A stretch of DNA of 64,000 nt from an uncultured Alphaproteobacteria bacterium (GTDB lineage Bacteria; Pseudomonadota; Alphaproteobacteria; UBA11222). A program made the translations under genes and the position numbers. This document shows positions 1 through 64,000 of the stretch, piece after piece. Under the pieces are notes generated by a model. It saw only the letters and a list, made by a program, of their open reading frames with translations, did not search any database and was not told the DNA's origin. Positions within the stretch are counted from its first letter, which is position 1, and every line of letters begins with the position of its first letter. The stretch lies in contig CAMYID010000008.1 of assembly GCA_947258435.1 (NCBI GenBank), forward strand, positions 1 to 64,000, written 5' to 3'.

Positions 1-124
1 CACCCCCGGTCTCCGCGAGAGTCTTCGTAATCGCTGCTGTCAGCGATGTCTTACCGTGATCAACGTGACCAATCGTCCCGATGTTGCAATGCGGCTTAGT
101 CCGCTCAAACTTTTCCTTCGACAT
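1..124 (-). CDS. tuf: Elongation factor Tu, N-terminal fragment (gene runs off the left edge)
   Basis: EF-Tu is the GTPase that carries aminoacyl-tRNA to the ribosome. Only the first 41 codons are in view. They read [20 protein letters not shown] followed by [20 protein letters not shown], which contains the GHVDHGKT P-loop (G1) of translational GTPases. The start is the ATG whose complement lies at 122-124. tRNA-Gly and tRNA-Tyr lie just upstream on the same strand, which is the usual bacterial order in front of a tuf copy. The rest of the gene is outside the window, so its integrity cannot be judged. Confidence 0.96.
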
Positions 125-343
125 CGTCTCTCGCTTCCTCGACAAGCTTTGCCCAGATAGTTATGGGCCTTCATTGACCACCCGCTTCCGGGTACGACTA
201 AATTTGCTGCCAAAATCGGCAAAATCACCTTAAAAGCAAGTGGTTTTACACACTCGCCACATCACATCATGACCCTTCAAGCGCCCGGATCACCCTTTGA
301 GCGCCCGACCCGCAACCAGAAAATCGAACCGGTTTCCAAATAC

Positions 344-417
344 TGGAGCGGGCGAAGGGAATCGAACCCTCATCTTCAGCTTGGAAGGCTGTTGCTCTAC
401 CATTGAGCTACGCCCGC
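344..417 (-). tRNA. tRNA-Gly (anticodon TCC)
   Basis: Read on the minus strand, the gene starts GCGGGCG and ends CGCCCGC, discriminator T, then an encoded CCA. The seven-base acceptor stem pairs, the T-loop is TTCGATT, and the anticodon loop CTTCCAA gives anticodon TCC. The length is 74 nt including CCA. It lies between tRNA-Tyr and tuf on the same strand and is probably co-transcribed with them. Confidence 0.96.
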
Positions 418-555
418 CCGGAGGCAAATGATCCGGCAGCCCGCCGTTCCCGGCATTCGCGCCGCCTTTTTGCCGATCCAATCCCTTCGAAAACCGTAAT
501 TTCCTAGCCTGCCAAATCACTTGTCGCCATATCAGCCCACGGCTGCCGCACAGGA

Positions 556-640
556 TGGTGGAGGGGGTTGGATTCGAACCAACGTAGGCATAGCCAACGG
601 GTTTACAGCCCGTCCCCTTTAACCGCTCGGGCACCCCTCC
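556..640 (-). tRNA. tRNA-Tyr (anticodon GTA)
   Basis: On the minus strand this is an 85-nt class II tRNA. The acceptor GGAGGGG pairs with CCCCTCC, the anticodon loop is CTGTAAA with anticodon GTA, there is a long variable arm, the T-loop is TTCGAAT, and CCA is encoded. The first gene of the Tyr-Gly-tuf transcript, it is divergent from rlmB. Confidence 0.96.
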
Positions 641-914
641 ATCCGGGGCAATTGCACTGCTCCCGCAGCACATACCGCAAGGTCACCCGCCGATTTGCAT
701 CGCACAGGCACCAATATAGCAAACACAAACAAAGGCGCGGAGCAAAGCACAGGCCTGCCACGCGCCATGTCTGGGGCAGTCCGAATACGTGCTAACACCT
801 GTCAATGTCAACCCATTTCCGGTGTCATATAGCGGATAAAATATCCGATCCGGCAGCGGCATATGGAAACCGGCACAGATTGCGTCATCTGCAAAGCCAC
901 CATATAAAATATCC

Positions 915-1709
915 ATGGTCAGACGCAAGCGCCCCCCCACCCCATCCAGGGTCTCATCCAGCCTGGCAAAGCCAGATAATCATCAGAACAGGCTCTGGTT
1001 ATACGGGCTGCATCCTGTCGCCGCCGCGCTGCACAATCCCGCGCGGCGCAAATGGCGGCTTGTTGCAACCGAAAATGGCGCACACCAACTGAGCGAAGCA
1101 ATCGCGAAAGCCGGCCTTGGCCCGGAAATCGCGAAACCTGACGCAATCGCGCGTCTGTTGCCCGCAAATGCGGTGCATCAGGGAGTCGCGCTTGCCGTCA
1201 CCCCCTTGCCCGATATTGATCTGCAAACGCTTGTGGCCGGCAAACAGCCTGAAGCGCGACAGATTCTCTGTATCCTCGATCAGGTGACGGATCCGCATAA
1301 TGTGGGGGCCGTGCTGCGCTCCTGCGCGGCGTTTGGCGCGGCGGCGCTGATCGTTACCGGCCGCAACGCGGCGGGCGAAACGGCCGTGCTTGCCAAATCC
1401 GCATCCGGTGCGCTTGAACATGTGCCCATGATCAGGGTCACGAACCTTGCGCGGACCCTGGATCAGCTTGCAACGCTCGGTTTCTGGCGTATCGGCCTTG
1501 ATTCTGCCGCACAAACGCCGATTGCCAACGCCCCCCTTGACGGGAAAATCGCCCTGGTCCTGGGGGCGGAGGGCAGCGGCATCCGCACGCTTACACAGAA
1601 AAAATGCGACCATCTTGTCCGCCTGCCCACAGATGCCGGCTTTCCTAGCCTGAATGTATCCAACGCGGCGGCAATTGCCCTTTACGCGGCAGCTACCGCG
1701 AAAAGATAA
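915..1709 (+). CDS. rlmB: SpoU-family 23S rRNA (guanosine-2'-O)-methyltransferase, RlmB-like
   Basis: This is a SPOUT-fold RNA ribose methyltransferase that transfers a methyl group from S-adenosylmethionine to a 2'-OH, for RlmB at G2251 in the peptidyl-transferase region. The 264-residue protein has the SpoU_sub_bind domain at about residues 27-105 (it starts WLYGLHPVAAAL). All three SPOUT motifs follow: LDQVTDPHNVGAVLRS (from 121), VLGAEGSGIR (215-224) and LNVSNAAAIALY (246-257). The first 25 residues are basic and not part of the domain, so a later start is possible but no other ATG fits better. Divergence from the tRNA-Tyr/Gly/tuf block is a common arrangement. The exact target (RlmB or a paralogue) is inferred from length and motifs. 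Confidence 0.9.
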   Translation: MVRRKRPPTPSRVSSSLAKPDNHQNRLWLYGLHPVAAALHNPARRKWRLVATENGAHQLSEAIAKAGLGPEIAKPDAIARLLPANAVHQGVALAVTPLPDIDLQTLVAGKQPEARQILCILDQVTDPHNVGAVLRSCAAFGAAALIVTGRNAAGETAVLAKSASGALEHVPMIRVTNLARTLDQLATLGFWRIGLDSAAQTPIANAPLDGKIALVLGAEGSGIRTLTQKKCDHLVRLPTDAGFPSLNVSNAAAIALYAAATAKR

Positions 1710-1820
1710 ACCGCAGCAAGGCGGAAGGAAGCTGGAAACAGCATGCCAAGCTATCCTACTATCGACCGATAGGATCACACCCGCCAGTCACAGCGGCAAA
1801 CACAGCTACAGGGATCGCAG

Positions 1821-2420
1821 ATGGGCAACAGCGCAATTGAACGGCTACTGACGCGGCGGTCGGTGCTTGCACGCAACATGACCGAGCCTGGCCCTGACCC
1901 CGAACAGACCGCACAGATTCTCACCGCAGCCGCCCGGGTGCCCGATCACGGCAAAATCGCACCCTGGCGTTTTATCCTGTTGCGCAATGATGGACGTCAG
2001 AAGCTTGGTGCGGTGTTGCGCGACGCCTATCGCGATATCGAGGCCGAGGCCAGCGAGGCGAAGCTGGACCTGGAAAGCGGGAAATTCACCCGCGCCCCGC
2101 TTGTTATTGTGGTGGTCTCAAGCCCGCTTTCTTCCCATAAAGTCCCGGTCTGGGAACAGCAGCTATCGTGCGGTGCGGTTTGCCAGAACATCCTGCATGC
2201 GGCCGATGCGCTGGGGTTTGCGGGGCAGTGGATTACTGAATGGTGCGCCTATCATCCGAAAGTGCGCGACGCGCTGGGGATCACGGCGGAAGAGCAGATC
2301 GCCGGTTTCATCTATATCGGCACAGCAATCGAACCCCCCAAGGAACGCCCCCGCCCCGAATTGCAGGACATTGTCACCGACTGGCAGGGAGTCACCGACT
2401 GGCAGGGGCCCTTGTCCTGA
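1821..2420 (+). CDS. Nitroreductase family protein (YdjA-like)
   Basis: This is a 199-residue FMN-dependent NAD(P)H oxidoreductase of the nitroreductase superfamily, expected to be a cytoplasmic homodimer; its substrate is unknown. The N-terminal FMN phosphate-binding RRS motif is at residues 12-14 (LTRRSV), followed by AARVPDHGKIAPWRF, typical of the short YdjA-type members. GAVCQNILHAADALG is the family helix. It ends one base before mazG starts, so the two are probably translated from one message. The last codons contain an 18-bp near-perfect tandem duplication that encodes VTDWQG twice. Confidence 0.87.
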   Translation: MGNSAIERLLTRRSVLARNMTEPGPDPEQTAQILTAAARVPDHGKIAPWRFILLRNDGRQKLGAVLRDAYRDIEAEASEAKLDLESGKFTRAPLVIVVVSSPLSSHKVPVWEQQLSCGAVCQNILHAADALGFAGQWITEWCAYHPKVRDALGITAEEQIAGFIYIGTAIEPPKERPRPELQDIVTDWQGVTDWQGPLS

Positions 2421-2421
2421 C

Positions 2422-3297
2422 ATGTCTGCCGCCAGGCGCCCCGCCAGGAAACAGGATATCCAAGATCTGCTGCGCATAATGGCGCGGCTGCGCGGGCCGG
2501 ATGGCTGCCCCTGGGATAAATCGCAGAACTTTGCATCCATCGCCCCTTACACGATTGAGGAGGCCTATGAGGTTGCCGATGCAATCGCGACAGGCGACAT
2601 GGCGGCCCTGAAAGACGAGCTTGGCGATCTGTTGCTACAGGTCGTCTACCATGCGCAGATGGCCGATGAGATAGGTGCCTTCGGATTTGCCGATGTGGTC
2701 AGCGCAATCTGCGACAAGATGATCCGCCGGCACCCGCATGTCTTCGGACCAGACCCGCAGAAAGATGGCAATGTGCCAACAGCCGCCGCTGCCGACCATG
2801 GCGCAAATTGGGAAGCAATCAAGGCGGCTGAACGCAATGCGGCGCATGATCATGCGACACCTGCGGGAACACTGGATGCGATTCCGCAGGCATTGCCCGC
2901 ACTGATGCGGGCGGAAAAACTGCAAAAGCGGGCGGCGCGCGTCGGTTTTGACTGGCAATCCGTCACACCGGTGCTGGAAAAGATTCACGAAGAAACCGGG
3001 GAACTTGAGGCGGCAATCGCGCACGCCGCGAAAACCCGGAATACCGCGCGCGCCACCCAAACCGACGCCATCGCGGAGGAGGTGGGCGATCTCTTGTTTA
3101 GCGTGGTGAATGCGGCACGGCATCTCAAGATCGATCCGGAACAGGCGGCCCGCAATGCCAACCGGAAATTCGAGATGCGTTTTCGCTATATCGAAGCCGC
3201 TTTGCGCGACGCCGACCGGTCAGTGGACGAGGCCAGCCTTGAGGAGATGGAGGCACTGTGGCAGCAAGCCAAGGCAGCCCTTGACCCCGCACGCTGA
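2422..3297 (+). CDS. mazG: Nucleoside triphosphate pyrophosphohydrolase MazG
   Basis: MazG hydrolyses NTPs and dNTPs to the monophosphate and PPi, a house-cleaning role and in some bacteria a way to lower (p)ppGpp. At 291 residues this is the two-domain form. The N-terminal MazG fold has LRGPDGCPWDKSQ, the EEAYEV helix and DELGDLLLQVVYHA, the EExxE/ExxD magnesium-binding pattern. The C-terminal fold repeats it with EETGELE and EEVGDLLFSVVNAAR. The ATG at 2422 is one base after the nitroreductase stop. The reading frame stays open far upstream, but that overlaps the nitroreductase gene and is not used. Confidence 0.93.
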   Translation: MSAARRPARKQDIQDLLRIMARLRGPDGCPWDKSQNFASIAPYTIEEAYEVADAIATGDMAALKDELGDLLLQVVYHAQMADEIGAFGFADVVSAICDKMIRRHPHVFGPDPQKDGNVPTAAAADHGANWEAIKAAERNAAHDHATPAGTLDAIPQALPALMRAEKLQKRAARVGFDWQSVTPVLEKIHEETGELEAAIAHAAKTRNTARATQTDAIAEEVGDLLFSVVNAARHLKIDPEQAARNANRKFEMRFRYIEAALRDADRSVDEASLEEMEALWQQAKAALDPAR

Positions 3298-3430
3298 TTT
3301 CACGGCCGCACCATACCGGATATCCACACTGAATAGCGGGTATCCGCACTGATCTGGCCGCGCCCCGCAAATTCACGATCCGGACGGTGCGGCTGCCCGG
3401 CCGACACTAGGCGGCTGTCAATGCAGAAGC

Positions 3431-3931
3431 CTAGCCGCCATAGAATACCTTTTCGCCAAGGTCCTTCAATTCCAGAATGGCCTCATCGGGGCGGCCTTCG
3501 GGCTCCCGCGCAATATTTGCCGCGGTGACCTGCCCGACCACGATATGGTGATCGCCCTGTTCGACAATTTCGGTCACCTTGCATTCAACCGACGCAATCG
3601 CATTTCTCAGGATGGGCGCACCGTTTCCGCCTGCTGTAAACGGCTCCCCACTGATTTTTTCGCCATCGAGTTCCGCGGGTTTGAAGAATGTGAAACCAAC
3701 CCCCTGCTGCCCCTTGCCCAGCATGTTGAGGGCAAATGATCCGGTTTCCCTGATCAGCCCATAGGCACCTGAATCGGTCTTTACCCCCACCGCCACAAGC
3801 GGTGGCTCAAACGCGGTCTGCGTTACCCAGTTGACCGTCGCAGCCGCGATATTGTCCCCCGATTTCGCCGTCAGGATGTAGATACCGTAAGGTATCATCC
3901 GAAGCGCCGTCTTCTTTGCCGCATCATCCAT
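3431..3931 (-). CDS. Flavin reductase-like domain protein
   Basis: This is a 166-residue FMN-binding split-barrel protein of the flavin reductase (HpaC/DIM6-NTAB) family. Members reduce FMN with NAD(P)H, often for a partner monooxygenase. Family features are the N-terminal IPYGIYILTAKSGD strand, AATVNWVTQTAFEPPLVAVGV, and GSFALNMLGKGQQ. The start at 3931 has an AGGGAG Shine-Dalgarno sequence 9 nt upstream. The luciferase-like monooxygenase at 27,818 is not adjacent, so a partnership would be guesswork. It converges on mazG across a 133-bp gap. Confidence 0.88.
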   Translation of the reverse strand: MDDAAKKTALRMIPYGIYILTAKSGDNIAAATVNWVTQTAFEPPLVAVGVKTDSGAYGLIRETGSFALNMLGKGQQGVGFTFFKPAELDGEKISGEPFTAGGNGAPILRNAIASVECKVTEIVEQGDHHIVVGQVTAANIAREPEGRPDEAILELKDLGEKVFYGG

Positions 3932-4153
3932 CGTTTCATTCTCCCTGCATAAGCTGCTTGCAAGTTTGCGCGCGGCACCGCCGGTTCACGCTGCTGCGCA
4001 CCGCGTCACATCTGTCACCCGCCAGGAGGTAACAGTTATCTTTATCGGTCGAGGTTTCAACGAACGGCCTTGGCTGTCAATTGCCGTCATGGCAATTTCC
4101 ATGGGACAGAAAGACGCAGCGCAATGGCCTTGGCCAGTCAGGCGCGCGGACGG

Positions 4154-7100
4154 TCAGGGCGCGGGGGCGGCACCAGGTGCCAGGGCTTCGGGAATGGCGG
4201 GCGATTCCTGAACCTCGGGTTGCGCGGTGCCCGACGTCGCATCGCCGATATCGAAGATCCGGCGCAGGAAACCCGGCGTCAGCGCCGACAGCGGATTGAC
4301 GCCGATCTTTGGATTTTCGGACGGGCCGCTCAGGGTATAGTTGATTGCAAATACCCCTTCATTCTTGCCGCCGGTCAGCACCTGTCCCAGAATCGGCAGT
4401 TTTCCGAACACACTGTTCAATGTGTAGGCGGGGATAACGGTTCCCTTCATGTTGAACTGGTCTTCCGCCGGGTCATAGGTCCCGTTCGCAGTAATCCCCA
4501 GTGCCGAACCCGATGCATAGGCATCGCTAAAGGTGATCATGGCATCGCGATAGGAAAACGGGACAACCACACGCTCAAAGGCGACACCGCTGCCCGTCAG
4601 CAGGTCACGGATACCGGTCAGCGAGCCGACCGTCAGAATACGGGCCAGCACCGGGGTGTTTCGGACTTTAATAGCCTTGATACTGAGCCGCCCGTCCATT
4701 GGCGGGTTGCCGGACTTTTCACGCGGTGCCTTATCGCGAAACACCGCATCGAGAACCAGACTGCCCCCCACCCCGTCACGCAGCAGATCCAGCGCTTTCA
4801 GGCCAAGGCCTGCATCCTGGGCTTCCAGCGTCAGATGCCGTTCCCCATCGACGGGTATCAAATTCACCGCCAGCGGCACATCGGGCCGGAAAACCCCCTT
4901 TGCCGCCAGCTTCTGAAATGTCCTGCCATCATATGCGCCGGTCGCTGACACATCCTTCAGCCTGACCCCTTGACCGATATGCAATTGCCCGATTTCGGCA
5001 TCAAGTCTGTAAGGCAGGGTTTCAGTTTCCGGCACCGTGTCATCGGATTTCAGCAGTTCCGCAAGCGGACCGGAAATATCAGCCGTCTCGCCGCGCGCGG
5101 TAATCTCGTAATGCCCGTCCGGGGCAAGCAGGGCGCGCCCGGACAAATTGTTTTCAGAGCCTAATTGCAGGCGGTCCAGCACAATCGCGGCAGGCGGACC
5201 GGCGGCGGAGAACACCATGCTCCCGGCGATGTCGATCCCATCCCCGGTCAGTGTCAAACCGCTCAGCCGTGCCGCATTCCCCCTGTCATCCCCCTTGTCA
5301 TCGGGCAGCGAAAATCCGAATGTCACTTCCGCCGCCTCACCGGCTGGCTTCCGCCAGCTGAGAGGATCGGCAATCAACCGGGTATCGGTCAGATTTCCCT
5401 GCAGCTTGCCACGAACGATTTTCGTCCCATTGCCCCACATCTGTATCGCAAGATCCGCTGGCCCCGCGACCAGACCAACAGTCGGAAAGCCCAGCGCCGC
5501 CAATTGCGCCTCATCGGCACGGGTGGTTACATCGAATTCACTCGACAAGGTGCCAGGCTGTGCATTGAAAGCCTGACGCCAGCGAATATCGGCAGCCACG
5601 TCCTGAAACCGTGCTTTACCATTCGCTTCCAGACCGTTCCGGTTGACCTGCAGCAGGAACTCGCCCTCCTCCAGCGCCACCCCGTTCAACATTTCAGGGA
5701 TACTGATATCCTGCAGATTAGTCGCAGCAGCAAAATTGATATCGTCAAGACGGGTCTGCTTGGCCAGCAGCAAATCAAAACGCAGCCTTGTCGCGGCAAC
5801 TCCGCCAATCCTGTCGGGATCGATCCCGAATTTCGTCGGATATTGCATCGGCTCATAATCGATCAGCCGCAATGTGTCTGCCGCTGAGCCACGCAGCACA
5901 AGCCCCACTGAGGCGGGCTTGTCGGGCAGGTGCAGATCGGTGATCTCCACAATGCCCTCTGAAACCGACAGCCGGTCGAGCACGGTGGCCTCTTCCACAC
6001 GCACGGTGAAATTCCGGCCTGTCATGACGCCCTCGCCGCGCGCGGCCCGCAAGGGCGGCATGGGGCGCATATAATGCGAGGTGACATCGTGGAATTTCAG
6101 CTCCAGACGGATCGCATCATCTGGCAAAGGGCCGACGCCGATCACACCTGCTGGGATATCAGCCTCGATTTCCGCGCGGTCGATTGTCCCCTCCGCCATA
6201 TTATCAAGAAACCAGCGACGGGAACCGCTTGCAAGCTGTTCGGGCCAAAGCCGCTTGAAACGTTCCGTCGGCAGGTCGGTCACATTTCCCGAAACCCGCA
6301 GAGCAGGGCTGTTCCCCGACAACTCCATCTGCGCGGTTGATCGCAGCCGCCAATCCTCGTGCCGTAGGGAAAAACTGTGAACGGACAAAATTTTGGCAAC
6401 TGTATCGTAGGTCAGATCCGCTGATGTCCGATCAAGCGGCACGACGCCGCCCTCGACCTCCGGAGACAGAAAGCGGCCCGGTCCGCCGACAATTTTCGCA
6501 CGCACCGACTGCAAAGCGCCGGTCTGCCCCAGCACCAGCCCCACCGTACCGCTGACCGGCAGGCGAAACCTGCTCAGAAACTTCAGGCGGTCATTTTCCT
6601 GCGCCAGATGATGCGGCTCAACATCCGCGAATGCGATATCGACCCGGGTTTCGCGCAGCATCGGATCAAAGCGCCCGCTTAGCCCCAATGCCCAGACCTG
6701 ATCGTCTATTTCGATATTGGTGCCACCTTCCCCAAGGATCCCGCCATTCGCCGCCCGCTCGAATTCAAACCCTGTCTGCCGGGCGCGCCAGACGGTTCCA
6801 AGCCGCGCATCACGGTAAACCACCTGTGCATTGCGGATGGCGAAACTTTGCAGCAAGGCGCCACCGCTATCGGGTGATGAGGACAGGGCGGCGAAGACAC
6901 GATTTGTCAGTTCCGAGAACCGGTTGGACGTTGCTGCCGCCTGCGCGCCGGATTCAGGCACTGCGATCCCCAAGCCGAAACGACCATCCTCACTGCGAAT
7001 AAGCGTGATCCACGGCCCCTGCAGGACAATCCGCAACGGAACAAGCTTCCCCGTAAGCAGCCCGCGCGCACTCAGACCCAGATCAAGCCGGGGCACGCGC

Positions 7101-7375
7101 GCGACCAGGTTATCCGCCTCGTCGCGCACACTGACGCCGGTTACGGTAATCTCAAGTGCGGGACGAAGGTCGCGCCAGTCAAGCATGGTTTCATCAAACG
7201 ACCAGCGATAGCCCGGCACGGCCTCGCTCAAAAATGCGGCGAGATAGCCATCGAGAAATTTCAGCGAAACCGGACCGCTCGCCAAATGCCAGACAAGCAA
7301 TGTCAGCACGATGGTGAGGATCGCGACCAAAGCCGCCAGCATGCGGCCAAGCAGATGGGTTGAACGTTTCAGCAC
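4154..7375 (-). CDS. AsmA-like/DUF3971 large inner-membrane-anchored envelope protein
   Basis: A 1,073-residue protein with one N-terminal transmembrane anchor (about residues 10-30, LAALVAILTIVLTLLVWHLA) and a very long periplasmic beta-rich body. The N-terminal DUF3971-like part and the C-terminal AsmA_2-like region (VSATGAYDGRTFQ, then LTGSGVAFERVVVPFSYRDA and LGITANGTYDPAEDQFNMKG) place it with YhdP/AsmA-type proteins. These are now viewed as bridge-like lipid carriers between inner and outer membrane. The start is a GTG at 7375 (VLKRSTHLLGRM). It is divergent from glnE, 134 bp apart. The family is clear; the cargo lipid cannot be told. Confidence 0.85.
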   Translation of the reverse strand: MLKRSTHLLGRMLAALVAILTIVLTLLVWHLASGPVSLKFLDGYLAAFLSEAVPGYRWSFDETMLDWRDLRPALEITVTGVSVRDEADNLVARVPRLDLGLSARGLLTGKLVPLRIVLQGPWITLIRSEDGRFGLGIAVPESGAQAAATSNRFSELTNRVFAALSSSPDSGGALLQSFAIRNAQVVYRDARLGTVWRARQTGFEFERAANGGILGEGGTNIEIDDQVWALGLSGRFDPMLRETRVDIAFADVEPHHLAQENDRLKFLSRFRLPVSGTVGLVLGQTGALQSVRAKIVGGPGRFLSPEVEGGVVPLDRTSADLTYDTVAKILSVHSFSLRHEDWRLRSTAQMELSGNSPALRVSGNVTDLPTERFKRLWPEQLASGSRRWFLDNMAEGTIDRAEIEADIPAGVIGVGPLPDDAIRLELKFHDVTSHYMRPMPPLRAARGEGVMTGRNFTVRVEEATVLDRLSVSEGIVEITDLHLPDKPASVGLVLRGSAADTLRLIDYEPMQYPTKFGIDPDRIGGVAATRLRFDLLLAKQTRLDDINFAAATNLQDISIPEMLNGVALEEGEFLLQVNRNGLEANGKARFQDVAADIRWRQAFNAQPGTLSSEFDVTTRADEAQLAALGFPTVGLVAGPADLAIQMWGNGTKIVRGKLQGNLTDTRLIADPLSWRKPAGEAAEVTFGFSLPDDKGDDRGNAARLSGLTLTGDGIDIAGSMVFSAAGPPAAIVLDRLQLGSENNLSGRALLAPDGHYEITARGETADISGPLAELLKSDDTVPETETLPYRLDAEIGQLHIGQGVRLKDVSATGAYDGRTFQKLAAKGVFRPDVPLAVNLIPVDGERHLTLEAQDAGLGLKALDLLRDGVGGSLVLDAVFRDKAPREKSGNPPMDGRLSIKAIKVRNTPVLARILTVGSLTGIRDLLTGSGVAFERVVVPFSYRDAMITFSDAYASGSALGITANGTYDPAEDQFNMKGTVIPAYTLNSVFGKLPILGQVLTGGKNEGVFAINYTLSGPSENPKIGVNPLSALTPGFLRRIFDIGDATSGTAQPEVQESPAIPEALAPGAAPAP

Positions 7376-7509
7376 GAAATGGCCCGCCGCCCCCGACCTG
7401 GGTTCATTGCTCGTTCAATATTCTGCACAGAAGATAGATCCTGCGGACAAAAGCGCCTTGATCGACTAGAGTTAGCACAGCAAACGAAAGCAAGACAGCG
7501 GCAGCATGC

Positions 7510-10452
7510 ATGCGTTTTCCCTTTTTAGCAGCGATAACCGACCGACAGAAGCTACCAGCACCATTTGACCAGGCCCAGGCGGCAGACCGGCTTGCCGAAT
7601 GGGTTTCGCTGACCCAGTCACACCATGACGGGGTCTTTGATGCGCTTAACGCGGATCCGACCGCCCGGGACCTGCTGACATGCCTGTTCGGCACCAGCCC
7701 GTTTCTGACCCGGCTGCTGCTACGCCGCCCCGAACATTATCTCGAAATCGCCAAAGACGGCCCCGATACAGTGATGCGACAGATTGCAACATTGTTGCGC
7801 AACACTGTATCGGCGGGCGTTGAGGAAGCCGGTTTGGCAAAAACCCTCCGAAATCTGCGGGCGCAGGCGGCATTGACGGTCGCCATCGCGGATATTTCGG
7901 GCTACTGGACGTTGCAACAGGTGACACAGGCCCTGTCCGATTTCGCGCAGCAGACATTGCAATGTGCAATCGACTGCCTGCTACTCATGGCGACAGCCGA
8001 TGGCGACATCAAAATCGCTGACGCCACAAGACCGTCGGATAGTTGCGGCTATGTGCTGCTGGGCATGGGCAAACTGGGGGCGGGCGAGCTCAACTATTCA
8101 AGCGATGTCGACCTGATCGCACTTTACGATCCGGACAGATGCGCCTATTCGGGCAAGCGTAACCTGCGCGATTTCCAGATCCGCTTCACCCAGAAACTGG
8201 TGAAGCTGCTGCAGGACTTCACCGAAGACGGCTATGTTTTCAGAACCGATCTCAGGCTGCGCCCCGATCCCGCCGCGACCCCCATCGCACTGACGGTCGA
8301 GGCGGCTGAAACCTATTATGAAAGCGTCGGCAAGGGCTGGGAGCGCGCGGCCATGATCAAGGCACGGCCCATTGCCGGCGATATCGCCGCGGGGCAGGAT
8401 TTTTTGCGGCATATACGTCCCTTCATCTGGCGCAAGAGCCTGGATTTTGCAGCAATCCATGACGTCAACAACATGATCGGGCTTATTCATTCCCATCACG
8501 GACATGATGCCATTCGAGTTGCGGGTTATAATGTGAAGCTGGGTATCGGCGGCATCCGTGAGATCGAGTTTCTGGTGCAAACACATCAACTGATCGCGGG
8601 CGGGCGGGAACGGCAACTGCAGACCCCCGGCACGCTGGCCCTGCTTGAGGTGCTGGAAACCCTGGGCAGATTGCCCGGGGAGGCGAAAGCAGGATTATCT
8701 GACGCCTATATATTCCTGCGCACGGTCGAACATCGGCTGCAAATGCTGAATGACGAACAAACGCACAGCCTGCCTGAAGATGCGCCCGGACTTGCGCGGA
8801 TTGCCGCCTTTATGGGCATGCCCGATGACAAAGTTTTCGAGACGACATTACGCCACCATCTGGATTTTGTCGCACGGCAATTTCGCACCCTGATGGCAAC
8901 CGGCCTTGTCCAGCCATCCGATGATGGCGACACGCGCATTCCGCTTGGCACCACGGTCCCGACGGCGGAGACGTTGCGCAATTATGATTTCGCCGAACCG
9001 GGTCAGGCCCTTGAGATTCTGGCGCGCTGGCGAGCCTATCGCTACCGTGCCTTCCAGACACGCCGCGCTCAGGCGCTGCTCGATCATCTGACACCGCAGA
9101 TTCTGGAGGCGCTCGGGGCAACCGCTGACCCTGACGGCGCGCTCAGGCGGGTCGACAGCTTCCTGGCCCTGCTGCCTGCGGGCATTCAGGTTCTGTCACT
9201 TTTCAACGCCAATCCCTGGCTGCTTGAAACCCTGGCCGAGATCATGGGAACAGCTCCGACGCTGGCCGAAACCCTGGCACGCAATCCGCTGTTGCTTGAC
9301 GCCATGCTGTCACCCGGTTTCATGCAGGAATTTCCCCAGAAACCGGCACTTGCGGCAGATCTTGCGCGCGCGCTTGAACCGGCCGCAGACCTTGAAGAGG
9401 TCCTGAATCTTTCGCGCCGATGGGCGAATGACCGGAAATTTCAGGTCGGCGTGCAACTGTTATGCGGTCTGATAGACGGGGAAGATACCGGAACCGCGCT
9501 CAGCGACATCGCCGATACTTTATTGACGGCCATGCTGCCGCGCGTCACCGCCGATTTCGCACACCGGCACGGCGAGGTTCCCGATGGCGGCATGGCCGTC
9601 GTCGCGATGGGCAAGCTGGGCGGTTGCGAACTGACATTCTCATCCGACCTTGACCTGGTCTTTATCTATAATGGCAGCGAACCATCGGACGGCCCCAAAT
9701 CCCTAACCGCTGGCCATTATTTCGCGCGTCTGGCGCAGCGCTACATCAATGCGCTCACCGCGCTGACCGAAGAAGGCCAGCTCTATGAAATCGACATGCG
9801 GCTGCGCCCATCCGGAAGACAGGGCCCCATCGCGGTTTCCCTTCAGGGCTTTACCGATTATCAGCAGGATCAGGCGGCCAGCTGGGAACATCTGGCCTGG
9901 ACCCGTGCGCGCGTGATTACCGCATCTGATGAACTCGGTCAGCAGATTACAGCCGCTTTGCAGAAAATCATGGCCCGGCCCCGCGACGGGGCCCTGCTGA
10001 CAAGGGAAATTGCGCAGATGCGCGAACGGGTCGACAAGGAATTCGGCACCGCCAATCCCTGGAACTTCAAATATGCCCGCGGCGGCATGATGGATATCGA
10101 GTTTGTCGCACAGTTTCTGGTTTTGCGGGAATCGCATCGCCACCCCTCACTGGTCGGTGGCAACACGGTTGCGACATTGCGGCAATTGCGGTCAGCCTGC
10201 GTGCTTGAACCGCAGGATGCAGACACCCTGATTGCCGCAATCACCCTGCAACGGGACGCGCAGCAGATTGTACGGCTCTGCCTGAATCTCACTCTGGACG
10301 CTGCACGCGCGCCCGCTGCCCTGCGCCGGCTGCTTGCCAAGCAAACCGGGCAAACCGACTTTGCCGCCCTGTGTGCGCATCTGACCGCCATTCAGGCGGA
10401 GGCCGCGGCAATCTACCGTAAAATACTGCCCTTTGCCGATGATGCGGGCTGA
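7510..10452 (+). CDS. glnE: Bifunctional glutamine synthetase adenylyltransferase/adenylyl-removing enzyme
   Basis: GlnE adds AMP to, or removes it from, glutamine synthetase, setting its activity by nitrogen state through PII. The 980-residue protein has two nucleotidyltransferase halves, each with the signature: LLGMGKLGAGELNYSSDVDL (deadenylylase half) and VVAMGKLGGCELTFSSDLDL (adenylyltransferase half). Each is followed by its GlnD-PII-type helical domain, and KYARGGMMDIEF marks the second. Full-length for the alphaproteobacterial form. Start 7510 is the first in-frame ATG after the divergent promoter region. The peroxiredoxin gene follows 112 bp downstream. Confidence 0.96.
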   Translation: MRFPFLAAITDRQKLPAPFDQAQAADRLAEWVSLTQSHHDGVFDALNADPTARDLLTCLFGTSPFLTRLLLRRPEHYLEIAKDGPDTVMRQIATLLRNTVSAGVEEAGLAKTLRNLRAQAALTVAIADISGYWTLQQVTQALSDFAQQTLQCAIDCLLLMATADGDIKIADATRPSDSCGYVLLGMGKLGAGELNYSSDVDLIALYDPDRCAYSGKRNLRDFQIRFTQKLVKLLQDFTEDGYVFRTDLRLRPDPAATPIALTVEAAETYYESVGKGWERAAMIKARPIAGDIAAGQDFLRHIRPFIWRKSLDFAAIHDVNNMIGLIHSHHGHDAIRVAGYNVKLGIGGIREIEFLVQTHQLIAGGRERQLQTPGTLALLEVLETLGRLPGEAKAGLSDAYIFLRTVEHRLQMLNDEQTHSLPEDAPGLARIAAFMGMPDDKVFETTLRHHLDFVARQFRTLMATGLVQPSDDGDTRIPLGTTVPTAETLRNYDFAEPGQALEILARWRAYRYRAFQTRRAQALLDHLTPQILEALGATADPDGALRRVDSFLALLPAGIQVLSLFNANPWLLETLAEIMGTAPTLAETLARNPLLLDAMLSPGFMQEFPQKPALAADLARALEPAADLEEVLNLSRRWANDRKFQVGVQLLCGLIDGEDTGTALSDIADTLLTAMLPRVTADFAHRHGEVPDGGMAVVAMGKLGGCELTFSSDLDLVFIYNGSEPSDGPKSLTAGHYFARLAQRYINALTALTEEGQLYEIDMRLRPSGRQGPIAVSLQGFTDYQQDQAASWEHLAWTRARVITASDELGQQITAALQKIMARPRDGALLTREIAQMRERVDKEFGTANPWNFKYARGGMMDIEFVAQFLVLRESHRHPSLVGGNTVATLRQLRSACVLEPQDADTLIAAITLQRDAQQIVRLCLNLTLDAARAPAALRRLLAKQTGQTDFAALCAHLTAIQAEAAAIYRKILPFADDAG

Positions 10453-10564
10453 TGGGGACATATCGACGACAAAGCCGCGTTACAGGGTTTTATCTGCGTG
10501 AGAATCCTGCATAATCGGACCGCGCAAACAAGCTTAACGATATCGGATTGCAGGGGACTTTTTC

Positions 10565-11026
10565 ATGTTGGCAGAAGGCGAGCTGGCACCGGATTTCAGC
10601 CTGGATACAGATGGCGGCGGCAGCGTGTGTCTGTCGGATCTGCGCGGCAAGAATGTGGTCGTTTACTTTTATCCGAAAGACAGCACACCGGGCTGCACCA
10701 AGGAAGCGATCGCCTTTACGGAACTGAAGGAACAGTTCAGCGCGGCCAACACTGAAATTATCGGCGTGTCGAAAGACAGCGTGAAACGGCACGACAACTT
10801 CAAGGAAAAATACGACCTGCAGGTGACGCTTGCTTCGGACGAAGAAGGCAAGATGGTCGAAAGTTATGGCGTGTGGGTGCTGAAGAAGAATTATGGCCGC
10901 GAATATATGGGGATCGAACGTGCCACCTTCCTGATCGATACAAAGGGTGTCATTCAGAAGATTTGGCGCAAAGTCAAAGTCAAGGAGCATGCGGAGGCTG
11001 TTTTGGCCGCTGCTCAGGCACTCTGA
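10565..11026 (+). CDS. bcp: Bcp/PrxQ-type thioredoxin-dependent peroxiredoxin
   Basis: A 153-residue thiol peroxidase that reduces hydrogen peroxide and organic hydroperoxides. The motif YPKDSTPGCTKEAIAF carries the peroxidatic cysteine at about residue 44. The position five residues on, where many Bcp proteins have a resolving cysteine (PGCTxEAC), is isoleucine here, so this is a one-Cys-like member. LASDEEGKMVESYGVW and the late RATFLIDTKGVIQ strand fit the family. A GGGGAC stretch precedes the ATG. It has probably its own transcript, as gaps on both sides exceed 100 bp. Confidence 0.92.
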   Translation: MLAEGELAPDFSLDTDGGGSVCLSDLRGKNVVVYFYPKDSTPGCTKEAIAFTELKEQFSAANTEIIGVSKDSVKRHDNFKEKYDLQVTLASDEEGKMVESYGVWVLKKNYGREYMGIERATFLIDTKGVIQKIWRKVKVKEHAEAVLAAAQAL

Positions 11027-11067
11027 ACGCGCCTGAGCAAACACATTCCCGATGCTGGCGGCACTTA

Positions 11068-11095
11068 TTGATCGACGGCGGGAAAGGGTTATAAA
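11068..11095 (+). promoter_or_regulatory. Candidate sigma-70 promoter for the M23-bactofilin operon
   Basis: TTGATC (11068-11073) and TATAAA (11090-11095) are separated by 16 bp, about 200 bp upstream of the M23 gene. A 7-bp GC-rich hairpin (ACCGGTC/GACCGGT, 11235-11254) followed by AATTTGATTTTT lies between this promoter and the gene, so transcription may be attenuated. Both are read by eye and are tentative. Confidence 0.35.
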
Positions 11096-11293
11096 TAGGG
11101 GCGGCAAAAGGGCATATGCGGTTCAGAATTTCTTTGCACTTGCCGCTTAGAATTATGCTTTGCAGGCAGCGGTTGACAGCCCTGCCTCATACCGGCACCG
11201 CACTGATAAACAGGTGCGCGGCCAACATAAAAACACCGGTCCCGGAAGACCGGTAATTTGATTTTTAGTGCGGGATAAAGGTCAAAGCCACCG

Positions 11294-12493
11294 ATGTGGT
11301 CATATATAACGCAACATTTTGCCAAGGTCTGGAATCAGCTATTTCCCGAGCGGCAGCTTTATTTACGCAGTCGCGGAGAAGTGCGTTACATCAATCTGCC
11401 CCCCTTTTTGCAATGCGGGGTCAGTTTTGTCCTGTTTGCCGCAATTGTCTGGGGCGTCATCAGCACCGTCAGTTTTGTGCTGGAGGACCGTATTCGCGCC
11501 GCACGTGATCGCGAAATTGCCGAAGTCCGCCAGGCCTATACTCAACTGACAACGGAAGTTGCACAGATCCAGCAGCGCTTTCTGACAACAACGCTTGAGC
11601 TTGAGAGCAAGCAGCGAACCCTTGAACAATTCGCGCAGCAGGAACAAGCCCTGCGCGACCCGCTTTCCTCGGCAAACAGGCTTACGGCACTGACCCCGAA
11701 TGCTGATGGGGCGGAAGGCGCGCGGCAACTGCTTCGCTGGGAAGCACCCGAAAGCGACGAGGACAGCCCGACAACCGCCTTTTCCGTGTTCGGCGTCAAA
11801 GTCGCTGCGCTGGAAAACAGGTTAAGCCAGTTGGACGGCGCGCAATCCGAACTGATCACACTCTTCTCTCAGGAGACCGAGACTGCAATTGGTGAGCTTG
11901 AAACACTGATCGGGCAGACAGGTGTTGACGTTGAACAGCTCGTCACTGCCCTGCAGGACAATAGCGCGTCGATCGGCGGGCCGCTGATCCTGCTTGAGCC
12001 GCAAATCGATGCGGCTGCCACAGAGGCGCTGAACAATCTGACTGAACGCGTGGCCCGGCTGACAATCCTGCGCGATGCACTTTTCCGTCTACCCCTCGTT
12101 GAGCCGACAGAAAATTACTATATTTCAAGCCGTTATGGCTATCGTCAGGATCCGCTCACCAAGCTTCGTGCGTTCCATAGCGGGCTTGATCTTGTGGCAC
12201 CGCTCGGCACGCCGGTCTATGCAAGCGCTGCCGGAACCGTGATTTCCGCACGGCGTAACGGTCCCTATGGTAACATGGTTGAAATCGACCATGGCCATGG
12301 TATCCGGAGCCGTTACGGGCATCTGCACCGGATTGAGGTGGAGGAAGGACAGCAGGTCGCCTCCCGCGACCCTATTGGTCGTGTTGGCAATACCGGGCGG
12401 AGCACCGGACCGCATCTGCATTTCGAAGTCTGGTTTAACGACAAAGCACATAATCCGCACAAATTTTTGAAAGCAGGAAAGCGTGTTTTCTAG
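11294..12493 (+). CDS. Membrane-anchored M23 (LytM) family peptidoglycan endopeptidase
   Basis: A 399-residue cell-wall peptidase. The N-terminal region has a transmembrane segment at about residues 40-62 (VSFVLFAAIVWGVISTVSFV). A long alpha-helical, coiled-coil-like linker (about 70-270, rich in Q, E and L) leads to the C-terminal LytM domain. Zinc ligands are visible: HSGLDL (H295, D299) and HLHF (H374, H376), with the GTP..A.GTV strand between. The product probably cleaves peptide cross-links from the periplasmic side. It overlaps the bactofilin gene by 11 bp, a pairing known from other bacteria where the bactofilin scaffold localises the M23 enzyme. Confidence 0.92.
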   Translation: MWSYITQHFAKVWNQLFPERQLYLRSRGEVRYINLPPFLQCGVSFVLFAAIVWGVISTVSFVLEDRIRAARDREIAEVRQAYTQLTTEVAQIQQRFLTTTLELESKQRTLEQFAQQEQALRDPLSSANRLTALTPNADGAEGARQLLRWEAPESDEDSPTTAFSVFGVKVAALENRLSQLDGAQSELITLFSQETETAIGELETLIGQTGVDVEQLVTALQDNSASIGGPLILLEPQIDAAATEALNNLTERVARLTILRDALFRLPLVEPTENYYISSRYGYRQDPLTKLRAFHSGLDLVAPLGTPVYASAAGTVISARRNGPYGNMVEIDHGHGIRSRYGHLHRIEVEEGQQVASRDPIGRVGNTGRSTGPHLHFEVWFNDKAHNPHKFLKAGKRVF

Positions 12494-12956
12494 CGACAAA
12501 ACCGATCAGCAAACAAATGGCCGAACCGGCAGCAGCGGGCGTGAACGCCGCAAGGGCAACAGTCCGGCCTCGCTGATCGGACCGGATCTGACAATCAATG
12601 GCGAGCTGATCACCCCCGGCGATCTGCAGATCGACGGCACCGTCATCGGCAATATCCAGTGCAGCAATCTGACAGTTGGCAGTTCCGCCACCGTCAATGG
12701 CGACACGAAAGCGCGCGATGTGCTGCTCTGCGGCAGTTTGACCGGCAATATTCACGCCGCCACCGTCACCTTGACCAAGACAGCGAAAATCGATGGCGAT
12801 ATTCATCATGAAACCATCGCGATCGAAGCCGGCGCTATGCTGAATGGCCGGCTTGTCAGCCTGAAAAACGGCGACAGAGAGGCGATGACAGTGGCGGGCA
12901 GCCCCTCGAATGCACCGATCGGCCTGCGCGGCACCCCCTTGTCGGAAGCTGACTGA
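12483..12956 (+). CDS. Bactofilin (polymerising cytoskeletal protein)
   Basis: A 157-residue bactofilin. After a basic, disordered N-terminus the right-handed beta-helix core (DUF583) spans about residues 36-125 with its repeating pattern: GPDLTINGEL, GDLQIDGTVIGNI, NLTVGSSATVNGD, GSLTGNIHAATVTLT, AKIDGDIHHETIAIEAGAML. Bactofilins self-assemble into filaments at the membrane and direct local wall synthesis or shape. Its start sits inside the end of the M23 gene, which suggests translational coupling and a joint wall-remodelling module. Confidence 0.94.
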   Translation: MFSSDKTDQQTNGRTGSSGRERRKGNSPASLIGPDLTINGELITPGDLQIDGTVIGNIQCSNLTVGSSATVNGDTKARDVLLCGSLTGNIHAATVTLTKTAKIDGDIHHETIAIEAGAMLNGRLVSLKNGDREAMTVAGSPSNAPIGLRGTPLSEAD

Positions 12957-13050
12957 GCGCATTAACCGCAACTTTGATGTCAGTTGCACCATAAATGGCC
13001 GCGCGCCGGGCGCGACTTCGCTCCGACCCGGGCCCCACGGCCACCCTGAG

Positions 13051-14179
13051 CTAATTCAGATCCTCGACGGTTTCCTGCGCGCCATGCACCCTTGCCGCAA
13101 GTGCGGCTGACATGAACCCGTCCAGATCGCCATCCAGAATCGCGGACGGGTTACCGCTTTCAACGCCGGTCCGCAAATCCTTGACCATCTGATAGGGCTG
13201 CAGCACATAAGAACGGATCTGGTGGCCCCAGCCGATATCAGTCTTTGCGTCCGCCTGCGCCTGCGCCTCTGCCTCCCGCTTTTGCATTTCGACTTCATAT
13301 AGACGCGCGCGCAGCATTTTCCAGGCATTGGCCCGGTTCTTATGCTGTGAGCGTTCATTCTGACACTGCACGACAATGCCGGTCGGGATATGAGTCAGCC
13401 GCACCGCACTATCGGTCTTGTTAATGTGCTGCCCGCCCGCGCCGCTGGCCCGGTAGGTATCGACCCGGACATCCTTATCTTCAATTTCGATATCAATCCG
13501 GTCATCAACTTCAGGATAAACCCCGACACTGGCAAAACTTGTATGCCTTCGGGCATTGGAATCGAAAGGCGAGATCCGGACAAGGCGGTGCACACCGGAT
13601 TCGGTCTTCATCCAGCCATAGGCACTTTCGCCCTTGACGTGAACAGTCGCCGATTTGATGCCCGCCTCTTCTCCCTCGCTCAGCTCGACGATTTCCGTGC
13701 GGTAGCCATGCTGATCCGCCCAGCGCAGATACATCCGCAGCAGCATATTCGCCCAATCCTGACTTTCAGTACCGCCCGCCCCCGCATGGACTTCGAGATA
13801 GGCATTGTTGGGATCGGCCTCACCGGACAGCAATGTCTCCACCTCACGCGCAGCAGCCGCCGCCTGCAACGCCCTCAGCGCCTGCTCCGCTTCCGCGACA
13901 ACCTCGGCATCTTCTTCCGCCTCGCCCAGGGCAATAAGCTCGAGATTATCGTCAAGCTCGCTTTGCAGCGCGATGAAACCGTTAATCGATTGCTCAAGCC
14001 GTGTCCGCTCACGCATCAGGCTTTGCGCCGCATCCGGATCATCCCACAGGGCGGGATCCTCAGCCTGCGCATTCAATTCTTCCAGTCTTAGATTTGCGCT
14101 ATCCCAGTCAAAGATGCCTCCTCAGCAGTTCCAGCGACTGCTTGATTTCTTCGACCAACATTTGGGTTTCAGCCTGCAT
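13051..14179 (-). CDS. prfB: Peptide chain release factor 2, with programmed +1 frameshift
   Basis: RF2 reads UGA and UAA stop codons and triggers peptide release. Translation starts at the ATG at 14179 ([20 protein letters not shown]), reaches an in-frame TGA as codon 24 (14110-14108), and must shift +1 there. The product is join(14179..14111, 14109..13051) on the minus strand, 375 residues. SPF (203-205), the UGA-reading tripeptide, and GGQ (248-250), the catalytic motif, are both present, and the second half matches RF2 throughout. Starting at the later ATG (14076) would lose part of the helical domain. The penicillin-binding protein gene lies 38 bp upstream on the same strand. Confidence 0.95.
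14107..14122 (-). promoter_or_regulatory. Programmed +1 ribosomal frameshift site of prfB
   Basis: On the minus strand the site reads AGGAGG CAT CTT TGA C. This is the RF2 autoregulatory signal: a Shine-Dalgarno-like AGGAGG three bases before the slippery CTT, followed by the TGA stop and C (a weak termination context). When RF2 is scarce the ribosome slips from CTT to TTT and continues GAC TGG GAT. The nucleotide skipped is 14110. Confidence 0.95.
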
Positions 14180-14217
14180 TTATCTCTCCATCGCCCAAAC
14201 AACAAACCGGTGCGCCG

Positions 14218-16656
14218 TTAATAAAGCCCTCCCGAGCCGACAGCAAGTGCAGACCCCAGATCCTGGAACCGGTCCTGCCCGTCCAGCACGATATTGCCGG
14301 TTGGCACCTGATCATCGCTGCGAAATGCCTCAAGGATGACATTGCTGTCGCCCGGTTTTGCGGCCAGTCCGGTCCGGCTGTCGACGCGCACAAGCCGAAT
14401 GCCGGCGGGTATCCGAAACGGAACCGGCGGCTTGCCCTTCAACGCCTGAGTGAAAAAGTCGCGAAAAATCGGTGCCGCAACCGAAGAGCCGGTTTCCTTC
14501 CTGCCGAGTGTGCGCGGATTGTCAAAGCCGACAAACACCCCCACCACAAGATCGGGGGAGAAACCGATGAACCAGCTATCACGGCTGTCATTGGTTGTGC
14601 CGGTCTTGCCGGCCAGCGGCTTGCCAACCACCGCGATTGACCGGCCGGTGCCGCGCTGAATGACGCCTTCCAGCATGGAAACGAGCTGATAGGCCGTCGC
14701 CGGTTCAATCTTCTGCTCCCGCAAGTCGGGCAGTTCAGGCTGGGGCTGCCCGGCCCATTGCACGATGCAATCGGCGCAAGGCCGGTTATCGTGGCGATAG
14801 ATTGTCTTGCCTCGGCGATCCTGCACCCGGTCGATCAATGTCGGCGTGATCTTTCTGCCGCCATTGACCAGCATCGCATAGGCAGTGGTGAGCTCGAGCA
14901 GCGTGACCTCGCCCGCCCCGAGCGACATGGACAGAATCGGGCGCATGCCGCGCTCAATTCCAAACCGTTTTGCGTAATCAAGCACCTGCGGCATGCCGAT
15001 ATATTGCGCAAGCCGCACGGTCATCAGATTGCGCGATTTTTCGATTCCAAGCCGCAACGTCGAAGGGCCGTAGAATTTACCTGAATAATTGCCGGGCTTC
15101 CAAAGCCCCAGTCCCGCGCCCTGATCAATGACGAAGGGGGCATCGAGAATAAGGCTCGATGGCGTAAAGCCATTCTCAAGGGCCGCCGCATAGACCACCG
15201 GCTTGAAGGCGGAACCGGGCTGGCGCTGCGCCTGGGTCGCGCGGTTGAACTGGCTACGCGCGAAATCATAGCCGCCCTGCATGGCCAGCACCCGGCCGGT
15301 ATGCGGATCCATTGCGACAAGCGCACCATTGACCTCGGGCAGCTGCCGCAGCGACCATACAGGCAGTGACACCCTTGCCGCCGCGTCTTTTTTCTTGCCC
15401 TGCATGGCGACAACCGCGATCACATCCCCCGGCTGCAGACGCTTGCGCGCATCGGTAACGGGCGGGCCAAGCCTGTCGATATCATGGCGCTGCCGCGCCC
15501 ATCGCATATCGTCGACGGGAATGACGCCCTGACGCCCGTCGGCCAGCCCGATAACCGCCTGCGTCTCAGCCACATTCAGCACGACTGCCATTTGCCAGTT
15601 TCCAAGCCCGGCCGGCGGCGGAACTGACTTCAGCCGCTCTGGCCAATCCGTCTCGTCGACATCTATACGCGCAATCAGTCCATGCCAACCATGCCGCCGG
15701 TCATAGGCAAGCAACCCGTCGCGCAAAACACTCGCGGCGATTTGCTGCAATGCCGGGTCAAGCGAGGTACGGACAGACAATCCCCCTTCATAGAGCGCAT
15801 CTTCGCCATATTGCGCTTCGAGTTCACGGCGCACATCCTCGGCGAAATAGTCGGCTGCCACGAAATCATTGCTGCGATGAGGCGCAACCTCCAAAGGCTG
15901 CGCCATTGCAAGCTTTGCATCGAGCGGCGAGACGTAGCCATCATCGCGCATCCGCTCGATAACATAATTCCGCCGCGCCACCGCCTTTTCGTAATTGTGG
16001 ACCGGATGATAGTTATTCGGCGCCTTCGGCAATGCCGCCAGATAGGCCGCCTCGATCAGGGTCAGCTCGGCAAGCGGCTTGTCGAAATAATTCAGCGCGG
16101 CGGCGGCAATGCCATAGGACGCCCGGCCGAAATAAATCTCATTCAGATAAAGTTCCAGTATCTGCGCCTTGCTGAAAGCCCGCTCGATCCGGAAGGCCAG
16201 AATAGCTTCCTTGATCTTGCGGCTCAGCAACACATCGCCCGACAGCAGGAAGTTCTTTGCAACCTGCTGTGTGATGGTCGATGCGCCGACCAGCCGGCGC
16301 CCCTCGGCAACATTGCGCAGATTGGTAACCGCCGCGCGCACCACACCCAGCCCGTCGACGCCGCTATGGTCAAAAAAGTTCTTGTCCTCAGCCGACACAA
16401 AGGCCTGCACGACCCGCATGGGGATCGCCTCGATCGGCACAAACATGCGGTTTTCGCGCGCAAATTCGGTGATTAACTGGCCATCACCCGCATGCACCCG
16501 GGTCATGATGGCAGGTTCGTAATCAGCAAGCTGCGTATAGTCCGGAAGACCGCTCGAATAGCGCCAGAGAATAACCCCAAGCCCGATCGCGCCACAGATG
16601 CCAAGGAACATCAGCAGCCCGAAACTCCACGCAACATAATGGAAGAAGGTTTGCAA
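14218..16656 (-). CDS. mrcA: Class A penicillin-binding protein 1A (glycosyltransferase/transpeptidase)
   Basis: A bifunctional peptidoglycan synthase in the inner membrane. After one transmembrane helix (FGLLMFLGICGAIGLGVILW) comes the GT51 domain with EDKNFFDHSGVD and TITQQVAKNFLLS. A PBP1A-type OB-like insert follows, then the transpeptidase with the serine motif GSAFKP, the SxN motif SRN and KTGTTNDSRD. Length is 812 residues from the TTG at 16656, which has AAGGAG 9 nt upstream. A GTG at 16713 is the other option and adds 19 residues. prfB follows at 38 bp. A 17-bp triplicated repeat lies just upstream. Confidence 0.94.
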   Translation of the reverse strand: MQTFFHYVAWSFGLLMFLGICGAIGLGVILWRYSSGLPDYTQLADYEPAIMTRVHAGDGQLITEFARENRMFVPIEAIPMRVVQAFVSAEDKNFFDHSGVDGLGVVRAAVTNLRNVAEGRRLVGASTITQQVAKNFLLSGDVLLSRKIKEAILAFRIERAFSKAQILELYLNEIYFGRASYGIAAAALNYFDKPLAELTLIEAAYLAALPKAPNNYHPVHNYEKAVARRNYVIERMRDDGYVSPLDAKLAMAQPLEVAPHRSNDFVAADYFAEDVRRELEAQYGEDALYEGGLSVRTSLDPALQQIAASVLRDGLLAYDRRHGWHGLIARIDVDETDWPERLKSVPPPAGLGNWQMAVVLNVAETQAVIGLADGRQGVIPVDDMRWARQRHDIDRLGPPVTDARKRLQPGDVIAVVAMQGKKKDAAARVSLPVWSLRQLPEVNGALVAMDPHTGRVLAMQGGYDFARSQFNRATQAQRQPGSAFKPVVYAAALENGFTPSSLILDAPFVIDQGAGLGLWKPGNYSGKFYGPSTLRLGIEKSRNLMTVRLAQYIGMPQVLDYAKRFGIERGMRPILSMSLGAGEVTLLELTTAYAMLVNGGRKITPTLIDRVQDRRGKTIYRHDNRPCADCIVQWAGQPQPELPDLREQKIEPATAYQLVSMLEGVIQRGTGRSIAVVGKPLAGKTGTTNDSRDSWFIGFSPDLVVGVFVGFDNPRTLGRKETGSSVAAPIFRDFFTQALKGKPPVPFRIPAGIRLVRVDSRTGLAAKPGDSNVILEAFRSDDQVPTGNIVLDGQDRFQDLGSALAVGSGGLY

Positions 16657-16752
16657 CGAACGCCGCTCCTTAAATTGAATAATTTGGGCGCCGGCGGAAA
16701 AACGCTGCCGCACAGCCTGAAAATCGATAATCGCCGTAAACTATTTCACAAT

Positions 16753-16803
16753 ATGATCAGAAGCTTGAGATGATCAGAGGCTTGAGATGATCAGAGGCTT
16801 GAG
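16753..16803. repeat. Three tandem copies of a 17-bp repeat
   Basis: The unit ATGATCAGAGGCTTGAG occurs three times head to tail (16753-16769, 16770-16786, 16787-16803). The first copy differs by one base (AGAAG for AGAGG). It lies between mrcA and the amidase gene, in the region expected to hold the mrcA promoter. No spacers are present, so this is not a CRISPR. Confidence 0.93.
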
Positions 16804-16906
16804 GCTTCGCACCATCCAGCTTAAACAGATAGACTTGAAATAGGGCTGCAAAATGGCGTGGACCCTAGCCCAGCCCTGACCGGCAGATCAAGCCCCGCGC
16901 CACCTG

Positions 16907-18157
16907 CTAGCTTTGCCGTTCGGCGAAATACCGGTCGATCGCCTCAGAGATCGCAGCAGCGAGTTTATCGCGACCCCGCGACGACATCAGCAGCTTTTCA
17001 TCCGCCGCATTGGACAGAAGTCCCAATTCGACAAGCACCGACGGAACATCAGGCGCCATCAATACGCGAAACCCGGCATAGCGGTGCGAATTACGCAGTA
17101 GCGCCCCGACCCCGCCAAGCTCGGGCAGCAGTAATTTGGCAAACCGCACCGATTTGTTCTTTGTCTCCCGCTGTGCAAGATCGATCAGAATTGACCGGAC
17201 GATATCATCTGTTTCATTGCCGATACTGATACCGGCAATCACATCGGAACTGTTTTCCTTAGCGGCAAGCTGCGCCGCTTCCTTGTCGGATGCCTTTTCA
17301 GACAGCGAATAAACCGATGCACCCCGCACTTTTGCGGAACGCAGCGAATCCGCATGCACCGAGACAAACAAGTCCGCCCCCGCATTACGTGCGATGTTCA
17401 CCCTTTCACGCAGCGGCACAAAGACATCCGTCTCCCGCGTCATGACCACGCGATACCGCCCTGAATTGAGCAATTGCCGCTGCAGGCGGCGCGCGACATC
17501 AAGCACGATATCCTTTTCATAATGGCCTGACCGGCTGGTTGCCCCCGGATCGACGCCCCCGTGACCGGCGTCAACAACGATGGTTGTCTTCTCTGAGCGT
17601 ATGACCGGGGGCGGCAGTTCCACCTGGCCTGTCCGGGCCGGCCGATCTGCACTCGTACCGGTATCGCCAATCCGCTGCCGCCCCTTAAACCCCGCATTGG
17701 CCAAAAAGCTTTCCCGATCAACCGGGGCAAGATCAATGACCAGGCGGACGGGCTTTCCCGCAGCCGCTGGCAGGAAAAACGTCCTGGACACCTTTGCCGG
17801 ACGCGTCAGGTCCAGAACGACACGTGAATTGTCACGCCGAAACAGCCCGAAGCGATAGCCCGCGACCAACCCCGCCCCTGCGCCCGCGCTGCCATTACCC
17901 GTCGCCCACGCCACAGCAGGCATATCGACCACGACGCGATAGGGATCCGCCAGGCTGAACAGGGAATATGGCAGCTCTCCGGTCAGATCGAGCACTATGC
18001 GCGTCTTGTCCGGATGCACACCAACCCGCAATCCCAGCACCCGCTCCTGCGCAAAGACAGGACCGGCAGCAAGACAACTCAACGCGATCAGCCAAATCAT
18101 GACGCGTTGCAGGGCAAACAGGGGCAAGATTTTCAGTAACCGCACAACTCGCAACAT
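16907..18157 (-). CDS. N-acetylmuramoyl-L-alanine amidase with AMIN domain (AmiC-like)
   Basis: A periplasmic zinc amidase that removes stem peptides from glycan strands, usually at division. With the chosen ATG the protein has 416 residues: a signal peptide ending VFAQ, an AMIN septal-targeting domain (RVLGLRVGVHPDKTRIVLDL and the repeat RVVLDLTRPAKV), and the Amidase_3 domain. The zinc ligands sit in VDAGHGGVDPG, the glutamate helix YEKDIVLDVARRL, SVHADS, and VLVELGLLSNAAD (catalytic Glu). The start is uncertain, as none of the in-frame starts up to 18196 has a clear Shine-Dalgarno sequence; 18157 gives the best signal peptide. It is next to a PBP gene on the same strand. Confidence 0.93.
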   Translation of the reverse strand: MLRVVRLLKILPLFALQRVMIWLIALSCLAAGPVFAQERVLGLRVGVHPDKTRIVLDLTGELPYSLFSLADPYRVVVDMPAVAWATGNGSAGAGAGLVAGYRFGLFRRDNSRVVLDLTRPAKVSRTFFLPAAAGKPVRLVIDLAPVDRESFLANAGFKGRQRIGDTGTSADRPARTGQVELPPPVIRSEKTTIVVDAGHGGVDPGATSRSGHYEKDIVLDVARRLQRQLLNSGRYRVVMTRETDVFVPLRERVNIARNAGADLFVSVHADSLRSAKVRGASVYSLSEKASDKEAAQLAAKENSSDVIAGISIGNETDDIVRSILIDLAQRETKNKSVRFAKLLLPELGGVGALLRNSHRYAGFRVLMAPDVPSVLVELGLLSNAADEKLLMSSRGRDKLAAAISEAIDRYFAERQS

Positions 18158-18196
18158 ATTGTGTCGATAGAGCATATCGGACCAAAATATGAACAA

Positions 18197-18783
18197 AGCC
18201 AGTCAAGGCGTCCAGCATAATTCACAACCGACGATCCCGGACAATGGTCCAGACAGGCGCTGGCGGCCCGGACGGGCGGTAAGCAGGTTGCGCCACCTGC
18301 AAATAGTGAAACGCAAAATTGAATTGTCGGCTGTCGATACACATGTTTATATTGCGTTTGGCTATATGTCGCTGCGAATCAGCGCGTGAGAAGCCATAGG
18401 AACAATTCGAATCTCGAACGGTCTATCTCGAAGGGTCTGTTGAATTTATAGCCCTGTTTGATGATTCCTACAGGAAATAGGCGGGTCGCGACCAGTTCGC
18501 GCCCGCAATCAGATGCAACACCGAAGCGGCGTAACACACCAACGAATTCAGATACAGGGTAACACGGCCCTCAGGGTGCCGGACCAATTGCAATGCCCGG
18601 TCGCAGGCGATTCAGACGCTGTCATTACTGACGCTATCGCTTTAGCCAATACCGGCAATTCAAACACCCCAAAAACAATCTCGATACGCTGGTCCACTGC
18701 AAGCTTCGCAACTTTCGCAGCCCGCTCCCTACATGCCCGGCCAGATCCGCGGCACCGGACAGGGCTGCCCGGAGAGCAGTTTT
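18197..18783. other. Long intergenic region / rne 5' leader
   Basis: There is no convincing gene in these 587 bp. They separate divergent amidase and rne genes. From the candidate promoter below, the rne leader would be about 420 nt, which fits the long, autoregulatory 5' UTR known for rne in enterobacteria. I could not fold it reliably by eye. Confidence 0.55.
18324..18353 (+). promoter_or_regulatory. Candidate sigma-70 promoter of rne
   Basis: TTGTCG (18324-18329) and TATATT (18348-18353) are spaced by 18 bp and lie on the rne strand. The match is fair, not perfect, and other promoters in the 587-bp region are possible. Confidence 0.35.
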
Positions 18784-21700
18784 ATGGCAAAAAAGATGCT
18801 AATCGACGCAACCCACCCCGAAGAGACCAGGGTGGCCGTCGTTCAGGGAAACAAATTAGAGGATTTTGACTTTGAATCTGCTGCCCGGCAGCAGTTAAAC
18901 GGCAATATCTATCTCGCAAAGGTCACGCGTATCGAGCCGTCGCTTCAGGCGGCATTCGTCGAATATGGCGGCAATCGTCATGGTTTTCTGGCCTTCAGCG
19001 AAATTCATCCAGACTATTACCAGATACCAGTCGCCGACCGGCTAGCCCTGCTTGCCGAAGATGCGGAAGAAGAACGTCGCGCCCAGGATCAGGACGATTT
19101 TCACGCGGCCAGGCAGATAAAAGACGACGCGGAGGAGGATGATTCCGAAGATACTGCCGAAGATGATGCCGAAGATTTGGAAGCGGATGACGACGATTCC
19201 GATGATAACGGCGCGACGGATGTAACCGCTGCGGCTGATGCACAAGACGACCAGGATGAGAATGATCGGGAAACCGGCAAATCCGAGACGTCCAGCACAG
19301 ACGACAGCAATGACAGTAGCCCCGCCGATGTCAGTACAGCCGCCCCCGCAATAGAGGATGCAGAAGAAACAGAGGCCCGCGGGGACAATAATCCCGATAC
19401 GGCATCGGATGATACGGCCTCCGGCGACGATCAGTCCGAGGACCCGGACTCCGGTTCCGGAAAACCGGCACTGCTCGCAGCAGCGGCGGGCGACAGCATT
19501 TCATCTCAGCCTGTGCCCGAAAATGACCCGGTTGAACTTGCAAAAGCAGATCAGGATCAGCCATCCAACGCAGCACAAGCAGATGACAGCGCGGTTGAGC
19601 AGGACACAGGGCGCGATTCTGACAGTGCCGATACCGGCGATGGGAACCCGACTACGCGAAATGAGGCGGAACAGAAGCCGTCACGCCGCCGCAGCCGCAG
19701 TAACCGGCGCCCGCGCCGGGAAAATAACCGCCGCAAATCCGCCTCCTCCGATCAGCAGAAAGATACAGGAGACGTCGAATCACTCGGGCGCGAAGATGCG
19801 CTTGACGAAGTATCGCGCCCCCGTGCCAACCGGCGCCGCTATAAAATTCAGGAAGTCATCAAGAAGCGCCAGATCCTGCTTGTTCAGGTCCTGAAAGACG
19901 AGCGGGGCACAAAGGGCGCAGCACTGACCACTTATCTGTCCATTGCCGGCCGTTATTGCGTGCTGATGCCGAACACCGCGCGGGGCGGTGGTATTTCACG
20001 CAAGATTGGCAACGCCGCCGACCGCAAGCGCCTGAAAGCCATTGCAACTGATCTGGACGTGCCAGAAGGCATGGGACTGATTATCCGCACGGCCGGGGCA
20101 AACCGGACGAAAGCGGAGATCAAACGCGATTTTGAGTATCTGCTGCGACAGTGGGAAGAAATCCGCGAAACGACGCTGAAATCAACTGCCCCCTCGCTTA
20201 TCAATGAGGAAGGCAGCCTGATCAAACGGGCGATCCGCGACCTCTATGACAAAGACATTGAACTTGTCCTTGTTGAAGGTGAGGAGGGGTACAAGGAGGC
20301 GAAAGGCTTCATGCGGATGCTGATGCCAAGCCACGCCAAAAAGGTGCAGCCGCATCGCGACCAGGTACCGCTTTTCCACAAATACCAGATCGAGGCGCAG
20401 CTCGATTCGATGTTCGATCCCACGGTCCGGTTGAAATCGGGTGGCTATATCGTGATTGATCCGACCGAGGCGCTTGTCTCCATTGACGTCAACTCGGGCA
20501 AGGCAACGCGCGAGGCGAATATCGAAGCGACCGCGCTGCGGACCAATCTGGAAGCGGCTGAAGAGGTCGCCCGCCAGTTGCGTTTGCGCGATCTTGCCGG
20601 GCTTGTCGTCATCGATTTCATCGATATGGAAAACCACCGCAATAACCGGGCGGTGGAAAAACGGATCAAGGAATGCCTGAAATCCGATCGCGCACGCATC
20701 CAGGTAGGCCGGATCAGCGCGTTTGGTCTGCTGGAAATGTCGCGGCAGCGGCTGCGTCAGGGGGTTGTGGAAACCACGACTTCACCTTGTCCGAATTGCA
20801 ACGGCACCGGGCTGATCCGCTCGGTCGATTCGTTGGCGCTGCATATCCTGCGCGGCATCGAGGAAGAAGCCATGCGCAAGCGGCACCGGGCCTTTGACGT
20901 CACCGTGCCGACCGAAGTTGCGATCTATATCCTCAATCAGAAACGCGACTGGCTCGAACAGATCGAGACCCGTTTCGGCTTGTCTGTGTTCGTCATTGCC
21001 GATTCCGGCCTGCAAGCGCCGAATTACGAGATCAAGCCGGCGCAAAGGGCCGTACCGAACCACGCAAAACCCGCGGCTGAACGACCGGCGGAAGTCGAGG
21101 AAGATGACGATGAAAAGCCGCGGCGTCCGCGCCGCCGCCGCCCCAGGAGCGGCGCAGACAACGAAGAGAACACACAATCGCAAGCCGATGACGAGGGCGA
21201 TGCGAATGACGTCGAAACCGCTGATTCGTCCGGCAACGAAGAAGAGGATCAAAAACCCAAGAAGCGCCGTGGCCGGCGTGGACGGCGCGGGGGCCGCAAC
21301 CGCGACAATACGCAACGTGAACCCGCCTCCCGGTCCGGCGATGAAAAGCAAACCGACTCCCCTGTAGAGGCCGCCACGGCCGACGGCGAAACCGGAAAAG
21401 ATGACGGTGCGGCACAGGGTGACAAGATTGCGGCCGACGACGCGGACAAGGATGAACCGGTGCTGGCCGAACAGGCGGACACGGATACGGTCATCACGAC
21501 AATTCCGATTGAAACGATGGAACCCGTCGATGCTGAAGGGGTATCGCCAGGGGTCTGGCCATCCGACACCCCGGATGCGCACGCCCCCTCGCAATCGTCA
21601 GATGTGAATGCACCTGGCCCGACCCTGACGCCGCAGGCCGATGCCCCCGAAACCCCGGAATCCGCGCCGGTAACCGGTTCGGAGGAAAGCGATGTCGCGG

Positions 21701-21846
21701 AAACGGACACAACAGACGAAACCGGCAGCCCCGAAGACACCGCAAATGAGGAACAGAAGGCGGACGCCCCCGCTGCCGAAGATAAAGATGCTGCGAAACA
21801 GCCCAAACGCGGCGGCTGGTGGCAACGTCGTTTCGGCGGCGCCTAG
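18784..21846 (+). CDS. rne: Ribonuclease E with a large acidic insertion in the S1 domain
   Basis: The endonuclease at the core of the RNA degradosome, cutting AU-rich single-stranded RNA and maturing rRNA. It has 1,020 residues from MAKKMLIDATHPEE. The S1 domain starts at about residue 38 (GNIYLAKVTRIEPSLQAAFV) but is broken at about 92-348 by a D/E-rich low-complexity insert that ends in a basic RRRSRSNRRPRR stretch. It then resumes with VLKDERGTKGAALTTYL. Catalytic aspartates are in VSIDVNSGKAT and LVVIDFIDME; the zinc link is CPNCNGTG. The C-terminal third is disordered, alternating acidic and arginine-rich blocks, as expected for RNA and degradosome binding. A start at 18733 is possible but adds a non-homologous leader. 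Confidence 0.96.
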   Translation: MAKKMLIDATHPEETRVAVVQGNKLEDFDFESAARQQLNGNIYLAKVTRIEPSLQAAFVEYGGNRHGFLAFSEIHPDYYQIPVADRLALLAEDAEEERRAQDQDDFHAARQIKDDAEEDDSEDTAEDDAEDLEADDDDSDDNGATDVTAAADAQDDQDENDRETGKSETSSTDDSNDSSPADVSTAAPAIEDAEETEARGDNNPDTASDDTASGDDQSEDPDSGSGKPALLAAAAGDSISSQPVPENDPVELAKADQDQPSNAAQADDSAVEQDTGRDSDSADTGDGNPTTRNEAEQKPSRRRSRSNRRPRRENNRRKSASSDQQKDTGDVESLGREDALDEVSRPRANRRRYKIQEVIKKRQILLVQVLKDERGTKGAALTTYLSIAGRYCVLMPNTARGGGISRKIGNAADRKRLKAIATDLDVPEGMGLIIRTAGANRTKAEIKRDFEYLLRQWEEIRETTLKSTAPSLINEEGSLIKRAIRDLYDKDIELVLVEGEEGYKEAKGFMRMLMPSHAKKVQPHRDQVPLFHKYQIEAQLDSMFDPTVRLKSGGYIVIDPTEALVSIDVNSGKATREANIEATALRTNLEAAEEVARQLRLRDLAGLVVIDFIDMENHRNNRAVEKRIKECLKSDRARIQVGRISAFGLLEMSRQRLRQGVVETTTSPCPNCNGTGLIRSVDSLALHILRGIEEEAMRKRHRAFDVTVPTEVAIYILNQKRDWLEQIETRFGLSVFVIADSGLQAPNYEIKPAQRAVPNHAKPAAERPAEVEEDDDEKPRRPRRRRPRSGADNEENTQSQADDEGDANDVETADSSGNEEEDQKPKKRRGRRGRRGGRNRDNTQREPASRSGDEKQTDSPVEAATADGETGKDDGAAQGDKIAADDADKDEPVLAEQADTDTVITTIPIETMEPVDAEGVSPGVWPSDTPDAHAPSQSSDVNAPGPTLTPQADAPETPESAPVTGSEESDVAETDTTDETGSPEDTANEEQKADAPAAEDKDAAKQPKRGGWWQRRFGGA

Positions 21847-21905
21847 CACTGTCCCCGGGGCATTTGCTCCAGGCCCCCTATCCCACTGCGATGGCGGCGC
21901 ATGAG

Positions 21906-23063
21906 TTATGTGCCGCCATTCAGCCAGCCACCGAGTCTTCTGGCGGCTTCCGCCATCACCTCGGTCGCCCCGGCAAAGGAAAATCTGACGAATTTATGTC
22001 CTTCGGCAATATCGAAATCTGTTCCCGGTGTCGCCGCAACGCCGGTTTGCAGCAGCATATCCTGACAGAAACGCGCGCTATCATCGGTAAAGCGTGAGAC
22101 ATCCGCATAAAGATAAAATGCGCCATCCGGCGGCGCGAAGCGGTCAATGCCCGCTTTTGGTAATTCGCGCAGCAACAGCGCCCGATTGCGCGCATAAACT
22201 GCCACGTTTTCCTGTAGTTCCACTGCGCAATCAAATGCCGCAAGGGCTGCGATCTGCGACAATGTCGGGGGCGAGATAAACAGGTTCTGGGCAATCCGTT
22301 CAACTGCGCGCAGGGCGGCCTGCGGCACCACCATCCAGCCCAGTCGCCATCCCGTCATCGAAAAATATTTCGAGAAGCTGTTGATCACCACAGCCTCGTC
22401 ACTGAACGCAAGTGCGGTTTGCGGAAGCTTCCCATAGGCGATGCCATGATAAATTTCGTCTGAAATGAGCGTGATATTCTGCGCCGCACAATAATCCGCG
22501 ATTGCATGCAACTCATCAGCCGACAGCATGGCACCGGTGGGGTTGGCAGGGCTTGCAATCAGCAGACCGTCAAGCCTGCCGTTTGTGGCGGCCTGCGCGA
22601 TCTGCGGTACGGTCAGGCGAAAATCGCTCTCTGCCCGGCACGGGATCAAAACAGGCTCAAGATCAAGCACCTTCAGAATATTGCGATAGGCCGGATAACC
22701 CGGATCACAGATCGCAACCCTGTCGCCGGCATCAAAATGCGCAAGAAAACTGAGCAGAAACCCCGCAGAAGAGCCGGTCGTAACCACAATCCGGTCCGCC
22801 GACACGGCAACGTCATACTGCGTCTGGTAATAATGCGCCAGCCGTTCGCGCAGCTCCGGGATCCCCAGCGCGACGGTATATCCGATACGATCCTCATGCA
22901 GCGCGCGTTCCGCCGCAGCCAATACAGCACGCGGCGCAGGGGTTGCTGGCTGCCCCACCTCAAGATGCAACACCGTTTCGCCCGCCGCTTCGCGTGCCGC
23001 CGCTGCCGCCATGACATCCATGACGATAAAAGGACTGATGTCACTGCGCTTTGAAATTTTCAT
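21906..23063 (-). CDS. Class I/II pyridoxal-phosphate aminotransferase
   Basis: A 385-residue fold-type I PLP enzyme. Visible features are the N-terminal VLHLEVGQPATPAP substrate strand, the GSSAGFLLSF cofactor-phosphate loop, NPTGAMLS, SDEIYHGI, and the Schiff-base lysine in NSFSKYFSMTGWRLGW. SFA near the C-terminus carries the carboxylate-binding Arg (FVRFSFAG). The sequence resembles broad-specificity aspartate/aromatic-type aminotransferases, and the substrate cannot be fixed. It converges on rne and is divergent from the M48 peptidase gene. Confidence 0.9.
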   Translation of the reverse strand: MKISKRSDISPFIVMDVMAAAAAREAAGETVLHLEVGQPATPAPRAVLAAAERALHEDRIGYTVALGIPELRERLAHYYQTQYDVAVSADRIVVTTGSSAGFLLSFLAHFDAGDRVAICDPGYPAYRNILKVLDLEPVLIPCRAESDFRLTVPQIAQAATNGRLDGLLIASPANPTGAMLSADELHAIADYCAAQNITLISDEIYHGIAYGKLPQTALAFSDEAVVINSFSKYFSMTGWRLGWMVVPQAALRAVERIAQNLFISPPTLSQIAALAAFDCAVELQENVAVYARNRALLLRELPKAGIDRFAPPDGAFYLYADVSRFTDDSARFCQDMLLQTGVAATPGTDFDIAEGHKFVRFSFAGATEVMAEAARRLGGWLNGGT

Positions 23064-23359
23064 CTGTCACCGCTTCTGCAACGCCTGGGGCACACCATAT
23101 ATGCCTTATGGATTAATCAACCGGCGGTCAAACAACAAGCGCGACAGAAAAACGCCTGATTTTCGCGGTACCGTCGTAGAATGATCAGAATATATTTCCG
23201 CTCACAGGGATGCGAATTGACCTTGCAAGGCCCAACTTTTACGGTGAACAGTCTTTGCCTGATCGGAGAAGCGCCTGTGTGCGGCATATCGCCACCAAAA
23301 ACCAAACTGGTGATCAAATAATGCATTTGCCGCCATCATCATCCGTCATCCTGAAGAAT

Positions 23360-24709
23360 ATGCGCCGGTTTGCGCTGTTCCTGCTGATCCTGCTGGGCAC
23401 GCAGGTCGCCACTGCATTCAACAGCGCACCGGCAAAGGCCATATCGCTGATCCGGGATGCGGAGATTGAGCGCATTCTGCGCGGTTACGCGACCCCGATA
23501 TTTGCCGCGGCAGGGCTCAACCCGAAAGCGGTGAATATCTATCTGGTCCGCGATAATAACATCAACGCCTTTGTCGCAGGCGGCCAGAATGTGTTTTTCA
23601 CAACCGAACTGCTTTTGAAGTTCGACTCGCCCGCGGAAATCAAGGGCGTCATTGCCCACGAGGTCGGCCATATTGCGGGCGGCCATCTGGCGCGCACCCG
23701 CGATGCGCTGACCGGTGCCTCCGCCACATCGATCGCCTCTTTCATTCTGGGGGTCGGCGCGGCAATCGCAGGCCAGCCCGATCTGGGCGTTGGCATCCTT
23801 GCCGGCGGCAGCCATGTGGCACAGCGGAATTTCCTGACCTACAGCAGGACCCAGGAAGCCTCCGCCGATCAGGCCGCGCTCAGCTATCTGGAAATCATTG
23901 GCGAATCCGGACAGGGGCTGATCGAGGTCTTGCAAAGCTTCGGCAATCAGGAAGCGCTCAATGTCAAGAACCAGGATCCGTTCGTGCGCAGCCACCCCTT
24001 GTCGCGCGATCGTATCGGGGCGATTGAACGCCGGGTCAAGGCCTCCCCCTTCTATGACAAGGCCGAACCGCCCGCCGCTGTCGCGGCGCATCTGCGGATG
24101 CAGGGAAAACTCTATGGGTTTGTCAAACGTCCTGATCAGACATTGCGCAAATTCCCCCCAAGCGACACCAGCTTGAAAGCCCGCTATGCCCGCGCCGCAG
24201 CATATCACATCAATTCGAACGAAGCGGCCGCCCATCGGGAAATCGCCGCCTTGATCGCCGACGATCCGGACAATCCCTACTATCATGAGCTGCAGGGCCA
24301 GATTTATTTCGAACATGGTCATGTGGACAAGGCGATTGCCCCCTATGCCAAATCCGTGGAGCTTGCCCCCGAAGAACCCCTGCTGCGTGTCAATCTGGCG
24401 CAGGCGATGCTTGCGGGCGAAAACCCCGAATATAATGCTGTCGCACTGGAAAACCTTGAATGGGCCATGCGGCAGGATCCGGAAATTCTGATCGGATGGC
24501 ATCAGCTTGCCATTGCTTATGCACGGGACAATCAGAATGGCATGGCCTCGCTTGCCAGCGCGGAACGCTATTCACGGGCAGGCGCGCGGCAGGAAGCGGT
24601 GCTGCATGCAAAACGTGCCCTCAATTACCTGCCCGAAGGTTCGCCCGGCTGGCTGCGCGCGCAGGATATCATCGAAACCGGCAAACCCAATGGCAAGCGA
24701 CGAGGATAG
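23360..24709 (+). CDS. Secreted M48-family metalloprotease with TPR region (BepA/YfgC-like)
   Basis: A periplasmic zinc protease likely to work in outer-membrane protein quality control, as BepA does. With the ATG at 23360 it has 449 residues: a signal peptide (MRRFALFLLILLGTQVATA), the M48 domain with HEVGH (100-104) and the downstream glutamate in TQEASADQAAL, and TPR-like helices from about 275 to the end. An ATG at 23321 would give a 13-residue longer N-terminus; neither has a strong ribosome site. The thioredoxin-fold gene begins 11 bp after the stop, so the two form an operon. Confidence 0.9.
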   Translation: MRRFALFLLILLGTQVATAFNSAPAKAISLIRDAEIERILRGYATPIFAAAGLNPKAVNIYLVRDNNINAFVAGGQNVFFTTELLLKFDSPAEIKGVIAHEVGHIAGGHLARTRDALTGASATSIASFILGVGAAIAGQPDLGVGILAGGSHVAQRNFLTYSRTQEASADQAALSYLEIIGESGQGLIEVLQSFGNQEALNVKNQDPFVRSHPLSRDRIGAIERRVKASPFYDKAEPPAAVAAHLRMQGKLYGFVKRPDQTLRKFPPSDTSLKARYARAAAYHINSNEAAAHREIAALIADDPDNPYYHELQGQIYFEHGHVDKAIAPYAKSVELAPEEPLLRVNLAQAMLAGENPEYNAVALENLEWAMRQDPEILIGWHQLAIAYARDNQNGMASLASAERYSRAGARQEAVLHAKRALNYLPEGSPGWLRAQDIIETGKPNGKRRG

Positions 24710-24720
24710 CGAATTTCATT

Positions 24721-25476
24721 GTGCATAAACTGAATAAACTTTTCGCCGCACTGGCGGTCGTAATCACCTGCCTGCTTCAGTCTTTTCCCGCACAGGCGGA
24801 AATGTCCGCACAGGAAAAGGACGCGCTCAAAGCCGGTATCCTTGAGGTGCTGAGCGAAAATCCGGAACTGCTGATCGCAGCGCTTCACGGGCTGCAAAAG
24901 CGGATGGAGCAGGAACAGGAGCAGGTCAGGCTTGGCACATTGCAGAAACAGCGCAAGGCGTTGGAACAGGATCCCAACAGCTTCGTCGCCGGCAACCCGG
25001 CGGGCGATGTGACTCTTGTCGAATTTTTCGATTACCGCTGCGGCTATTGCAAGAAAGCGCGCCCGGTTGTTGAAAAACTTGTCTCTGAAGACGGAAATAT
25101 CCGGCTTGTGATGAAGGAATTCCCAATTCTGGGACCGAATTCCGAAACAGCTTCCAAAGCCGCGATTGCCGCGATGGCACAAGGAAAATACCGGGAATTC
25201 CATGATGCGCTCATGGCGGCGAAAGGCGGGCTGGGGCGTGCACAGCTTCTTCAGATTGCTGCCGATACGGGGCTTGATCGTGACAAGCTCGAACAGGATA
25301 TGCAGAAAGCCTACATCACCGATATCATCCGCAGCAACCGGGAGCTTGCTGCCCGGCTTGATATTTCGGGCACTCCTGCTTTCGTGATCGGCGATGCAAT
25401 CGTGCCCGGCGTGGCAAGCCTTGAACAGATGCAACAGCTTGTCGCGCAGGCACGCGCCGACTGCAAGAGCTGCTGA
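24721..25476 (+). CDS. Periplasmic DsbA/ScsC-like thioredoxin-fold protein
   Basis: A 251-residue exported thiol oxidoreductase or isomerase. GTG start, signal peptide ending AQAEM, then an N-terminal helical region (about 28-75: SAQEKDALKAGILEVLSENP) like the ScsC oligomerisation domain. The DsbA-like domain follows with the CGYC active site (107-110) and the cis-proline loop SGTPAFVIGD. ScsC-type proteins trimerise through the N-terminal helices and act as disulfide isomerases. It is in an operon with the M48 protease upstream and an isocitrate-lyase-superfamily gene 22 bp downstream. Confidence 0.9.
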   Translation: MHKLNKLFAALAVVITCLLQSFPAQAEMSAQEKDALKAGILEVLSENPELLIAALHGLQKRMEQEQEQVRLGTLQKQRKALEQDPNSFVAGNPAGDVTLVEFFDYRCGYCKKARPVVEKLVSEDGNIRLVMKEFPILGPNSETASKAAIAAMAQGKYREFHDALMAAKGGLGRAQLLQIAADTGLDRDKLEQDMQKAYITDIIRSNRELAARLDISGTPAFVIGDAIVPGVASLEQMQQLVAQARADCKSC

Positions 25477-25498
25477 ACGGACAGGGAAGGCAAGCGCT

Positions 25499-26371
25499 GT
25501 GTCGACCGCAAGCCTGAGAGATCTGCTCAACCGCGACGCGATGATCCTTGCCCCCGGCGTGTTTGACGGCTTTTCCGCCCGGCTTGCCGAGGGCGCGGGT
25601 TTTGATGCGCTCTACATGACCGGTTACGGCGTTTCCGCATCCCGCTATGGGCTGCCCGATGCGGGCCTTGTTGGTCTGGGGGAAATGATCGATGCCCTGC
25701 GCATGATCCGGTCTGTCACCACAAAGCCCATCATCGCAGATGCGGATACAGGCTATGGTGGATTGCTGAATGTCCGGCACACGGTCCGGCAATATGAAAC
25801 CGCAGGCGCCAGCGCCATTCAGATCGAGGATCAGGATTTCCCGAAAAAATGCGGTCACACGCTGGGCCGGCGCCTGATTGCAACAGAAGATATGGTTGCC
25901 AAGGTCACCGTGGCAGCGGAAGCCCGACAGAATGCAGAAACCCTGATCATTGCCCGCACCGATGCGCGCACCGAATTCGGACTGGAAGAAGCGATCGCCC
26001 GTGCCCGCGCCTATCACGCAGCCGGAGCGGATGTCCTGTTCGTCGAATCGCCTGAAAGCGAAGAAGAACTTGAAACCATCGGACGCGCACTCGATGCGCC
26101 ATTGCTTGCCAATATGGTGGGACGCGGCGGCCGCACACCTGAACTGCCTGCCAGCCGGCTGCACGCGCTCGGTTTCAGGATCGCAATCTATCCCGGTATC
26201 GGTTTCGGCGCGGCGCTTGCCGCCATGGAAACCGCGTTCGCACATCTGCGGCAGGCGGGTGCGATACCTCAGGACTGCCCCGAACCCCTTACAGGTGCGC
26301 ATAAGCTTGTGGGTTTTCCCGAAATATGGGCGCTTGAGAAAGACTGGGACAGCCGTTTCCGAAAGAAATAA
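25499..26371 (+). CDS. Isocitrate lyase/PEP mutase superfamily enzyme
   Basis: A 290-residue alpha/beta-barrel enzyme of the ICL/PEPM superfamily (oxaloacetate decarboxylase, methylisocitrate lyase and carboxyphosphonoenolpyruvate mutase-like). The signature K-K-C-G-H is at residues 116-120, and the metal-binding DADTGYGG and RTDAR are clear. The start is a GTG with GGGAAGG 8 nt upstream; an earlier start would overlap the thioredoxin-fold gene. The substrate is unknown: it lacks the extra length of true isocitrate lyase, and neighbours do not form a propionate cluster. Confidence 0.88.
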   Translation: MSTASLRDLLNRDAMILAPGVFDGFSARLAEGAGFDALYMTGYGVSASRYGLPDAGLVGLGEMIDALRMIRSVTTKPIIADADTGYGGLLNVRHTVRQYETAGASAIQIEDQDFPKKCGHTLGRRLIATEDMVAKVTVAAEARQNAETLIIARTDARTEFGLEEAIARARAYHAAGADVLFVESPESEEELETIGRALDAPLLANMVGRGGRTPELPASRLHALGFRIAIYPGIGFGAALAAMETAFAHLRQAGAIPQDCPEPLTGAHKLVGFPEIWALEKDWDSRFRKK

Positions 26372-26453
26372 CGGCTTTATTGTGTAATCAGACAATTGCA
26401 CGGGGATGCGAGTGGCGGTAGGTTCGGCCATTCGAAATTCCGACGGTTTCCCT

Positions 26454-27746
26454 ATGAATGCGTTTTCACAACACGCTGCGCCGCGGCCGGCGTTTCTGGC
26501 GGCTATTGTGCTTGGCCTTTGCTTTGTCCTGAACCTGCTTGCGGCAGGCATGAATCTGTCTTTTTCGGTTTTCCTGCTGCCTTTGGCAGAAACGCTGTCC
26601 GCCGAACGGGGCACGGTATCAAGCATTGTATCGGTGACCATGCTGATTTCAGGGCTGCTCGCACCTGTTACCGGCACGATGCTTGAACGGACCGGGCCGC
26701 AGGTCCTTTATCCTGTCGGTCTCGCCCTGTTTGCCGGGGCCTATGGCCTCGCTTCCTTTGCCGATTCTGTCTATCTGCTTTACGGCACGCTTGGTCTGAT
26801 GGGCGGAGTGGCCCTTGCCTGTCTTGGACCTGTGCCACATGCGGCACTCGTCAATCGCTGGTTTTACAGCCGCGTCGGCATCGCCATGGGTGTCGTCTAT
26901 TCGGCAAGCGGTGTCGGCACGCTGATCATTTCGCCCAGCGCGGCGATCCTGATCGAGGAATTTGACTGGCGCCTTACCTACCGGCTGTTTGCCTTGCTGC
27001 TGGCTGCGCTTATTCCCATTTTGCTGTTCCTGCCCTGGCGCGCGATCCGGGCCGGACATCCGCTGTTTCAGGACAGCCGCCCGCCTGACGAAGAGACAGC
27101 GCAACACGCATCTCCCGACAGCACGCAGCAAACCGCGCCAGCTTCCGCGCAACCGCCGGAATGGACATTGCCGCGCGCCATACGCACCACCCCCTTCTGG
27201 GGCATGACTGCGGGCTTTTTCTTCGCCGGCTGTTCATCGATTGCCATCCTTATCCATTCGGTCAGCTTTATGATCGGCACGGGTATCGATCCGGTCTATG
27301 CCGCGACCGCATTCGGATTGCTGGGATTCCTGAGCCCCGTCGGCGTGATCGGTTTCGGGGCGCTGGGCGACTGGATCGGTCGCTCGCGCGCCGTATTGCT
27401 GAGCTATGTCCTTGGGGCGCTTGCAATTCTGGGGCTCTATCTCATCAAGTATCATTCCGCCTTCTTCGGCATCCCATTGCTTGTCATCAGCTTTGGCCTG
27501 TCGATGGGCGCCCGCGGGCCGACCGTATCCAGCATGGCTTCGCGCATCTTTACCGGCCCCGGTTTTGGCGGCATTTACGGCGCGATCAGCATGGGTGGCG
27601 CATTTGGCGCAGGCACCGGTGCCTGGCTTGGCGGGCTGTTGCAGGATATTTTTGATACCTCGGACGCGTTGCTGATATTTTCGTCCATAACAATTGTGCT
27701 GAGCGCGACCCCCTTCATTCTGATCCGCGAGCTCAGGGCGCAATAA
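26454..27746 (+). CDS. MFS transporter, monocarboxylate/oxalate-formate-like
   Basis: An inner-membrane secondary carrier of 430 residues with about 12 hydrophobic segments and a central cytoplasmic loop (about 205-240, PPDEETAQHASPDSTQQ). TM1 is FLAAIVLGLCFVLNLLAAG, followed by MNLSFSVFLLPLAETLSAERG, typical of the monocarboxylate-porter-like group. The A-loop motif between TM2 and TM3 is partly kept. An ATG at 26406 would add 16 residues; neither start has a good ribosome site. The substrate is unknown, though its place after an ICL-superfamily gene suggests a small organic acid. Confidence 0.86.
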   Translation: MNAFSQHAAPRPAFLAAIVLGLCFVLNLLAAGMNLSFSVFLLPLAETLSAERGTVSSIVSVTMLISGLLAPVTGTMLERTGPQVLYPVGLALFAGAYGLASFADSVYLLYGTLGLMGGVALACLGPVPHAALVNRWFYSRVGIAMGVVYSASGVGTLIISPSAAILIEEFDWRLTYRLFALLLAALIPILLFLPWRAIRAGHPLFQDSRPPDEETAQHASPDSTQQTAPASAQPPEWTLPRAIRTTPFWGMTAGFFFAGCSSIAILIHSVSFMIGTGIDPVYAATAFGLLGFLSPVGVIGFGALGDWIGRSRAVLLSYVLGALAILGLYLIKYHSAFFGIPLLVISFGLSMGARGPTVSSMASRIFTGPGFGGIYGAISMGGAFGAGTGAWLGGLLQDIFDTSDALLIFSSITIVLSATPFILIRELRAQ

Positions 27747-27817
27747 CCGCCCCATGCCCGCACCTGACTGCAGGGCGGCGGATTGCCCGCCACCCGATTC
27801 TGAGGCTTAATGCCGGG

Positions 27818-28873
27818 ATGACAAAGCTTGGAATTCTCGACCAGTCGCCGATCAAGGAAGGCAGCGACGCGGCGACCGCGCTGCATGAAACAATCGGTCT
27901 TGCCAAGGCGTGCGATGCATTGGGCTACACCCGCTATTGGCTTGCAGAACATCACAACACCAACTCCTTCGCGGGTTCCGCCCCTGAAATCCTGATTACC
28001 AGGATCGCCGGCGAGACAACACATATCCGCGTCGGGTCGGGCGGGATCATGCTGCCCCATTACAGCCCGCTTAAAGTTGCCGAATGCTTCCAGATGCTGG
28101 CGACACTTTATCCCGGCCGGATCGACCTTGGTCTGGGGCGCGCGCCAGGTACCGACCCGCGCACCAGCGCAGCGTTGCAGCCCGGTCCCAAGGCTTATCC
28201 GATTGACGTATTTCCGCAGCAGGTCGATTTACTGCGGCATTTTCTGGCCGATGATTTTGCGGAGGATCACCCCTATCGCGGTATCCACGCCATGCCGACC
28301 GGCGCCGAACATCCTCACATGTGGATGCTGGGCTCAAGCCTGCAAGGGGCGCTGTTTGCGGCGGAGTTCGGCCTGCCCTTCTGCCATGCCCATTTTATCA
28401 ATCCCGGCGAGACAAACCGGGTCATTGATCTGTATCGGGAGAAATTTCGCCCTTCGGCCACACTTGCAGCGCCCTATGCGACATTGGGGGTTGCCGTTCT
28501 GGCCGCCGATACCGACGCCGCCGCGCATCATATCGGCAAGTCACGCAATCTCTGGGTGACACAGCTTCTGACCGGCAATCGCGGCCGGTTCGTCAGCCCG
28601 GAGAGGGTCGACGATTATCGCTTTTCTGCGCGCGAAAGCGCGGTCTATGCCTCGGTCGAACATCGCGGCATAAGCGGCACGGGAGAAAGCTGCAAAGCGC
28701 AACTGCAGGAGTTGGGGAAAGCACATGGGATCGATGAGTTTGTATTGCTGACAATCACATTCGATCCGGGCGACAGGATCCGCTCCTATGAGTTGATGGC
28801 CCGGGCATTTGGCCTGACACCGCCTGCTGCTCAGAACCAGCCTGTCACGGATGCCAGAAACGACAGGCCATAG
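27818..28873 (+). CDS. Luciferase-like (LLM class) flavin-dependent oxidoreductase
   Basis: A 351-residue bacterial-luciferase-fold monooxygenase using reduced FMN. N-terminal KLGILDQSPIKEGSDAATAL, YTRYWLAEHHNTNSFAGSAPE, and VGSGGIMLPHYSPLKVAECF are diagnostic of the MsnO8/YhbW-like subgroup. The substrate is unknown. Its 3' end overlaps the convergent MgtC-like gene by 43 bp. Confidence 0.9.
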   Translation: MTKLGILDQSPIKEGSDAATALHETIGLAKACDALGYTRYWLAEHHNTNSFAGSAPEILITRIAGETTHIRVGSGGIMLPHYSPLKVAECFQMLATLYPGRIDLGLGRAPGTDPRTSAALQPGPKAYPIDVFPQQVDLLRHFLADDFAEDHPYRGIHAMPTGAEHPHMWMLGSSLQGALFAAEFGLPFCHAHFINPGETNRVIDLYREKFRPSATLAAPYATLGVAVLAADTDAAAHHIGKSRNLWVTQLLTGNRGRFVSPERVDDYRFSARESAVYASVEHRGISGTGESCKAQLQELGKAHGIDEFVLLTITFDPGDRIRSYELMARAFGLTPPAAQNQPVTDARNDRP

Positions 28874-30129
28874 CCTATCCCCCCTCCGATCAGGGACGCC
28901 AGAAACAAAAGCAACACGCGCCCCGCAAGCGGCCAACCTGCATAGAATGCGCAATACCCCACCTTGACGAGCGTGTTCACCGCAACCGCAAGGATGACCG
29001 CGGCACTCGCGGCCGCCAGAAACACCCTGTCGGGATCGGCATCGGACAGGCGCGACATGGAAATCGTCACCGCATCGACATCGACAAGGCCGGTTGTTGC
29101 AGCAAGAACCAGCAATCCGCCTGCGCCGAACAGGGTCTGCATGTAATGCGACAGCAGGATGACACCGGCAAGCAACAGACCGAAATAGATGGCCGGCATC
29201 AACTCGCCGGGCGGCGGCAGGGTAATATACGGATCGGATTTGACCGGCTGCCGGCCGCCGCTGAAATAATAGGTGATGGCAAGTGCGGCAATACTTGCAG
29301 ACAGCAAGACAGGAAGAATATCAAAAGCCAGCGCAGGCATCAGCAGCCAGGCAATGAGCAGGCTGCGCAGGAACATGACCGCACTTGCAAGTGAAATACT
29401 CGCGGCCATCTGTTGCGCAAGCCGGGGCGTCCGGGCGGCCAGCCGGGCACAACTCAATGTCAGGGCGGTGGAAGACGCAACCCCGCCAAACACCCCCATC
29501 CACAATGCGCCGCGCTGTTCCCCGCCGATTTTCAGCGCAAAGTAACCGGCATAGGAAATTGCCGAAATCAGCACGACCATCCACCAGATTTCATAAGGGT
29601 TCAGCACCTCGCCCGGCCCGAAACCGCGATCAGGCAGAAGCGGCAGCAGAACAACCGATACAAGCAGCAGCTTGATACCGGCGACAAGCTCCACCCTTTC
29701 AAGCCGCGCCAGCCACTGATGCGATATTTCCTTCACCCCAAGCAACGCAATCAGGACAACACCGGCAATCGCGGCCACGACCATATCGCCGCGCACCGCC
29801 AGTACCCCAAGCCCGAAAGTGAGCAGGGCGGCCACCTCGCTTGTCAGGCCCAAATCCCCTTCCTGCCGCCGCGTGCCGGCCCAATAGCCAAGCCCAATCA
29901 GAATCGCAACCGCCACTGTACCGGCGGCAATAAGAAAATGACCCTCCACCAAAAGACTGAGAAGCCCAATAATCCCACCCAGCAAGCCAAGCAGGGTGAA
30001 GGTGCGCAGGCCGGCGGGGCGCGTACCTGTTTCATCGCCACGCAACCGCCAGCCACGCTCGATGCCAACAAGCAGGCCGATGGCAAGGGCAAGACCGAGC
30101 CGCTGAAATATTTCCCAATCGGCAGCCAC
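28831..30129 (-). CDS. MgtC/SapB-type membrane protein with DUF4010
   Basis: A 432-residue inner-membrane protein with roughly a dozen transmembrane segments. The N-terminal third is an MgtC/SapB domain (LALAIGLLVGIERGWRLRGD, then AGLRTFTLLGLLGGIIG). The remainder is DUF4010 with FGGVASSTALTLSCARLA and LVDVDAVTISMSRLS. Members with this two-domain layout are often near metal or osmotic stress genes, but no function is established. A GST gene lies 5 bp upstream on the same strand, so the GST-MgtC order looks like one transcript. Confidence 0.88.
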   Translation of the reverse strand: MAADWEIFQRLGLALAIGLLVGIERGWRLRGDETGTRPAGLRTFTLLGLLGGIIGLLSLLVEGHFLIAAGTVAVAILIGLGYWAGTRRQEGDLGLTSEVAALLTFGLGVLAVRGDMVVAAIAGVVLIALLGVKEISHQWLARLERVELVAGIKLLLVSVVLLPLLPDRGFGPGEVLNPYEIWWMVVLISAISYAGYFALKIGGEQRGALWMGVFGGVASSTALTLSCARLAARTPRLAQQMAASISLASAVMFLRSLLIAWLLMPALAFDILPVLLSASIAALAITYYFSGGRQPVKSDPYITLPPPGELMPAIYFGLLLAGVILLSHYMQTLFGAGGLLVLAATTGLVDVDAVTISMSRLSDADPDRVFLAAASAAVILAVAVNTLVKVGYCAFYAGWPLAGRVLLLFLASLIGGGIGYGLSFLASVTGWF

Positions 30130-30134
30130 GCGTG

Positions 30135-30749
30135 TCAGGCGGCGGCTGATGGCCTGTCAGATACCTGATCGCGCCAGCGGCGCAGATTGGCAAGATTTTC
30201 AGGCAGTTTCGGGCCGCCCACGGCAAGCGAGAAATCAAATGCGCACATAGCAGTGATATCGGCGACCGAGAAATTCTCCCCGGCGATGAAGGGACGCTCG
30301 GCCAGTGTACGGTCAAGCCAGATCATGGCCTGATTGGCGCGCTTTGCCGACAGTTCCGCCCAATCCGCCAGTTGCACGGGTTCAAGCGCCTGGAACATGT
30401 CAATGCCATGCCGCACCGCATAGGCGATCGGCAGGAACAATTCCAACTCAACCCGCCTTTGCCACATATCGATAAAAGCCTGCGCTTCAGCATCTTCCCC
30501 AAACAGGCAAGGCGTGGGATGCAGCGCCTCGAAATAGCGGCAGATCGATACCGATTCCGCAAGGCATGCGCCATTATCCAGTACAAGCAGCGGCACCCGC
30601 CCCAGCGGATCAAGAGCCAGAAATTCCGGCGTCCGATGCTCCCCCTTCAGCAGATCGATTGTTTCGGTCGGGATGCTTACACCTTTCTCGGTAAGGAAGA
30701 CGCGTACCCGGCGTGGATTGGGGGCAATGGGGTGATCATAGAGTTTCAT
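30135..30749 (-). CDS. Glutathione S-transferase family protein (copy 1)
   Basis: A 204-residue cytosolic GST with the N-terminal thioredoxin fold (MKLYDHPIAPNPRRVRVFLTEKG, cis-Pro in RVPLLVLDNG, then the ESVSICRYFE glutathione-binding SNAIL/ES motif) and the all-alpha C-terminal domain. The ATG at 30749 has AAGGAAA 6 nt upstream and is preferred to the longer frame start. It is a tandem paralogue of the next gene, with the same predicted length. The substrate is unknown. Confidence 0.9.
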   Translation of the reverse strand: MKLYDHPIAPNPRRVRVFLTEKGVSIPTETIDLLKGEHRTPEFLALDPLGRVPLLVLDNGACLAESVSICRYFEALHPTPCLFGEDAEAQAFIDMWQRRVELELFLPIAYAVRHGIDMFQALEPVQLADWAELSAKRANQAMIWLDRTLAERPFIAGENFSVADITAMCAFDFSLAVGGPKLPENLANLRRWRDQVSDRPSAAA

Positions 30750-30788
30750 ATCGGCTTTCCTTTTCATCATAGCGGCAGAAACCGCGAC

Positions 30789-31403
30789 TTACGCTGCGGC
30801 GGAGGGGCGCTCTCCAACCAGCTGACGCCAGCGCTGAAGATTTTCAAGATCGCCCGAGATCTCAATTGTTCGTGTGTTGGTACCAAGTCCCAAGGCGCAG
30901 AATGCGGTGATATCGGCAATGGAAAACAACGCCCCCGCCAGATATTCGCGATCCTTCAGCCGCGTATCGATCCAGCCCATGCATTCGCCCGCGCGCTCCC
31001 GGCACAGCGCGGCCCATTCGGCAACCTGCACCGGCTGCAGGGCTTTCGCGGCAGGGCTTGAATGGCGGAACGCATTTGAGATCGGCAAATAAAGCTCAAG
31101 CTCGGCGCGGCGCTGCCACATCTCGATTTCCGCAATCTCCCGTGCGTTACGGCCAAATAGCGGCGGTTCGGGTTGAAGGGCATCGAAATAACGACAGATG
31201 GCGACCGATTCAGACAGGTAACTCCCATCGTCAAGCTCAAGAAGCGGCAACCGACCCGCAGGATCCCGGGCCAGGAATTCGGCTGAACGATGTTCGCCTT
31301 TCATCAGATCAACGGTGACCATGGGCACCTCAATACCCTTCTCGGCCAGAAACATCCGCACCCGGCGCGGATTGGTGGCATTGGCGTAGTTGTAGAGTTT
31401 CAT
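30789..31403 (-). CDS. Glutathione S-transferase family protein (copy 2)
   Basis: A 204-residue GST closely related to the downstream copy: MKLYNYANATNPRRVRMFLAEKG, the RLPLLELDDG cis-Pro strand and ESVAICRYFD line up throughout, and both proteins end GERPSAAA or DRPSAAA. The ATG at 31403 has GGAGG 8 nt upstream. The two genes are 39 bp apart and probably arose by tandem duplication. Together with the MgtC-like gene they seem to form one leftward transcript. Confidence 0.91.
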   Translation of the reverse strand: MKLYNYANATNPRRVRMFLAEKGIEVPMVTVDLMKGEHRSAEFLARDPAGRLPLLELDDGSYLSESVAICRYFDALQPEPPLFGRNAREIAEIEMWQRRAELELYLPISNAFRHSSPAAKALQPVQVAEWAALCRERAGECMGWIDTRLKDREYLAGALFSIADITAFCALGLGTNTRTIEISGDLENLQRWRQLVGERPSAAA

Positions 31404-31458
31404 TTTCTGTTTCCTCCGGACAGGTTGCACGACGTTGTTATGCTGTGCTCTCGATCTT

Positions 31459-32829
31459 CTACAGGGCGAACTCGGCCGGTGCGATCAGCCCGACAACCGC
31501 CCCGGTCATCAATGTCGCAAGGCTGCCCGCGACGATCGAGCGCAGACCGAGCTGCGCGATTTCGCCGCGGCGCTCGGGCACCATGCCCGACAACCCGCCG
31601 ATCATAATGCCAAGACTGCCGAAATTGGCAAAACCGCAAAGCGCATAAACCATGATAAGCCGACTATGCGGGCTTAACTCCGCGCCAGTCGCACCGACAA
31701 GATCGATATAGGCAATCAACTCGTTCAGCACCGTCTTGCTGCCCATCAGCGCGCCCGCGGGCACCGCCTCCTCCCAGGGGATACCAATGGACCAGACAAG
31801 CGGTGCAAACAGCCAGCCAAGCAGACGTTGCAGACTAAGCGGCGCATCGGCGAATTCGGGTATCGCGGAAAGCAGAAGATTGATCAGGGCGACAAGCGCG
31901 ACAAGCACAATCAGCATCGCAATGACATTGGCAAGCAGTACAAGGCCCTGCTGCGTGCCGGCGGTTACCGCATCCATCGCACTGCCATAGCGGGGCATTT
32001 CAATCTGCTGTGCCGTCTCCTCGGGCTTTGCGGCATCGGCTCTTTCGGGAATCATGATCTGCGCAATCAATATGGCGGCGGGCAGGGATATCACCGATGC
32101 GGTGAGAATATGCCCCAGCGCACCCGGAAGGACAGGGGCCAGGATTGACGCATATAGCACCATCATCGTGCCCGCGACGGTTGCCATCCCCACACTCATC
32201 AGCACAAACAGCTCGCTGCGGCTCATCCGTGCCAGATAGGGGCGGATCATCAGCGGCGCTTCCACCATCCCGGCAAAGATATTGACCGCTGCGGCCACGC
32301 CCGCCGCACCGCCAAGCGCCAGACCGCGCCGCAACGCCCAGGCAAATCCGCGGACGACCCAGGGCAGAACCCGCCAATGCCACAGCAATGCCGACAGCGC
32401 AGACATGACAAGGATGAGTGGCAGGGCCTGCAAACCAAGAATGAAACTGGCGGCAGGATCGGATATGGCGAACGGGGCCGCCCCGCCCCCCAGATAACCG
32501 AATACAAAACTGGTGCCTATGCGGGTCGCGTCGGAAAGCGCCTGCACCACACCGTTCAGGGCCAGAAACCCCTCACGCAGCGCCGGCACCCGCAGCAGGA
32601 TCATTGCAACGACAAACTGGCCCAGCAATGCAACCAGAACATTACGCCATCTGACCCGGGCGCGCGCCTCGCTCATGAACCAGGCAAGGCCGATCAATAC
32701 CGCCAGACCGATAATTCCGTGATCGATAAACCCCCCTAACCCACCGCCTGCAGGCCGTGTGGCAGCTTGACCTTGCGCGCCCCGTCGGGCAAACAATAGC
32801 GCCAAGCGGGACCGGCAGGCCAGCCGCAT
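31459..32829 (-). CDS. Concentrative nucleoside transporter, NupC family
   Basis: A cation-coupled nucleoside carrier of the CNT family in the inner membrane, up to 456 residues. The family sequence begins at about residue 36 (DHGIIGLAVLIGLAWFMSE). Also present are VFGYLGGG, PLMIRPYLARMSRSELFVLM and the substrate-site motif GSKTVLNELIAY. The N-terminus is unresolved. The only standard starts are far upstream (ATG 32829, TTG 32805, TTG 32796), and they add an arginine/glycine-rich leader unlike the family. A strong AGGGGGG lies just before an ATC codon at 32727. Confidence 0.87.
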   Translation of the reverse strand: MRLACRSRLALLFARRGAQGQAATRPAGGGLGGFIDHGIIGLAVLIGLAWFMSEARARVRWRNVLVALLGQFVVAMILLRVPALREGFLALNGVVQALSDATRIGTSFVFGYLGGGAAPFAISDPAASFILGLQALPLILVMSALSALLWHWRVLPWVVRGFAWALRRGLALGGAAGVAAAVNIFAGMVEAPLMIRPYLARMSRSELFVLMSVGMATVAGTMMVLYASILAPVLPGALGHILTASVISLPAAILIAQIMIPERADAAKPEETAQQIEMPRYGSAMDAVTAGTQQGLVLLANVIAMLIVLVALVALINLLLSAIPEFADAPLSLQRLLGWLFAPLVWSIGIPWEEAVPAGALMGSKTVLNELIAYIDLVGATGAELSPHSRLIMVYALCGFANFGSLGIMIGGLSGMVPERRGEIAQLGLRSIVAGSLATLMTGAVVGLIAPAEFAL

Positions 32830-32881
32830 TCGCGGTTGGGCGGGTGCCCGGCATTCTCACAGCAGGGACAGGGAGTTTTCA

Positions 32882-33790
32882 ATGACAATCAGGTTCGACG
32901 GTAAAGTCGCAATCGTCACAGGTGCGGGTAACGGACTTGGCCGGTCGCACGCTTTGCAGCTTGCCTCACTGGGCGCGAAAGTCGTCGTCAATGATCTTGG
33001 CGGCAATGTGGACGGCACGGGCGGGTCGAGCGAATCTGCCGATCAGGTCGTCGCCGAAATCAAAGCCGCAGGTGGCGAAGCCATCGCCAACGGGTCGAGC
33101 GTGTCCGATGTCACCGGCGTTGACAATCTAGTGAAGCAGACAATGGATGCCTTCGGGCGGATCGACCTGCTGGTCAATAATGCGGGTATTCTGCGCGACA
33201 AGACTTTTGCGAAGATGAGTGTCGAGGATTTTGATATTGTCGTCGATGTCCATCTGTCGGGTGCTGCCTATGTCACCAAAGCAGTATGGCCGATCATGCA
33301 GGAGCAGAATTACGGTCGTATCGTGATGACCACCTCGGGCAGCGGGCTTTATGGCAATTTCGGTCAGACCAACTATGCCGCAGCCAAGCTCGGTCAGGTC
33401 GGGCTGATGAATTCCCTGAAACAGGAAGGCCGCAAGTACAATATCAAGGTCAATACACTGGCGCCGATCGCGGCCACCCGGATGACAGAAAGCCTGATGC
33501 CGCCGCAGGCGCTTGAGGCACTGAAGCCGGAACTGGTCACCCCGGCGGTTCTGTTCATGCTGAGTGAAGATGCACCGACCGGTGCAATCATCACCGCCGG
33601 TGCCGGCTTTTACGCCGCAGTCAGGACGATCGAGGCACAGGGTGTACTGATCCCCGGTGAGGTCAGTGCCGATGACGTGGCCGCGCAATGGGGCGAGATC
33701 AGTGACTTCGACAATTACGTGACCTATGAAAGCGTGAATGACGGCACTGGCCGTGTGTTCAAACTGCTTGGCGAAGCGGCCAAAGGCTGA
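32882..33790 (+). CDS. Short-chain dehydrogenase/reductase, hydroxyacyl-CoA dehydrogenase-like
   Basis: A 302-residue SDR. The NAD(P)-binding TGAGNGLGRSHAL (TGxxxGxG), the NNAG motif (LVNNAGILRD), the catalytic serine in TTSGSG and YAAAK are all present. The GGNVDGTGGSSESADQVV segment and the long C-terminus are typical of the dehydrogenase part of peroxisomal multifunctional enzyme type 2-like proteins, which act on 3-hydroxyacyl-CoA. Start: CAGGGA(C)AGGGAG lies 7 nt before the ATG. A strong terminator follows the stop. Confidence 0.91.
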   Translation: MTIRFDGKVAIVTGAGNGLGRSHALQLASLGAKVVVNDLGGNVDGTGGSSESADQVVAEIKAAGGEAIANGSSVSDVTGVDNLVKQTMDAFGRIDLLVNNAGILRDKTFAKMSVEDFDIVVDVHLSGAAYVTKAVWPIMQEQNYGRIVMTTSGSGLYGNFGQTNYAAAKLGQVGLMNSLKQEGRKYNIKVNTLAPIAATRMTESLMPPQALEALKPELVTPAVLFMLSEDAPTGAIITAGAGFYAAVRTIEAQGVLIPGEVSADDVAAQWGEISDFDNYVTYESVNDGTGRVFKLLGEAAKG

Positions 33791-33847
33791 TCTGTACCCA
33801 AGACCGGTGACGGCAATCGCACCGGCTCGCAGATAACAAACCGGAAC

Positions 33848-33886
33848 AGGCGCTGGCGGATCGGCAATTTCCGCCAGCGCCTTTTT
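33848..33886 (+). terminator. Rho-independent terminator after the SDR gene
   Basis: A perfect 13-bp inverted repeat (AGGCGCTGGCGGA at 33848-33860 and its complement at 33870-33882) with a 9-nt loop, followed by TTTT. It lies between two convergent genes. Confidence 0.92.
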
Positions 33887-34330
33887 CTATTCAACCGTAA
33901 TGCTGATCCGTTCGGAATAAACAGGCGGCATATGCGGGATATGGTTGTGATCCCCCAGCAATAGCTGCAGATGGTGGATGCCAGGCGGCAAGGCAATCTT
34001 CGCTTCGGTCTGGCCACCGCCGAAATGCCGGTGCTGCGCATCGCTCGGAATCGGTTCATCGAGTGCCGCACCTTCAGGCAAATCCGTATCGATCAGCAGA
34101 TGATGATGGCCGGTTCCGGCTTTATCGACGCCGGCCGGGGCAACCCCGATACCCGACAAACCAAACCGCACATGCACCTCGCCTTTCACCGTCTCCCCAT
34201 CCGATGGCGAGATAAAATAGACCCGCGCCCCTTCAGGTGCCGGTGTCTCCCCTGCCTGCGATGGGACGATACTCCCCATAAGCAGCATTGCGCAGATTGC
34301 CACGGTGACGCGACAAGTCAGATTTCCCAT
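33887..34330 (-). CDS. Secreted DUF4399 domain protein
   Basis: A 147-residue exported protein: signal peptide (VAICAMLLMGSIVPSQAG), then one DUF4399 domain. The histidine-rich pattern GTGHHHLLIDTDLP, DAQHRHFGGGQTE, GIHHLQLLLGDHNHIPHMPP is characteristic. The clustered histidines suggest metal binding, but the family has no established function. Its stop codon abuts the terminator of the convergent SDR gene. Confidence 0.85.
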   Translation of the reverse strand: MGNLTCRVTVAICAMLLMGSIVPSQAGETPAPEGARVYFISPSDGETVKGEVHVRFGLSGIGVAPAGVDKAGTGHHHLLIDTDLPEGAALDEPIPSDAQHRHFGGGQTEAKIALPPGIHHLQLLLGDHNHIPHMPPVYSERISITVE

Positions 34331-34374
34331 AAACCGCCTCCTTCCCCTGTCTTTGCTGTGTTTCTGGCCTGCCC

Positions 34375-35070
34375 CTAGCCTTGCGCGGTATATCCGACTT
34401 TGGCAAGCGCTGCGCGAAAGCCCGTTTCCGGGCTACTTAACACCGGAACAGATCCGGCCTCAGCGGCCGCAAGGGCAGGTGCCATGGATGCCTGCGCCAG
34501 AACAATCAGATCAGCCATCGCTGCAACCGCATCGAGGCGCTGCGCGACGGCGGCATGATATTCCGCCAATGCCCCGCTGCAGAAAAGATCCCACAGCTCC
34601 GGGTAACAACAGGTTTGAAGATCAATCTGCCTGCCCGTTTTTTGTGCCGCATCCGAAATCAGCAATTGCGTCGCATGCACCGCCCCCTCAAGACAACCCA
34701 TAACGGCAATCCTGCCCGCCTGGGCAATGGCGGCTTCCGCCATCGGGCGATCAAACCGCAAAAACGGTAGATCTTCAGCTTCGGCAATCGCTTCAGCCAG
34801 CGGGCCAAGGGTCGAGCAGGTGCACAGAACAAGCGCTGCCGGCGGTTCGGCCAGCGCGGTCAGGACTGCGCGCGTTCCCGATAAAAACCCTGGCGCGCAG
34901 CAACCGCCCGGCGCCATGTCCTGCAACAGGTCAGCCCGCACCTCATGATGCAGCTCGACATCTGGCGCAAGCCGGTCGCGCAGGGTATCGAATGTCGCAA
35001 TATGCACATCTGACGTATGCAGAAATGCAATGACTGGTGCCTTGGGTGCCTTGGTCGCAGACCCGGACAT
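34375..35070 (-). CDS. Aspartate/glutamate racemase-superfamily protein
   Basis: A 231-residue protein with the two-domain racemase fold. The two cysteines expected for the proton relay are in LVLCTCSTLGPLAEAI (first half) and LQTCCYPELWDLF (second half, out of the usual GCT-E context). LAQASMAPAL replaces the common LGCTHFPL motif, so racemase activity is doubtful; a maleate isomerase or Asp/Glu/hydantoin racemase-like role is possible. The ATG at 35070 has AAAGGA 6 nt upstream; longer starts would run into thiG. It is 82 bp downstream of the ThiS-ThiG gene. Confidence 0.72.
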   Translation of the reverse strand: MSGSATKAPKAPVIAFLHTSDVHIATFDTLRDRLAPDVELHHEVRADLLQDMAPGGCCAPGFLSGTRAVLTALAEPPAALVLCTCSTLGPLAEAIAEAEDLPFLRFDRPMAEAAIAQAGRIAVMGCLEGAVHATQLLISDAAQKTGRQIDLQTCCYPELWDLFCSGALAEYHAAVAQRLDAVAAMADLIVLAQASMAPALAAAEAGSVPVLSSPETGFRAALAKVGYTAQG

Positions 35071-35152
35071 GCCGCATCCTTTCTTGGGCAGGGCCATTGG
35101 TTCAGAAGCGGTGCGCCAGATACCCGGCGGGCAATTGCCGCACCCCCTGCTG

Positions 35153-36145
35153 TCAGATAAGCCCCGCAAGCGGTGACGAGGGATCGGCATAAAGCCGCCT
35201 GGGCATGCGCCCCGCAAGATACGCATCGCGCCCCGCAAGCACCGCATGTTTCATTGCCCGCGCCATCCGCACGGGATCGCGCGCCTCGGCAATCGCGGTA
35301 TTCATCAGCACACCGTCACAGCCAAGCTCCATCGCTTCAGCCGCATCAGATGCGGTCCCAACCCCCGCATCAACGATGACCGGCACCTGAGACTGTTCGA
35401 CAATCAGGCGAATATTGACCGGATTCTGAATACCAAGCCCCGAACCAATCGGCGCGCCAAGCGGCATGATCGCCGCACAACCCAGATCCTCAAGTTTTTT
35501 GGCGGCAATCGGATCATCCGAACAATATACCATGACCTGAAACCCTTCCCCGATCAGGGCTTCTGCCGCTTTCAACGTTTCTTCCATTTCCGGATAGAGC
35601 GTTTTCTGATCGCCCAGAACCTCCAGCTTCACAAGGTCCCACCCCCCGGCCTCACGCGCCAGCCGCAAAGTCCGCAACGCATCATCAGCGGTATAACAAC
35701 CTGCGGTATTGGGCAGATAGGTATATTTTTTCGGGTTGATATAATCGATCAGCATGGGCTGATCGGGATCGCTGAGATTGACCCGGCGCACAGCGACGGT
35801 GATCATCTCCACTTCCGCGGCTTCCGCCGCTGCCGCATTCACGGCATAGTCGGCATATTTTCCGGTGCCGATAATCAGCCGCGAAGCGAAGGTCCGGCCT
35901 GCGACGGTCAGCGGCTTGTCGACCGGCGGTGTTTGCGCCGGATCTTCACCGCCACCGATAAAATGCACGATTTCCAGCCGGTCTCCATCCTTCACCTGAA
36001 TTATGCCGAATTCCGACCGCGGAACGATTTCCAGATTTCGCTCAACCGCGATCTTGCGCGGATCGAGCCGCAGTGAACGCAACAGATGATCGACTGACAT
36101 GGGCGAAGGAAAATCCTTCCCTTCACCATTGATGGTGACCTGCAT
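35153..36145 (-). CDS. thiG: ThiS-ThiG fusion: sulfur carrier protein and thiazole synthase
   Basis: Thiamine biosynthesis. Residues 1-67 are ThiS ([12 protein letters not shown], ending VHFIGGG); from about 78 onward is ThiG ([20 protein letters not shown]). ThiG joins deoxyxylulose 5-phosphate, dehydroglycine and ThiS-borne sulfur into the thiazole. The Schiff-base lysine lies in [13 protein letters not shown], and phosphate-binding [11 protein letters not shown] and [19 protein letters not shown] are intact. No stop or frameshift separates the halves. In stand-alone ThiS the GG is the carboxyl end to be thiocarboxylated; here it is internal. The ATG at 36145 is chosen; 36166 adds seven residues. 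No other thi gene is near. Confidence 0.9.
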
Positions 36146-36305
36146 AACTTCCCGCCATGGATACAAAAGTGACGCGGCAGATACACGCTGCCGCCTGCAT
36201 CACTATGTCCCATTCAGCGGCGAAGTTTCAACCGCGCTGATAGACGATGACGAAATTCCCGCGCCTGGCAGGCTTGCCGGCAAAATGGGGCAAGCCCGCG
36301 TCAAA

Positions 36306-37145
36306 TCAGCCCTGGAACAGGGTCAGGATCTGCTGCGGCCGGGAATTGGCGATCTGCAAAGCCTGGGTGCTCAATTGCTGCTGAATCTGGGTGGCCTGCA
36401 GGCGTGCGCTTTCGCGCCCGAGATCCGCATCAACCAACGTTCCGATGCCAACCGTCAGGGAATCCTGCAAGGTCTGCACAAAATTGCTGTGTGTACTCAA
36501 ACGCAGCGAGTTGCCGCCAAGGGTTGCCAGCGCACTGGTCACATTCTGCAACATCGTATTGAGCGCGGCGACCTCTGTCTGTGCGTTTGCGAGACTGGTT
36601 ACATCACCGAATACCGCAGTAGTGGCAGCCTTCACATCGATGGCAGCAACCGCAATCGCCTTGGTCGGGTCAGCGTCAGGCTCCGACAGCACATTGAGAT
36701 TATCCGTCGCAGGCACCGGCGGGCTTTTGTCGATCAGGTTAAAGCCATCAAATGTCGCCGCATCGATAATTGTCGCGACCTGAGATGCAAAAGCCTGATA
36801 GTCCGCATCGATCAACGCACGGCTGGCATTGTCGAGCGACGGGTCGGCGGCCTGCACAGCCTTTGCCTTCATTTCGATGACCAGATTGGAAATTGTTTCC
36901 ATCGCCGCAATAGAAACATCAAGGATGTTGATGCCGCGCTGCACGCTTTGCGCCACCGCGCTGTAAGCATCAAGGTCGGCACGCTGCTTCTGGGCAACCG
37001 CAAAGGTGCCCGCATCATCTTTCGCATTGCGAACCTTAAGACCGGTCGCGACCCGGTCCTGAATTTCATCGAGATCGCGGTTCGCTGCATTGAGCTGCTG
37101 CAGGGCGACAAGCGCGGATGTATTGGTTTTGATTGAAACAACCAT
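36306..37145 (-). CDS. Flagellin (copy 1)
   Basis: Filament subunit of 279 residues, the short alphaproteobacterial type. The conserved N-terminal coiled region (VSIKTNTSALVALQQLNAAN, DRVATGLKVRNAKDDAGTFA) and the C-terminal one (QTLQDSLTVGIGTLVDADLG, then QQQLSTQALQIANSRPQQIL) are complete. The variable centre (about 150-195) is short. It is secreted through the flagellar type III system. Start 37145 has GGAGAAACCG before it, and a sigma-54 promoter lies 63 bp upstream. It is about 39% the size of a large flagellin and about equal to the second copy at 41,293. Confidence 0.95.
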   Translation of the reverse strand: MVVSIKTNTSALVALQQLNAANRDLDEIQDRVATGLKVRNAKDDAGTFAVAQKQRADLDAYSAVAQSVQRGINILDVSIAAMETISNLVIEMKAKAVQAADPSLDNASRALIDADYQAFASQVATIIDAATFDGFNLIDKSPPVPATDNLNVLSEPDADPTKAIAVAAIDVKAATTAVFGDVTSLANAQTEVAALNTMLQNVTSALATLGGNSLRLSTHSNFVQTLQDSLTVGIGTLVDADLGRESARLQATQIQQQLSTQALQIANSRPQQILTLFQG

Positions 37146-37497
37146 CGGTTTCTCCTGGCTAGAGCATCACGCCATATTCGGGCATCTGGTCAATTGCTCC
37201 CCATAAAGCAATTAGCATGCCAACCGGAGAATAAGGTTCAATCCATTGATTTCACGCAGTTATTTTTATTTTCATGCCGGCAGTAACAGAAATTGAGGCA
37301 GTTTTTGCCAAGTCGGGGAAATCTGTACCGTGCAGAAGCTGCCGCCTGTCGTGGCAAGATGCGAACACTGTTCGTCTGCCCGGTTCGGTGCGGATCACCT
37401 CCGAGAATGGGAACCCCCCTCCCCATTGGACTGGGGGGCGGCAAGCGGTGGCATGTCGCGGAACAGGATAGGCGCGCCTTTGGGACGGCAGGGAAAT
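37146..37497. other. Flagellin leader and intergenic region
   Basis: There is no gene in these 352 bp. They hold the sigma-54 promoter of flagellin copy 1 and, further upstream, two inverted repeats of unknown role: CGAACA-C-TGTTCG (37362-37374) and a CCCCCC/GGGGGG hairpin (37414-37438). The region also follows the 3' end of flaG. Confidence 0.6.
37208..37222 (-). promoter_or_regulatory. Sigma-54 promoter of flagellin copy 1
   Basis: On the minus strand TTGGCATGCTAATTGCTTT carries GG (-25/-24) and GC (-13/-12) exactly 12 bp apart, matching TGGCAY-N5-TTGC. Transcription would start near 37197, giving a leader of about 52 nt. The same motif precedes the second flagellin gene. Confidence 0.88.
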
Positions 37498-37857
37498 TCA
37501 GGCGTCGACCTTCAGCGCAAGACCGGTCACATCGCGCATCTGTGCGATCTGGCGTAACATTTCCTCTGTCGGGAATTGTTTGATGGTTTCGCCCGACTCG
37601 CGGTCGATGGATTTGAAGACAAAGCGGGCTGTGACTTCATCACGGTCAATGGACAGGCGCTGGTTGGACGGGAACCGCTTTTCCAAAGCGCGATTCAATG
37701 CCTCCTCGGCTGCCTGCACGGCATTATCGGGGATCGAGTCAGGAACTGCGGGCGTTTCAGTCCGAACTGCACTGGGGCGGCTGGCCTGGGCCTGCTTGTC
37801 TGCGCGCGTCGGCACATCCAACGCGATTGAGACTGTCGATGTTGCTGCGATGCTCAT
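37498..37857 (-). CDS. flaG: FlaG-family flagellar protein
   Basis: A 119-residue protein. After a disordered, Ala/Pro-rich N-terminus the C-terminal part has the FlaG pattern LSIDRDEVTARFVFKSIDRE, then SGETIKQFPTEEMLRQIAQM. FlaG proteins affect filament length or flagellin export in several bacteria, with unclear mechanism. The ATG at 37857 has GAGG 6 nt upstream; a GTG/ATG five codons earlier is less likely. It lies between the O-GlcNAc-transferase-like gene (upstream) and flagellin copy 1 on the same strand. Confidence 0.83.
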   Translation of the reverse strand: MSIAATSTVSIALDVPTRADKQAQASRPSAVRTETPAVPDSIPDNAVQAAEEALNRALEKRFPSNQRLSIDRDEVTARFVFKSIDRESGETIKQFPTEEMLRQIAQMRDVTGLALKVDA

Positions 37858-37964
37858 TTTGAACCTCACCACTTCTGTGGCGCCTGGATGAGAACTCCAA
37901 TCAGAGTTTAGCTCAACGCTATTGCACCACGAAAAGTGTAAATAGTTCGTAAAGAGCGCGCGAT

Positions 37965-39983
37965 CTATTCGACCGGGGTAACAGAAAAAGGCTCAAAAGG
38001 CCGGCCCGCCATATATCGCTGCCACATTTCCAGAAGCGCGCGATCAAGATGGCAGCTGTAGCGCGCCGTATCAAATAGCGGCGCTGCAGGGATTTTTGCG
38101 GTAATCTTTTGCTGCAGGGCGATACGCATATCAGGCTGCGTGCCAAGCGCCACGGCCAGTTCCTCATAGGCCTGCAGATCATCAACGACAAGCTCGGGAA
38201 GTTCCATCGCCCGCAAAATGCTGCCCGCCCCGCGACTGACAAAACTGTGACCGGGACATGTAACAACCGGGCACCCCATCGACAGCGCATCGCTGGCGGT
38301 CGTCAACGCATTGACCACATCGGTATCAAGAAAAATATCAACCAGCGCATGACGCGCAATATGCGCGGCTTGCGGAACTTTCGGCGCGAAGACAAGCCGG
38401 CTGGCATCGACATTGCGGCGCACAGCCTCTTTACACAGATTCTCGGCCGTCGCCGCATCAGGGTGCAGCAGCCACAAGACACTCCGGGGAACACGCTGCA
38501 ATATCCGCATCCAGCAATCGAACATTCGGGGCGTCAGCTTGTATGTCTGATTGAAGCAGCAAAAGACGACCGCGTCATCGGGTAACCCGCATTCTGCGCG
38601 CGCCGGCAGCATGTCGGCTTTCGGGCGATAGCTGTTCGGCTGATAGCAATCGGGCAAATAGACAAGCCGTTCGGAGTAGAAAGCCTGCTCCCTGGGCGGA
38701 ACAACGAAGGCGTCGACAATCGCGTAGTCGATAAAATCGACCCCCATCGTGCCACCAAAGGCCAGATAGTTCACCTGAATCGGTGCCGGCCTGCGCGCAA
38801 AAATGCCCAGCCGATGCCCGAATGTATAGCCTTTACGGTCAATCAGAATATCGATGCCGTCCGCCGCGATCCTTGCCGCCGCTTCGGCATCGGACAGATC
38901 CTGGATATCAATAAAATGATCGACAGCCTGAACAAAACGCCGCCGCTCGGGGGTGTCTTCAACCGGGCCATAGGCATAGGCATAAATCTCAAACTGCGAG
39001 CGGTCATGCTTTTCCAGTATGGCGGTCATCAGATAGGCCATCGGATGCGCACGGAAATCCATCGACAGATATCCGACACGTATTTTCCGGTCATGCGCAC
39101 GCGGGCTCAGGCGCTGCGGAGCGGCGGCTATTTCCCCATCAGGAATTACGGCGCGGATCACCTCGCCATTGGCGCGCGCGCAGGCAAGCTGCGCTGCATT
39201 GTCTGGTGCGCAAGGCAGCCCCTGAAATGTAAAAGGGTCGACCGCCACACCCGTCCGAACGACCGTATCGACCAGCTCCTGCGACCACGCTTCAATATCC
39301 TGCCAGTCGCACAAATACATCTTGTTCGAGATCAGATTGCACAGAATAGCGGGATTGTCCGGCGCCAGCCGCAAGGCATTGTCAAGCGACTCCGCCGCCC
39401 CCACGCGATCGCCGAGAATAATCTGCGACAGTCCCAGCCCGTGATAAAGCATCGGATTATCCCGGTCATGTACAAGCCCTGCCCGGTAAACCTCCACCGC
39501 CCTGTCATTGCGGTAAAGATGGAACAGGGCCCTGCCCAGCATCTCATAGGCATCCACATAAGCAGGATCATTGTTAATTGCCTGCTGCAATGCCTGCGCG
39601 GCGGGAAAATATTGTCGCAGGCCCATCAGAATTTCCGCCCGGCGATAATGGGATTTGGCGTCAGACGGCTTAAGGGCAATCGCCTTTTCAAATCCGCTCA
39701 GCGCCGCCTCAAGCCGCCCCTGATGCTGCAGCAGGACGGCAAGCGCGTGATGCGCCTCGGCAAAGTCGGGATTAAGATCGAGCGCGTGACGATAAGCAGC
39801 TTCCGCCTCGGTCAACCGCCCTGCTTCATGACACGTAAAGCCTTGCCGCATGGCGGCAACAGCCCGGCGCAATTCTGTTTCGTCGGCAGCAACAGGAAAT
39901 TGCGACGAACCGGTATCGGCATGGGCGGCGGCGCGCTGTAGCCGCGCGGTGCGCCTGCGGCGGGAGGGTCTTGCAGCTGTCAT
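37965..39983 (-). CDS. TPR protein with O-GlcNAc-transferase-like (SPINDLY/GT41) domain
   Basis: A 672-residue cytoplasmic glycosyltransferase candidate. About five TPR repeats fill residues 45-260 (EAEAAYRHALDLNPDFAEAH, GRLEAALSGFEKAIALKPSD). The GT41 catalytic region then follows: KIRVGYLSMDFRAHPMAY, LIDRKGYTFGHRLGIFARRP, APIQVNYLAFGGTMG, VFCCFNQTYKLTP, and VDIFLDTDVVNALTTASDAL. Lying amid flagellin, FlaG, FlbT and FlaF genes, it is a good candidate for flagellin O-glycosylation, like Caulobacter FlmG. The ATG at 39983 is chosen; a TTG at 40013 is the alternative. Not tested by search. Confidence 0.88.
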   Translation of the reverse strand: MTAARPSRRRRTARLQRAAAHADTGSSQFPVAADETELRRAVAAMRQGFTCHEAGRLTEAEAAYRHALDLNPDFAEAHHALAVLLQHQGRLEAALSGFEKAIALKPSDAKSHYRRAEILMGLRQYFPAAQALQQAINNDPAYVDAYEMLGRALFHLYRNDRAVEVYRAGLVHDRDNPMLYHGLGLSQIILGDRVGAAESLDNALRLAPDNPAILCNLISNKMYLCDWQDIEAWSQELVDTVVRTGVAVDPFTFQGLPCAPDNAAQLACARANGEVIRAVIPDGEIAAAPQRLSPRAHDRKIRVGYLSMDFRAHPMAYLMTAILEKHDRSQFEIYAYAYGPVEDTPERRRFVQAVDHFIDIQDLSDAEAAARIAADGIDILIDRKGYTFGHRLGIFARRPAPIQVNYLAFGGTMGVDFIDYAIVDAFVVPPREQAFYSERLVYLPDCYQPNSYRPKADMLPARAECGLPDDAVVFCCFNQTYKLTPRMFDCWMRILQRVPRSVLWLLHPDAATAENLCKEAVRRNVDASRLVFAPKVPQAAHIARHALVDIFLDTDVVNALTTASDALSMGCPVVTCPGHSFVSRGAGSILRAMELPELVVDDLQAYEELAVALGTQPDMRIALQQKITAKIPAAPLFDTARYSCHLDRALLEMWQRYMAGRPFEPFSVTPVE

Positions 39984-40004
39984 GGGGCGATTTAAGCGAT
40001 ATTT

Positions 40005-40047
40005 GGTTAACAATTCGAAACCGGTCTATGTGCAAATTTTGTTAACC
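40005..40047. promoter_or_regulatory. Palindromic element between the divergent GT41 and flbT genes
   Basis: GGTTAACAA (40005-40013) and its exact complement TTGTTAACC (40039-40047) flank a 25-bp centre in the 116-bp divergent gap. A related GGTTAA-N6-TTAACC palindrome lies upstream of flagellin copy 2 (41127-41144). They look like sites for one regulator. The TTAA content recalls CtrA, but the half-site spacing is not the TTAA-N7-TTAA of CtrA. Confidence 0.5.
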
Positions 40048-40099
40048 CTTTCAGGCTACATTTCATGAAAATTTCTCAGACACGGGAGCGGGCCGTAAT

Positions 40100-40516
40100 A
40101 TGCCCCTGAAACTGTCACTAAAGCCGGGTGAAAAATTCGCAATCAACGGGGCGGTCATCGTCAACAGCGATCGACGCAGCACACTGGTGGTCCAGAACAA
40201 GGCGTCGATCCTGCGTGAACGCGACATCATGCAGCAGGAAGAAGTCAACAGCCCTGCGCGGCGCATCTACTTCCCGATCATGATGATGTATCTCGATGAT
40301 GCCGGACATGCGCGGTACTATGATGAATTCTCTGCACGGATGAGTGAATTCATGGAGGCTGTCAGCACGCCCGAGATTCTGAAGCTCTGCGTTGAAATCA
40401 GCAAGGATGTAATTAACGGTCAGTTCTACGCCGCCCTGCGTTCATGTCGGCAGCTGATTGAATTTGAGACGGAGTTACTGGGCGATGAGCCTGCAAGCTT
40501 ATCAGCGCACGCTTAA
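40100..40516 (+). CDS. flbT: Flagellin synthesis regulator FlbT
   Basis: A 138-residue FlbT. It begins MPLKLSLKPGEKFAINGAVI, with VVQNKASILRERDIM and PARRIYFPIMMMYLD, all family hallmarks. In Caulobacter FlbT binds the flagellin mRNA leader and promotes its decay until the hook is complete. Here it is encoded next to flaF, whose start lies inside flbT, and close to both flagellin genes. It is likely to act on the leader of the flagellin gene at 41,293 and perhaps on that of copy 1. Confidence 0.95.
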   Translation: MPLKLSLKPGEKFAINGAVIVNSDRRSTLVVQNKASILRERDIMQQEEVNSPARRIYFPIMMMYLDDAGHARYYDEFSARMSEFMEAVSTPEILKLCVEISKDVINGQFYAALRSCRQLIEFETELLGDEPASLSAHA

Positions 40517-40844
40517 TACCACCGAAGATCCGCGTAACACCGAGTATCGCCTGTTTGCCGAAATCACACGCCAGATGATGGCAGCGGGGCAGAACGGCAC
40601 GCGCGATGCTGCGCTGGTTGAAGCGGTCGACCGCAATCGCCGCCTGTGGATTGCGCTGGCAACCGATTGCGCCGATGACAATAATCGCCTGCCACCCGAA
40701 ACCCGCGCGGCGATCATTTCCCTCAGTATCTGGGTGCAGAAATATTCACGCGAGGTTACCCGTGGCGGGGAAGACCTCGAGGCGCTCATCGATGTAAACC
40801 GCACAATCATGAAGGGGCTGCAGCCCGGCGGCGGCACAGCCTGA
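40485..40844 (+). CDS. flaF: Flagellar biosynthesis regulator FlaF
   Basis: A 119-residue FlaF: SLQAYQRTLNTTEDPRNTEY, then LFAEITRQMMAA and the RLWIALATDCADDNNRLPPE helix. FlaF is needed for flagellin synthesis or secretion and works against FlbT. The ATG at 40485 overlaps the end of flbT by 32 bp and has GGAG 9 nt upstream, so the two genes are translationally coupled. Confidence 0.94.
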   Translation: MSLQAYQRTLNTTEDPRNTEYRLFAEITRQMMAAGQNGTRDAALVEAVDRNRRLWIALATDCADDNNRLPPETRAAIISLSIWVQKYSREVTRGGEDLEALIDVNRTIMKGLQPGGGTA

Positions 40845-41027
40845 GCAGACTTTATCCATCAGGCTCCCCCTGATACCGCCACCATTCTCTTATCCCCTCC
40901 TCCCCCTTCTGTGGGCAAACTTGGCCCGCTACCCCGCCCATGGCGCAAATTTCAGCTTTTGCCTGCTCTCGACAGACAGAGCCAACGAACAGGGCAGCAA
41001 ACAGGAGTAGTGAAGAATATTCCCATC

Positions 41028-41089
41028 CGGCAAGATCTGCCGGGCAATAATTGCCCCTTCCGGCAGGATTTGCCCGGCAGATCTTGCCG
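41028..41089. promoter_or_regulatory. Symmetric array of four YGGCA-N5-TGCCR palindromes (putative sigma-54 enhancer)
   Basis: Four copies of the form (C/G)GGCA-N5-TGCC(G/C) lie at 41028-41042, 41042-41056, 41061-41075 and 41075-41089. Copies 1-2 and 3-4 each share one base and are 14 bp apart. The outer 20 bp on each side (41028-41047 and 41070-41089) are exact reverse complements. The array ends 132 bp upstream of the -12 element, where an activator of sigma-54 would bind. It could also fold as a long hairpin in RNA. Confidence 0.7.
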
Positions 41090-41207
41090 TTTATAATTAA
41101 TTTAGGATATTTATTTCCATATTTACGGTTAACTTAGATTAACCAACTCAATATTTGCCTAGTATATGGAATAACTTGCCCATTAGAACGTTTTTGCCGG
41201 GCAAATT

Positions 41208-41222
41208 TGGCATAGCAATTGC
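41208..41222 (+). promoter_or_regulatory. Sigma-54 promoter of flagellin copy 2
   Basis: TTGGCATAGCAATTGC has GG at 41209-41210 and GC at 41221-41222, 12 bp apart, as required for -24/-12 recognition. Transcription should start near 41234, about 59 nt before the ATG. A perfect TTGCC-G-GGCAA dyad (41194-41204) touches its upstream side. Confidence 0.9.
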
Positions 41223-41292
41223 GACATGTGGCGCGGTCCGAAATGGGCCGTGGCGCATAAGGCGCCGTTAAAATCCAGAACGGAGAATTACT

Positions 41293-42120
41293 ATGCCTAC
41301 AACTATTCATACAAATCCGGGCGCACTCGTCGCCCAGGCCACGCTGCGTAACGTGACCAGTGCACTGGACAGCGTTTCAAAGCAGGTACAGACAGGTTTT
41401 CGTGTCGCCGATGCGCGGGATGATGCGTCGACATTCGCGGTGGCCCAGGGCCTGCGTGCCGACGTGCAATCCTTTGGCGCGGTGCAGCAAGGCCTGAATG
41501 GTGCGGTTGGTCTTGCCGAAGTCGGCCTGGCCGGTGCGACCGCAGTGTCAGATCTGTTTCAGGACATCCAGTCCAAACTGACACAGCTGGCGGATTCCTC
41601 AATCTCGACGGAACAGCGCTCGACCTACAATGCCGACTTGCAGGATCTTGCAAACCAGGCGAAAGACCTGATTTCGCAAGCCAACTTCAACGGCACCAAT
41701 CTGCTCGACAACACAACGGCCGTGAACTTCATCGCCGATGTGAATGGCGGTACGATCAGCGTGACCGGTGTCGATGTGTTCACGACGGCTTCGGTATTCG
41801 CGGCATCCGCCGGCGCGTTGACCGACGCACAGGCACGTCAGTTCCTCAACAGCAGCTCGAACACGCTCGACAACTTCGTGACTGCGACCAATAACGCGCT
41901 CAGCGGCATTTCCGCGGATCTGCGTGCGGTGGAATCGCAAAACAACTTCGTTGCCGCGATTTCCGATGCGACCGAAAAAGGTATCGGCGCGCTGGTCGAT
42001 GCGGATCTGGCGAAAGCAAGCAGCAAGTTGCAGGCCCTGCAGGCCCAGCAGCAGCTGTCGACCCAGGCGATCACGATTGCCAATCAGGCACCGTCGGTGC
42101 TTCTGGGGCTGTTCCGGTAA
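41293..42120 (+). CDS. Flagellin (copy 2)
   Basis: Filament subunit of 275 residues. N-terminal TTIHTNPGALVAQATLRNVT and VQTGFRVADARDDASTFAVA, C-terminal EKGIGALVDADLAKASSKLQ and QQQLSTQAITIANQAPSVLL. It shares its ends with copy 1 but the middle differs (Asn/Thr/Ser-rich, with possible O-glycosylation targets). Start has CGGAGAA 5 nt upstream. A sigma-54 promoter lies upstream, a strong terminator downstream, so it is a monocistronic late flagellar gene. Confidence 0.95.
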   Translation: MPTTIHTNPGALVAQATLRNVTSALDSVSKQVQTGFRVADARDDASTFAVAQGLRADVQSFGAVQQGLNGAVGLAEVGLAGATAVSDLFQDIQSKLTQLADSSISTEQRSTYNADLQDLANQAKDLISQANFNGTNLLDNTTAVNFIADVNGGTISVTGVDVFTTASVFAASAGALTDAQARQFLNSSSNTLDNFVTATNNALSGISADLRAVESQNNFVAAISDATEKGIGALVDADLAKASSKLQALQAQQQLSTQAITIANQAPSVLLGLFR

Positions 42121-42149
42121 TCGCACCGAACGGCTTATCACAAAGCAAC

Positions 42150-42182
42150 AAAAGGGCTGGCCTTCGCGCCAGCCCTTTTTCT
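42150..42182 (+). terminator. Rho-independent terminator of flagellin copy 2
   Basis: A 12-bp perfect stem AAAAGGGCTGGC / GCCAGCCCTTTT (42150-42161, 42168-42179) with the 6-nt loop CTTCGC, followed by T-rich sequence. Confidence 0.93.
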
Positions 42183-42361
42183 TTGGCGGTCCGCAGGCCG
42201 CGACAGCCATTCTTGCCGATCACGAAAGCGTTGATCGGCGCAATTGACCGGTTTTGCGACAGAATGCTAACCATGTTGACAATTGCAATCAGATCCCAGC
42301 ATGCCACCCACCGGGAACCGCGGTTCCGAAGCAGGCGGCTGCATTTGTTGGAACCGTCTTT

Positions 42362-43387
42362 ATGGATCACCCTCACGACAGGGCCGGGCCATCGGCTTTT
42401 GCCACCACACATGACGATGGGCCGGGAAGTTCCGCGGCCAGCACAGCCCAGCCACGGCAGAATGCCATTGCGGCCCGGGATCTGCAGAAGCATTATCGCG
42501 GCGAACATGGTCAGCCCCCGAAACATGCTTTGAAAGGCATCGATCTTGAGGTGCCGCAGGGTTCCATTTTTGGTCTGCTCGGTCCGAACGGCGCAGGCAA
42601 ATCGACCTTTATCAATATTCTTGCCGGCCTCGTCATAAAAAGCAGCGGCCAGGTCAATATCTGGGGTTTCGATATCGACCGGAACCCGCGGCAGGCGCGC
42701 GCCTCTATCGGCGTTGTGCCGCAGGAACTGAACATCGATCCTTTCTTTACCCCTGCTGAAATTCTGGAATTGCAGGCGGGCATGTATGGCGTCCCGAAAA
42801 CTGAACGCCGCACGGCCGATATCCTGGCCGCCATGGGGTTGAGCGACAAGGCAGATGCCTATACCCGCACCCTGTCCGGCGGCATGCGGCGGCGGCTGCT
42901 TGTCGCCAAGGCCATGGTACATGCTCCGCCCATTCTTGTGCTTGATGAACCGACGGCCGGGGTCGATGTCGAATTACGCCAGCAACTTTGGGACTATGTG
43001 CGCGATCTGCACAGGCAGGGCACAACCATCGTGCTGACCACCCATTATCTTGAGGAAGCCGAAGAACTGTGCGATCGCATCGCAATCATCAATCATGGTG
43101 AAGTGGCCGCCTGCGAACCGACGCCGCAGCTCTTGTCACGCATTGACGAGAAATTCCTGATGGTTCGTCCTGACAATCCGATTGAAGATCTGGCGACCGA
43201 ACTGTCGGAGTTTCAGGCGGAACTCAAGCCCGATGGGCAAATCGCCATCGCCTATCGCCCCAGCGAAACCAGCGTCGAGGAAATCCTTGCGCGGCTGCGC
43301 GCTCACAGCATCACTATTCGTGACCTGACGACCGTTGAATCGGACCTTGAGGATATTTTCCTGCAACTGACCCGCGAACGCAGCTGA
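42362..43387 (+). CDS. ABC transporter ATP-binding protein (ABC-2 type), no permease nearby
   Basis: A 341-residue ATPase subunit. Walker A GPNGAGKS (74-81), Q-loop VVPQELN, signature LSGGMRRRLL (from about 171), Walker B ILVLDEP and the H-loop TTHYLEEAEEL are complete. The closest group is the YadG/CcmA/NatA-like exporters (drug, polysaccharide or O-antigen). An N-terminal low-complexity 35 residues precede the domain, so a later start is possible. The permease normally follows such a gene, but the next gene is convergent and unrelated. Confidence 0.92.
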   Translation: MDHPHDRAGPSAFATTHDDGPGSSAASTAQPRQNAIAARDLQKHYRGEHGQPPKHALKGIDLEVPQGSIFGLLGPNGAGKSTFINILAGLVIKSSGQVNIWGFDIDRNPRQARASIGVVPQELNIDPFFTPAEILELQAGMYGVPKTERRTADILAAMGLSDKADAYTRTLSGGMRRRLLVAKAMVHAPPILVLDEPTAGVDVELRQQLWDYVRDLHRQGTTIVLTTHYLEEAEELCDRIAIINHGEVAACEPTPQLLSRIDEKFLMVRPDNPIEDLATELSEFQAELKPDGQIAIAYRPSETSVEEILARLRAHSITIRDLTTVESDLEDIFLQLTRERS

Positions 43388-43432
43388 TTCGCGAAGCGAT
43401 GCGATACTGAAAACGGAGCAGGGGCACGCCGC

Positions 43433-45067
43433 CTATTCCGCACCCCCCAGATCAAGTCCCGCAAGCGCCGCCGCATATGCGCGCCAGCGCCCGACCGCAC
43501 GGCTATTGATTTCTTGCCCTTGCTGCAGGCTGCTTGCGGTGACAGGGGCATAATCGGCTGCGGGCCGCGCCAGCAACCCGTCATGCCATTCAAGGTTCAG
43601 GTGAGCGAAAATCGCTTTCGCTCCGGCCTCGGGCGCGGCAACCAGATCCTCATAGCAGATATCGAAAACCCGAAGCGGCAATACCTGCCGCCAGTGCGCC
43701 ATCAGCCTGCGATAGCCACGATAGAAGCATGCGATATCCGCAAGGCGATAACTCCAGCTCAGATTGCCCGTGAAATTCTGCGTATAACAGGACCAGACCA
43801 CATCGTGGGGATCACGCATGCAATGCAAAATCACGGCATCTGGAAATAGCCGCGCGATCAGGCCGAGATGCAGAAAGTTAAGCGGCATCTTATCGCTGAC
43901 CCATGCTGCATCGGCATCGATTTGCGACAGACGCGCGAGATAACGCGCCGCCAATGCCCTGCGGCGCTTTTCAGGCATTGCCGCCAACGCAGCGGGGTAC
44001 CCGCCGGCCTGCTCCGCAACAAGCGCCATTTCAGCCAACTCGCCCCCGCCCGTGACCGCCGCATGACGGGCAAGCAGCCCCTCGACCAAAGTCGTGCCCG
44101 ACCGGGGCATACCGAGGATGAAAAGCGGCCGCCGGCCCGGTGGTGCATCCCGGTTGACCGGTTGCTGTCGGAAATGATCGGCCGGACTTGCCGCGATGAT
44201 CGCATCAATTTGCGCCCTGAACGCCGCGGAGCTGAACGTCTGACCACGGGCTTTCGCAGCTTCGGCACCATAGCGGTTGAATGCATCGAAATGCTGCCGC
44301 GCCTGCGCAAATTCACCGGCCGCGTCAGCCTGCATCGCCAACACATGATGAATCTGCCCGCGCGCAGCCGGTGACAATGCCCGGTCATCGGCACGCGCGC
44401 CAAACCGTGTAATCAGCGCTTCAGGCACCCGAATGCCCGCCTTGATCGCTTGCCCCAACCCGTAAAACGCCTTGATATGTGCCGGATCGCACTCTAACGC
44501 CGCAGTATATGCGGCAACCGCGGCCACCGCATCGCCGGCCGCCGCCTCAATATTGCCGCGCGCATAAAGTAGCGCGGCTGAATTGGGGGCCATCGCCTGC
44601 GCCGCCTGCAATACTGCCCGCGCCTGGGACATGCGGCCTGCATTCTTCAGAGCATTGGCAAGATTAAGCTGAAACCCCGCTGAAGCGGGCGCGGCGGCAA
44701 CCGCGCGCTCAAAGGCCTCAAGTGCCGGGCCGACCTCCCCCAAAGCCTGATAGGCCAGCCCAAGCCCGTTGTGAATGCCCGCATCCTGCGCGCCCCGGGA
44801 GAGCGCCTTATCAAAGGCCCGGATCGCCGCGCGGTTCTCCCCGGCCTGAAGCCGCGCGAGCCCCAGCTCGGCAAAGACCGCACCCCCCTCACCCCCCGAA
44901 TCCTGACGCACCGCCTTTTCAAGCAACCGCACCGCGCGCGCGAAATCACGCGACGCCATTGCCCCGCCGGCCTGTCTGCGCAGACTGTTCGCCCGGCCCT
45001 TCTTTCCCGCCAGGCCCTCCGTATTTCGGGCGCGCCCCACTGGCTTATCTGAGCTGATTTTTCCCAT
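43433..45067 (-). CDS. TPR protein with sulfotransferase domain
   Basis: A 544-residue protein. TPR repeats occupy about residues 30-255 (RAVRLLEKAVRQDSGGEGG, AIRAFDKALSRGAQDAGIH). A PAPS-dependent sulfotransferase domain follows with the 5'-phosphosulfate loop LFILGMPRSGTTLVEGLLAR, and the 3'-phosphate region VILHCMRDPHDVVWSCYTQ. TPR-sulfotransferases are common in marine alphaproteobacteria; the acceptor is unknown. The ATG at 45067 is preferred; a start at 45115 is possible. The recombinase of the adjacent mobile element reads into its first codons. Confidence 0.86.
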   Translation of the reverse strand: MGKISSDKPVGRARNTEGLAGKKGRANSLRRQAGGAMASRDFARAVRLLEKAVRQDSGGEGGAVFAELGLARLQAGENRAAIRAFDKALSRGAQDAGIHNGLGLAYQALGEVGPALEAFERAVAAAPASAGFQLNLANALKNAGRMSQARAVLQAAQAMAPNSAALLYARGNIEAAAGDAVAAVAAYTAALECDPAHIKAFYGLGQAIKAGIRVPEALITRFGARADDRALSPAARGQIHHVLAMQADAAGEFAQARQHFDAFNRYGAEAAKARGQTFSSAAFRAQIDAIIAASPADHFRQQPVNRDAPPGRRPLFILGMPRSGTTLVEGLLARHAAVTGGGELAEMALVAEQAGGYPAALAAMPEKRRRALAARYLARLSQIDADAAWVSDKMPLNFLHLGLIARLFPDAVILHCMRDPHDVVWSCYTQNFTGNLSWSYRLADIACFYRGYRRLMAHWRQVLPLRVFDICYEDLVAAPEAGAKAIFAHLNLEWHDGLLARPAADYAPVTASSLQQGQEINSRAVGRWRAYAAALAGLDLGGAE

Positions 45068-46790
45068 CCCCGCAGCATAGGGGCGCAGCGTGGGGACGCA
45101 ACTGTTCACAACCACTTGTCAACGGCATTTCATTTGAGTAGGTTCCGCCCCTGACTTGAGCGGTTCCGGCATTTCGCCTGCACCGCCCAACACGGCGCCG
45201 GTAGCTCAGCTGGATAGAGCACCAGACTACGAATCTGGGGGTCGGGAGTTCGAATCTTCCCCGGCGCGCCATCTCCATTTCACCCCTGCAAATATCCCCT
45301 AACGCCTTGAACGGTAAGGATATTTCTGGTGTTCGAAACCCCGAATTTCGGCAATACGCCAGTTGGTCCTTGAACGCGAGTTTGAGGACCGTTTGACGGT
45401 GCTCAATCCTTCCCTTTTTCCAAAGATTCCAAGGGTTTGACAAGAACGTCATCGAGTGTTCGAAAGTCTCCTCGTAGGTCTGCAACGGCTTGCCGCAATT
45501 TTTGATCCTCTCACGGAGGACCATGCGCTCCATTTCCAAATTGCCGATGCGCTTCTCGTAAGCTTTGATGACAGATTCGCTGTCTGTTTCGACCAGCCGA
45601 TCCATCAGTTGTTCAATTTTCCGGTCGATCTGGGACAGCTCAGCTTTCATCGACTGCCCCTGCGCTTTCATGGTCAGGGCACGCTGATCCCAGAGATCGC
45701 GGAACAGTGCCGAAGCCCGTTCGAATAACTCTGGTGTGGGACGCAGTGATTGCAGCAGCGCCTCGAATTCCTCCTCTACCACCTCGCGACGGATCGATTT
45801 GCCTTTCGCCGCGCAATCTTTCTGGCGGCACAAATAGTAGGGATAATGCGCCGCCTTGCCCTTTGACCAGTTGGCGGTCAGAGGATTGCCGCAGCAGCCG
45901 CAGAGGACGAAGCCCCGCAACGGGAAATCTTCGTTGATGTCCTTACGTGCCGGAACGCGCGCTTTGCCATTCAGGCGGTCCTGGATCGTCTTGAAAGTCT
46001 CAAGGCTGATCAGACCTTCATGCTGGCCGGGCCGCAACGAAACATCCCACTTCGGCAGTTCAAGATAGCCTGCGTAGAGTGGTTGCGTCAGAAAATCATT
46101 CACGCGTTGGTTCGTCACTTCGCCGCGCGGTGTTTTCGGAAATTCAGGTTGAGATTCGAGAAAGCGCTTCACTTCAGCCTGCGTTGAGAAACGCCCGCTG
46201 GCATACCCTTCGAGCGCTTCTTTCATGATCGAGGCCAACGGCTCATCACGACGAAGAACTTTCCCTTGTCCTGACGCACGCTCGTAACGGTAGCCGACAG
46301 GCGCATGAAAGACCCAATAGCCATTCATCGCGCGGGCTCGCATCCGGTTCTTGGTCTGCTCGGCGTTCTTCTCGCGCTGGTGCTGCGCGAATGTCGCCAT
46401 CATGTTTTCGACCATGCGGGAGTCCGCATCGTCCTTGAATTCCATACTCGGGCTGATGAGCTTCCCGCCTGCCTCGCGCAGAAGGTCTCTCAGGTCGAGA
46501 TGACCGCGCAGGTCGCGTGCGAAGCGGCTGATATCGTCAATGATCACCATCCGCTCGTCGTTGCGGTGCGCCTTGAGGTGCTTCAACATCGCCAACATGC
46601 CGGGTCGGTCGTTGCGTCCCCCGGTCATATCGTCACGGAAGACCTCGACCACCTCAAAGCCCCTGAACGCAGCAAACTCCCGGCAGCGTGTTTCCTGGGA
46701 AGCAAGGCCGGTTCCACGGATCGTTTGCTTTACGTCCGATACACGGCAGTAAATGACAGCTTTATTGTTGTTTCCTTCGTTTTCTTTCAT
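45045..46790 (-). CDS. Large serine recombinase (integrase) reading out through tRNA-Arg
   Basis: Site-specific integrase/excisase. The resolvase domain holds the catalytic serine S18 in YCRVSD, with SRFARD and GKLISPSMEF. The Recombinase domain (about 165-300) is followed by a zinc ribbon (LCGCCGNPLTANWSKGK through CRQKDC) and a coiled-coil (about 360-440). Residues 507-581 (ARRGRFELPTPRF onward) are the antisense of tRNA-Arg and its upstream DNA, so the present C-terminus is host-derived. The ATG at 46790 has AAGGA before it; a GTG at 46802 would overlap the small gene upstream. Confidence 0.93.
   Translation of the reverse strand: MKENEGNNNKAVIYCRVSDVKQTIRGTGLASQETRCREFAAFRGFEVVEVFRDDMTGGRNDRPGMLAMLKHLKAHRNDERMVIIDDISRFARDLRGHLDLRDLLREAGGKLISPSMEFKDDADSRMVENMMATFAQHQREKNAEQTKNRMRARAMNGYWVFHAPVGYRYERASGQGKVLRRDEPLASIMKEALEGYASGRFSTQAEVKRFLESQPEFPKTPRGEVTNQRVNDFLTQPLYAGYLELPKWDVSLRPGQHEGLISLETFKTIQDRLNGKARVPARKDINEDFPLRGFVLCGCCGNPLTANWSKGKAAHYPYYLCRQKDCAAKGKSIRREVVEEEFEALLQSLRPTPELFERASALFRDLWDQRALTMKAQGQSMKAELSQIDRKIEQLMDRLVETDSESVIKAYEKRIGNLEMERMVLRERIKNCGKPLQTYEETFEHSMTFLSNPWNLWKKGRIEHRQTVLKLAFKDQLAYCRNSGFRTPEISLPFKALGDICRGEMEMARRGRFELPTPRFVVWCSIQLSYRRRVGRCRRNAGTAQVRGGTYSNEMPLTSGCEQLRPHAAPLCCGDGKNQLR
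45195..45271 (+). tRNA. tRNA-Arg (anticodon ACG), integration target
   Basis: A 77-nt tRNA: acceptor GCGCCGG/CCGGCGC, discriminator G, encoded CCA, T-loop TTCGAAT, and anticodon loop CTACGAA with anticodon ACG. It reads CGN arginine codons after A34 deamination. Its 3' end is the left junction of the mobile element: the serine recombinase gene abuts and reads through it on the other strand. Confidence 0.96.
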
Positions 46791-46798
46791 CGAATCCT

Positions 46799-47059
46799 TC
46801 ACCTTTCCGCAGGCGGGGCCGCAGTCTCTTCTTCGTCACATTGTTTTGCTTTTGTTCCTATCCTAGCATAGTGCGCCGTCGCTGAAAGTGATTTGTGTGT
46901 CGTCTTTTGCCTCGCAAGCTGAGCTGGATGGACTCCCCAAGCGGCATCGATGAACGCTGACATGATCGCTGATAACCTGTGGATAAGGTCATCGGCTTGC
47001 TCGTCGGTATAGCCGAGCGCTTTGAAGGATTGCCGATGTTTTTTTACTATCTCTTTCAT
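46799..47059 (-). CDS. Small protein of unknown function, upstream of the recombinase
   Basis: An 86-residue, helix-rich protein (KKHRQSFKALGYTDEQADDL, LSAIMSAFIDAAWGVHPAQL) that ends 8 bp before the recombinase start. It is not recognised. Its position suggests an excisionase/recombination-directionality role or a regulator, as in other serine-integrase elements, but no HTH is obvious. The ATG at 47059 has GGAG 8 nt upstream; a TTG at 47086 would add nine residues. Confidence 0.62.
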   Translation of the reverse strand: MKEIVKKHRQSFKALGYTDEQADDLIHRLSAIMSAFIDAAWGVHPAQLARQKTTHKSLSATAHYARIGTKAKQCDEEETAAPPAER

Positions 47060-47197
47060 GCGAGCAAACTCCGCCCGTTTCAGCAATGCACTGCATGCTG
47101 ACCAGTTTCATTTCCTTTTCGGACAATAAAGCAGCACATCACCCGCGCAGGGTGATAAGCGTAGATATTGCTGCGCTAATGCTGCATATATACTTTA

Positions 47198-47227
47198 ATT
47201 ATACCGTAGCATTCCGCTGTAACGCAA
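47198..47227 (-). promoter_or_regulatory. Sigma-70 promoter for the small gene and recombinase
   Basis: On the minus strand TTGCGT (47227-47222) and a consensus TATAAT (47203-47198) are separated by 18 bp. Transcription would begin near 47191, about 130 nt before the small gene. Confidence 0.7.
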
Positions 47228-47254
47228 ACTCAGCAACGGTTTCGGGTAAAAAAT

Positions 47255-47289
47255 AAAGCCTCGATCTTGTTACGAGAGATCGAGGCTTT
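47255..47289 (-). terminator. Hairpin 1, probable terminator for leftward transcripts
   Basis: A 12-bp perfect stem AAAGCCTCGATC / GATCGAGGCTTT with an 11-nt loop. On the minus strand it is followed by ATTTTTTA, making it a likely terminator of the coupling-protein operon. A nearly perfect AAAAGAGAT-A-ATCTCTTTT dyad lies next to it (47291-47309). Confidence 0.7.
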
Positions 47290-47421
47290 CAAAAGAGATA
47301 ATCTCTTTTAACAAGGGTTTTCGATCCCCTTTTAATCTGGGGAGATGGGAGAGCGGATCGAACCTTTCGAAGATTATTATTCACTACACGTTCATTTTCA
47401 ACTTTTTAATATACAAATAAT

Positions 47422-47458
47422 AAGGGTCTCAATTATGCTGCGCTAGATTGAGACCCTT
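47422..47458 (-). terminator. Hairpin 2, second probable terminator or leader structure
   Basis: A 12-bp perfect stem AAGGGTCTCAAT / ATTGAGACCCTT with a 13-nt loop. It is next to an AAGAG-N6-CTCTT dyad (47461-47476), repeating the layout of hairpin 1. Its loop contains TGCTGCGCTA, which also occurs at 47169-47178 just downstream of the recombinase promoter start. Confidence 0.55.
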
Positions 47459-47570
47459 ACAAGAGACCATGCTCTTTGGAGAAGAAGTTTATCCGTCCAA
47501 GACGGCAGTCTTTAATAAATATCCATCTATTATTTTGTCAGAGATTATTCTGAACATCAAATTTATTCCT

Positions 47571-47849
47571 TTACCGGTTTCTTGAGAAATTTGACTTTGA
47601 GTACCCGCCAAGGCGCGCAAACGCCTGCTGGGTTTCAAATTCAGTGCTCGCATTATCCAGCGTGTTGCGAAGAGCCGCAATCCGTTTGCGGTTCTCTTCG
47701 TCAACTTCCCGTCTGGCATCTATCGTCAGGCTGATTCCAGGCTCTAGCTTCGCTGAGCAGCGAGGTGCCCGCTGTTCCCGCAGACGCCGCAACAGTTCCT
47801 CCTTCGTCGAGATCGCCGGATGCGCGTTGCCGCTTCGACCGATGATCAC
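47571..47849 (-). CDS. Small conserved-element protein of unknown function (92 aa)
   Basis: A 92-residue, charged, helical protein (ISTKEELLRRLREQRAPRC, VDEENRKRIAALRNTLDNAS). Not recognised. It begins with GTG in a GTGA overlap with the stop of the preceding 82-codon gene, so it is translationally coupled to the coupling-protein operon. A second frame (47489-47719) overlaps it and is rejected. Confidence 0.62.
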   Translation of the reverse strand: MIIGRSGNAHPAISTKEELLRRLREQRAPRCSAKLEPGISLTIDARREVDEENRKRIAALRNTLDNASTEFETQQAFARLGGYSKSNFSRNR

Positions 47850-48094
47850 CGCTCACGCTCATCCCGATTGCGGCGACGGGGCTTTTGGTCCCGCTCCTCT
47901 TCCAGCCGCTCCATCGGCGTCCGAAGCACGATGCGCCCATTCACGGGGACGGAGTCCAGAACGACCGTATGACCTTCGCCGTCCTTGTGCGGAAAGGCTG
48001 CGCCGACACGATTGAAAAAGGATTTGTCGTCGGGGCCGTCTTTCGCGTGAAAGGCTTCAAAGCTGGGCTGCTTTTTCTCTGTACGTTCGCTCAT
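47846..48094 (-). CDS. Small basic protein of unknown function (82 aa)
   Basis: An 82-residue hydrophilic protein: MSERTEKKQPSFEAFHAKDG, FNRVGAAFPHKDGEGHTVVL, and an arginine-rich tail (RDQKPRRRNRDERER). The core DGEGHTVVLDSVPVNGRIVL is typical of small proteins found beside DNA-transfer genes in alphaproteobacterial elements; the function is unknown. The ATG has GGAG 8 nt upstream. Sixteen bp separate it from the coupling-protein gene. Confidence 0.72.
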   Translation of the reverse strand: MSERTEKKQPSFEAFHAKDGPDDKSFFNRVGAAFPHKDGEGHTVVLDSVPVNGRIVLRTPMERLEEERDQKPRRRNRDERER

Positions 48095-48110
48095 AGCTTT
48101 TCTCCGTGGA

Positions 48111-49718
48111 TTAGGAGGGTCGATAGCCCTCGACATAAGACCAGGTGCCGGAGGTATATTGCGGGTACTGTGCAAAATGCTGCGGCACGGTTTGCGTGAC
48201 GATCCTCGCACGGCGTTGCCCCCATCTTGAGGGGATAGGCACGGAATCGTGCGGCGGATGGAACGGATTGGGCAGGAAGCGGCCCGCGAAATCCCCGCGC
48301 GTGTAATAGGGATGCTTTTCGGCGAAGACGGGCTTCAGGTTCTTTCCTGAGATAAAGAGGATTTGGCGGTCCTCGGGCATCGACAGCACCTCTTCAGGCA
48401 TCATCAAGGCACGGGCCTGTTTGGTCCGGTTGGTTTCGGCGAAGGCGTGGTATTTCATATCGGCATAGGCCGAGAACGGATCGCTTCCGTTCATGATTCC
48501 CAGTGCAGCATTGAGCTTCTGGCGTCGTGCATCGGCCTGACGCAGGCCGTCATCATATTCGAGCGTTTCGGTGCCAAGCATCGAAGAGACCATCTGCGCG
48601 GTTTGGTAGTCACGGACACCGAAGAACTGGCGCAATGCGGCGGACCCCATAAAACCCTGCAATGCCGGAGCGCCGAAGTTGCGCACGATCTGTCCGACAT
48701 CCTGAAACAGTGCCCAGGTCCGTAAACCCGCACCACGTCCGAAGGTGAAGGCGCGCAACAGCGCCTCGAAATTGCCGAGCTGTCCGGCCTCATCGATGAT
48801 CATGTTCACAGGCGGCGCGGATGGCGCGCGCGACTTATAGAGCATCTGCACCGTGAACATGGTGCGTAAGATTGGCGACCACAGCCCGACATACTCAATC
48901 GGCACATTGATCGCCCAGCTCGTTGCTTGGTGCGCATCGCAGGTGTCGGCAAGCGACGCATCGGCGTTATCGAGCGAGGCCAGCAACATCGGGTCATCGA
49001 GAAAGTTCAGATGGGCGTATAGCTCACCGATGATCGAGCCGAATTCTTTCTCGCTCTCCTGCTGCTTGGCCAGCATCTCGCCAGCGGTTCGGCGAACGCT
49101 GTCCATAGAGGAACCCAACATGCATTCGAGGCAGTCGGCCCAGCGTTGCGTATCGGATTCAATCCAGTTGATGACGCGATAGAGCGAAGGGAAGCTGACG
49201 CGCCCTGTCGTCTCGACCAGCATCTTGATGATGTTTTCAACCCACTCGCGCGCCCGCAGCTCGAAATACCGCCCGTTGGATGCGCCGCTCGCCGGGATCA
49301 GGCTTTCGGCGATGAACTTGCAGTCCGCATGGAAGTGCGGGTCATTCAGTTTGAGAATATCGAGCGGGTTCATCCGGTGTTGCGGCAGGCCACGCATGCC
49401 TGTCGGGTTCCAGCAATAAAGGTAGCTACGCTCAAATGCGAAATTGACCATCGTGACCGAAGCGATTTCGCCACGCGGGTCGAGGATGAAGTTGCGCCTG
49501 CCCGCATTGCGCGCGACGGCGAGCGCGAGCAGGTCGCGCATCTTGCCCGAGCCTGCACCGGCGATAGTGATGATCGGCGCATCGGTTTCGAGGCAGAGCG
49601 GCTTGTTTGAGGCGTATCCGATTTGCAACCCGCGCCCGTTCATCAGGCCCGCGCGCTTGAGATCATGCTCGTTCGCCCAGGATGCCGATCCGAAACGGTA
49701 TTCCTCATTGTCATACAT
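48111..49718 (-). CDS. TraG/VirD4-like type IV coupling protein
   Basis: A 535-residue conjugation ATPase candidate that would link a relaxosome to a type IV secretion channel. The nucleotide-binding region is IAGAGSGKMRDLLALA (52-67): K59 is kept but the residue after it is M, not Ser/Thr, and the first loop Gly is Ala. The DPRGE motif and Walker B VNMIIDEAGQLGNFEALL are present, as is RTWALFQDVGQ. No N-terminal transmembrane segment is seen, unlike classic VirD4, so it may rely on the small membrane proteins encoded upstream. ACAGGAG lies 9 nt before the ATG. No relaxase is in the window. Confidence 0.88.
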   Translation of the reverse strand: MYDNEEYRFGSASWANEHDLKRAGLMNGRGLQIGYASNKPLCLETDAPIITIAGAGSGKMRDLLALAVARNAGRRNFILDPRGEIASVTMVNFAFERSYLYCWNPTGMRGLPQHRMNPLDILKLNDPHFHADCKFIAESLIPASGASNGRYFELRAREWVENIIKMLVETTGRVSFPSLYRVINWIESDTQRWADCLECMLGSSMDSVRRTAGEMLAKQQESEKEFGSIIGELYAHLNFLDDPMLLASLDNADASLADTCDAHQATSWAINVPIEYVGLWSPILRTMFTVQMLYKSRAPSAPPVNMIIDEAGQLGNFEALLRAFTFGRGAGLRTWALFQDVGQIVRNFGAPALQGFMGSAALRQFFGVRDYQTAQMVSSMLGTETLEYDDGLRQADARRQKLNAALGIMNGSDPFSAYADMKYHAFAETNRTKQARALMMPEEVLSMPEDRQILFISGKNLKPVFAEKHPYYTRGDFAGRFLPNPFHPPHDSVPIPSRWGQRRARIVTQTVPQHFAQYPQYTSGTWSYVEGYRPS

Positions 49719-49736
49719 GGCTGCGTTCTCCTGTTC

Positions 49737-50021
49737 CTATTCGCCTTTGAAAATCCGGTCATGCGTCGCCATGATTTTCGTCTTCTCCGGTACGGTGAGG
49801 ACGTGTTCACCAGCGTCGGGATGAAAGCTTTTGATGAAGTGGGAGCGTATTTGGCGCGGCTTCACGGTCGGGTGGAACGCGTTGATCATCCGTATCCAGA
49901 CGCAGACCTTCACATCGCAAGGGATGTCAGATTTGGGAGAGCCGGGAGCGAAGAGCAGCTTGAAGCGGTCGAATATCGGCTTCATCTCCGGTTCTACAAA
50001 TTCGATCTGAATGTTCTCCAT
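49737..50021 (-). CDS. Small protein of unknown function (94 aa)
   Basis: A 94-residue protein (MENIQIEFVEPEMKPIFDRF, then KVCVWIRMINAFHPTVKPRQ). Not recognised. It ends 18 bp before the coupling-protein gene and probably belongs to that transcript. A terminator-like hairpin lies just upstream and no clear Shine-Dalgarno sequence is seen, so expression is uncertain. Confidence 0.55.
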   Translation of the reverse strand: MENIQIEFVEPEMKPIFDRFKLLFAPGSPKSDIPCDVKVCVWIRMINAFHPTVKPRQIRSHFIKSFHPDAGEHVLTVPEKTKIMATHDRIFKGE

Positions 50022-50035
50022 GGGACGCGTCTTTC

Positions 50036-50081
50036 GTTTAAAAAAGAAACGCCTGAATTCCGCGTGCGGGAACTCAGGCGT
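50036..50081 (-). terminator. Rho-independent terminator between the membrane genes and the coupling-protein operon
   Basis: On the minus strand a 13-bp stem (50049-50061 with 50069-50081, one A-C mismatch) and 7-nt loop are followed by TTTCTTTTTT. Confidence 0.82.
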
Positions 50082-50102
50082 CAGGTGGTGAGCATGGTGG
50101 TC

Positions 50103-50225
50103 TTACCCGCCAAGCGATCCGAGGACCGCGAGCCCCACGATCACCCAGAAGACGACCGCGATCACCGCGCTCCAATTGGTTTCCTTTTTGTAGATGCCGC
50201 CGACGCGGCGATGACGTGTGAACAT
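50103..50225 (-). CDS. 40-residue single-pass membrane microprotein
   Basis: A 40-codon gene: MFTRHRRVGGIYKKETN followed by WSAVIAVVFWVIVGLAVLGS and LGG. One transmembrane helix (about 18-37) with a basic cytoplasmic N-terminus. AAAAGGAG lies 8 nt before the ATG, the strongest ribosome site of this cluster. It lies 21 bp downstream of the next membrane gene and just before a terminator, so the two form a short operon. The role is unknown, perhaps in the transfer channel. Confidence 0.75.
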   Translation of the reverse strand: MFTRHRRVGGIYKKETNWSAVIAVVFWVIVGLAVLGSLGG

Positions 50226-50246
50226 CTTCGAACTCCTTTTCATGGT

Positions 50247-50543
50247 TCACAGGAAGCGGGTTGCAAGTGCGATCCCGCCCATCACCAACGCCGTCGAGAT
50301 CGATGCGCGGGAGATGAAAAAGACCAGGGCGGCGCAGATCACACCCCAGACAACGGCTGTCATGTCTTCGACGCCGTAGCCGTAGTGACCGACCGCGAAG
50401 GTCTGAATCCAGCCGATGGATTTACTGTAGAGCGGCGGTGCGCCAAGAAATGTCACGACGAATGCCAGAGTGTTCGCGAGACCCTGTATGGACGACATGA
50501 AGATCGACCGGCCCGCCTCTTGGTGCTTTTTCATAAATGACAT
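50247..50543 (-). CDS. Small membrane protein of unknown function (98 aa)
   Basis: A 98-residue protein with two or three transmembrane segments (GLANTLAFVVTFLGA, AVVWGVICAALVFFISRA, STALVMGGIALATRFL). Not recognised. Together with the 40-residue protein it forms a two-gene membrane module. A pilin- or channel-associated role in transfer is possible from its place beside the coupling protein. AAGG precedes the ATG at 50543. Confidence 0.68.
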   Translation of the reverse strand: MSFMKKHQEAGRSIFMSSIQGLANTLAFVVTFLGAPPLYSKSIGWIQTFAVGHYGYGVEDMTAVVWGVICAALVFFISRASISTALVMGGIALATRFL

Positions 50544-50657
50544 GCGTAGACCTTGATGTTGCCGTCGAGCTTGATTGCCGACAGCTAGACCATGGCACGG
50601 TGTCCAAAGCGGTTCGGGGGGATAAGCGGATTGATCACGAAGAACGCATCAGCACGG

Positions 50658-51020
50658 ATGAAAATTCTTGAGGAAATCAATGATGAGAGATATAAGAACA
50701 AATATAGAACATTAATAGGTGAGGTAACACGACGCTGTATGTGGAGCGCTTCTGCCAATCAAATTCCAAGGCGACAGATAATCGAGAGTGCATTTGAGGC
50801 TCTGGAAGGCGAGCAGGCGGCTATCTTCTATGAAGGTCCTTCATCTGAACGCGTGGACCAAGCATTGGCTATCATCGCAAACGGACCCGTAACGGAAAAT
50901 GATGACGCACATCGCGTGCACCGCGCGCTTTTTCATCCCACATCTGACCCAGCGACACGGTTTCGCGCTACGGATGAGGCCTTGGCGCGTTGGAAGCGAC
51001 AATTCGGTTTCATGCGCTAG
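50658..51020 (+). CDS. Unknown protein (about 120 aa)
   Basis: A hydrophilic protein of 120 residues from the ATG at 50658 (MKILEEINDERYKNKYRTLI, then IPRRQIIESAFEALEGEQAA) or 142 from the ATG at 50592. Not recognised. The first 120 bp are AT-rich compared with the core chromosome. It is followed 24 bp later by another unknown gene on the same strand, so the pair is likely one transcript. It is divergent from the small membrane genes. Confidence 0.58.
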   Translation: MKILEEINDERYKNKYRTLIGEVTRRCMWSASANQIPRRQIIESAFEALEGEQAAIFYEGPSSERVDQALAIIANGPVTENDDAHRVHRALFHPTSDPATRFRATDEALARWKRQFGFMR

Positions 51021-51043
51021 GGGCAACTTGAAAGGGACAAGCG

Positions 51044-51541
51044 GTGACGAAGAACATTTTGGATAGCGAAGCCGAGCGGAATCCGCTCGATTTTGACAGC
51101 GTTAGCAGAGCAGAGCTGGAGGTATTCGGACTGATCCCAGAGCTGTGTCCGACGCTGAATATCGCTTATTGCCGGTACATGCGGATGGTTGGCTATCACT
51201 CATGCGCGGACGAATTCGAGCAGCGCCAGAAGCAGAAGGACAAACAAAAGTTCTGGCCGACGCTGAAAGAACAGGGAGGCCCGCATCCCGCGAACAATGC
51301 CAATCTCTGCGCATTGTTCATGAACCACTATTGCGGAATACCATTTGACCAGGCCTATCTTTGGCATCGCCGTGTCGAGGCGCAGGAATGGCGTCAAGGC
51401 TTGAGAGCCGTTCGTGGTGTAACCGTGTCGGAACGATACCAAGCGCTGCAAGGTGACAAAACGAACAAGCTAACCAAGGCGGTGCTGATCAAGAAGGATG
51501 GTAATACCTCCATGATCGACGCCGATGACGCACCTTTCTAA
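51044..51541 (+). CDS. Unknown protein (165 aa)
   Basis: A 165-residue protein with a GTG start and GAAAGGGA 6 nt upstream. N-terminal AELEVFGLIPELCPTLNIAY, then a hydrophilic middle and a NANLCALFMNHYCGIPFDQA segment. No family recognised. It overlaps the convergent 146-residue gene by 4 bp. Confidence 0.62.
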   Translation: MTKNILDSEAERNPLDFDSVSRAELEVFGLIPELCPTLNIAYCRYMRMVGYHSCADEFEQRQKQKDKQKFWPTLKEQGGPHPANNANLCALFMNHYCGIPFDQAYLWHRRVEAQEWRQGLRAVRGVTVSERYQALQGDKTNKLTKAVLIKKDGNTSMIDADDAPF

Positions 51542-51978
51542 CTGTCCTTCGTATGAACAGAACGATGATTGTCGTTCGCGGCGCGAACTCCCCACATGCT
51601 GGCTTCAAACGGAAAGCGCGTAGTCAAGATGGTGGCCAGAACGCGGATGCGCTCGCGGGATTCTTCACGCAAGCGCGGCTGAGCACCGTCTCGCACTGGC
51701 GTACATGCCCAGTCACGAAACCACTCGCGGATGCTTGCGGCCTCAAGGGCTTCCGTATCCAGAAAGACTTCGTGACCCTGATGGACGATCCGACCGCGAT
51801 AGTCGCGATAGGCGTCTGTGAGGAAGTCGAGCCAGTGATCGGGACTGATGTTCAGGCCAACCGTGAAGGCGCGCAGATCGACGAGAAAGTCCGGGTTCTC
51901 CATCCGCTTGTCGGTGACAAGCAGGGTGGTCGTCTTCCGGCAGTATCCTAGGCCGATGCAGTGCCAACACAGATTCAT
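51538..51978 (-). CDS. Unknown protein with a CxxC...C N-terminus (146 aa)
   Basis: A 146-residue protein starting MNLCWHCIGLGYCRKTTTLL, with cysteines at 4, 7 and 13 that may bind a metal. HQGHEVFLDTEALEAASIRE and a basic tail follow. Not recognised. The ATG at 51978 has GGAG 7 nt upstream; the frame is open for 97 more codons but that part has no ribosome site and overlaps a regulatory repeat. It is divergent from the HTH-like gene at 52,181. Confidence 0.6.
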   Translation of the reverse strand: MNLCWHCIGLGYCRKTTTLLVTDKRMENPDFLVDLRAFTVGLNISPDHWLDFLTDAYRDYRGRIVHQGHEVFLDTEALEAASIREWFRDWACTPVRDGAQPRLREESRERIRVLATILTTRFPFEASMWGVRAANDNHRSVHTKDS

Positions 51979-52061
51979 AGTCTCGCTCCATTCACTTCGT
52001 GGGGTGAAAACTGATGAATCCAGCGTGGCAATTCGCTGCCGTGCATGGAATCGAGAGCGAT

Positions 52062-52110
52062 TTTTCTTGTAAGGCAGAGCAGCCCGATCTGATTTTCTTG
52101 TAAGGTAGAG
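52062..52110. promoter_or_regulatory. Direct repeat in the divergent promoter region
   Basis: TTTTCTTGTAAGGYAGAG occurs at 52062-52079 and 52093-52110, a 31-bp period (about three helical turns). It lies between two divergent unknown genes and looks like a two-site operator. Confidence 0.6.
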
Positions 52111-52180
52111 TGTACACGGGCCGTTGCGGCGCATGTTCGGATTGAGGAGGTTAAGAAGCGTCTCTGGCTTTGGATATTGA

Positions 52181-52981
52181 ATGACTAAAGGTGCCGAACT
52201 GAAGAATCCGTACTGGAAGAATGCCGATCCGAGGAATACGGCAGCGCTCTTCAGCAATGTCGTGTTCAATTACGCTCACGGCACGACGGTTTCGGAAGTT
52301 GCCGAAAACCTGCCGATGTCGCGCGCGGCGATTTCAAACATGTACAAGCAGATTGGCGAGCGGCTTTCGTTCTGGATGAACCATCGGCTTTTGGGATTCT
52401 ATAGGGAGTGCCAGGGGCTGGAATGGGACGACCAACAAATCTCCGAGCCGACCGATCACTTCTGGAAATTTTGCTACGAGTATCGGGAAGAGCAGATCAA
52501 ACATGTCGTCCATCAGAAGAGCCTCGAAGGTCGATGCGTCGTCTGTGACGCTTGCCAGCGGCTCCCGGAATTCCAGTGGATGTTCGCACGGTATCGGGAA
52601 AGACGCGGACTGAAGACGGAGGACATCTGGCCGCTGGTCGCGCTGGGGTACGCACGCAGACAAGCTTTCGACCAACTCAATTCATTCGACACCCAGTACG
52701 ACAGCTTCGAACGATGCGGCATGAGGTTTCCGCTAGAGCGCGGGAGTGATGGTGTTGTCCCGTTAGATTCGACCAGCGTCTCGGGTTACGTGACGGCTAC
52801 GCTTCTCCATCATATTCAGACATATCCCATAGGGACGACAGTCGGTCAGACCCTTGGTCCCGCCGCGTTCGGACGGTGGAGAACCTATGCCGACGAACTG
52901 GCATCCGTGTTTAAGCTCATCGATGACCCGCAAACCCGAGAACAGCGCATCTGGTATCATCAGGAGCTTTATCGCCGCTGA
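52181..52981 (+). CDS. Unknown HTH-like protein with a CxxCxxC cluster (266 aa)
   Basis: A 266-residue protein. Residues 36-58 (TVSEVAENLPMSRAAISNMY) look like a helix-turn-helix, in a setting (FNYAHGTTVSEVAE) like that of transposase or resolvase N-termini. Cysteines 119, 122 and 125 (RCVVCDACQRL) may hold zinc. The rest has no recognisable catalytic triad. It could be a transcription regulator of the element or a domesticated transposase-like protein. It reads away from the direct repeat above. Confidence 0.62.
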   Translation: MTKGAELKNPYWKNADPRNTAALFSNVVFNYAHGTTVSEVAENLPMSRAAISNMYKQIGERLSFWMNHRLLGFYRECQGLEWDDQQISEPTDHFWKFCYEYREEQIKHVVHQKSLEGRCVVCDACQRLPEFQWMFARYRERRGLKTEDIWPLVALGYARRQAFDQLNSFDTQYDSFERCGMRFPLERGSDGVVPLDSTSVSGYVTATLLHHIQTYPIGTTVGQTLGPAAFGRWRTYADELASVFKLIDDPQTREQRIWYHQELYRR

Positions 52982-53580
52982 TGTGCCACTCGGTCTAGAA
53001 CCACGTTCTCCTTCAAATACTGCTGTGCGTCATGCATCTCCGTTTTTCCCTGTTTTATCAATAAGTCCGACCCGCAAGATGTGCGGTGTAGTACACCGCA
53101 ATCTTGGCAAGGGAGCCCGCTGCGCGCTCCCGTTGCATCCCTCCGGCTCGTGGCTCTTACAGGGGATCGACCCCATTCCAGAGCCATTAGACCGTATCGC
53201 CGGTCAATCACTCGCAAGGAGACTTCGCTCTCCCTGCACCCATCGATCAAAGGGACTATCGCGCCCCTTATGAAATCCACTCGTCAGGGTAATGGCCCCC
53301 GACACCCGCCAGTCAGGGGAGCGTTCCTGCTCCCCCCGACACCCCCAAGACCATTTCATGGAGACGCTTTCAGCGCGACCAACCCTGCGCGGTTTGGATG
53401 CCGATCAGGCCTGTCGCGACCCGATACCTACGACCAAGAGCCTACCCGTGCTCTTTGGATACATGGGCCAACCTTGCGCAGGTTGGAGTGCGTCTGTGGA
53501 AAACTCCACATCTTGTGCAACGCATGGTGCACCGCACTAATCAAGCTGCTATCCTTTCCCAAATGTAGAAGAGGTATGCA
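52982..53580. other. Non-coding region upstream of the defence operon
   Basis: No convincing gene in 599 bp. Short open frames here lack ribosome sites and protein-like composition. The region holds a near-perfect 32-bp palindrome (below), a GGGAGC/GCTCCC hairpin (53107-53130), and two small hairpins close to the methyltransferase gene: CCAACCT/AGGTTGG (53468-53486) and TGTGGA/TCCACA (53495-53510). The promoter of the operon must lie here or just before it. Confidence 0.6.
53075..53106. repeat. 32-bp interrupted palindrome
   Basis: CAAGAT-G-TGCGGTGTA-G-TACACCGCA-ATCTTG: 15 complementary base pairs around a single central base with one unpaired G (53081). There is no T-tract, so it is more like an operator or recombination site than a terminator. 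Confidence 0.8.
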
Positions 53581-55380
53581 GTGACTGAGCTGAATTTCAA
53601 AGGCAAAGAGTTCGTCTTCAACCACCACTTGGCGGTGCCTTTCCGCCCTTTGGTGCCTGAAGCGAGCAAGGGGATCGGCCCCGTGGCGCTAGACGGCAAT
53701 CTTATCGTGCATGGCGATAATCTGCACGCCCTCAAAGCGCTTCTGCCGCTCTATGCTGGTAAGGTGGACTGCATCTTCATCGACCCACCCTACAACACGG
53801 GCAACGAAGGGTGGTGCTACAACGATAACGTCAACGCCCCCATGATCCGTGAGTGGCTGGAATCCAATCCTATCGGTATCGAGGATGGTCTACGCCATGA
53901 CAAGTGGTGCGCCATGATGTGGCCCAGGCTGCGCCTGCTACATGACCTTTTGTCCGATCACGGGAGCATCTGGATCACGCTCGACGACAACGAGATTCAC
54001 CATGCTCGTAATATGCTGGATCATATCTTCGGTGAAAACTCATTTGTAGGTCAGCTCGCCTGGCAGAAGCGAACATCACGAGAGAATAGAGCGGTCCTCT
54101 CGCCAAGTTTCGATCATATTCTTTTGTATTCGAAAGCGCTTAAAGAGACTTGGAAGATCAGGCGCAATCTTTTGACTCCGAAGGACAGTGGCTACTCAAA
54201 CCCAGATGACGACCCGCGCGGGGATTGGGCGTCTATACCGTTCTCAGCCCAAGGCTACAGAGAAAACCAAGTTTACGAGATAATCACGCCTACGGGCGTG
54301 AAGCACAAGCCACCAAAGGGCAGGTGTTGGGGTGCGACTGAAGAAGAATTTGAAAGGCTTAAGTCCCAGAATTTGGTTTACTGGCCAAAGGGCGGCAACG
54401 GAAAGCCTCGCATCAAGCAGTTCCCAGAAGAAGCCAAGGGCCTTGTTCCAATGACCCTATGGCCTGCAAGCGAAGTTGGGACAACCGAGGAATCCAAGAG
54501 GCACCTGCTGGAAGTTTTCTCCGAGTACGACGAGTCAGATCTCGAAATTCATGCACCGAAGACGGTAGAGCTTATCGAACGCATCATCGAAATTGCTACA
54601 AAAAAAGACTCCATCGTAATGGACTCATTCGCTGGCTCAGGAACAACAGCGCATGCTGTCTTGTCGTCCAACAAGCGCGATGGAGGCAATCGACGCTTCA
54701 TCCTGGTCGAGATGGAAGACTATGCCGACCGTCTTACCGCCGAACGAATGCGGCGCGTCATCAATGGTTATGCCTTCCAAGGTACTCAGCGCACCGAGCT
54801 GCTGCGAGAAAAGTTGACCTGGACCAAGCTCAAAAAAGCCGAGAAGCTGACTGAGGCCGTGGAGGGGATCGAGAACCTACACGGGCACGAATACGACGCC
54901 ATAAAGAAGACGGTGAAAGAAGGTGAGCTGATCGTCATGGGCGAGAAAGCCGTTGAAGAGCGCGCCGAAGGCCTTGGCGGAAGTTTCACTTACTGCACGC
55001 TTGGCGATCCGGTTGAACTGGACAAGTTGCTGAGCGGCGAGACGCTACCGTCCTTCGACGGGATCGGTTCTGTCCTCTTCCACATGGCGACCACCCGCGC
55101 CTTTGACCCGAGCGCAATGCGCGAGGATGATTCCTACCTCGGGGCCGTTGAGGGTCAGCATGTCTGGCTGATCTACAAGCCCGATCTGGACTGGCTCAAA
55201 TCCCCCGAAGCGGCCCTGACACTCAAGCGGGCGAAAGAGTTTGCCGCGACCGATCCAGAGGCGCGGCACCTGGTCTTTGCGCCCGCTCGCTATGTCAGCC
55301 AGAAGATGCTGGCAGAGCAGAATATCCCTGTAGAGTTCGTACCGCTGCCCTTCGCGCTCTATCGCATAGATCGGAGCTGA
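53581..55380 (+). CDS. Type III-like adenine-N6 DNA methyltransferase (Mod)
   Basis: A 599-residue beta-class N6-adenine methyltransferase. The catalytic motif DPPYN is at 68-72 and the SAM-binding FAGSGTT at 350-356, in the order IV-then-I of type III Mod subunits. The target-recognition part lies between them (about 150-320). The C-terminal 170 residues are as in Mod proteins that bind Res. The start is GTG with GAGGT 5 nt upstream. It is followed after 4 bp by the restriction subunit. The specificity cannot be read from sequence. Confidence 0.93.
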   Translation: MTELNFKGKEFVFNHHLAVPFRPLVPEASKGIGPVALDGNLIVHGDNLHALKALLPLYAGKVDCIFIDPPYNTGNEGWCYNDNVNAPMIREWLESNPIGIEDGLRHDKWCAMMWPRLRLLHDLLSDHGSIWITLDDNEIHHARNMLDHIFGENSFVGQLAWQKRTSRENRAVLSPSFDHILLYSKALKETWKIRRNLLTPKDSGYSNPDDDPRGDWASIPFSAQGYRENQVYEIITPTGVKHKPPKGRCWGATEEEFERLKSQNLVYWPKGGNGKPRIKQFPEEAKGLVPMTLWPASEVGTTEESKRHLLEVFSEYDESDLEIHAPKTVELIERIIEIATKKDSIVMDSFAGSGTTAHAVLSSNKRDGGNRRFILVEMEDYADRLTAERMRRVINGYAFQGTQRTELLREKLTWTKLKKAEKLTEAVEGIENLHGHEYDAIKKTVKEGELIVMGEKAVEERAEGLGGSFTYCTLGDPVELDKLLSGETLPSFDGIGSVLFHMATTRAFDPSAMREDDSYLGAVEGQHVWLIYKPDLDWLKSPEAALTLKRAKEFAATDPEARHLVFAPARYVSQKMLAEQNIPVEFVPLPFALYRIDRS

Positions 55381-55384
55381 GCCC

Positions 55385-57991
55385 ATGAGCACTAGCTTCC
55401 GACAGCTCGACTATCAGGACCGTGCGCTTTCTGCTTTGGAAGGCTATCTCGACGCGCTCAAGGAGAAGAAGGGCAGAGCGGACAAGATTGCGGGGCTTGC
55501 AGCCGCCGATCCCGACCTTGGCCTCGCCATTCCCGACTTTACCAAAGAGGCGTGGGAGGTTCTTGGCGGAGCAGGGAAGATGCCCGCGTCCCGCGCGGCC
55601 ATCCCCTTTTCGCCCAGGATTGACGGATGTGGACGCCCTGTCCCGAACGCTGTGCTGAAGGTGCCTACGGCAGGCGGCAAGACATGGCTTGCCATTTCAT
55701 CGGTGTCGCGGATCATGGGGCGCTATCTTGACCGCAATACGGGCTTTGTCCTGTGGATCGTGCCGAACGAGGCAATCTACACCCAGACATTGAAGCACCT
55801 CAAGAACCGTCAGCACCCCTATCGGCAAGCGCTCGACCGCGCAGCTGCAGGGCGCGTGAAGATCATGGAGAAGACCGACCGTCTCGATGCACGCGACGTG
55901 GACACCAATCTCTGCGTCATGCTTCTCATGCTGCAATCGGCCAACCGAGAGACCCAGGATTCCTTGAAGATGTTTCAGGATCGGGGCGACGTGCATGGCT
56001 TCTTCCCGCCCGAGGGCGAGCAGCAGGCGCACAAGGCGGCGCTCGACGCCACGCCGAACCTGACCGCCTATGACGATATGTTCCCAATGGTGAAAGATTC
56101 CCTTGGTAACGCCCTGCGGATCATCCGCCCCGTTGTCGTGCTAGACGAGGGGCACCGCGCCATCTCCGATCTGGCGTTCAAAACGCTCTATGGCTTCAAC
56201 CCGTGTTTCGTGTTGGAACTGACCGCGACGCCGCAGGACGTACAGCCGCGCGGCGGCAGGAATCCCCGCGACGGGCGCTATGCCAATGTCCTGGTCGAGG
56301 TAACGGGGCGAGAGCTGGATCGTGAGGGCATGATCAAGATGCCACTCAATCTCGATCCGAAGCAGGGCAACGACTGGAAGGCCACGCTGAACGCAGCCCT
56401 TGAGAAGCTCCGCGCGCTCGACGCCTCGGCAAAGACGCTGCGGGCCGAAACCGACCGCTATATCCGCCCGATCATGCTGGTTCAGGTCGAGCGGACGGGC
56501 GCGGATCAGCGCGAGAGCAATCATATTCACGCCGAAGACGTAAAGGACTGGCTCAAGACAGCGGGCTTAGATGACGCCGAAATCGCTATCAAGACCGCCG
56601 AGCAGAATGATCTATCACAGCCCGAGAACCAAGACCTTCTGTCCCCTACGAACCGTGTACGCGTGATCATCACCAAACAGGCCCTTCAAGAAGGTTGGGA
56701 TTGCCCCTTTGCTTATGTGCTCTGCGCTCTGGCCGCCAGTAACAACGAAAAAGCCATGACGCAGCTTGTTGGACGTATCCTGCGCCAGCCAGGTGCCATG
56801 AAGACAGGAGTTGAGGCGCTTGATGAGTGCCATGTGATTACCCACCATGCCGATACCGCCTCGGTGGTCGAGGCCATCAAGAAAGGTTTGGAACAGGATG
56901 GTCTCGGTGACCTAGTTCTGAGGGTTAGTCAGGATGATACGAGCGGCAAGACCCGCACGACGCGGACGATCAAACGCCGCTCTGCGTTCGCTTCAACCGA
57001 AATCTACCTGCCCAAGGTTATGATCCTCGAAGACGGTATGCCTCGCGAGCTGGACTATGAGACCGATATCTTGGCCAGTATCGATTGGCGCGGCTTCGAT
57101 CCCGCTCACATTGCGATCAAGATCCCTGACAATGCCCAAGCGGCTGAGAGCCAGCTGCAACGGATCACGCTATCCGAAGAAGGCGATGAACTCTTCGTCG
57201 GTGAGAAGGTCGCACAGAACAATGAGATTCTGGTTTTCGATCCCGCGCATACCGTTCGCATGGTCTCGGACATTCTGCCTAACCCTTTTGTCGCGCGTGA
57301 AGTGGTCGGTCGGCTTCTCGACGCTTTGCGCGGACGTGGCTTTGATGAGGGCAAACTTGGCCGATTTGCGAGCTTGATCAGCGCCGAGCTGCGGCGCGGG
57401 CTGGATATTGCCCGAACGGAGCGCGCGGAAGCACTTTTCAAGGCCGAGGTCGCGGCAGGACGGATTCAGTTTCGTTTGCGTCTCGATGGACGCAACTGGC
57501 GAATGCCCGCCACCATGGAGACGACAGAGCCCGAAGGCGCTCGCCAGCTTTTGAGCAAGTCGGGCGGGCCGCTCGAAAAGAGCCTCTTCGCGCCTGTCTA
57601 TGAGGCCGAGCTGAACAAGGATGAGCGCGACGTGGCCGTCTATCTTGACGGTGAAGAGGCGCTGTCTTGGTGGCACCGCAACGTGGCGCGCAGCCAGTAC
57701 GGCATTCAGGGGTGGAAGAAAGCGAAAATCTACCCCGACTTCATCTTCGCCGTGCAGACCGAAGGTGAGGCAAAAAAAATCACCGTCCTCGAAACCAAAG
57801 GTGACCAGCTTGACAATCTCGACACTGCTTACAAGCGCGAAGTGCTGGCCTTCTTGTCTGAGCACTTCGCCTGGGACGATGCCGTACCGGCGGGTGAATT
57901 GGAACTTGTCCAAAACAACGGAGAAACGGTTGAAGGTACTTTGATTTTGATGAGCGATTGGCGAGCTGCATTACCGGAGCATCTCAAATGA
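55385..57991 (+). CDS. Type III-like restriction subunit (helicase/PD-ExK nuclease, Res)
   Basis: An 868-residue SF2 translocase with nuclease. Walker A VPTAGGKT (93-100), DEGH box (254-257), TATPQ motif III (280-284), QLVGRILRQPG motif VI (from about 460). Near the C-terminus YPDF (D785) and LETKG (E803, K805) form a PD-(D/E)xK active site. The enzyme would translocate on DNA and cut unmodified DNA together with Mod. Its stop overlaps the start of the PHP-ATPase gene (ATGA), so translation of the two is coupled. Confidence 0.92.
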   Translation: MSTSFRQLDYQDRALSALEGYLDALKEKKGRADKIAGLAAADPDLGLAIPDFTKEAWEVLGGAGKMPASRAAIPFSPRIDGCGRPVPNAVLKVPTAGGKTWLAISSVSRIMGRYLDRNTGFVLWIVPNEAIYTQTLKHLKNRQHPYRQALDRAAAGRVKIMEKTDRLDARDVDTNLCVMLLMLQSANRETQDSLKMFQDRGDVHGFFPPEGEQQAHKAALDATPNLTAYDDMFPMVKDSLGNALRIIRPVVVLDEGHRAISDLAFKTLYGFNPCFVLELTATPQDVQPRGGRNPRDGRYANVLVEVTGRELDREGMIKMPLNLDPKQGNDWKATLNAALEKLRALDASAKTLRAETDRYIRPIMLVQVERTGADQRESNHIHAEDVKDWLKTAGLDDAEIAIKTAEQNDLSQPENQDLLSPTNRVRVIITKQALQEGWDCPFAYVLCALAASNNEKAMTQLVGRILRQPGAMKTGVEALDECHVITHHADTASVVEAIKKGLEQDGLGDLVLRVSQDDTSGKTRTTRTIKRRSAFASTEIYLPKVMILEDGMPRELDYETDILASIDWRGFDPAHIAIKIPDNAQAAESQLQRITLSEEGDELFVGEKVAQNNEILVFDPAHTVRMVSDILPNPFVAREVVGRLLDALRGRGFDEGKLGRFASLISAELRRGLDIARTERAEALFKAEVAAGRIQFRLRLDGRNWRMPATMETTEPEGARQLLSKSGGPLEKSLFAPVYEAELNKDERDVAVYLDGEEALSWWHRNVARSQYGIQGWKKAKIYPDFIFAVQTEGEAKKITVLETKGDQLDNLDTAYKREVLAFLSEHFAWDDAVPAGELELVQNNGETVEGTLILMSDWRAALPEHLK

Positions 57992-60633
57992 GCGAAACTT
58001 TTCAAGCGTCGTTTGAGCATGGGGCACAATGGTTAAGAGCCGACTTCCACTTGCATACGAGGGCGGATAAAGAATTTTCCTACGACGGAGAGGACGATCG
58101 CTTCGTTGCTAGCTACGTTGCAGGCCTCCAAACAGCAGGGATTTCCTTAGGGGTTATCACAAATCATAACAAGTTCGATGCGGGTGAATTCAAAGCCCTG
58201 CGCAAGCGTGCGCGCAAGGTCGGGATCGGTTTGCTTCCTGGCGTCGAATTATCGGTCAACGACGGCGCAAACGGTGTGCACACGCTCGTTGTGTTCTCAG
58301 ACGACTGGCTGGCTGACGGCCATGACTACATCAACCAATTTCTTGGTGTAGCCTTTTCCGGCAAGGTTGCCGCGCAATATGAGCAAGAGAATGGACGTAG
58401 CAATGATGATCTTCTTGATACACTAAAAACACTAGAATCTTACAATCGCGATTTCTTCATCGTTTTTGCCCATGTCGAGGCCAATAGCGGCCTTTGGCAC
58501 GAACTTGGCGGCGGAAGGATGCAGGAGCTCGCCGCTGAACCCTTGATCCGTAAATACGCGCTTGGCTTTCAGAAGGTACGTAGTCACGACAAGCCTGACG
58601 CTGTATGCCGCACTAAAGTTCAAGATTGGTGGGGGACCACATATCCTGCCGAAGTCGAAGGTTCCGATCCAAAATCCATTGAACAAATCGGCAAGGGCCA
58701 GAAGAGCTATCTCAAGCTTGGCGATCTTGGGTTCGACGCTGTAAAATTCGCGCTAACCGATCATAAGTTCCGCCTTTCCACGGAGGTCCCAACTGTGGGG
58801 CACTCCCATGTCAACGCCATTCGTTTTGACGGCGGCCTGCTCGATGGTAAGCGAGTCACTTTCTCACCCCACCTCAATTGCCTAATCGGAATTCAAGGCA
58901 GCGGAAAGTCTTCAATCCTTGAGAGCGTGCGTTACGCGCTCGACATTCCCTTTGGGGATAAGGCGCAGGACAAAGAATACAAGAACGGCTTGTTGCCATA
59001 TATTTTAAAAAGTGGCGGCAAGATCATCGTCGAAGCAACGGACCGGCGTGGCGAGAAGTTTGAAGTCAGCCGCATTTGGAATCATTCTCCCGATGTGTAC
59101 GTCGGTGGCGCGTTACGCCCAGGTGTCTCGATCAAAGAAACGATCATCGCAAAGCCGCTTTATTTCGGACAGAAAGACCTTTCTGCCGCCGGAAAAGGCT
59201 TTGGGCACGACCTTGTTGAGAAACTGATGGGCGATGGGCTGAAAACAGTCAGGCAGACAATCAGTGAAAAGGTCGAAGAGCTCGAAACTGCCGTTGAGAA
59301 CTTTCTTTCCGTTCGCAGCGATGCTGAGGACAAACAGGTCCTCGAAGAGGATTTGAAGGACGTTGAGTTCAATTTGGAAGCCTTCGACAAACACGGCGTT
59401 AAAGAAAAGCTGGAAAAGCAAATCTCTTATAGTGATGATCTTACCTATTGCGAAAGCATCGACGAGATTGCCTCCGCCTGGCACAAGGTTATTGACGATG
59501 CTGAAAAAGAGGCTGAGGAAAACTTCAAGCAATTGGAGGCACATAGCTCCGACCACAATGCGGAGTTTTTCACCCGCTATGAAGCAAAGCTCAAGGAACT
59601 CAAGAACACTTTGGCGACCGCAAAAGTGCTAGCCACTACGATCAAATCCAAGTCCACCGAGCTCGATACGCTTCGCAAAGAGCTGGAAGGCGTTCGGGAC
59701 GGATTGAAGGAGGAGTTCGCAGAGACAGAGCGCGAACTAGTGAAGGCGCTTGAAGAGCAAGGTGTAACGTCCATCCAGCCAGATGCCTATATCAAACTCA
59801 CAAAGCGCAAGCAGGAGCTAGATGCGCAGATCGCCGACCTTGCCAAGCGAACTGGTAAAGAGAAGTCCAAACGTGACGCTGTCCTGACTGCGTTGAGCGC
59901 CCTGAACGATGCGTGGCATGACGAGTTCAAACTGATCGCCGCTGCGTTGAAGACCATTAATGAATCCCAAGGATCCTTGAAAGTTGAGAGCGAATTCAAG
60001 GGAGATCGTACCGCCTTTAAAGGACACATCGACGCTCTTTTCCGTGGCCACAACCTACGGAAGGACTACTATGAATCGCTTGCGAAGGCGTATGCGGATT
60101 TTGGTGAAGTGTTCAAGGATTTTGAGACAGCCGCAACTCACGCAAAAGGCAAATCGGAGGAGTTTAAGAAACTCTATATCGAGAATTTATTCGGATTGCT
60201 CAGCTATCAGGTGCCAAACAGCTATTCTGTGACGTATCACGGCAAACCGCTGACTTCGCATTCACTCGGCCAACGTGCTTCGGCTATGATGCTCTTTTTG
60301 CTTAGTCAGGAAGGGAATGATCTTCTTCTCATCGATCAACCCGAAGACGATCTCGACAGTCAAACTGTCTACGAGGAGGTCGTTAAATTGCTCAGGCAAC
60401 TTAAGCTCGACCAGCAGTTTATCTTCGCAACCCATAACGCCAATTTTCCAGTGCTCGGGGATGCGGAAACCATCACCACTTGCAGCGCACGCGATGATGA
60501 AATCACTGTTTCGGTCGGGAACATAGACGACAAGGCCTGCCAGGCGAATGTCATCTCTATCATGGAGGGTGGCCCCGAGGCTTTTGAACGGCGTAAAACT
60601 ATCTACCAAATATGGAGGTCCGATGAAACTTGA
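57988..60633 (+). CDS. PHP-domain plus SMC/ABC-like ATPase (TrlF family)
   Basis: An 881-residue two-part protein. Residues 17-280 are a PHP phosphoesterase domain: DFHLHTRAD (H21, H23), TNHN (about 58), LPGVELSVNDG, and FAHVEANSG provide the metal ligands. From about 290 an ATPase starts with Walker A GIQGSGKSS (301-309), then a long charged coiled coil (about 410-720), and the second half with LLLIDQPEDDLDSQ (about 779-793, Walker B and D-loop) and IFATHNANFPV (H-loop). NCBI calls such proteins TrlF; a similar architecture is the Ppl defence protein. The gene is third in the Mod-Res operon. Confidence 0.9.
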   Translation: MSETFQASFEHGAQWLRADFHLHTRADKEFSYDGEDDRFVASYVAGLQTAGISLGVITNHNKFDAGEFKALRKRARKVGIGLLPGVELSVNDGANGVHTLVVFSDDWLADGHDYINQFLGVAFSGKVAAQYEQENGRSNDDLLDTLKTLESYNRDFFIVFAHVEANSGLWHELGGGRMQELAAEPLIRKYALGFQKVRSHDKPDAVCRTKVQDWWGTTYPAEVEGSDPKSIEQIGKGQKSYLKLGDLGFDAVKFALTDHKFRLSTEVPTVGHSHVNAIRFDGGLLDGKRVTFSPHLNCLIGIQGSGKSSILESVRYALDIPFGDKAQDKEYKNGLLPYILKSGGKIIVEATDRRGEKFEVSRIWNHSPDVYVGGALRPGVSIKETIIAKPLYFGQKDLSAAGKGFGHDLVEKLMGDGLKTVRQTISEKVEELETAVENFLSVRSDAEDKQVLEEDLKDVEFNLEAFDKHGVKEKLEKQISYSDDLTYCESIDEIASAWHKVIDDAEKEAEENFKQLEAHSSDHNAEFFTRYEAKLKELKNTLATAKVLATTIKSKSTELDTLRKELEGVRDGLKEEFAETERELVKALEEQGVTSIQPDAYIKLTKRKQELDAQIADLAKRTGKEKSKRDAVLTALSALNDAWHDEFKLIAAALKTINESQGSLKVESEFKGDRTAFKGHIDALFRGHNLRKDYYESLAKAYADFGEVFKDFETAATHAKGKSEEFKKLYIENLFGLLSYQVPNSYSVTYHGKPLTSHSLGQRASAMMLFLLSQEGNDLLLIDQPEDDLDSQTVYEEVVKLLRQLKLDQQFIFATHNANFPVLGDAETITTCSARDDEITVSVGNIDDKACQANVISIMEGGPEAFERRKTIYQIWRSDET

Positions 60634-60969
60634 GGCGCACCTTACTGTGTTCGGGCGTCTCCTTTGGATCGGGCTCTCGCGAACTGCGGCAGCTAACTGT
60701 TTCGGCCATGCGGCTTCGATCCTTCCGTATCATCTGACAGCCTAAGAAGTTGAACGGATTACGTTGAGTAGATTAGTCGGGCAACTCTCGTCGACAACTT
60801 GACGCCCTTCGCAGAATCCTGCACGCTGATCTTGGCCTTAGGTGCATGCCGGTGTGTCCGCCACGCAAAGCAACGCAGCACTTTCATTGATACATGAAAA
60901 TTCCAGTCCATTTGTCGGGATCTGGTTAGTAGCGGGCACCTAGTCGGATCCCCATTTGGGAACTGTACC
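60634..60969. other. Intergenic region
   Basis: 336 bp between the defence operon and the next gene. Apart from the left direct repeat I see no gene or clear promoter. Confidence 0.5.
60670..60743 (+). repeat. Direct repeat, left copy (flanks the two-gene cassette)
   Basis: A 74-bp stretch (CGGGCTCTCGCGAAC to ATCATCTGACAGCCT) that recurs at 62831-62905 with about 85% identity in the same orientation. It begins 37 bp after the TrlF stop. Confidence 0.82.
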
Positions 60970-62124
60970 ATGACTATCAAGAACGAAATCCAAACCCTCA
61001 AAACACTTGCCAAGCGCTATGCGCGTGCCAACAGGTTGCCCCTACACAAGGCGCTTGACGCCATGGCGACCGAGCTCGGCTTTGCGCATTGGAGCGACGT
61101 CGCGAAGAAGGTCAAAGCGGGATGGCTTCCTTCCGAAGAGGAAGTGTCCCGCGCCGAAGCCTTTGCGCGCCAAGCGCATCAGGATGAGGATACGAAACAG
61201 AGCTTCATCGAAGCAAGCCTTGCGCGGCCCGTTGATCAACCCGTCAGGCAAGGCAAAATCGGAGACCATGGTTTTGCTGTCTTCGAGGTCTTCGGAGATA
61301 TCCGCATGGAAGGTGAAGGCTGGCGCATCCTCGTAGGCGAGGCTCAATTTGCCCAACCCGTCGTGGAGATTGAAAAGCCGTATTCGGAGACAAGCCCCGT
61401 AAGGAGCCGTGAGTTTTTGGACGCGGCGCTCGTGATCGCCGATGAAGAGGCGGCAAAGGTTCGCGCTGGAATTGCCACAGGCTGGCCAAGGCGTTCCACA
61501 AAGCCTGATGCAGAAGGTGTAGTTGCTCATCCTCTGTTCGGGGATCGCGCCGCCTCGTGGTTCTGTCTTTACTGCGACGGTGAAATCACAGGCACGCAAC
61601 TCGCCGAGAATCTCTGGCACTGTCCTGGCTGCGGAGCAGCACCTATCGACATCTTCTCATCACCTGAATGGCTCGACGGCGATGACGTGAAAACGAAACC
61701 TGTCAATGTCTCGGGCACTCTGACGCGACCGGAACCACGGGTCGAGGTCGTGGACTCACGGCCCAAACTGAACCTCAACGAAGAAAACATCACCCTGCTT
61801 TTGCGCACGGCGTTGCTGGAAGATGCTGCCACTCCGTCCGAGCGCATCGGTGCGCTCTTGGCGGAAATTTACGTCGATGAAGAGGGTGATGCCTCCATTG
61901 TTCTGGATGAAGACCTTTGGCCCGAAGACAAAGACCCTGAAGCCGCGATAGCGGTAGCAAAGATGTTGGGTACTGAACTTGACCTTGCCGTGACCAGCAT
62001 GACCTTCCCGTTCGCATGGCCCGATCTCGGACATGTGACGACAAGCACGCGGGAATATATCCAGATGCTACTGGATGCCTACACCGAGCACGGCATCATT
62101 CATCGCGGCGGCGACGGTCACTGA
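60970..62124 (+). CDS. Zinc-ribbon protein of unknown function (384 aa)
   Basis: A 384-residue protein. Residues 1-60 (TIKNEIQTLKTLAKRYARAN, then ELGFAHWSDVAKKVKAGW) resemble a small N-terminal helical module seen in proteins of mobile elements. A four-cysteine zinc ribbon lies at C199, C202, C218, C221 (CLYCDGEITG...WHCPGCG). The C-terminal half is acidic. No enzymatic motif is seen. The 3' end overlaps the convergent cyclotransferase-like gene by 7 bp. Confidence 0.68.
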   Translation: MTIKNEIQTLKTLAKRYARANRLPLHKALDAMATELGFAHWSDVAKKVKAGWLPSEEEVSRAEAFARQAHQDEDTKQSFIEASLARPVDQPVRQGKIGDHGFAVFEVFGDIRMEGEGWRILVGEAQFAQPVVEIEKPYSETSPVRSREFLDAALVIADEEAAKVRAGIATGWPRRSTKPDAEGVVAHPLFGDRAASWFCLYCDGEITGTQLAENLWHCPGCGAAPIDIFSSPEWLDGDDVKTKPVNVSGTLTRPEPRVEVVDSRPKLNLNEENITLLLRTALLEDAATPSERIGALLAEIYVDEEGDASIVLDEDLWPEDKDPEAAIAVAKMLGTELDLAVTSMTFPFAWPDLGHVTTSTREYIQMLLDAYTEHGIIHRGGDGH

Positions 62125-62732
62125 CTTTGAAGCTTGGCAATCGACTGATCCAAAGTCTCGCAGTCTGTCTTGCGAAGGATTTCCGTCTCGTATGCGGGAG
62201 AGAGAGCGGTGACTATGCCGCTCTCTTTCGCGGCTTTCAGATAAGTGATGCCGTCGAGGCCTGGATCAGCTTTCGCAACGCTTGCTATGGCTAGATCGGC
62301 AAGCCTTTCAGCCGTCAGAGGCGTAATTGTCGCGGCGATTTGTGTGTACAAAACAACGTCCAGTCCTGCGAAGTCACTCAGACGTTCAACCAAGACATTC
62401 TTCTCTGTCACAACTTTCGGACGTTTGTAGAGACGGTCGGTTTGGCCTTCCTTGCCGATTTCCCGCCTATAAAGGACGTGGGTCGCTTCCTCTTCGGACA
62501 AATTCATCACGAAGACCTGGCCCTTAACCTGAGCGCCGCCGCTTGAAACGGGGACAAGCGTTGGTGCACCGCCGCGACCAGAACTGCTACGCGCGAACTC
62601 GACGTGGAACGGTGTCATCACGTCTTTGATGACTTCAGTGTGGTGCGTTTCTATCTCGGTACGCGGATCGGAAATCAGTGAGCCGTAACCGAGAATACCA
62701 ATCGTTGTTCTATTTTGCGTGTCTTTCGACAT
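62118..62732 (-). CDS. Gamma-glutamylcyclotransferase-like protein
   Basis: A 204-residue protein with the GGCT-fold substrate loop GYGSLI at residues 15-20 (YGSL is diagnostic), and GGAPTLVPVSSGGAQVKGQV with VFVMNLSEEEATHVLYRREI, the barrel strand and helix carrying the acidic residue. The family cuts gamma-glutamyl amines or peptides to 5-oxoproline. Its role on a mobile element is unclear. An unusual cargo gene next to a zinc-ribbon protein, both inside the direct repeats. Confidence 0.75.
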   Translation of the reverse strand: MSKDTQNRTTIGILGYGSLISDPRTEIETHHTEVIKDVMTPFHVEFARSSSGRGGAPTLVPVSSGGAQVKGQVFVMNLSEEEATHVLYRREIGKEGQTDRLYKRPKVVTEKNVLVERLSDFAGLDVVLYTQIAATITPLTAERLADLAIASVAKADPGLDGITYLKAAKESGIVTALSPAYETEILRKTDCETLDQSIAKLQSQ

Positions 62733-63131
62733 TTCTGATATGTGCTCTTTGTGTTCAAACGAACTTCAGTAGATCAGGATTCCACCTTCTCTTTCAACTA
62801 TCGGGCGCACCCCCTCAACATATTCGGGGGCGGGCTCTCGTGAACCGAGCCAGCCAACTGTCTCGGCCATACGGCTTCGATCCCTTGCGCATCATCTGAC
62901 AGCCCTGAAGGGCTGACTGTCTTCTCTTCGTTTCGAGGGCCTGCGGCCCCGTCCTCCGTCAAGACCAAGCCCTTCGCTTTGGCTTCGCGCGAAAGCCATG
63001 GCCCGTGGCTCGGCTGCGCCTGCGCCCGCACCTCTTCCATGGCTTTCGGTCTGGACGGCCGTCCCCCCGCTCATTGGCGCGGGCCTAGTCCGGTTGCATG
63101 CGCAACCGACTACCCAAGAAAGGGGACAAAG
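62733..63131. other. Intergenic region upstream of ardC
   Basis: No gene. Contains the right direct repeat, a GC-rich stretch with many short dyads, and a 7-bp hairpin CGGTTGC/GCAACCG (63091-63108) 24 bp before the ardC start that could be its operator. AAAGGGGAC is the ardC ribosome site. Confidence 0.6.
62831..62905 (+). repeat. Direct repeat, right copy
   Basis: A 75-bp stretch matching 60670-60743 (about 85% identity, one or two small indels). The pair encloses the zinc-ribbon gene and the cyclotransferase-like gene. Confidence 0.82.
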
Positions 63132-64000
63132 ATGAAAACCGACATTTATGAAAGGGTTACCAACAAGATCATTGCCGACCTAGAGCAAGGCGAGCTGACA
63201 TGGCTGAAACCATGGAGCGCGGGCAACATGGAAGGCAAGATCACCAAGCCGCTACGGCATAACGGGGTGCCCTATAGCGGCATCAATATCCTGATGCTCT
63301 GGGGAGCCAGCATCGAGGCGGGCTTTCTCTCACCGTACTGGATGACCTTCAAACAGGCGAAGGAACTAGGCGCACACGTGAAGAAAGGCGAGCGCGGCAA
63401 TCTGGTTGTCTATGCGAACACGATCACCAAAACCGAAGAGCAGGACGACGGAAGCGAGGAGGAGCGCAAGATTCCCTTTATGAAGGGATACAGCGTTTTC
63501 AACGTCGAGCAGATCGAGGGCTTGCCCGAGCACTACTACACCAAGCCGAAAGAGATCATCGATCCCGCGCAGCGCATTCAGCATGCGGAAAGTTTCTTTG
63601 CGAGCACAGGCGCAGACATCCGCCACGGCGGCAACTCGGCCCACTACAGCGGCGGCAGTGATCATGTGCAAATACCGTATTTCGAGACCTTCAGAAGCCC
63701 ACAAGCCTACTATGCGACCTTGGCGCATGAGCTGACCCACTGGACCAAGCACCCCAAACGCCTTGACCGTGAATTCGGGCGCAAGCGTTGGGGCGATGAA
63801 GGCTATGCGCGCGAAGAGCTTGTCGCCGAACTTGGTGCAGCATTTCTATGCGCCGACCTTGAACTCGCGCCGGAACCGCGTGCCGATCATGCGGCCTATA
63901 TCCAGAGCTGGCTCAAGGTCCTGCAAAACGACAAGCGCGCGATCTTCAGCGCCGCCGCTCATGCCCAGCGCGCCGCCGATTTCCTGCACGGGCTTCAGCC
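63132..64000 (+). CDS. ardC: ArdC-like antirestriction protein, 5' part (runs off the right edge)
   Basis: The first 289 codons are in view. The N-terminal ssDNA-binding domain (DUF1738: MKTDIYERVTNKIIADLEQG, PLRHNGVPYSGINILMLWGA, MTFKQAKELGAHVKKGERG) is followed by a zincin metallopeptidase domain with HELTHW (H199-E200-H203) and EELVAELGAAFL. ArdC proteins protect incoming plasmid DNA from restriction during conjugation. AAAGGGGAC precedes the ATG. The gene is cut by the window edge, so its C-terminus cannot be checked. Confidence 0.9.
   Translation, partial: MKTDIYERVTNKIIADLEQGELTWLKPWSAGNMEGKITKPLRHNGVPYSGINILMLWGASIEAGFLSPYWMTFKQAKELGAHVKKGERGNLVVYANTITKTEEQDDGSEEERKIPFMKGYSVFNVEQIEGLPEHYYTKPKEIIDPAQRIQHAESFFASTGADIRHGGNSAHYSGGSDHVQIPYFETFRSPQAYYATLAHELTHWTKHPKRLDREFGRKRWGDEGYAREELVAELGAAFLCADLELAPEPRADHAAYIQSWLKVLQNDKRAIFSAAAHAQRAADFLHGLQ

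Follow-up and report, generated by a model that had tools for sequence, protein, structure and literature searches.

The 62-bp array of inverted repeats upstream of the flagellin gene (positions 41028 to 41089 of the window, i.e., the whole 64,000-nucleotide stretch analyzed here) very probably constitutes an enhancer, i.e., an upstream activating sequence at which FlbD, the activator of late flagellar genes, would bind, as judged by sequence comparison. A scan of the window located four dyads with the core GGCA-N5-TGCC in this array, at 41029 to 41041 (unit 1, GGCAAGATCTGCC), 41043 to 41055 (unit 2, GGCAATAATTGCC), 41062 to 41074 (unit 3, GGCAGGATTTGCC), and 41076 to 41088 (unit 4, GGCAGATCTTGCC). 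Their start-to-start steps are 14, 19, and 14 bp, in agreement with the two 14-bp pairs set 19 bp apart that the preliminary description of this DNA had listed. A distance of 33 bp, roughly three helical turns, separates unit 1 from unit 3 and unit 2 from unit 4; an alternative reading of the array is therefore that of two interleaved pairs with a three-turn spacing. The preliminary description had regarded the entire 62 bp as a mirror. This holds for the arms (41028 to 41047 and 41070 to 41089; 20 nt each), which are 100% complementary, while the central 22 nt show only partial complementarity.

The clustering of the dyads far exceeds chance. The window contains seven GGCA-N5-TGCC dyads compared to 2.6 expected, a number attained by 1 of 100 shuffles, and random placement of the 179 dyads of the genome would yield approximately 1.5e-6 clusters with four dyads within 60 bp. 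The genome-wide count is high in itself (179 compared to 49 for the reversed control motif), as would be expected if the array were a dispersed palindromic (REP-like) repeat without a role in flagellin control. However, dyad pairs with a gap of 1 to 30 bp were found at only six places in the 2.88-Mb genome (reversed control, 0); three of these are within the array, and the other three are looser. In addition, the 14-bp double dyad described below is present in just one or two copies in each of the 24 genomes (out of 385 of the class) that carry it, mostly at flagellar promoters. The REP-like repeat, for which many array copies scattered over the genome were sought and not observed, was rejected, and we consider it the least credible of the explanations weighed here.

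The array is located between flaF (40488 to 40844, plus strand, with the stop at 40844) and a flagellin gene (41293 to 42120, plus strand; Flagellin_N and Flagellin_C), with flbT, which encodes a posttranscriptional flagellin regulator (40100 to 40516, plus strand), farther upstream; all three were assigned by domain matches. Pattern matching identified a sigma-54 promoter element, TGGCATAGCAATTGC, at 41208 to 41222 (plus strand), the -24 and -12 parts of which are kept in relatives. The array thus precedes a late flagellar gene and its sigma-54 promoter, the position characteristic of ftr-type enhancers. From its end, the distance to the -24 TGGC is 119 bp and that to the -12 TTGC is 130 bp, and the 132 bp to the -12 element given earlier has to be corrected accordingly. 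Two further dyads reported at 41194 to 41204, just 5′ of the -24 element, turned out to be one everted half-site pair (TGCC-N1-GGCA; TTGCCGGGCAA), which is not of the array type and whose GGCA part is conserved in relatives. A second flagellin gene in the window (36306 to 37145, minus strand; domain match) is preceded by the sigma-54 element TGGCATGCTAATTGC (37208 to 37222, minus strand; pattern match), and the motif scan detected a single exact dyad, GGCAAAAACTGCC (37297 to 37309, minus strand), 74 bp upstream of this element.

Between the array and the promoter, a TTAA-N6-TTAA sequence (41129 to 41142) was invariant across the four aligned loci; it might represent a site of the CtrA or IHF type. 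The flagellin 5′ leaders of the family (window positions 41226 to 41291 and the eight loci L158, L159, L161 to L164, L166, and L167) have a GCAAAATGC-type hairpin in common, together with a UCCAGAA-N-GGA hairpin at the ribosome-binding site. Two-sided changes were found at four of the eight predicted pairs in these nine sequences, and the leader hairpins are candidate targets of the neighboring FlbT. Genes for a serine-recombinase-like large protein (45045 to 46802, minus strand) and a TraG/VirD4-like protein (48111 to 49718, minus strand), both assigned by eye, point to a mobile element that may have integrated immediately downstream of the flagellar region.

To place the motif in a wider context, flagellin upstream regions were collected across the class. 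From 79 FlbT-centered loci and 11 fetched stretches, 130 regions of 350 bp were obtained, and 122 were kept after removal of those with a common 60-mer. GGCA-N5-TGCC occurred 77 times in 57 of these nonredundant regions (shuffles, 1.6; reversed motif, 1), and the exact motif was absent from the remaining 65. Enrichment was restricted to the 5-bp gap, with at most nine sites for any other gap length. A sigma-54-like element was detected in 93 regions, 47 of which contained an exact dyad, compared to 10 of the 29 regions without such an element. Where the element was present, nearly all sites were positioned 68 to 160 bp upstream of it; the four units of the window array are at -173, -159, -140, and -126. 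Spacings between sites peaked at 13 to 14, 18 to 20, and 33 to 35 bp, which together accounted for 56 of the 99 pairs within 60 bp, although many regions stem from related Maricaulis and the counts represent nonindependent events. The spacings of the array coincide with these peaks. No flagellin region contained more than three exact sites, and four exact sites were found nowhere but in the array in the samples scanned. The preliminary description had considered both a FlbD-type activator and a repressor reading inverted repeats; because the dyads associate with sigma-54 promoters, an activator is favored over a pure repressor.

The genome search proposed in the preliminary description proved informative, as exact dyads were found at the second and third flagellin genes and at flgF, and one-mismatch dyads were found at fliK/flgK. 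The third flagellin (contig C22) is 90% identical to that of the window; one exact and one one-mismatch dyad are located upstream, and its promoter is, by eye, one base off TGGC-N7-TTGC. The fliL/flgF gap on C23 contains the exact dyad GGCAAAATCTGCC, plus TGGCACGCAAACTGC directed at flgF, and the fliK/flgK gap on C4 (genes named by eye) contains two one-mismatch dyads 20 bp apart. Among the 36 sigma-54-like sites found in the genome, 30 were read, and just three of these had exact dyads on their 5′ side, namely, those of two flagellins and of a small-protein locus. The combined dyad and sigma-54 pattern reaches 110 bp and missed the array because the gap to its promoter is 119 bp.

The small-protein locus (L045:9693-10030; C13 from 59693 onward in the same genome; orthologs in L211, L204, and L218) encodes a protein of 69 to 73 residues without a Pfam match, adjoining an alpha/beta hydrolase, and has a sigma-54 element with an upstream dyad. 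This arrangement is also present in G001, G005, and the distant genome of L095, and the locus is possibly a new FlbD target. A dyad and a sigma-54 element were likewise observed upstream of a gene for a 288-amino-acid protein without a Pfam match (LNPLQHIPVVSSLYRRLTGDEI) in three family genomes (L208:1667-2530, on C9 of the same genome; L209; L205). Elsewhere in the window genome, at G000:C24:77813-77848 (L006), the palindrome GGCACGACGTGCC occurs twice in identical form, with a start-to-start distance of 23 bp.

Eight further genomes (Maricaulis maris, M. alexandrii, M. parjimensis, M. salignorans, Brevundimonas albigilva, B. mediterranea, and two metagenome-assembled genomes) were searched with the combined pattern, which gave 18 rows at 17 places compared to two for the reversed control. 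Twelve places were flagellar: ten flagellin genes (recognized by eye from the N-terminal sequence), one FlgF-type gene, and one fliK (Pfam). The remaining five comprised one small protein beside an alpha/beta hydrolase, three places in long open frames, and one unclear case. Within the family of the window genome, the pattern was found at 10 places in six genomes (control, 1), including two flagellin-2 orthologs, three places at a conserved uncharacterized gene (288 amino acids in the window genome), three instances of the small-protein locus, and two apparently spurious places. According to the preliminary description, the proposal would be refuted if the motif were missing near other flagellar genes and in close relatives, yet the motif is present at the flagellin, flgF, and fliK promoters of relatives.

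Alignment with three loci of the same family (L080, L081, and L082) showed that units 2, 3, and 4 match conserved half-sites at spacings of 19 and 14 bp, whereas unit 1 had no counterpart in this alignment and falls beside a gap. The positions of the sites are kept in these relatives, and their sequences are degenerate. The same-genus genome G001 was outside the alignment, as its flbT contig (L079; 5,694 bp) stops short of the array point. Folded as single-stranded DNA, the array region reached -29.9 kcal/mol compared to -9.9 ± 2.0 kcal/mol for shuffles (z = -10). A fold of this stability would also suit arms that act as a hairpin, a cruciform, or the intrinsic terminator of the flbT-flaF operon instead of as protein sites, and a terminator-like match is in fact present at 41061 to 41089, followed by TTTATAATTA (one found, compared to 0.8 expected in shuffles). 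However, this tail lacks a real T run, the long hairpin is missing in three family relatives (-12.3 to -17.0 kcal/mol; L158:1775-1850, placed partly beyond the sites, was excluded), which nevertheless retain the site positions, and half-sites recur at other promoters that lack the palindrome. Since neither unit 1 nor the long hairpin is conserved in the family, the terminator or cruciform is disfavored; it was rejected and can be regarded as very improbable. With site positions kept while the sites themselves are degenerate and the hairpins weak, it is the row of sites that is conserved. The extended palindrome appears to be a lineage-specific sharpening of this row, which plausibly arose by inverted duplication of a two-site module.

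A likely ligand of the array is encoded in the same genome. The FlbD gene is located on contig C4, adjoining a MotA/ExbB-type gene, and its product contains Sigma54_activat and HTH_8 domains and a receiver-like N terminus, the receiver match being below the Pfam gathering score; FliX is encoded on C23 (profile match above the cutoff). The presence of both genes, together with the motif at other flagellar sigma-54 promoters, supports the earlier proposal of FlbD-type activator sites on comparative grounds. An FlbD ortholog scoring over 370 bits is present in 35 of 60 relatives. Of 30 orthologs fetched, 27 were read, and 24 of these have an identical recognition region of 20 residues. Binding of the dyads by another dimeric regulator (NtrC, NtrX, or a dedicated repressor), with FlbD acting elsewhere or being inactive, was considered as well, given that two of the only three strong sigma-54 activator genes of the genome are not FlbD. 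In addition, no FlbD was found in some genomes that carry the double dyad: it was detected at an E value of ≤1e-100 in 16 of the 23 such genomes besides the window genome (13 of the 17 with the flgF/fliL location), and even a looser cutoff retrieved no ortholog in four of the 17 flgF/fliL genomes and one of the two flagellin genomes. These five assemblies are all fragmented (80 to 480 contigs), and two of the four flgF assemblies are rated 95 to 100% complete. Moreover, motif presence did not discriminate between genomes with and without FlbD (7 of 24 compared to 1 of 4) when 30 of the 60 sampled relatives were considered (28 loci scored; two dropped for lack of an N-terminal hit). On the other hand, the motif tracks flagellar sigma-54 promoters, the few exact dyads among the sigma-54-like sites read in the genome (3 of 30) include those of two flagellins, and the recognition region of FlbD hardly varies within the class. 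Another regulator is thus unlikely, and FlbD remains the preferred ligand.

A search of 385 genomes of the class recovered the 14-bp double dyad (GGCAN5TGCC-N-GGCAN5TGCC) in 24, and the reversed control matched in one. Two places were present in the window genome and in G108, and they are adjacent only in the former. We read 23 loci outside the window genome, leaving out the second place of G108; 17 were in the divergent flgF/fliL gap, two before flagellin genes, and four elsewhere. At 16 of the 17 flgF/fliL loci, a TGGCAY...GC element pointed towards flgF, 42 to 84 bp beyond the module, while a sigma-54 element towards fliL was seen at none of the 17 by a strict pattern and at five by a looser one. 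From its composition and the recurrence of the double dyad, the array thus consists of two mirrored copies of this module. It is conceivable, if rather doubtful, that the double dyad is a class-wide site for cooperative FlbD loading at flgF/fliL and that its mirrored duplicate here loads FlbD in two interleaved three-turn frames. If so, the flagellin promoter would be unusually strong or switch-like, and the 14/19/33-bp geometry would set its response.

In the mechanism we propose, one FlbD dimer would bind each dyad through its Fis-type helix-turn-helix, and FlbD on the array would loop to the sigma-54 RNA polymerase at 41208 to 41222. When FliX signals completion of the basal body, FlbD would hydrolyze ATP and thereby open the flagellin promoter, and four sites may give stronger or steeper activation than one or two. 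The resulting sequence rule, i.e., GGCA-N5-TGCC at spacings of 14, 18 to 20, or 33 to 35 bp upstream of a TGGCAY...TGC element, flags late flagellar promoters and candidate new targets across Alphaproteobacteria. With natural promoters containing one, two, three, or four sites, the effect of site number and spacing on enhancer output becomes testable.

Enhancers of the NtrC type, for which glnA is the model, combine an activator with a Fis-type helix-turn-helix, dyads with a short fixed center, pairs about three helical turns apart, and a sigma-54 promoter. The array resembles them in the Fis-type helix-turn-helix of its proposed activator, in its dyads with a short fixed center, and in its pairs about three turns apart 5′ of a sigma-54 promoter, but it differs in having GGCA/TGCC half-sites rather than those of NtrC and in being located at flagellar genes instead of nitrogen genes. 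Descriptions of FlbD, of FliX, of ftr sites, or of control by sigma-54 are found in PMC3096577, PMC3930126, PMC7064773, PMC6180460, PMC12421884, and PMC4287350, the passages of which that we drew on contain no printed ftr consensus. In Caulobacter, FlbD activates sigma-54 flagellar genes via ftr sites and is controlled by FliX (PMC3930126, PMC3096577). As far as these two sources were used, the system described here is similar in its sites 5′ of the sigma-54 promoters of flagellin, hook, and rod genes, in possessing FlbD and FliX genes with flbT and flaF beside flagellin, and in the sites at the divergent fliK/flgK gap (PMC3930126, PMC3096577). The likeness to footprinted ftr sites is one of gene context and promoter type. 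Unlike the other sampled regions, which have at most three dyads, the array contains four exact dyads, arranged as a mirror image. Four sites in a symmetric row are unusual, but switches of this kind are already known.

Follow-up and report, generated by a model that had tools for sequence, protein, structure and literature searches.

A stretch of 64,000 nucleotides from an uncultured Alphaproteobacteria bacterium (hereafter the window) carries a gene for a PHP-domain ATPase directly behind a type III restriction pair, raising the question of whether the third protein acts with Mod and Res as one system, as a sequence-only reading of this DNA had proposed, or is a separate module that came to be joined to them. 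The three open reading frames, their strands, the 4-bp gap between mod and res and the ATGA overlap between res and trlF are exactly as that reading had given them:

about 53566-53573, + strand: purine-rich agaagagg, resembling a ribosome-binding site, upstream of the mod GTG
53581..55380, + strand: mod, encoding a 599-aa N6/N4 DNA methyltransferase of type III (beta-class order), with a GTG start
55385..57991, + strand: res, encoding the 868-aa restriction subunit of the type III system, with an SF2 translocase and a C-terminal PD-(D/E)xK nuclease
57988..57991, + strand: ATGA overlap of the res stop codon and the trlF start codon, possible translational coupling
57988..60633, + strand: trlF, 881 aa, PHP phosphoesterase with an SMC/RecF/Rad50-type ABC ATPase

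The PADLOC and NCBIfam scores agree with the gene content first read from the DNA, a type III Mod-Res pair and a PHP-SMC ATPase in one apparent transcription unit, where co-transcription is judged from the gene spacing only. Promoter-like sites across the region were not more numerous than expected by chance. Mod was assigned to MTase_III (749 bits) and Res to REase_III (613 bits), and for both proteins, as for TrlF, the scores exclude chance as the source of the family matches. The methyltransferase, DEGH and PD-ExK motifs reported earlier are present, and the catalytic motifs are intact. Mod has DPPY at residue 68 followed by FAGSGTT at 350, which is the beta-class order; Res has PTAGGKT at 94, DEGH at 254, PD at 784-785 and ETK at 803, and its nuclease residues D785, E803 and K805 are invariant in all six sequences compared. 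With mod and res adjacent, a beta-class Mod with a central recognition region and a Res that combines SF2 and PD-(D/E)xK domains, the pair is by its sequence features a complete type III restriction-modification pair. A central stretch of mod (about 54030-54999) found no match in Allosediminivita, whose Res is 94% identical, although the DNA on both sides of it matched, which suggests an exchanged target-recognition region. In comparisons with DNA relatives the central part of mod, at about 54030-54555, is flanked by matching ends.

The third protein matched the NCBIfam model of TrlF (NF045780) with 551.4 bits against a cut-off of 350 (6.5e-165), residues 11-874 being aligned to positions 1-944 of the model. 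Ppl (NF042955), which has a similar architecture of PHP and ATPase domains, was rejected, with a score of 145 bits against a cut-off of 1000; thus of the original label "TrlF/Ppl-like" only the first half is retained. The PHP domain occupies about residues 1-265 and the ATPase head lobes about 270-415 and 664-881, with an antiparallel coiled coil (416-660) between them. An AlphaFold model of moderate confidence (pLDDT 68, from a 4-sequence alignment) likewise has a PHP-like domain at the N-terminus, a pair of ATPase lobes and a coiled coil. A Foldseek search with this model retrieved the heads of MukB, SMC, JetABC, RecF, Rad50 and Lamassu LmuB, as well as the PHP phosphoesterase 3o0f; a sequence search of the PDB found no full-length relative. 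The DFHLHT motif (H21/H23) and the Walker A lysine K307 lie where the sequence-only reading had placed them. Residues D19, H21, H23, H60, E87, H98, H162 and D227 are invariant in all 17 close homologues, which also keep the Walker A, signature, Walker B and H-loop motifs.

If the three proteins form one system, the order mod-res-trlF should recur among relatives. An alignment of six Res sequences led to 80 genome loci among the matches listed, at 41-94% identity; Res could be called in 78 of these, of which 60 had at least 3 kb of sequence downstream of it. Mod precedes Res in almost all of the 78 callable loci. Among these listed matches TrlF never follows Res (0/78, including 0/60 of those with at least 3 kb downstream). 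TrlF is absent altogether from 77 loci, and the order mod-res-trlF from all 78; the exception, a Pseudomonadales MAG, reads TrlF-TrlG-Mod-Res, with TrlF upstream of mod and from a distant clade. None of the 54 loci listed on viral contigs has TrlF near the Res relative. TrlF was found in 39 and the window's Res family in four of the 399 genomes sampled from the phylum, and only the window's own genome has both.

The sequence-only reading had itself suggested counting how often mod and res lie directly upstream of TrlF homologues. The count is 0 of about 45 other copies, and these copies have no type III genes beside TrlF at all. A conserved mod-res-trlF linkage therefore failed from both the Res side (genomes and viral contigs) and the TrlF side (phylum sample and plasmids), and a conserved trio was rejected. 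This survey drew on samples and on the matches listed, not on all public genomes and metagenomes, and absence among the sampled relatives is compatible with a functional coupling of the window trio alone.

The neighbours of TrlF elsewhere are diverse. The closest TrlF among the matches, 79% identical, is on Sulfitobacter plasmids, with a DarTG-like pair upstream, conjugation genes in the context and no restriction genes. The next closest (58%), from Vibrio tubiashii, follows the gene of a RecB-like nuclease, and brxL is close by. Klebsiella, E. coli and Aeromonas have the order hsdR-trlF-trlG-hsdS with an ATGA overlap at hsdR. Other copies lie behind an MmeI-like methylase, helicase and GIY-YIG genes (L059), behind two type II-like methylases (L032) or inside hsdM-hsdS-AAA-trlF-trlG-hsdR (L168), and plasmids of E. 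coli (IncF/IncI), Edwardsiella, Citrobacter and Listeria carry TrlF without an evident restriction partner. The window, Sulfitobacter and Vibrio proteins form one fully supported clade in the tree, with three different contexts, namely type III genes, DarTG and conjugation genes, and brxL with the RecB-like nuclease. Since one supported clade spans three contexts and the neighbours differ elsewhere too, TrlF moves between hosts. Its commonest companion, in more than half of the neighbourhoods read, is a downstream TrlG-type gene (SLFN_AlbA_2 and HATPase_c_4). Neither trlR nor trlG is adjacent to the window trlF, and the window genome as assembled (95% complete) has no SLFN_AlbA_2 gene.

The tight overlap had been taken as a mark of partnership with Mod-Res. 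TrlF, however, has the same ATGA overlap with HsdR at three loci (L035, L086 and L173) and lies behind hsdS with a 4-bp overlap at another (L053). Because TrlF overlaps HsdR and HsdS too, the overlap is not specific to Mod-Res, and a tight gene overlap should be read with caution, as it is not proof of a joint system.

The res/trlF junction itself was located by DNA comparison. Homology of res to more than 10 relatives stops at 57961-57962, about 30 bp ahead of the stop codon, and trlF matches Sulfitobacter DNA over 58012-60616; a plasmid record extending across the junction was not found. As DNA homology breaks there from both sides, the junction is, to judge from these alignments, modular. 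The gene after Res differs in nearly every relative: 33 of the 43 next genes on the same strand are singletons, so that a fixed gene after Res was ruled out. A search with phmmer, which recovered SMC-like ATPases near Mod-Res that a regular-expression search had mostly missed, showed two other kinds of such proteins beside this type III lineage. The exception to the varying gene after Res is an LmuB-like SMC ATPase of 832-877 aa, which begins 233-235 bp after Res in four loci (L088:7998-13328, L098:7998-13323, L143:7998-13321 and L107:2-4794), the spacing in L098 being obtained after allowing for a longer called start. From res through the ATPase these loci share 85-93% DNA identity and represent three independent loci, since L107 and L143 are nearly identical; within the upstream DNA that was compared, similarity ends near the mod start. 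By this comparison Mod-Res and the LmuB-like ATPase make up what looks to be a mobile, conserved trio of type III. SMC-like ATPases of the candidate-defence family PDC-S06 occur at L087:8361-10973, L090:12261-14954 and L084:3705-6305; two of these loci have the ATPase gene in convergent orientation, and in Chryseobacterium it lies immediately ahead of mod.

The reading that we favour, with a probability of about 0.6, is that a tRNA-integrated island carries a type III Mod-Res pair to which a modular TrlF gene has been attached directly downstream, TrlF serving as a separate second layer. Its main rival is a guard or backup function, in which TrlF would sense failure or inhibition of the type III system, or the DNA ends or stalled translocases that it produces, and respond by abortive infection, by analogy with PrrC/EcoprrI, RloC and PARIS. 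Such a function would fit the repeated occurrence of TrlF within several types of restriction operon, where reading frames overlap, and the SMC/Rad50-like ATPase architecture that TrlF has in common with RloC, a protein that reacts to DNA breaks. The known precedent is PrrC, whose gene is embedded in a type I locus (PMC12707154), and BREX loci have linked backup nucleases that include Schlafen RNases (PMC12839542). However, TrlF often occurs without any restriction system, as on the Sulfitobacter, E. coli IncF/IncI, Edwardsiella and Listeria plasmids, and the locus lacks TrlG, the Schlafen RNase partner that would be the more likely killer, so we regard a guard as rather unlikely for this locus. 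A variant of the same idea starts from the slot beside this type III lineage, which is used by LmuB-like, PDC-S06 and TrlF ATPases; these could be interchangeable parts of a guarded type III system, in which the ATPase would monitor the products or the failure of Res and trigger a second effector. This we consider unlikely.

An obligate partnership, in which TrlF would be a physical or functional subunit of Mod-Res, has in its favour the 4-bp gap and the ATGA overlap, the chance-level number of promoter-like sites and the precedent of Mod-Res with another SMC-like ATPase as a mobile trio at three independent loci. Against it, the trio is conserved from neither side, similar overlaps occur with unrelated upstream genes, and Mod-Res pairs without TrlF are the rule. 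With Mod-Res kept in 78 relatives and TrlF behind it only in the window, the joint system proposed from the sequence is unsupported, and we hold it to be highly improbable. The opposite extreme, that a defence hotspot gathered two unrelated modules and that the overlap is functionally meaningless, is in line with the modular junction and the ever-changing gene after Res. An ATGA overlap nevertheless requires exact joining, and the several overlaps of TrlF with restriction genes suggest selection for co-expression, which makes mere adjacency very unlikely. From the earlier interpretation we thus keep the Mod-Res pair, the PHP-SMC ATPase, the mobile element and a plausible extra effector, but neither the conserved linkage nor the joint system.

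According to the favoured reading of TrlF as a second layer, Mod-Res would restrict unmethylated DNA by itself, and TrlF, made from the mod-res message, would act without contact to it. In TrlF, a DNA-sensing ATPase probably gates the activity of a PHP phosphoesterase: the SMC/Rad50-like ATPase would clamp a structure of invading or damaged DNA (ends, forks or loops), and an ATP-driven rearrangement would activate the PHP domain, which would then degrade nucleic acid or nucleotides. Co-regulation and co-transfer would be the selective reason for placing TrlF on restriction operons; a backup on restriction failure, as with PrrC or DarTG, whose genes lie within type I operons, might be an added one. 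The PHP site has its own peculiarity. Residue 59 is N (TNH) in 17 of 17 close proteins and D in 10 of 10 distant ones, and residue 229 is K (DxK) in 16 of the 17 close proteins and H in 6 of the 10 distant ones; on this alignment N59 and K229 are a clade-wide alteration of the PHP metal site. Because the site is non-canonical (TNH for TDH, DxK for DxH), the PHP activity of TrlF is uncertain.

TrlF was named in the temperature restriction locus trlR-trlF-trlG of Photorhabdus, where mutations were found in trlG and none in trlF (PMC7554251). The window protein resembles that of the TRL operon in its full-length NF045780 match and its PHP and SMC-ATPase architecture, but lacks trlR and trlG beside it and sits behind type III genes instead. 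The same study counts against a defence role, as this sole studied locus is tied to temperature-restricted growth with trlF unmutated (PMC7554251), and the literature searched yielded no experiments that report phage defence by TrlF. Type I loci with an embedded pair of an "AAA-like ATPase + RNA-binding protein" between hsdS and hsdR have already been published (PMC12255303). IncC/IncA plasmids (hsdR-trlF-trlG-hsdS-AAA-hsdM) and RptR-linked islands share with the window a TrlF joined by ATGA to the gene of a restriction translocase-nuclease, but differ in having a type I host system and a TrlG. Relatives in the type III families PDLC03640 and PDLC03653, for example in Allosediminivita pacifica (Res 94% identical), have the same Mod-Res order, spacing and motifs but lack TrlF; in A. 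pacifica an SMC-like ATPase of the PDC-S06 family, in convergent orientation, is present instead. PrrC and RloC are effectors of the ABC ATPase type that act as guards or companions of restriction systems (PMC12707154); they are anticodon nucleases whereas TrlF has a PHP domain, the relation to TrlF being one of ATPase class. What is new here is the type III host of TrlF in a TrlG-less genome, as the pair embedded in type I loci was already known. TrlF is bound to no single restriction class, being found with type I, type II, MmeI-like and type III genes, as a BREX neighbour or alone, so that it is most sensibly studied as a module that is portable. A locus that has TrlF in a genome without the Schlafen partner offers an uncomplicated setting in which to study the PHP-ATPase on its own.

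The claim that the locus lies inside a mobile element was borne out by a homology break at a tRNA gene and by the following genes:

45195..45271, + strand: tRNA-Arg (acg), left edge of the island
45045..46802, - strand: ORF of a large serine recombinase at the edge of the island; the part encoding its C-terminus overlaps tRNA-Arg, which is on the other strand
48111..49718, - strand: type IV secretion coupling protein (VirD4/TraG type), inside the island

DNA homology to a genome of the same genus reaches as far as 45285, just past tRNA-Arg, and restarts at contig position 68922, from which we infer an island of about 23.6 kb; the comparison is with one genome, whose two flanks are on separate contigs, one of them ending near the tRNA. 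Five other genomes of the order gave no match to TrlF. A direct repeat of the tRNA end was not found as a right border, apart from a statistically non-significant 12-bp match, at contig position 67221, to the 3' end region of tRNA-Arg (window 45267-45278), which might be the right attachment site. The end of a Paracoccaceae type III Mod-Res locus is near a stretch that shares 87% identity with the window tRNA-Arg (L109:10595-10797), hinting at a common integration site.
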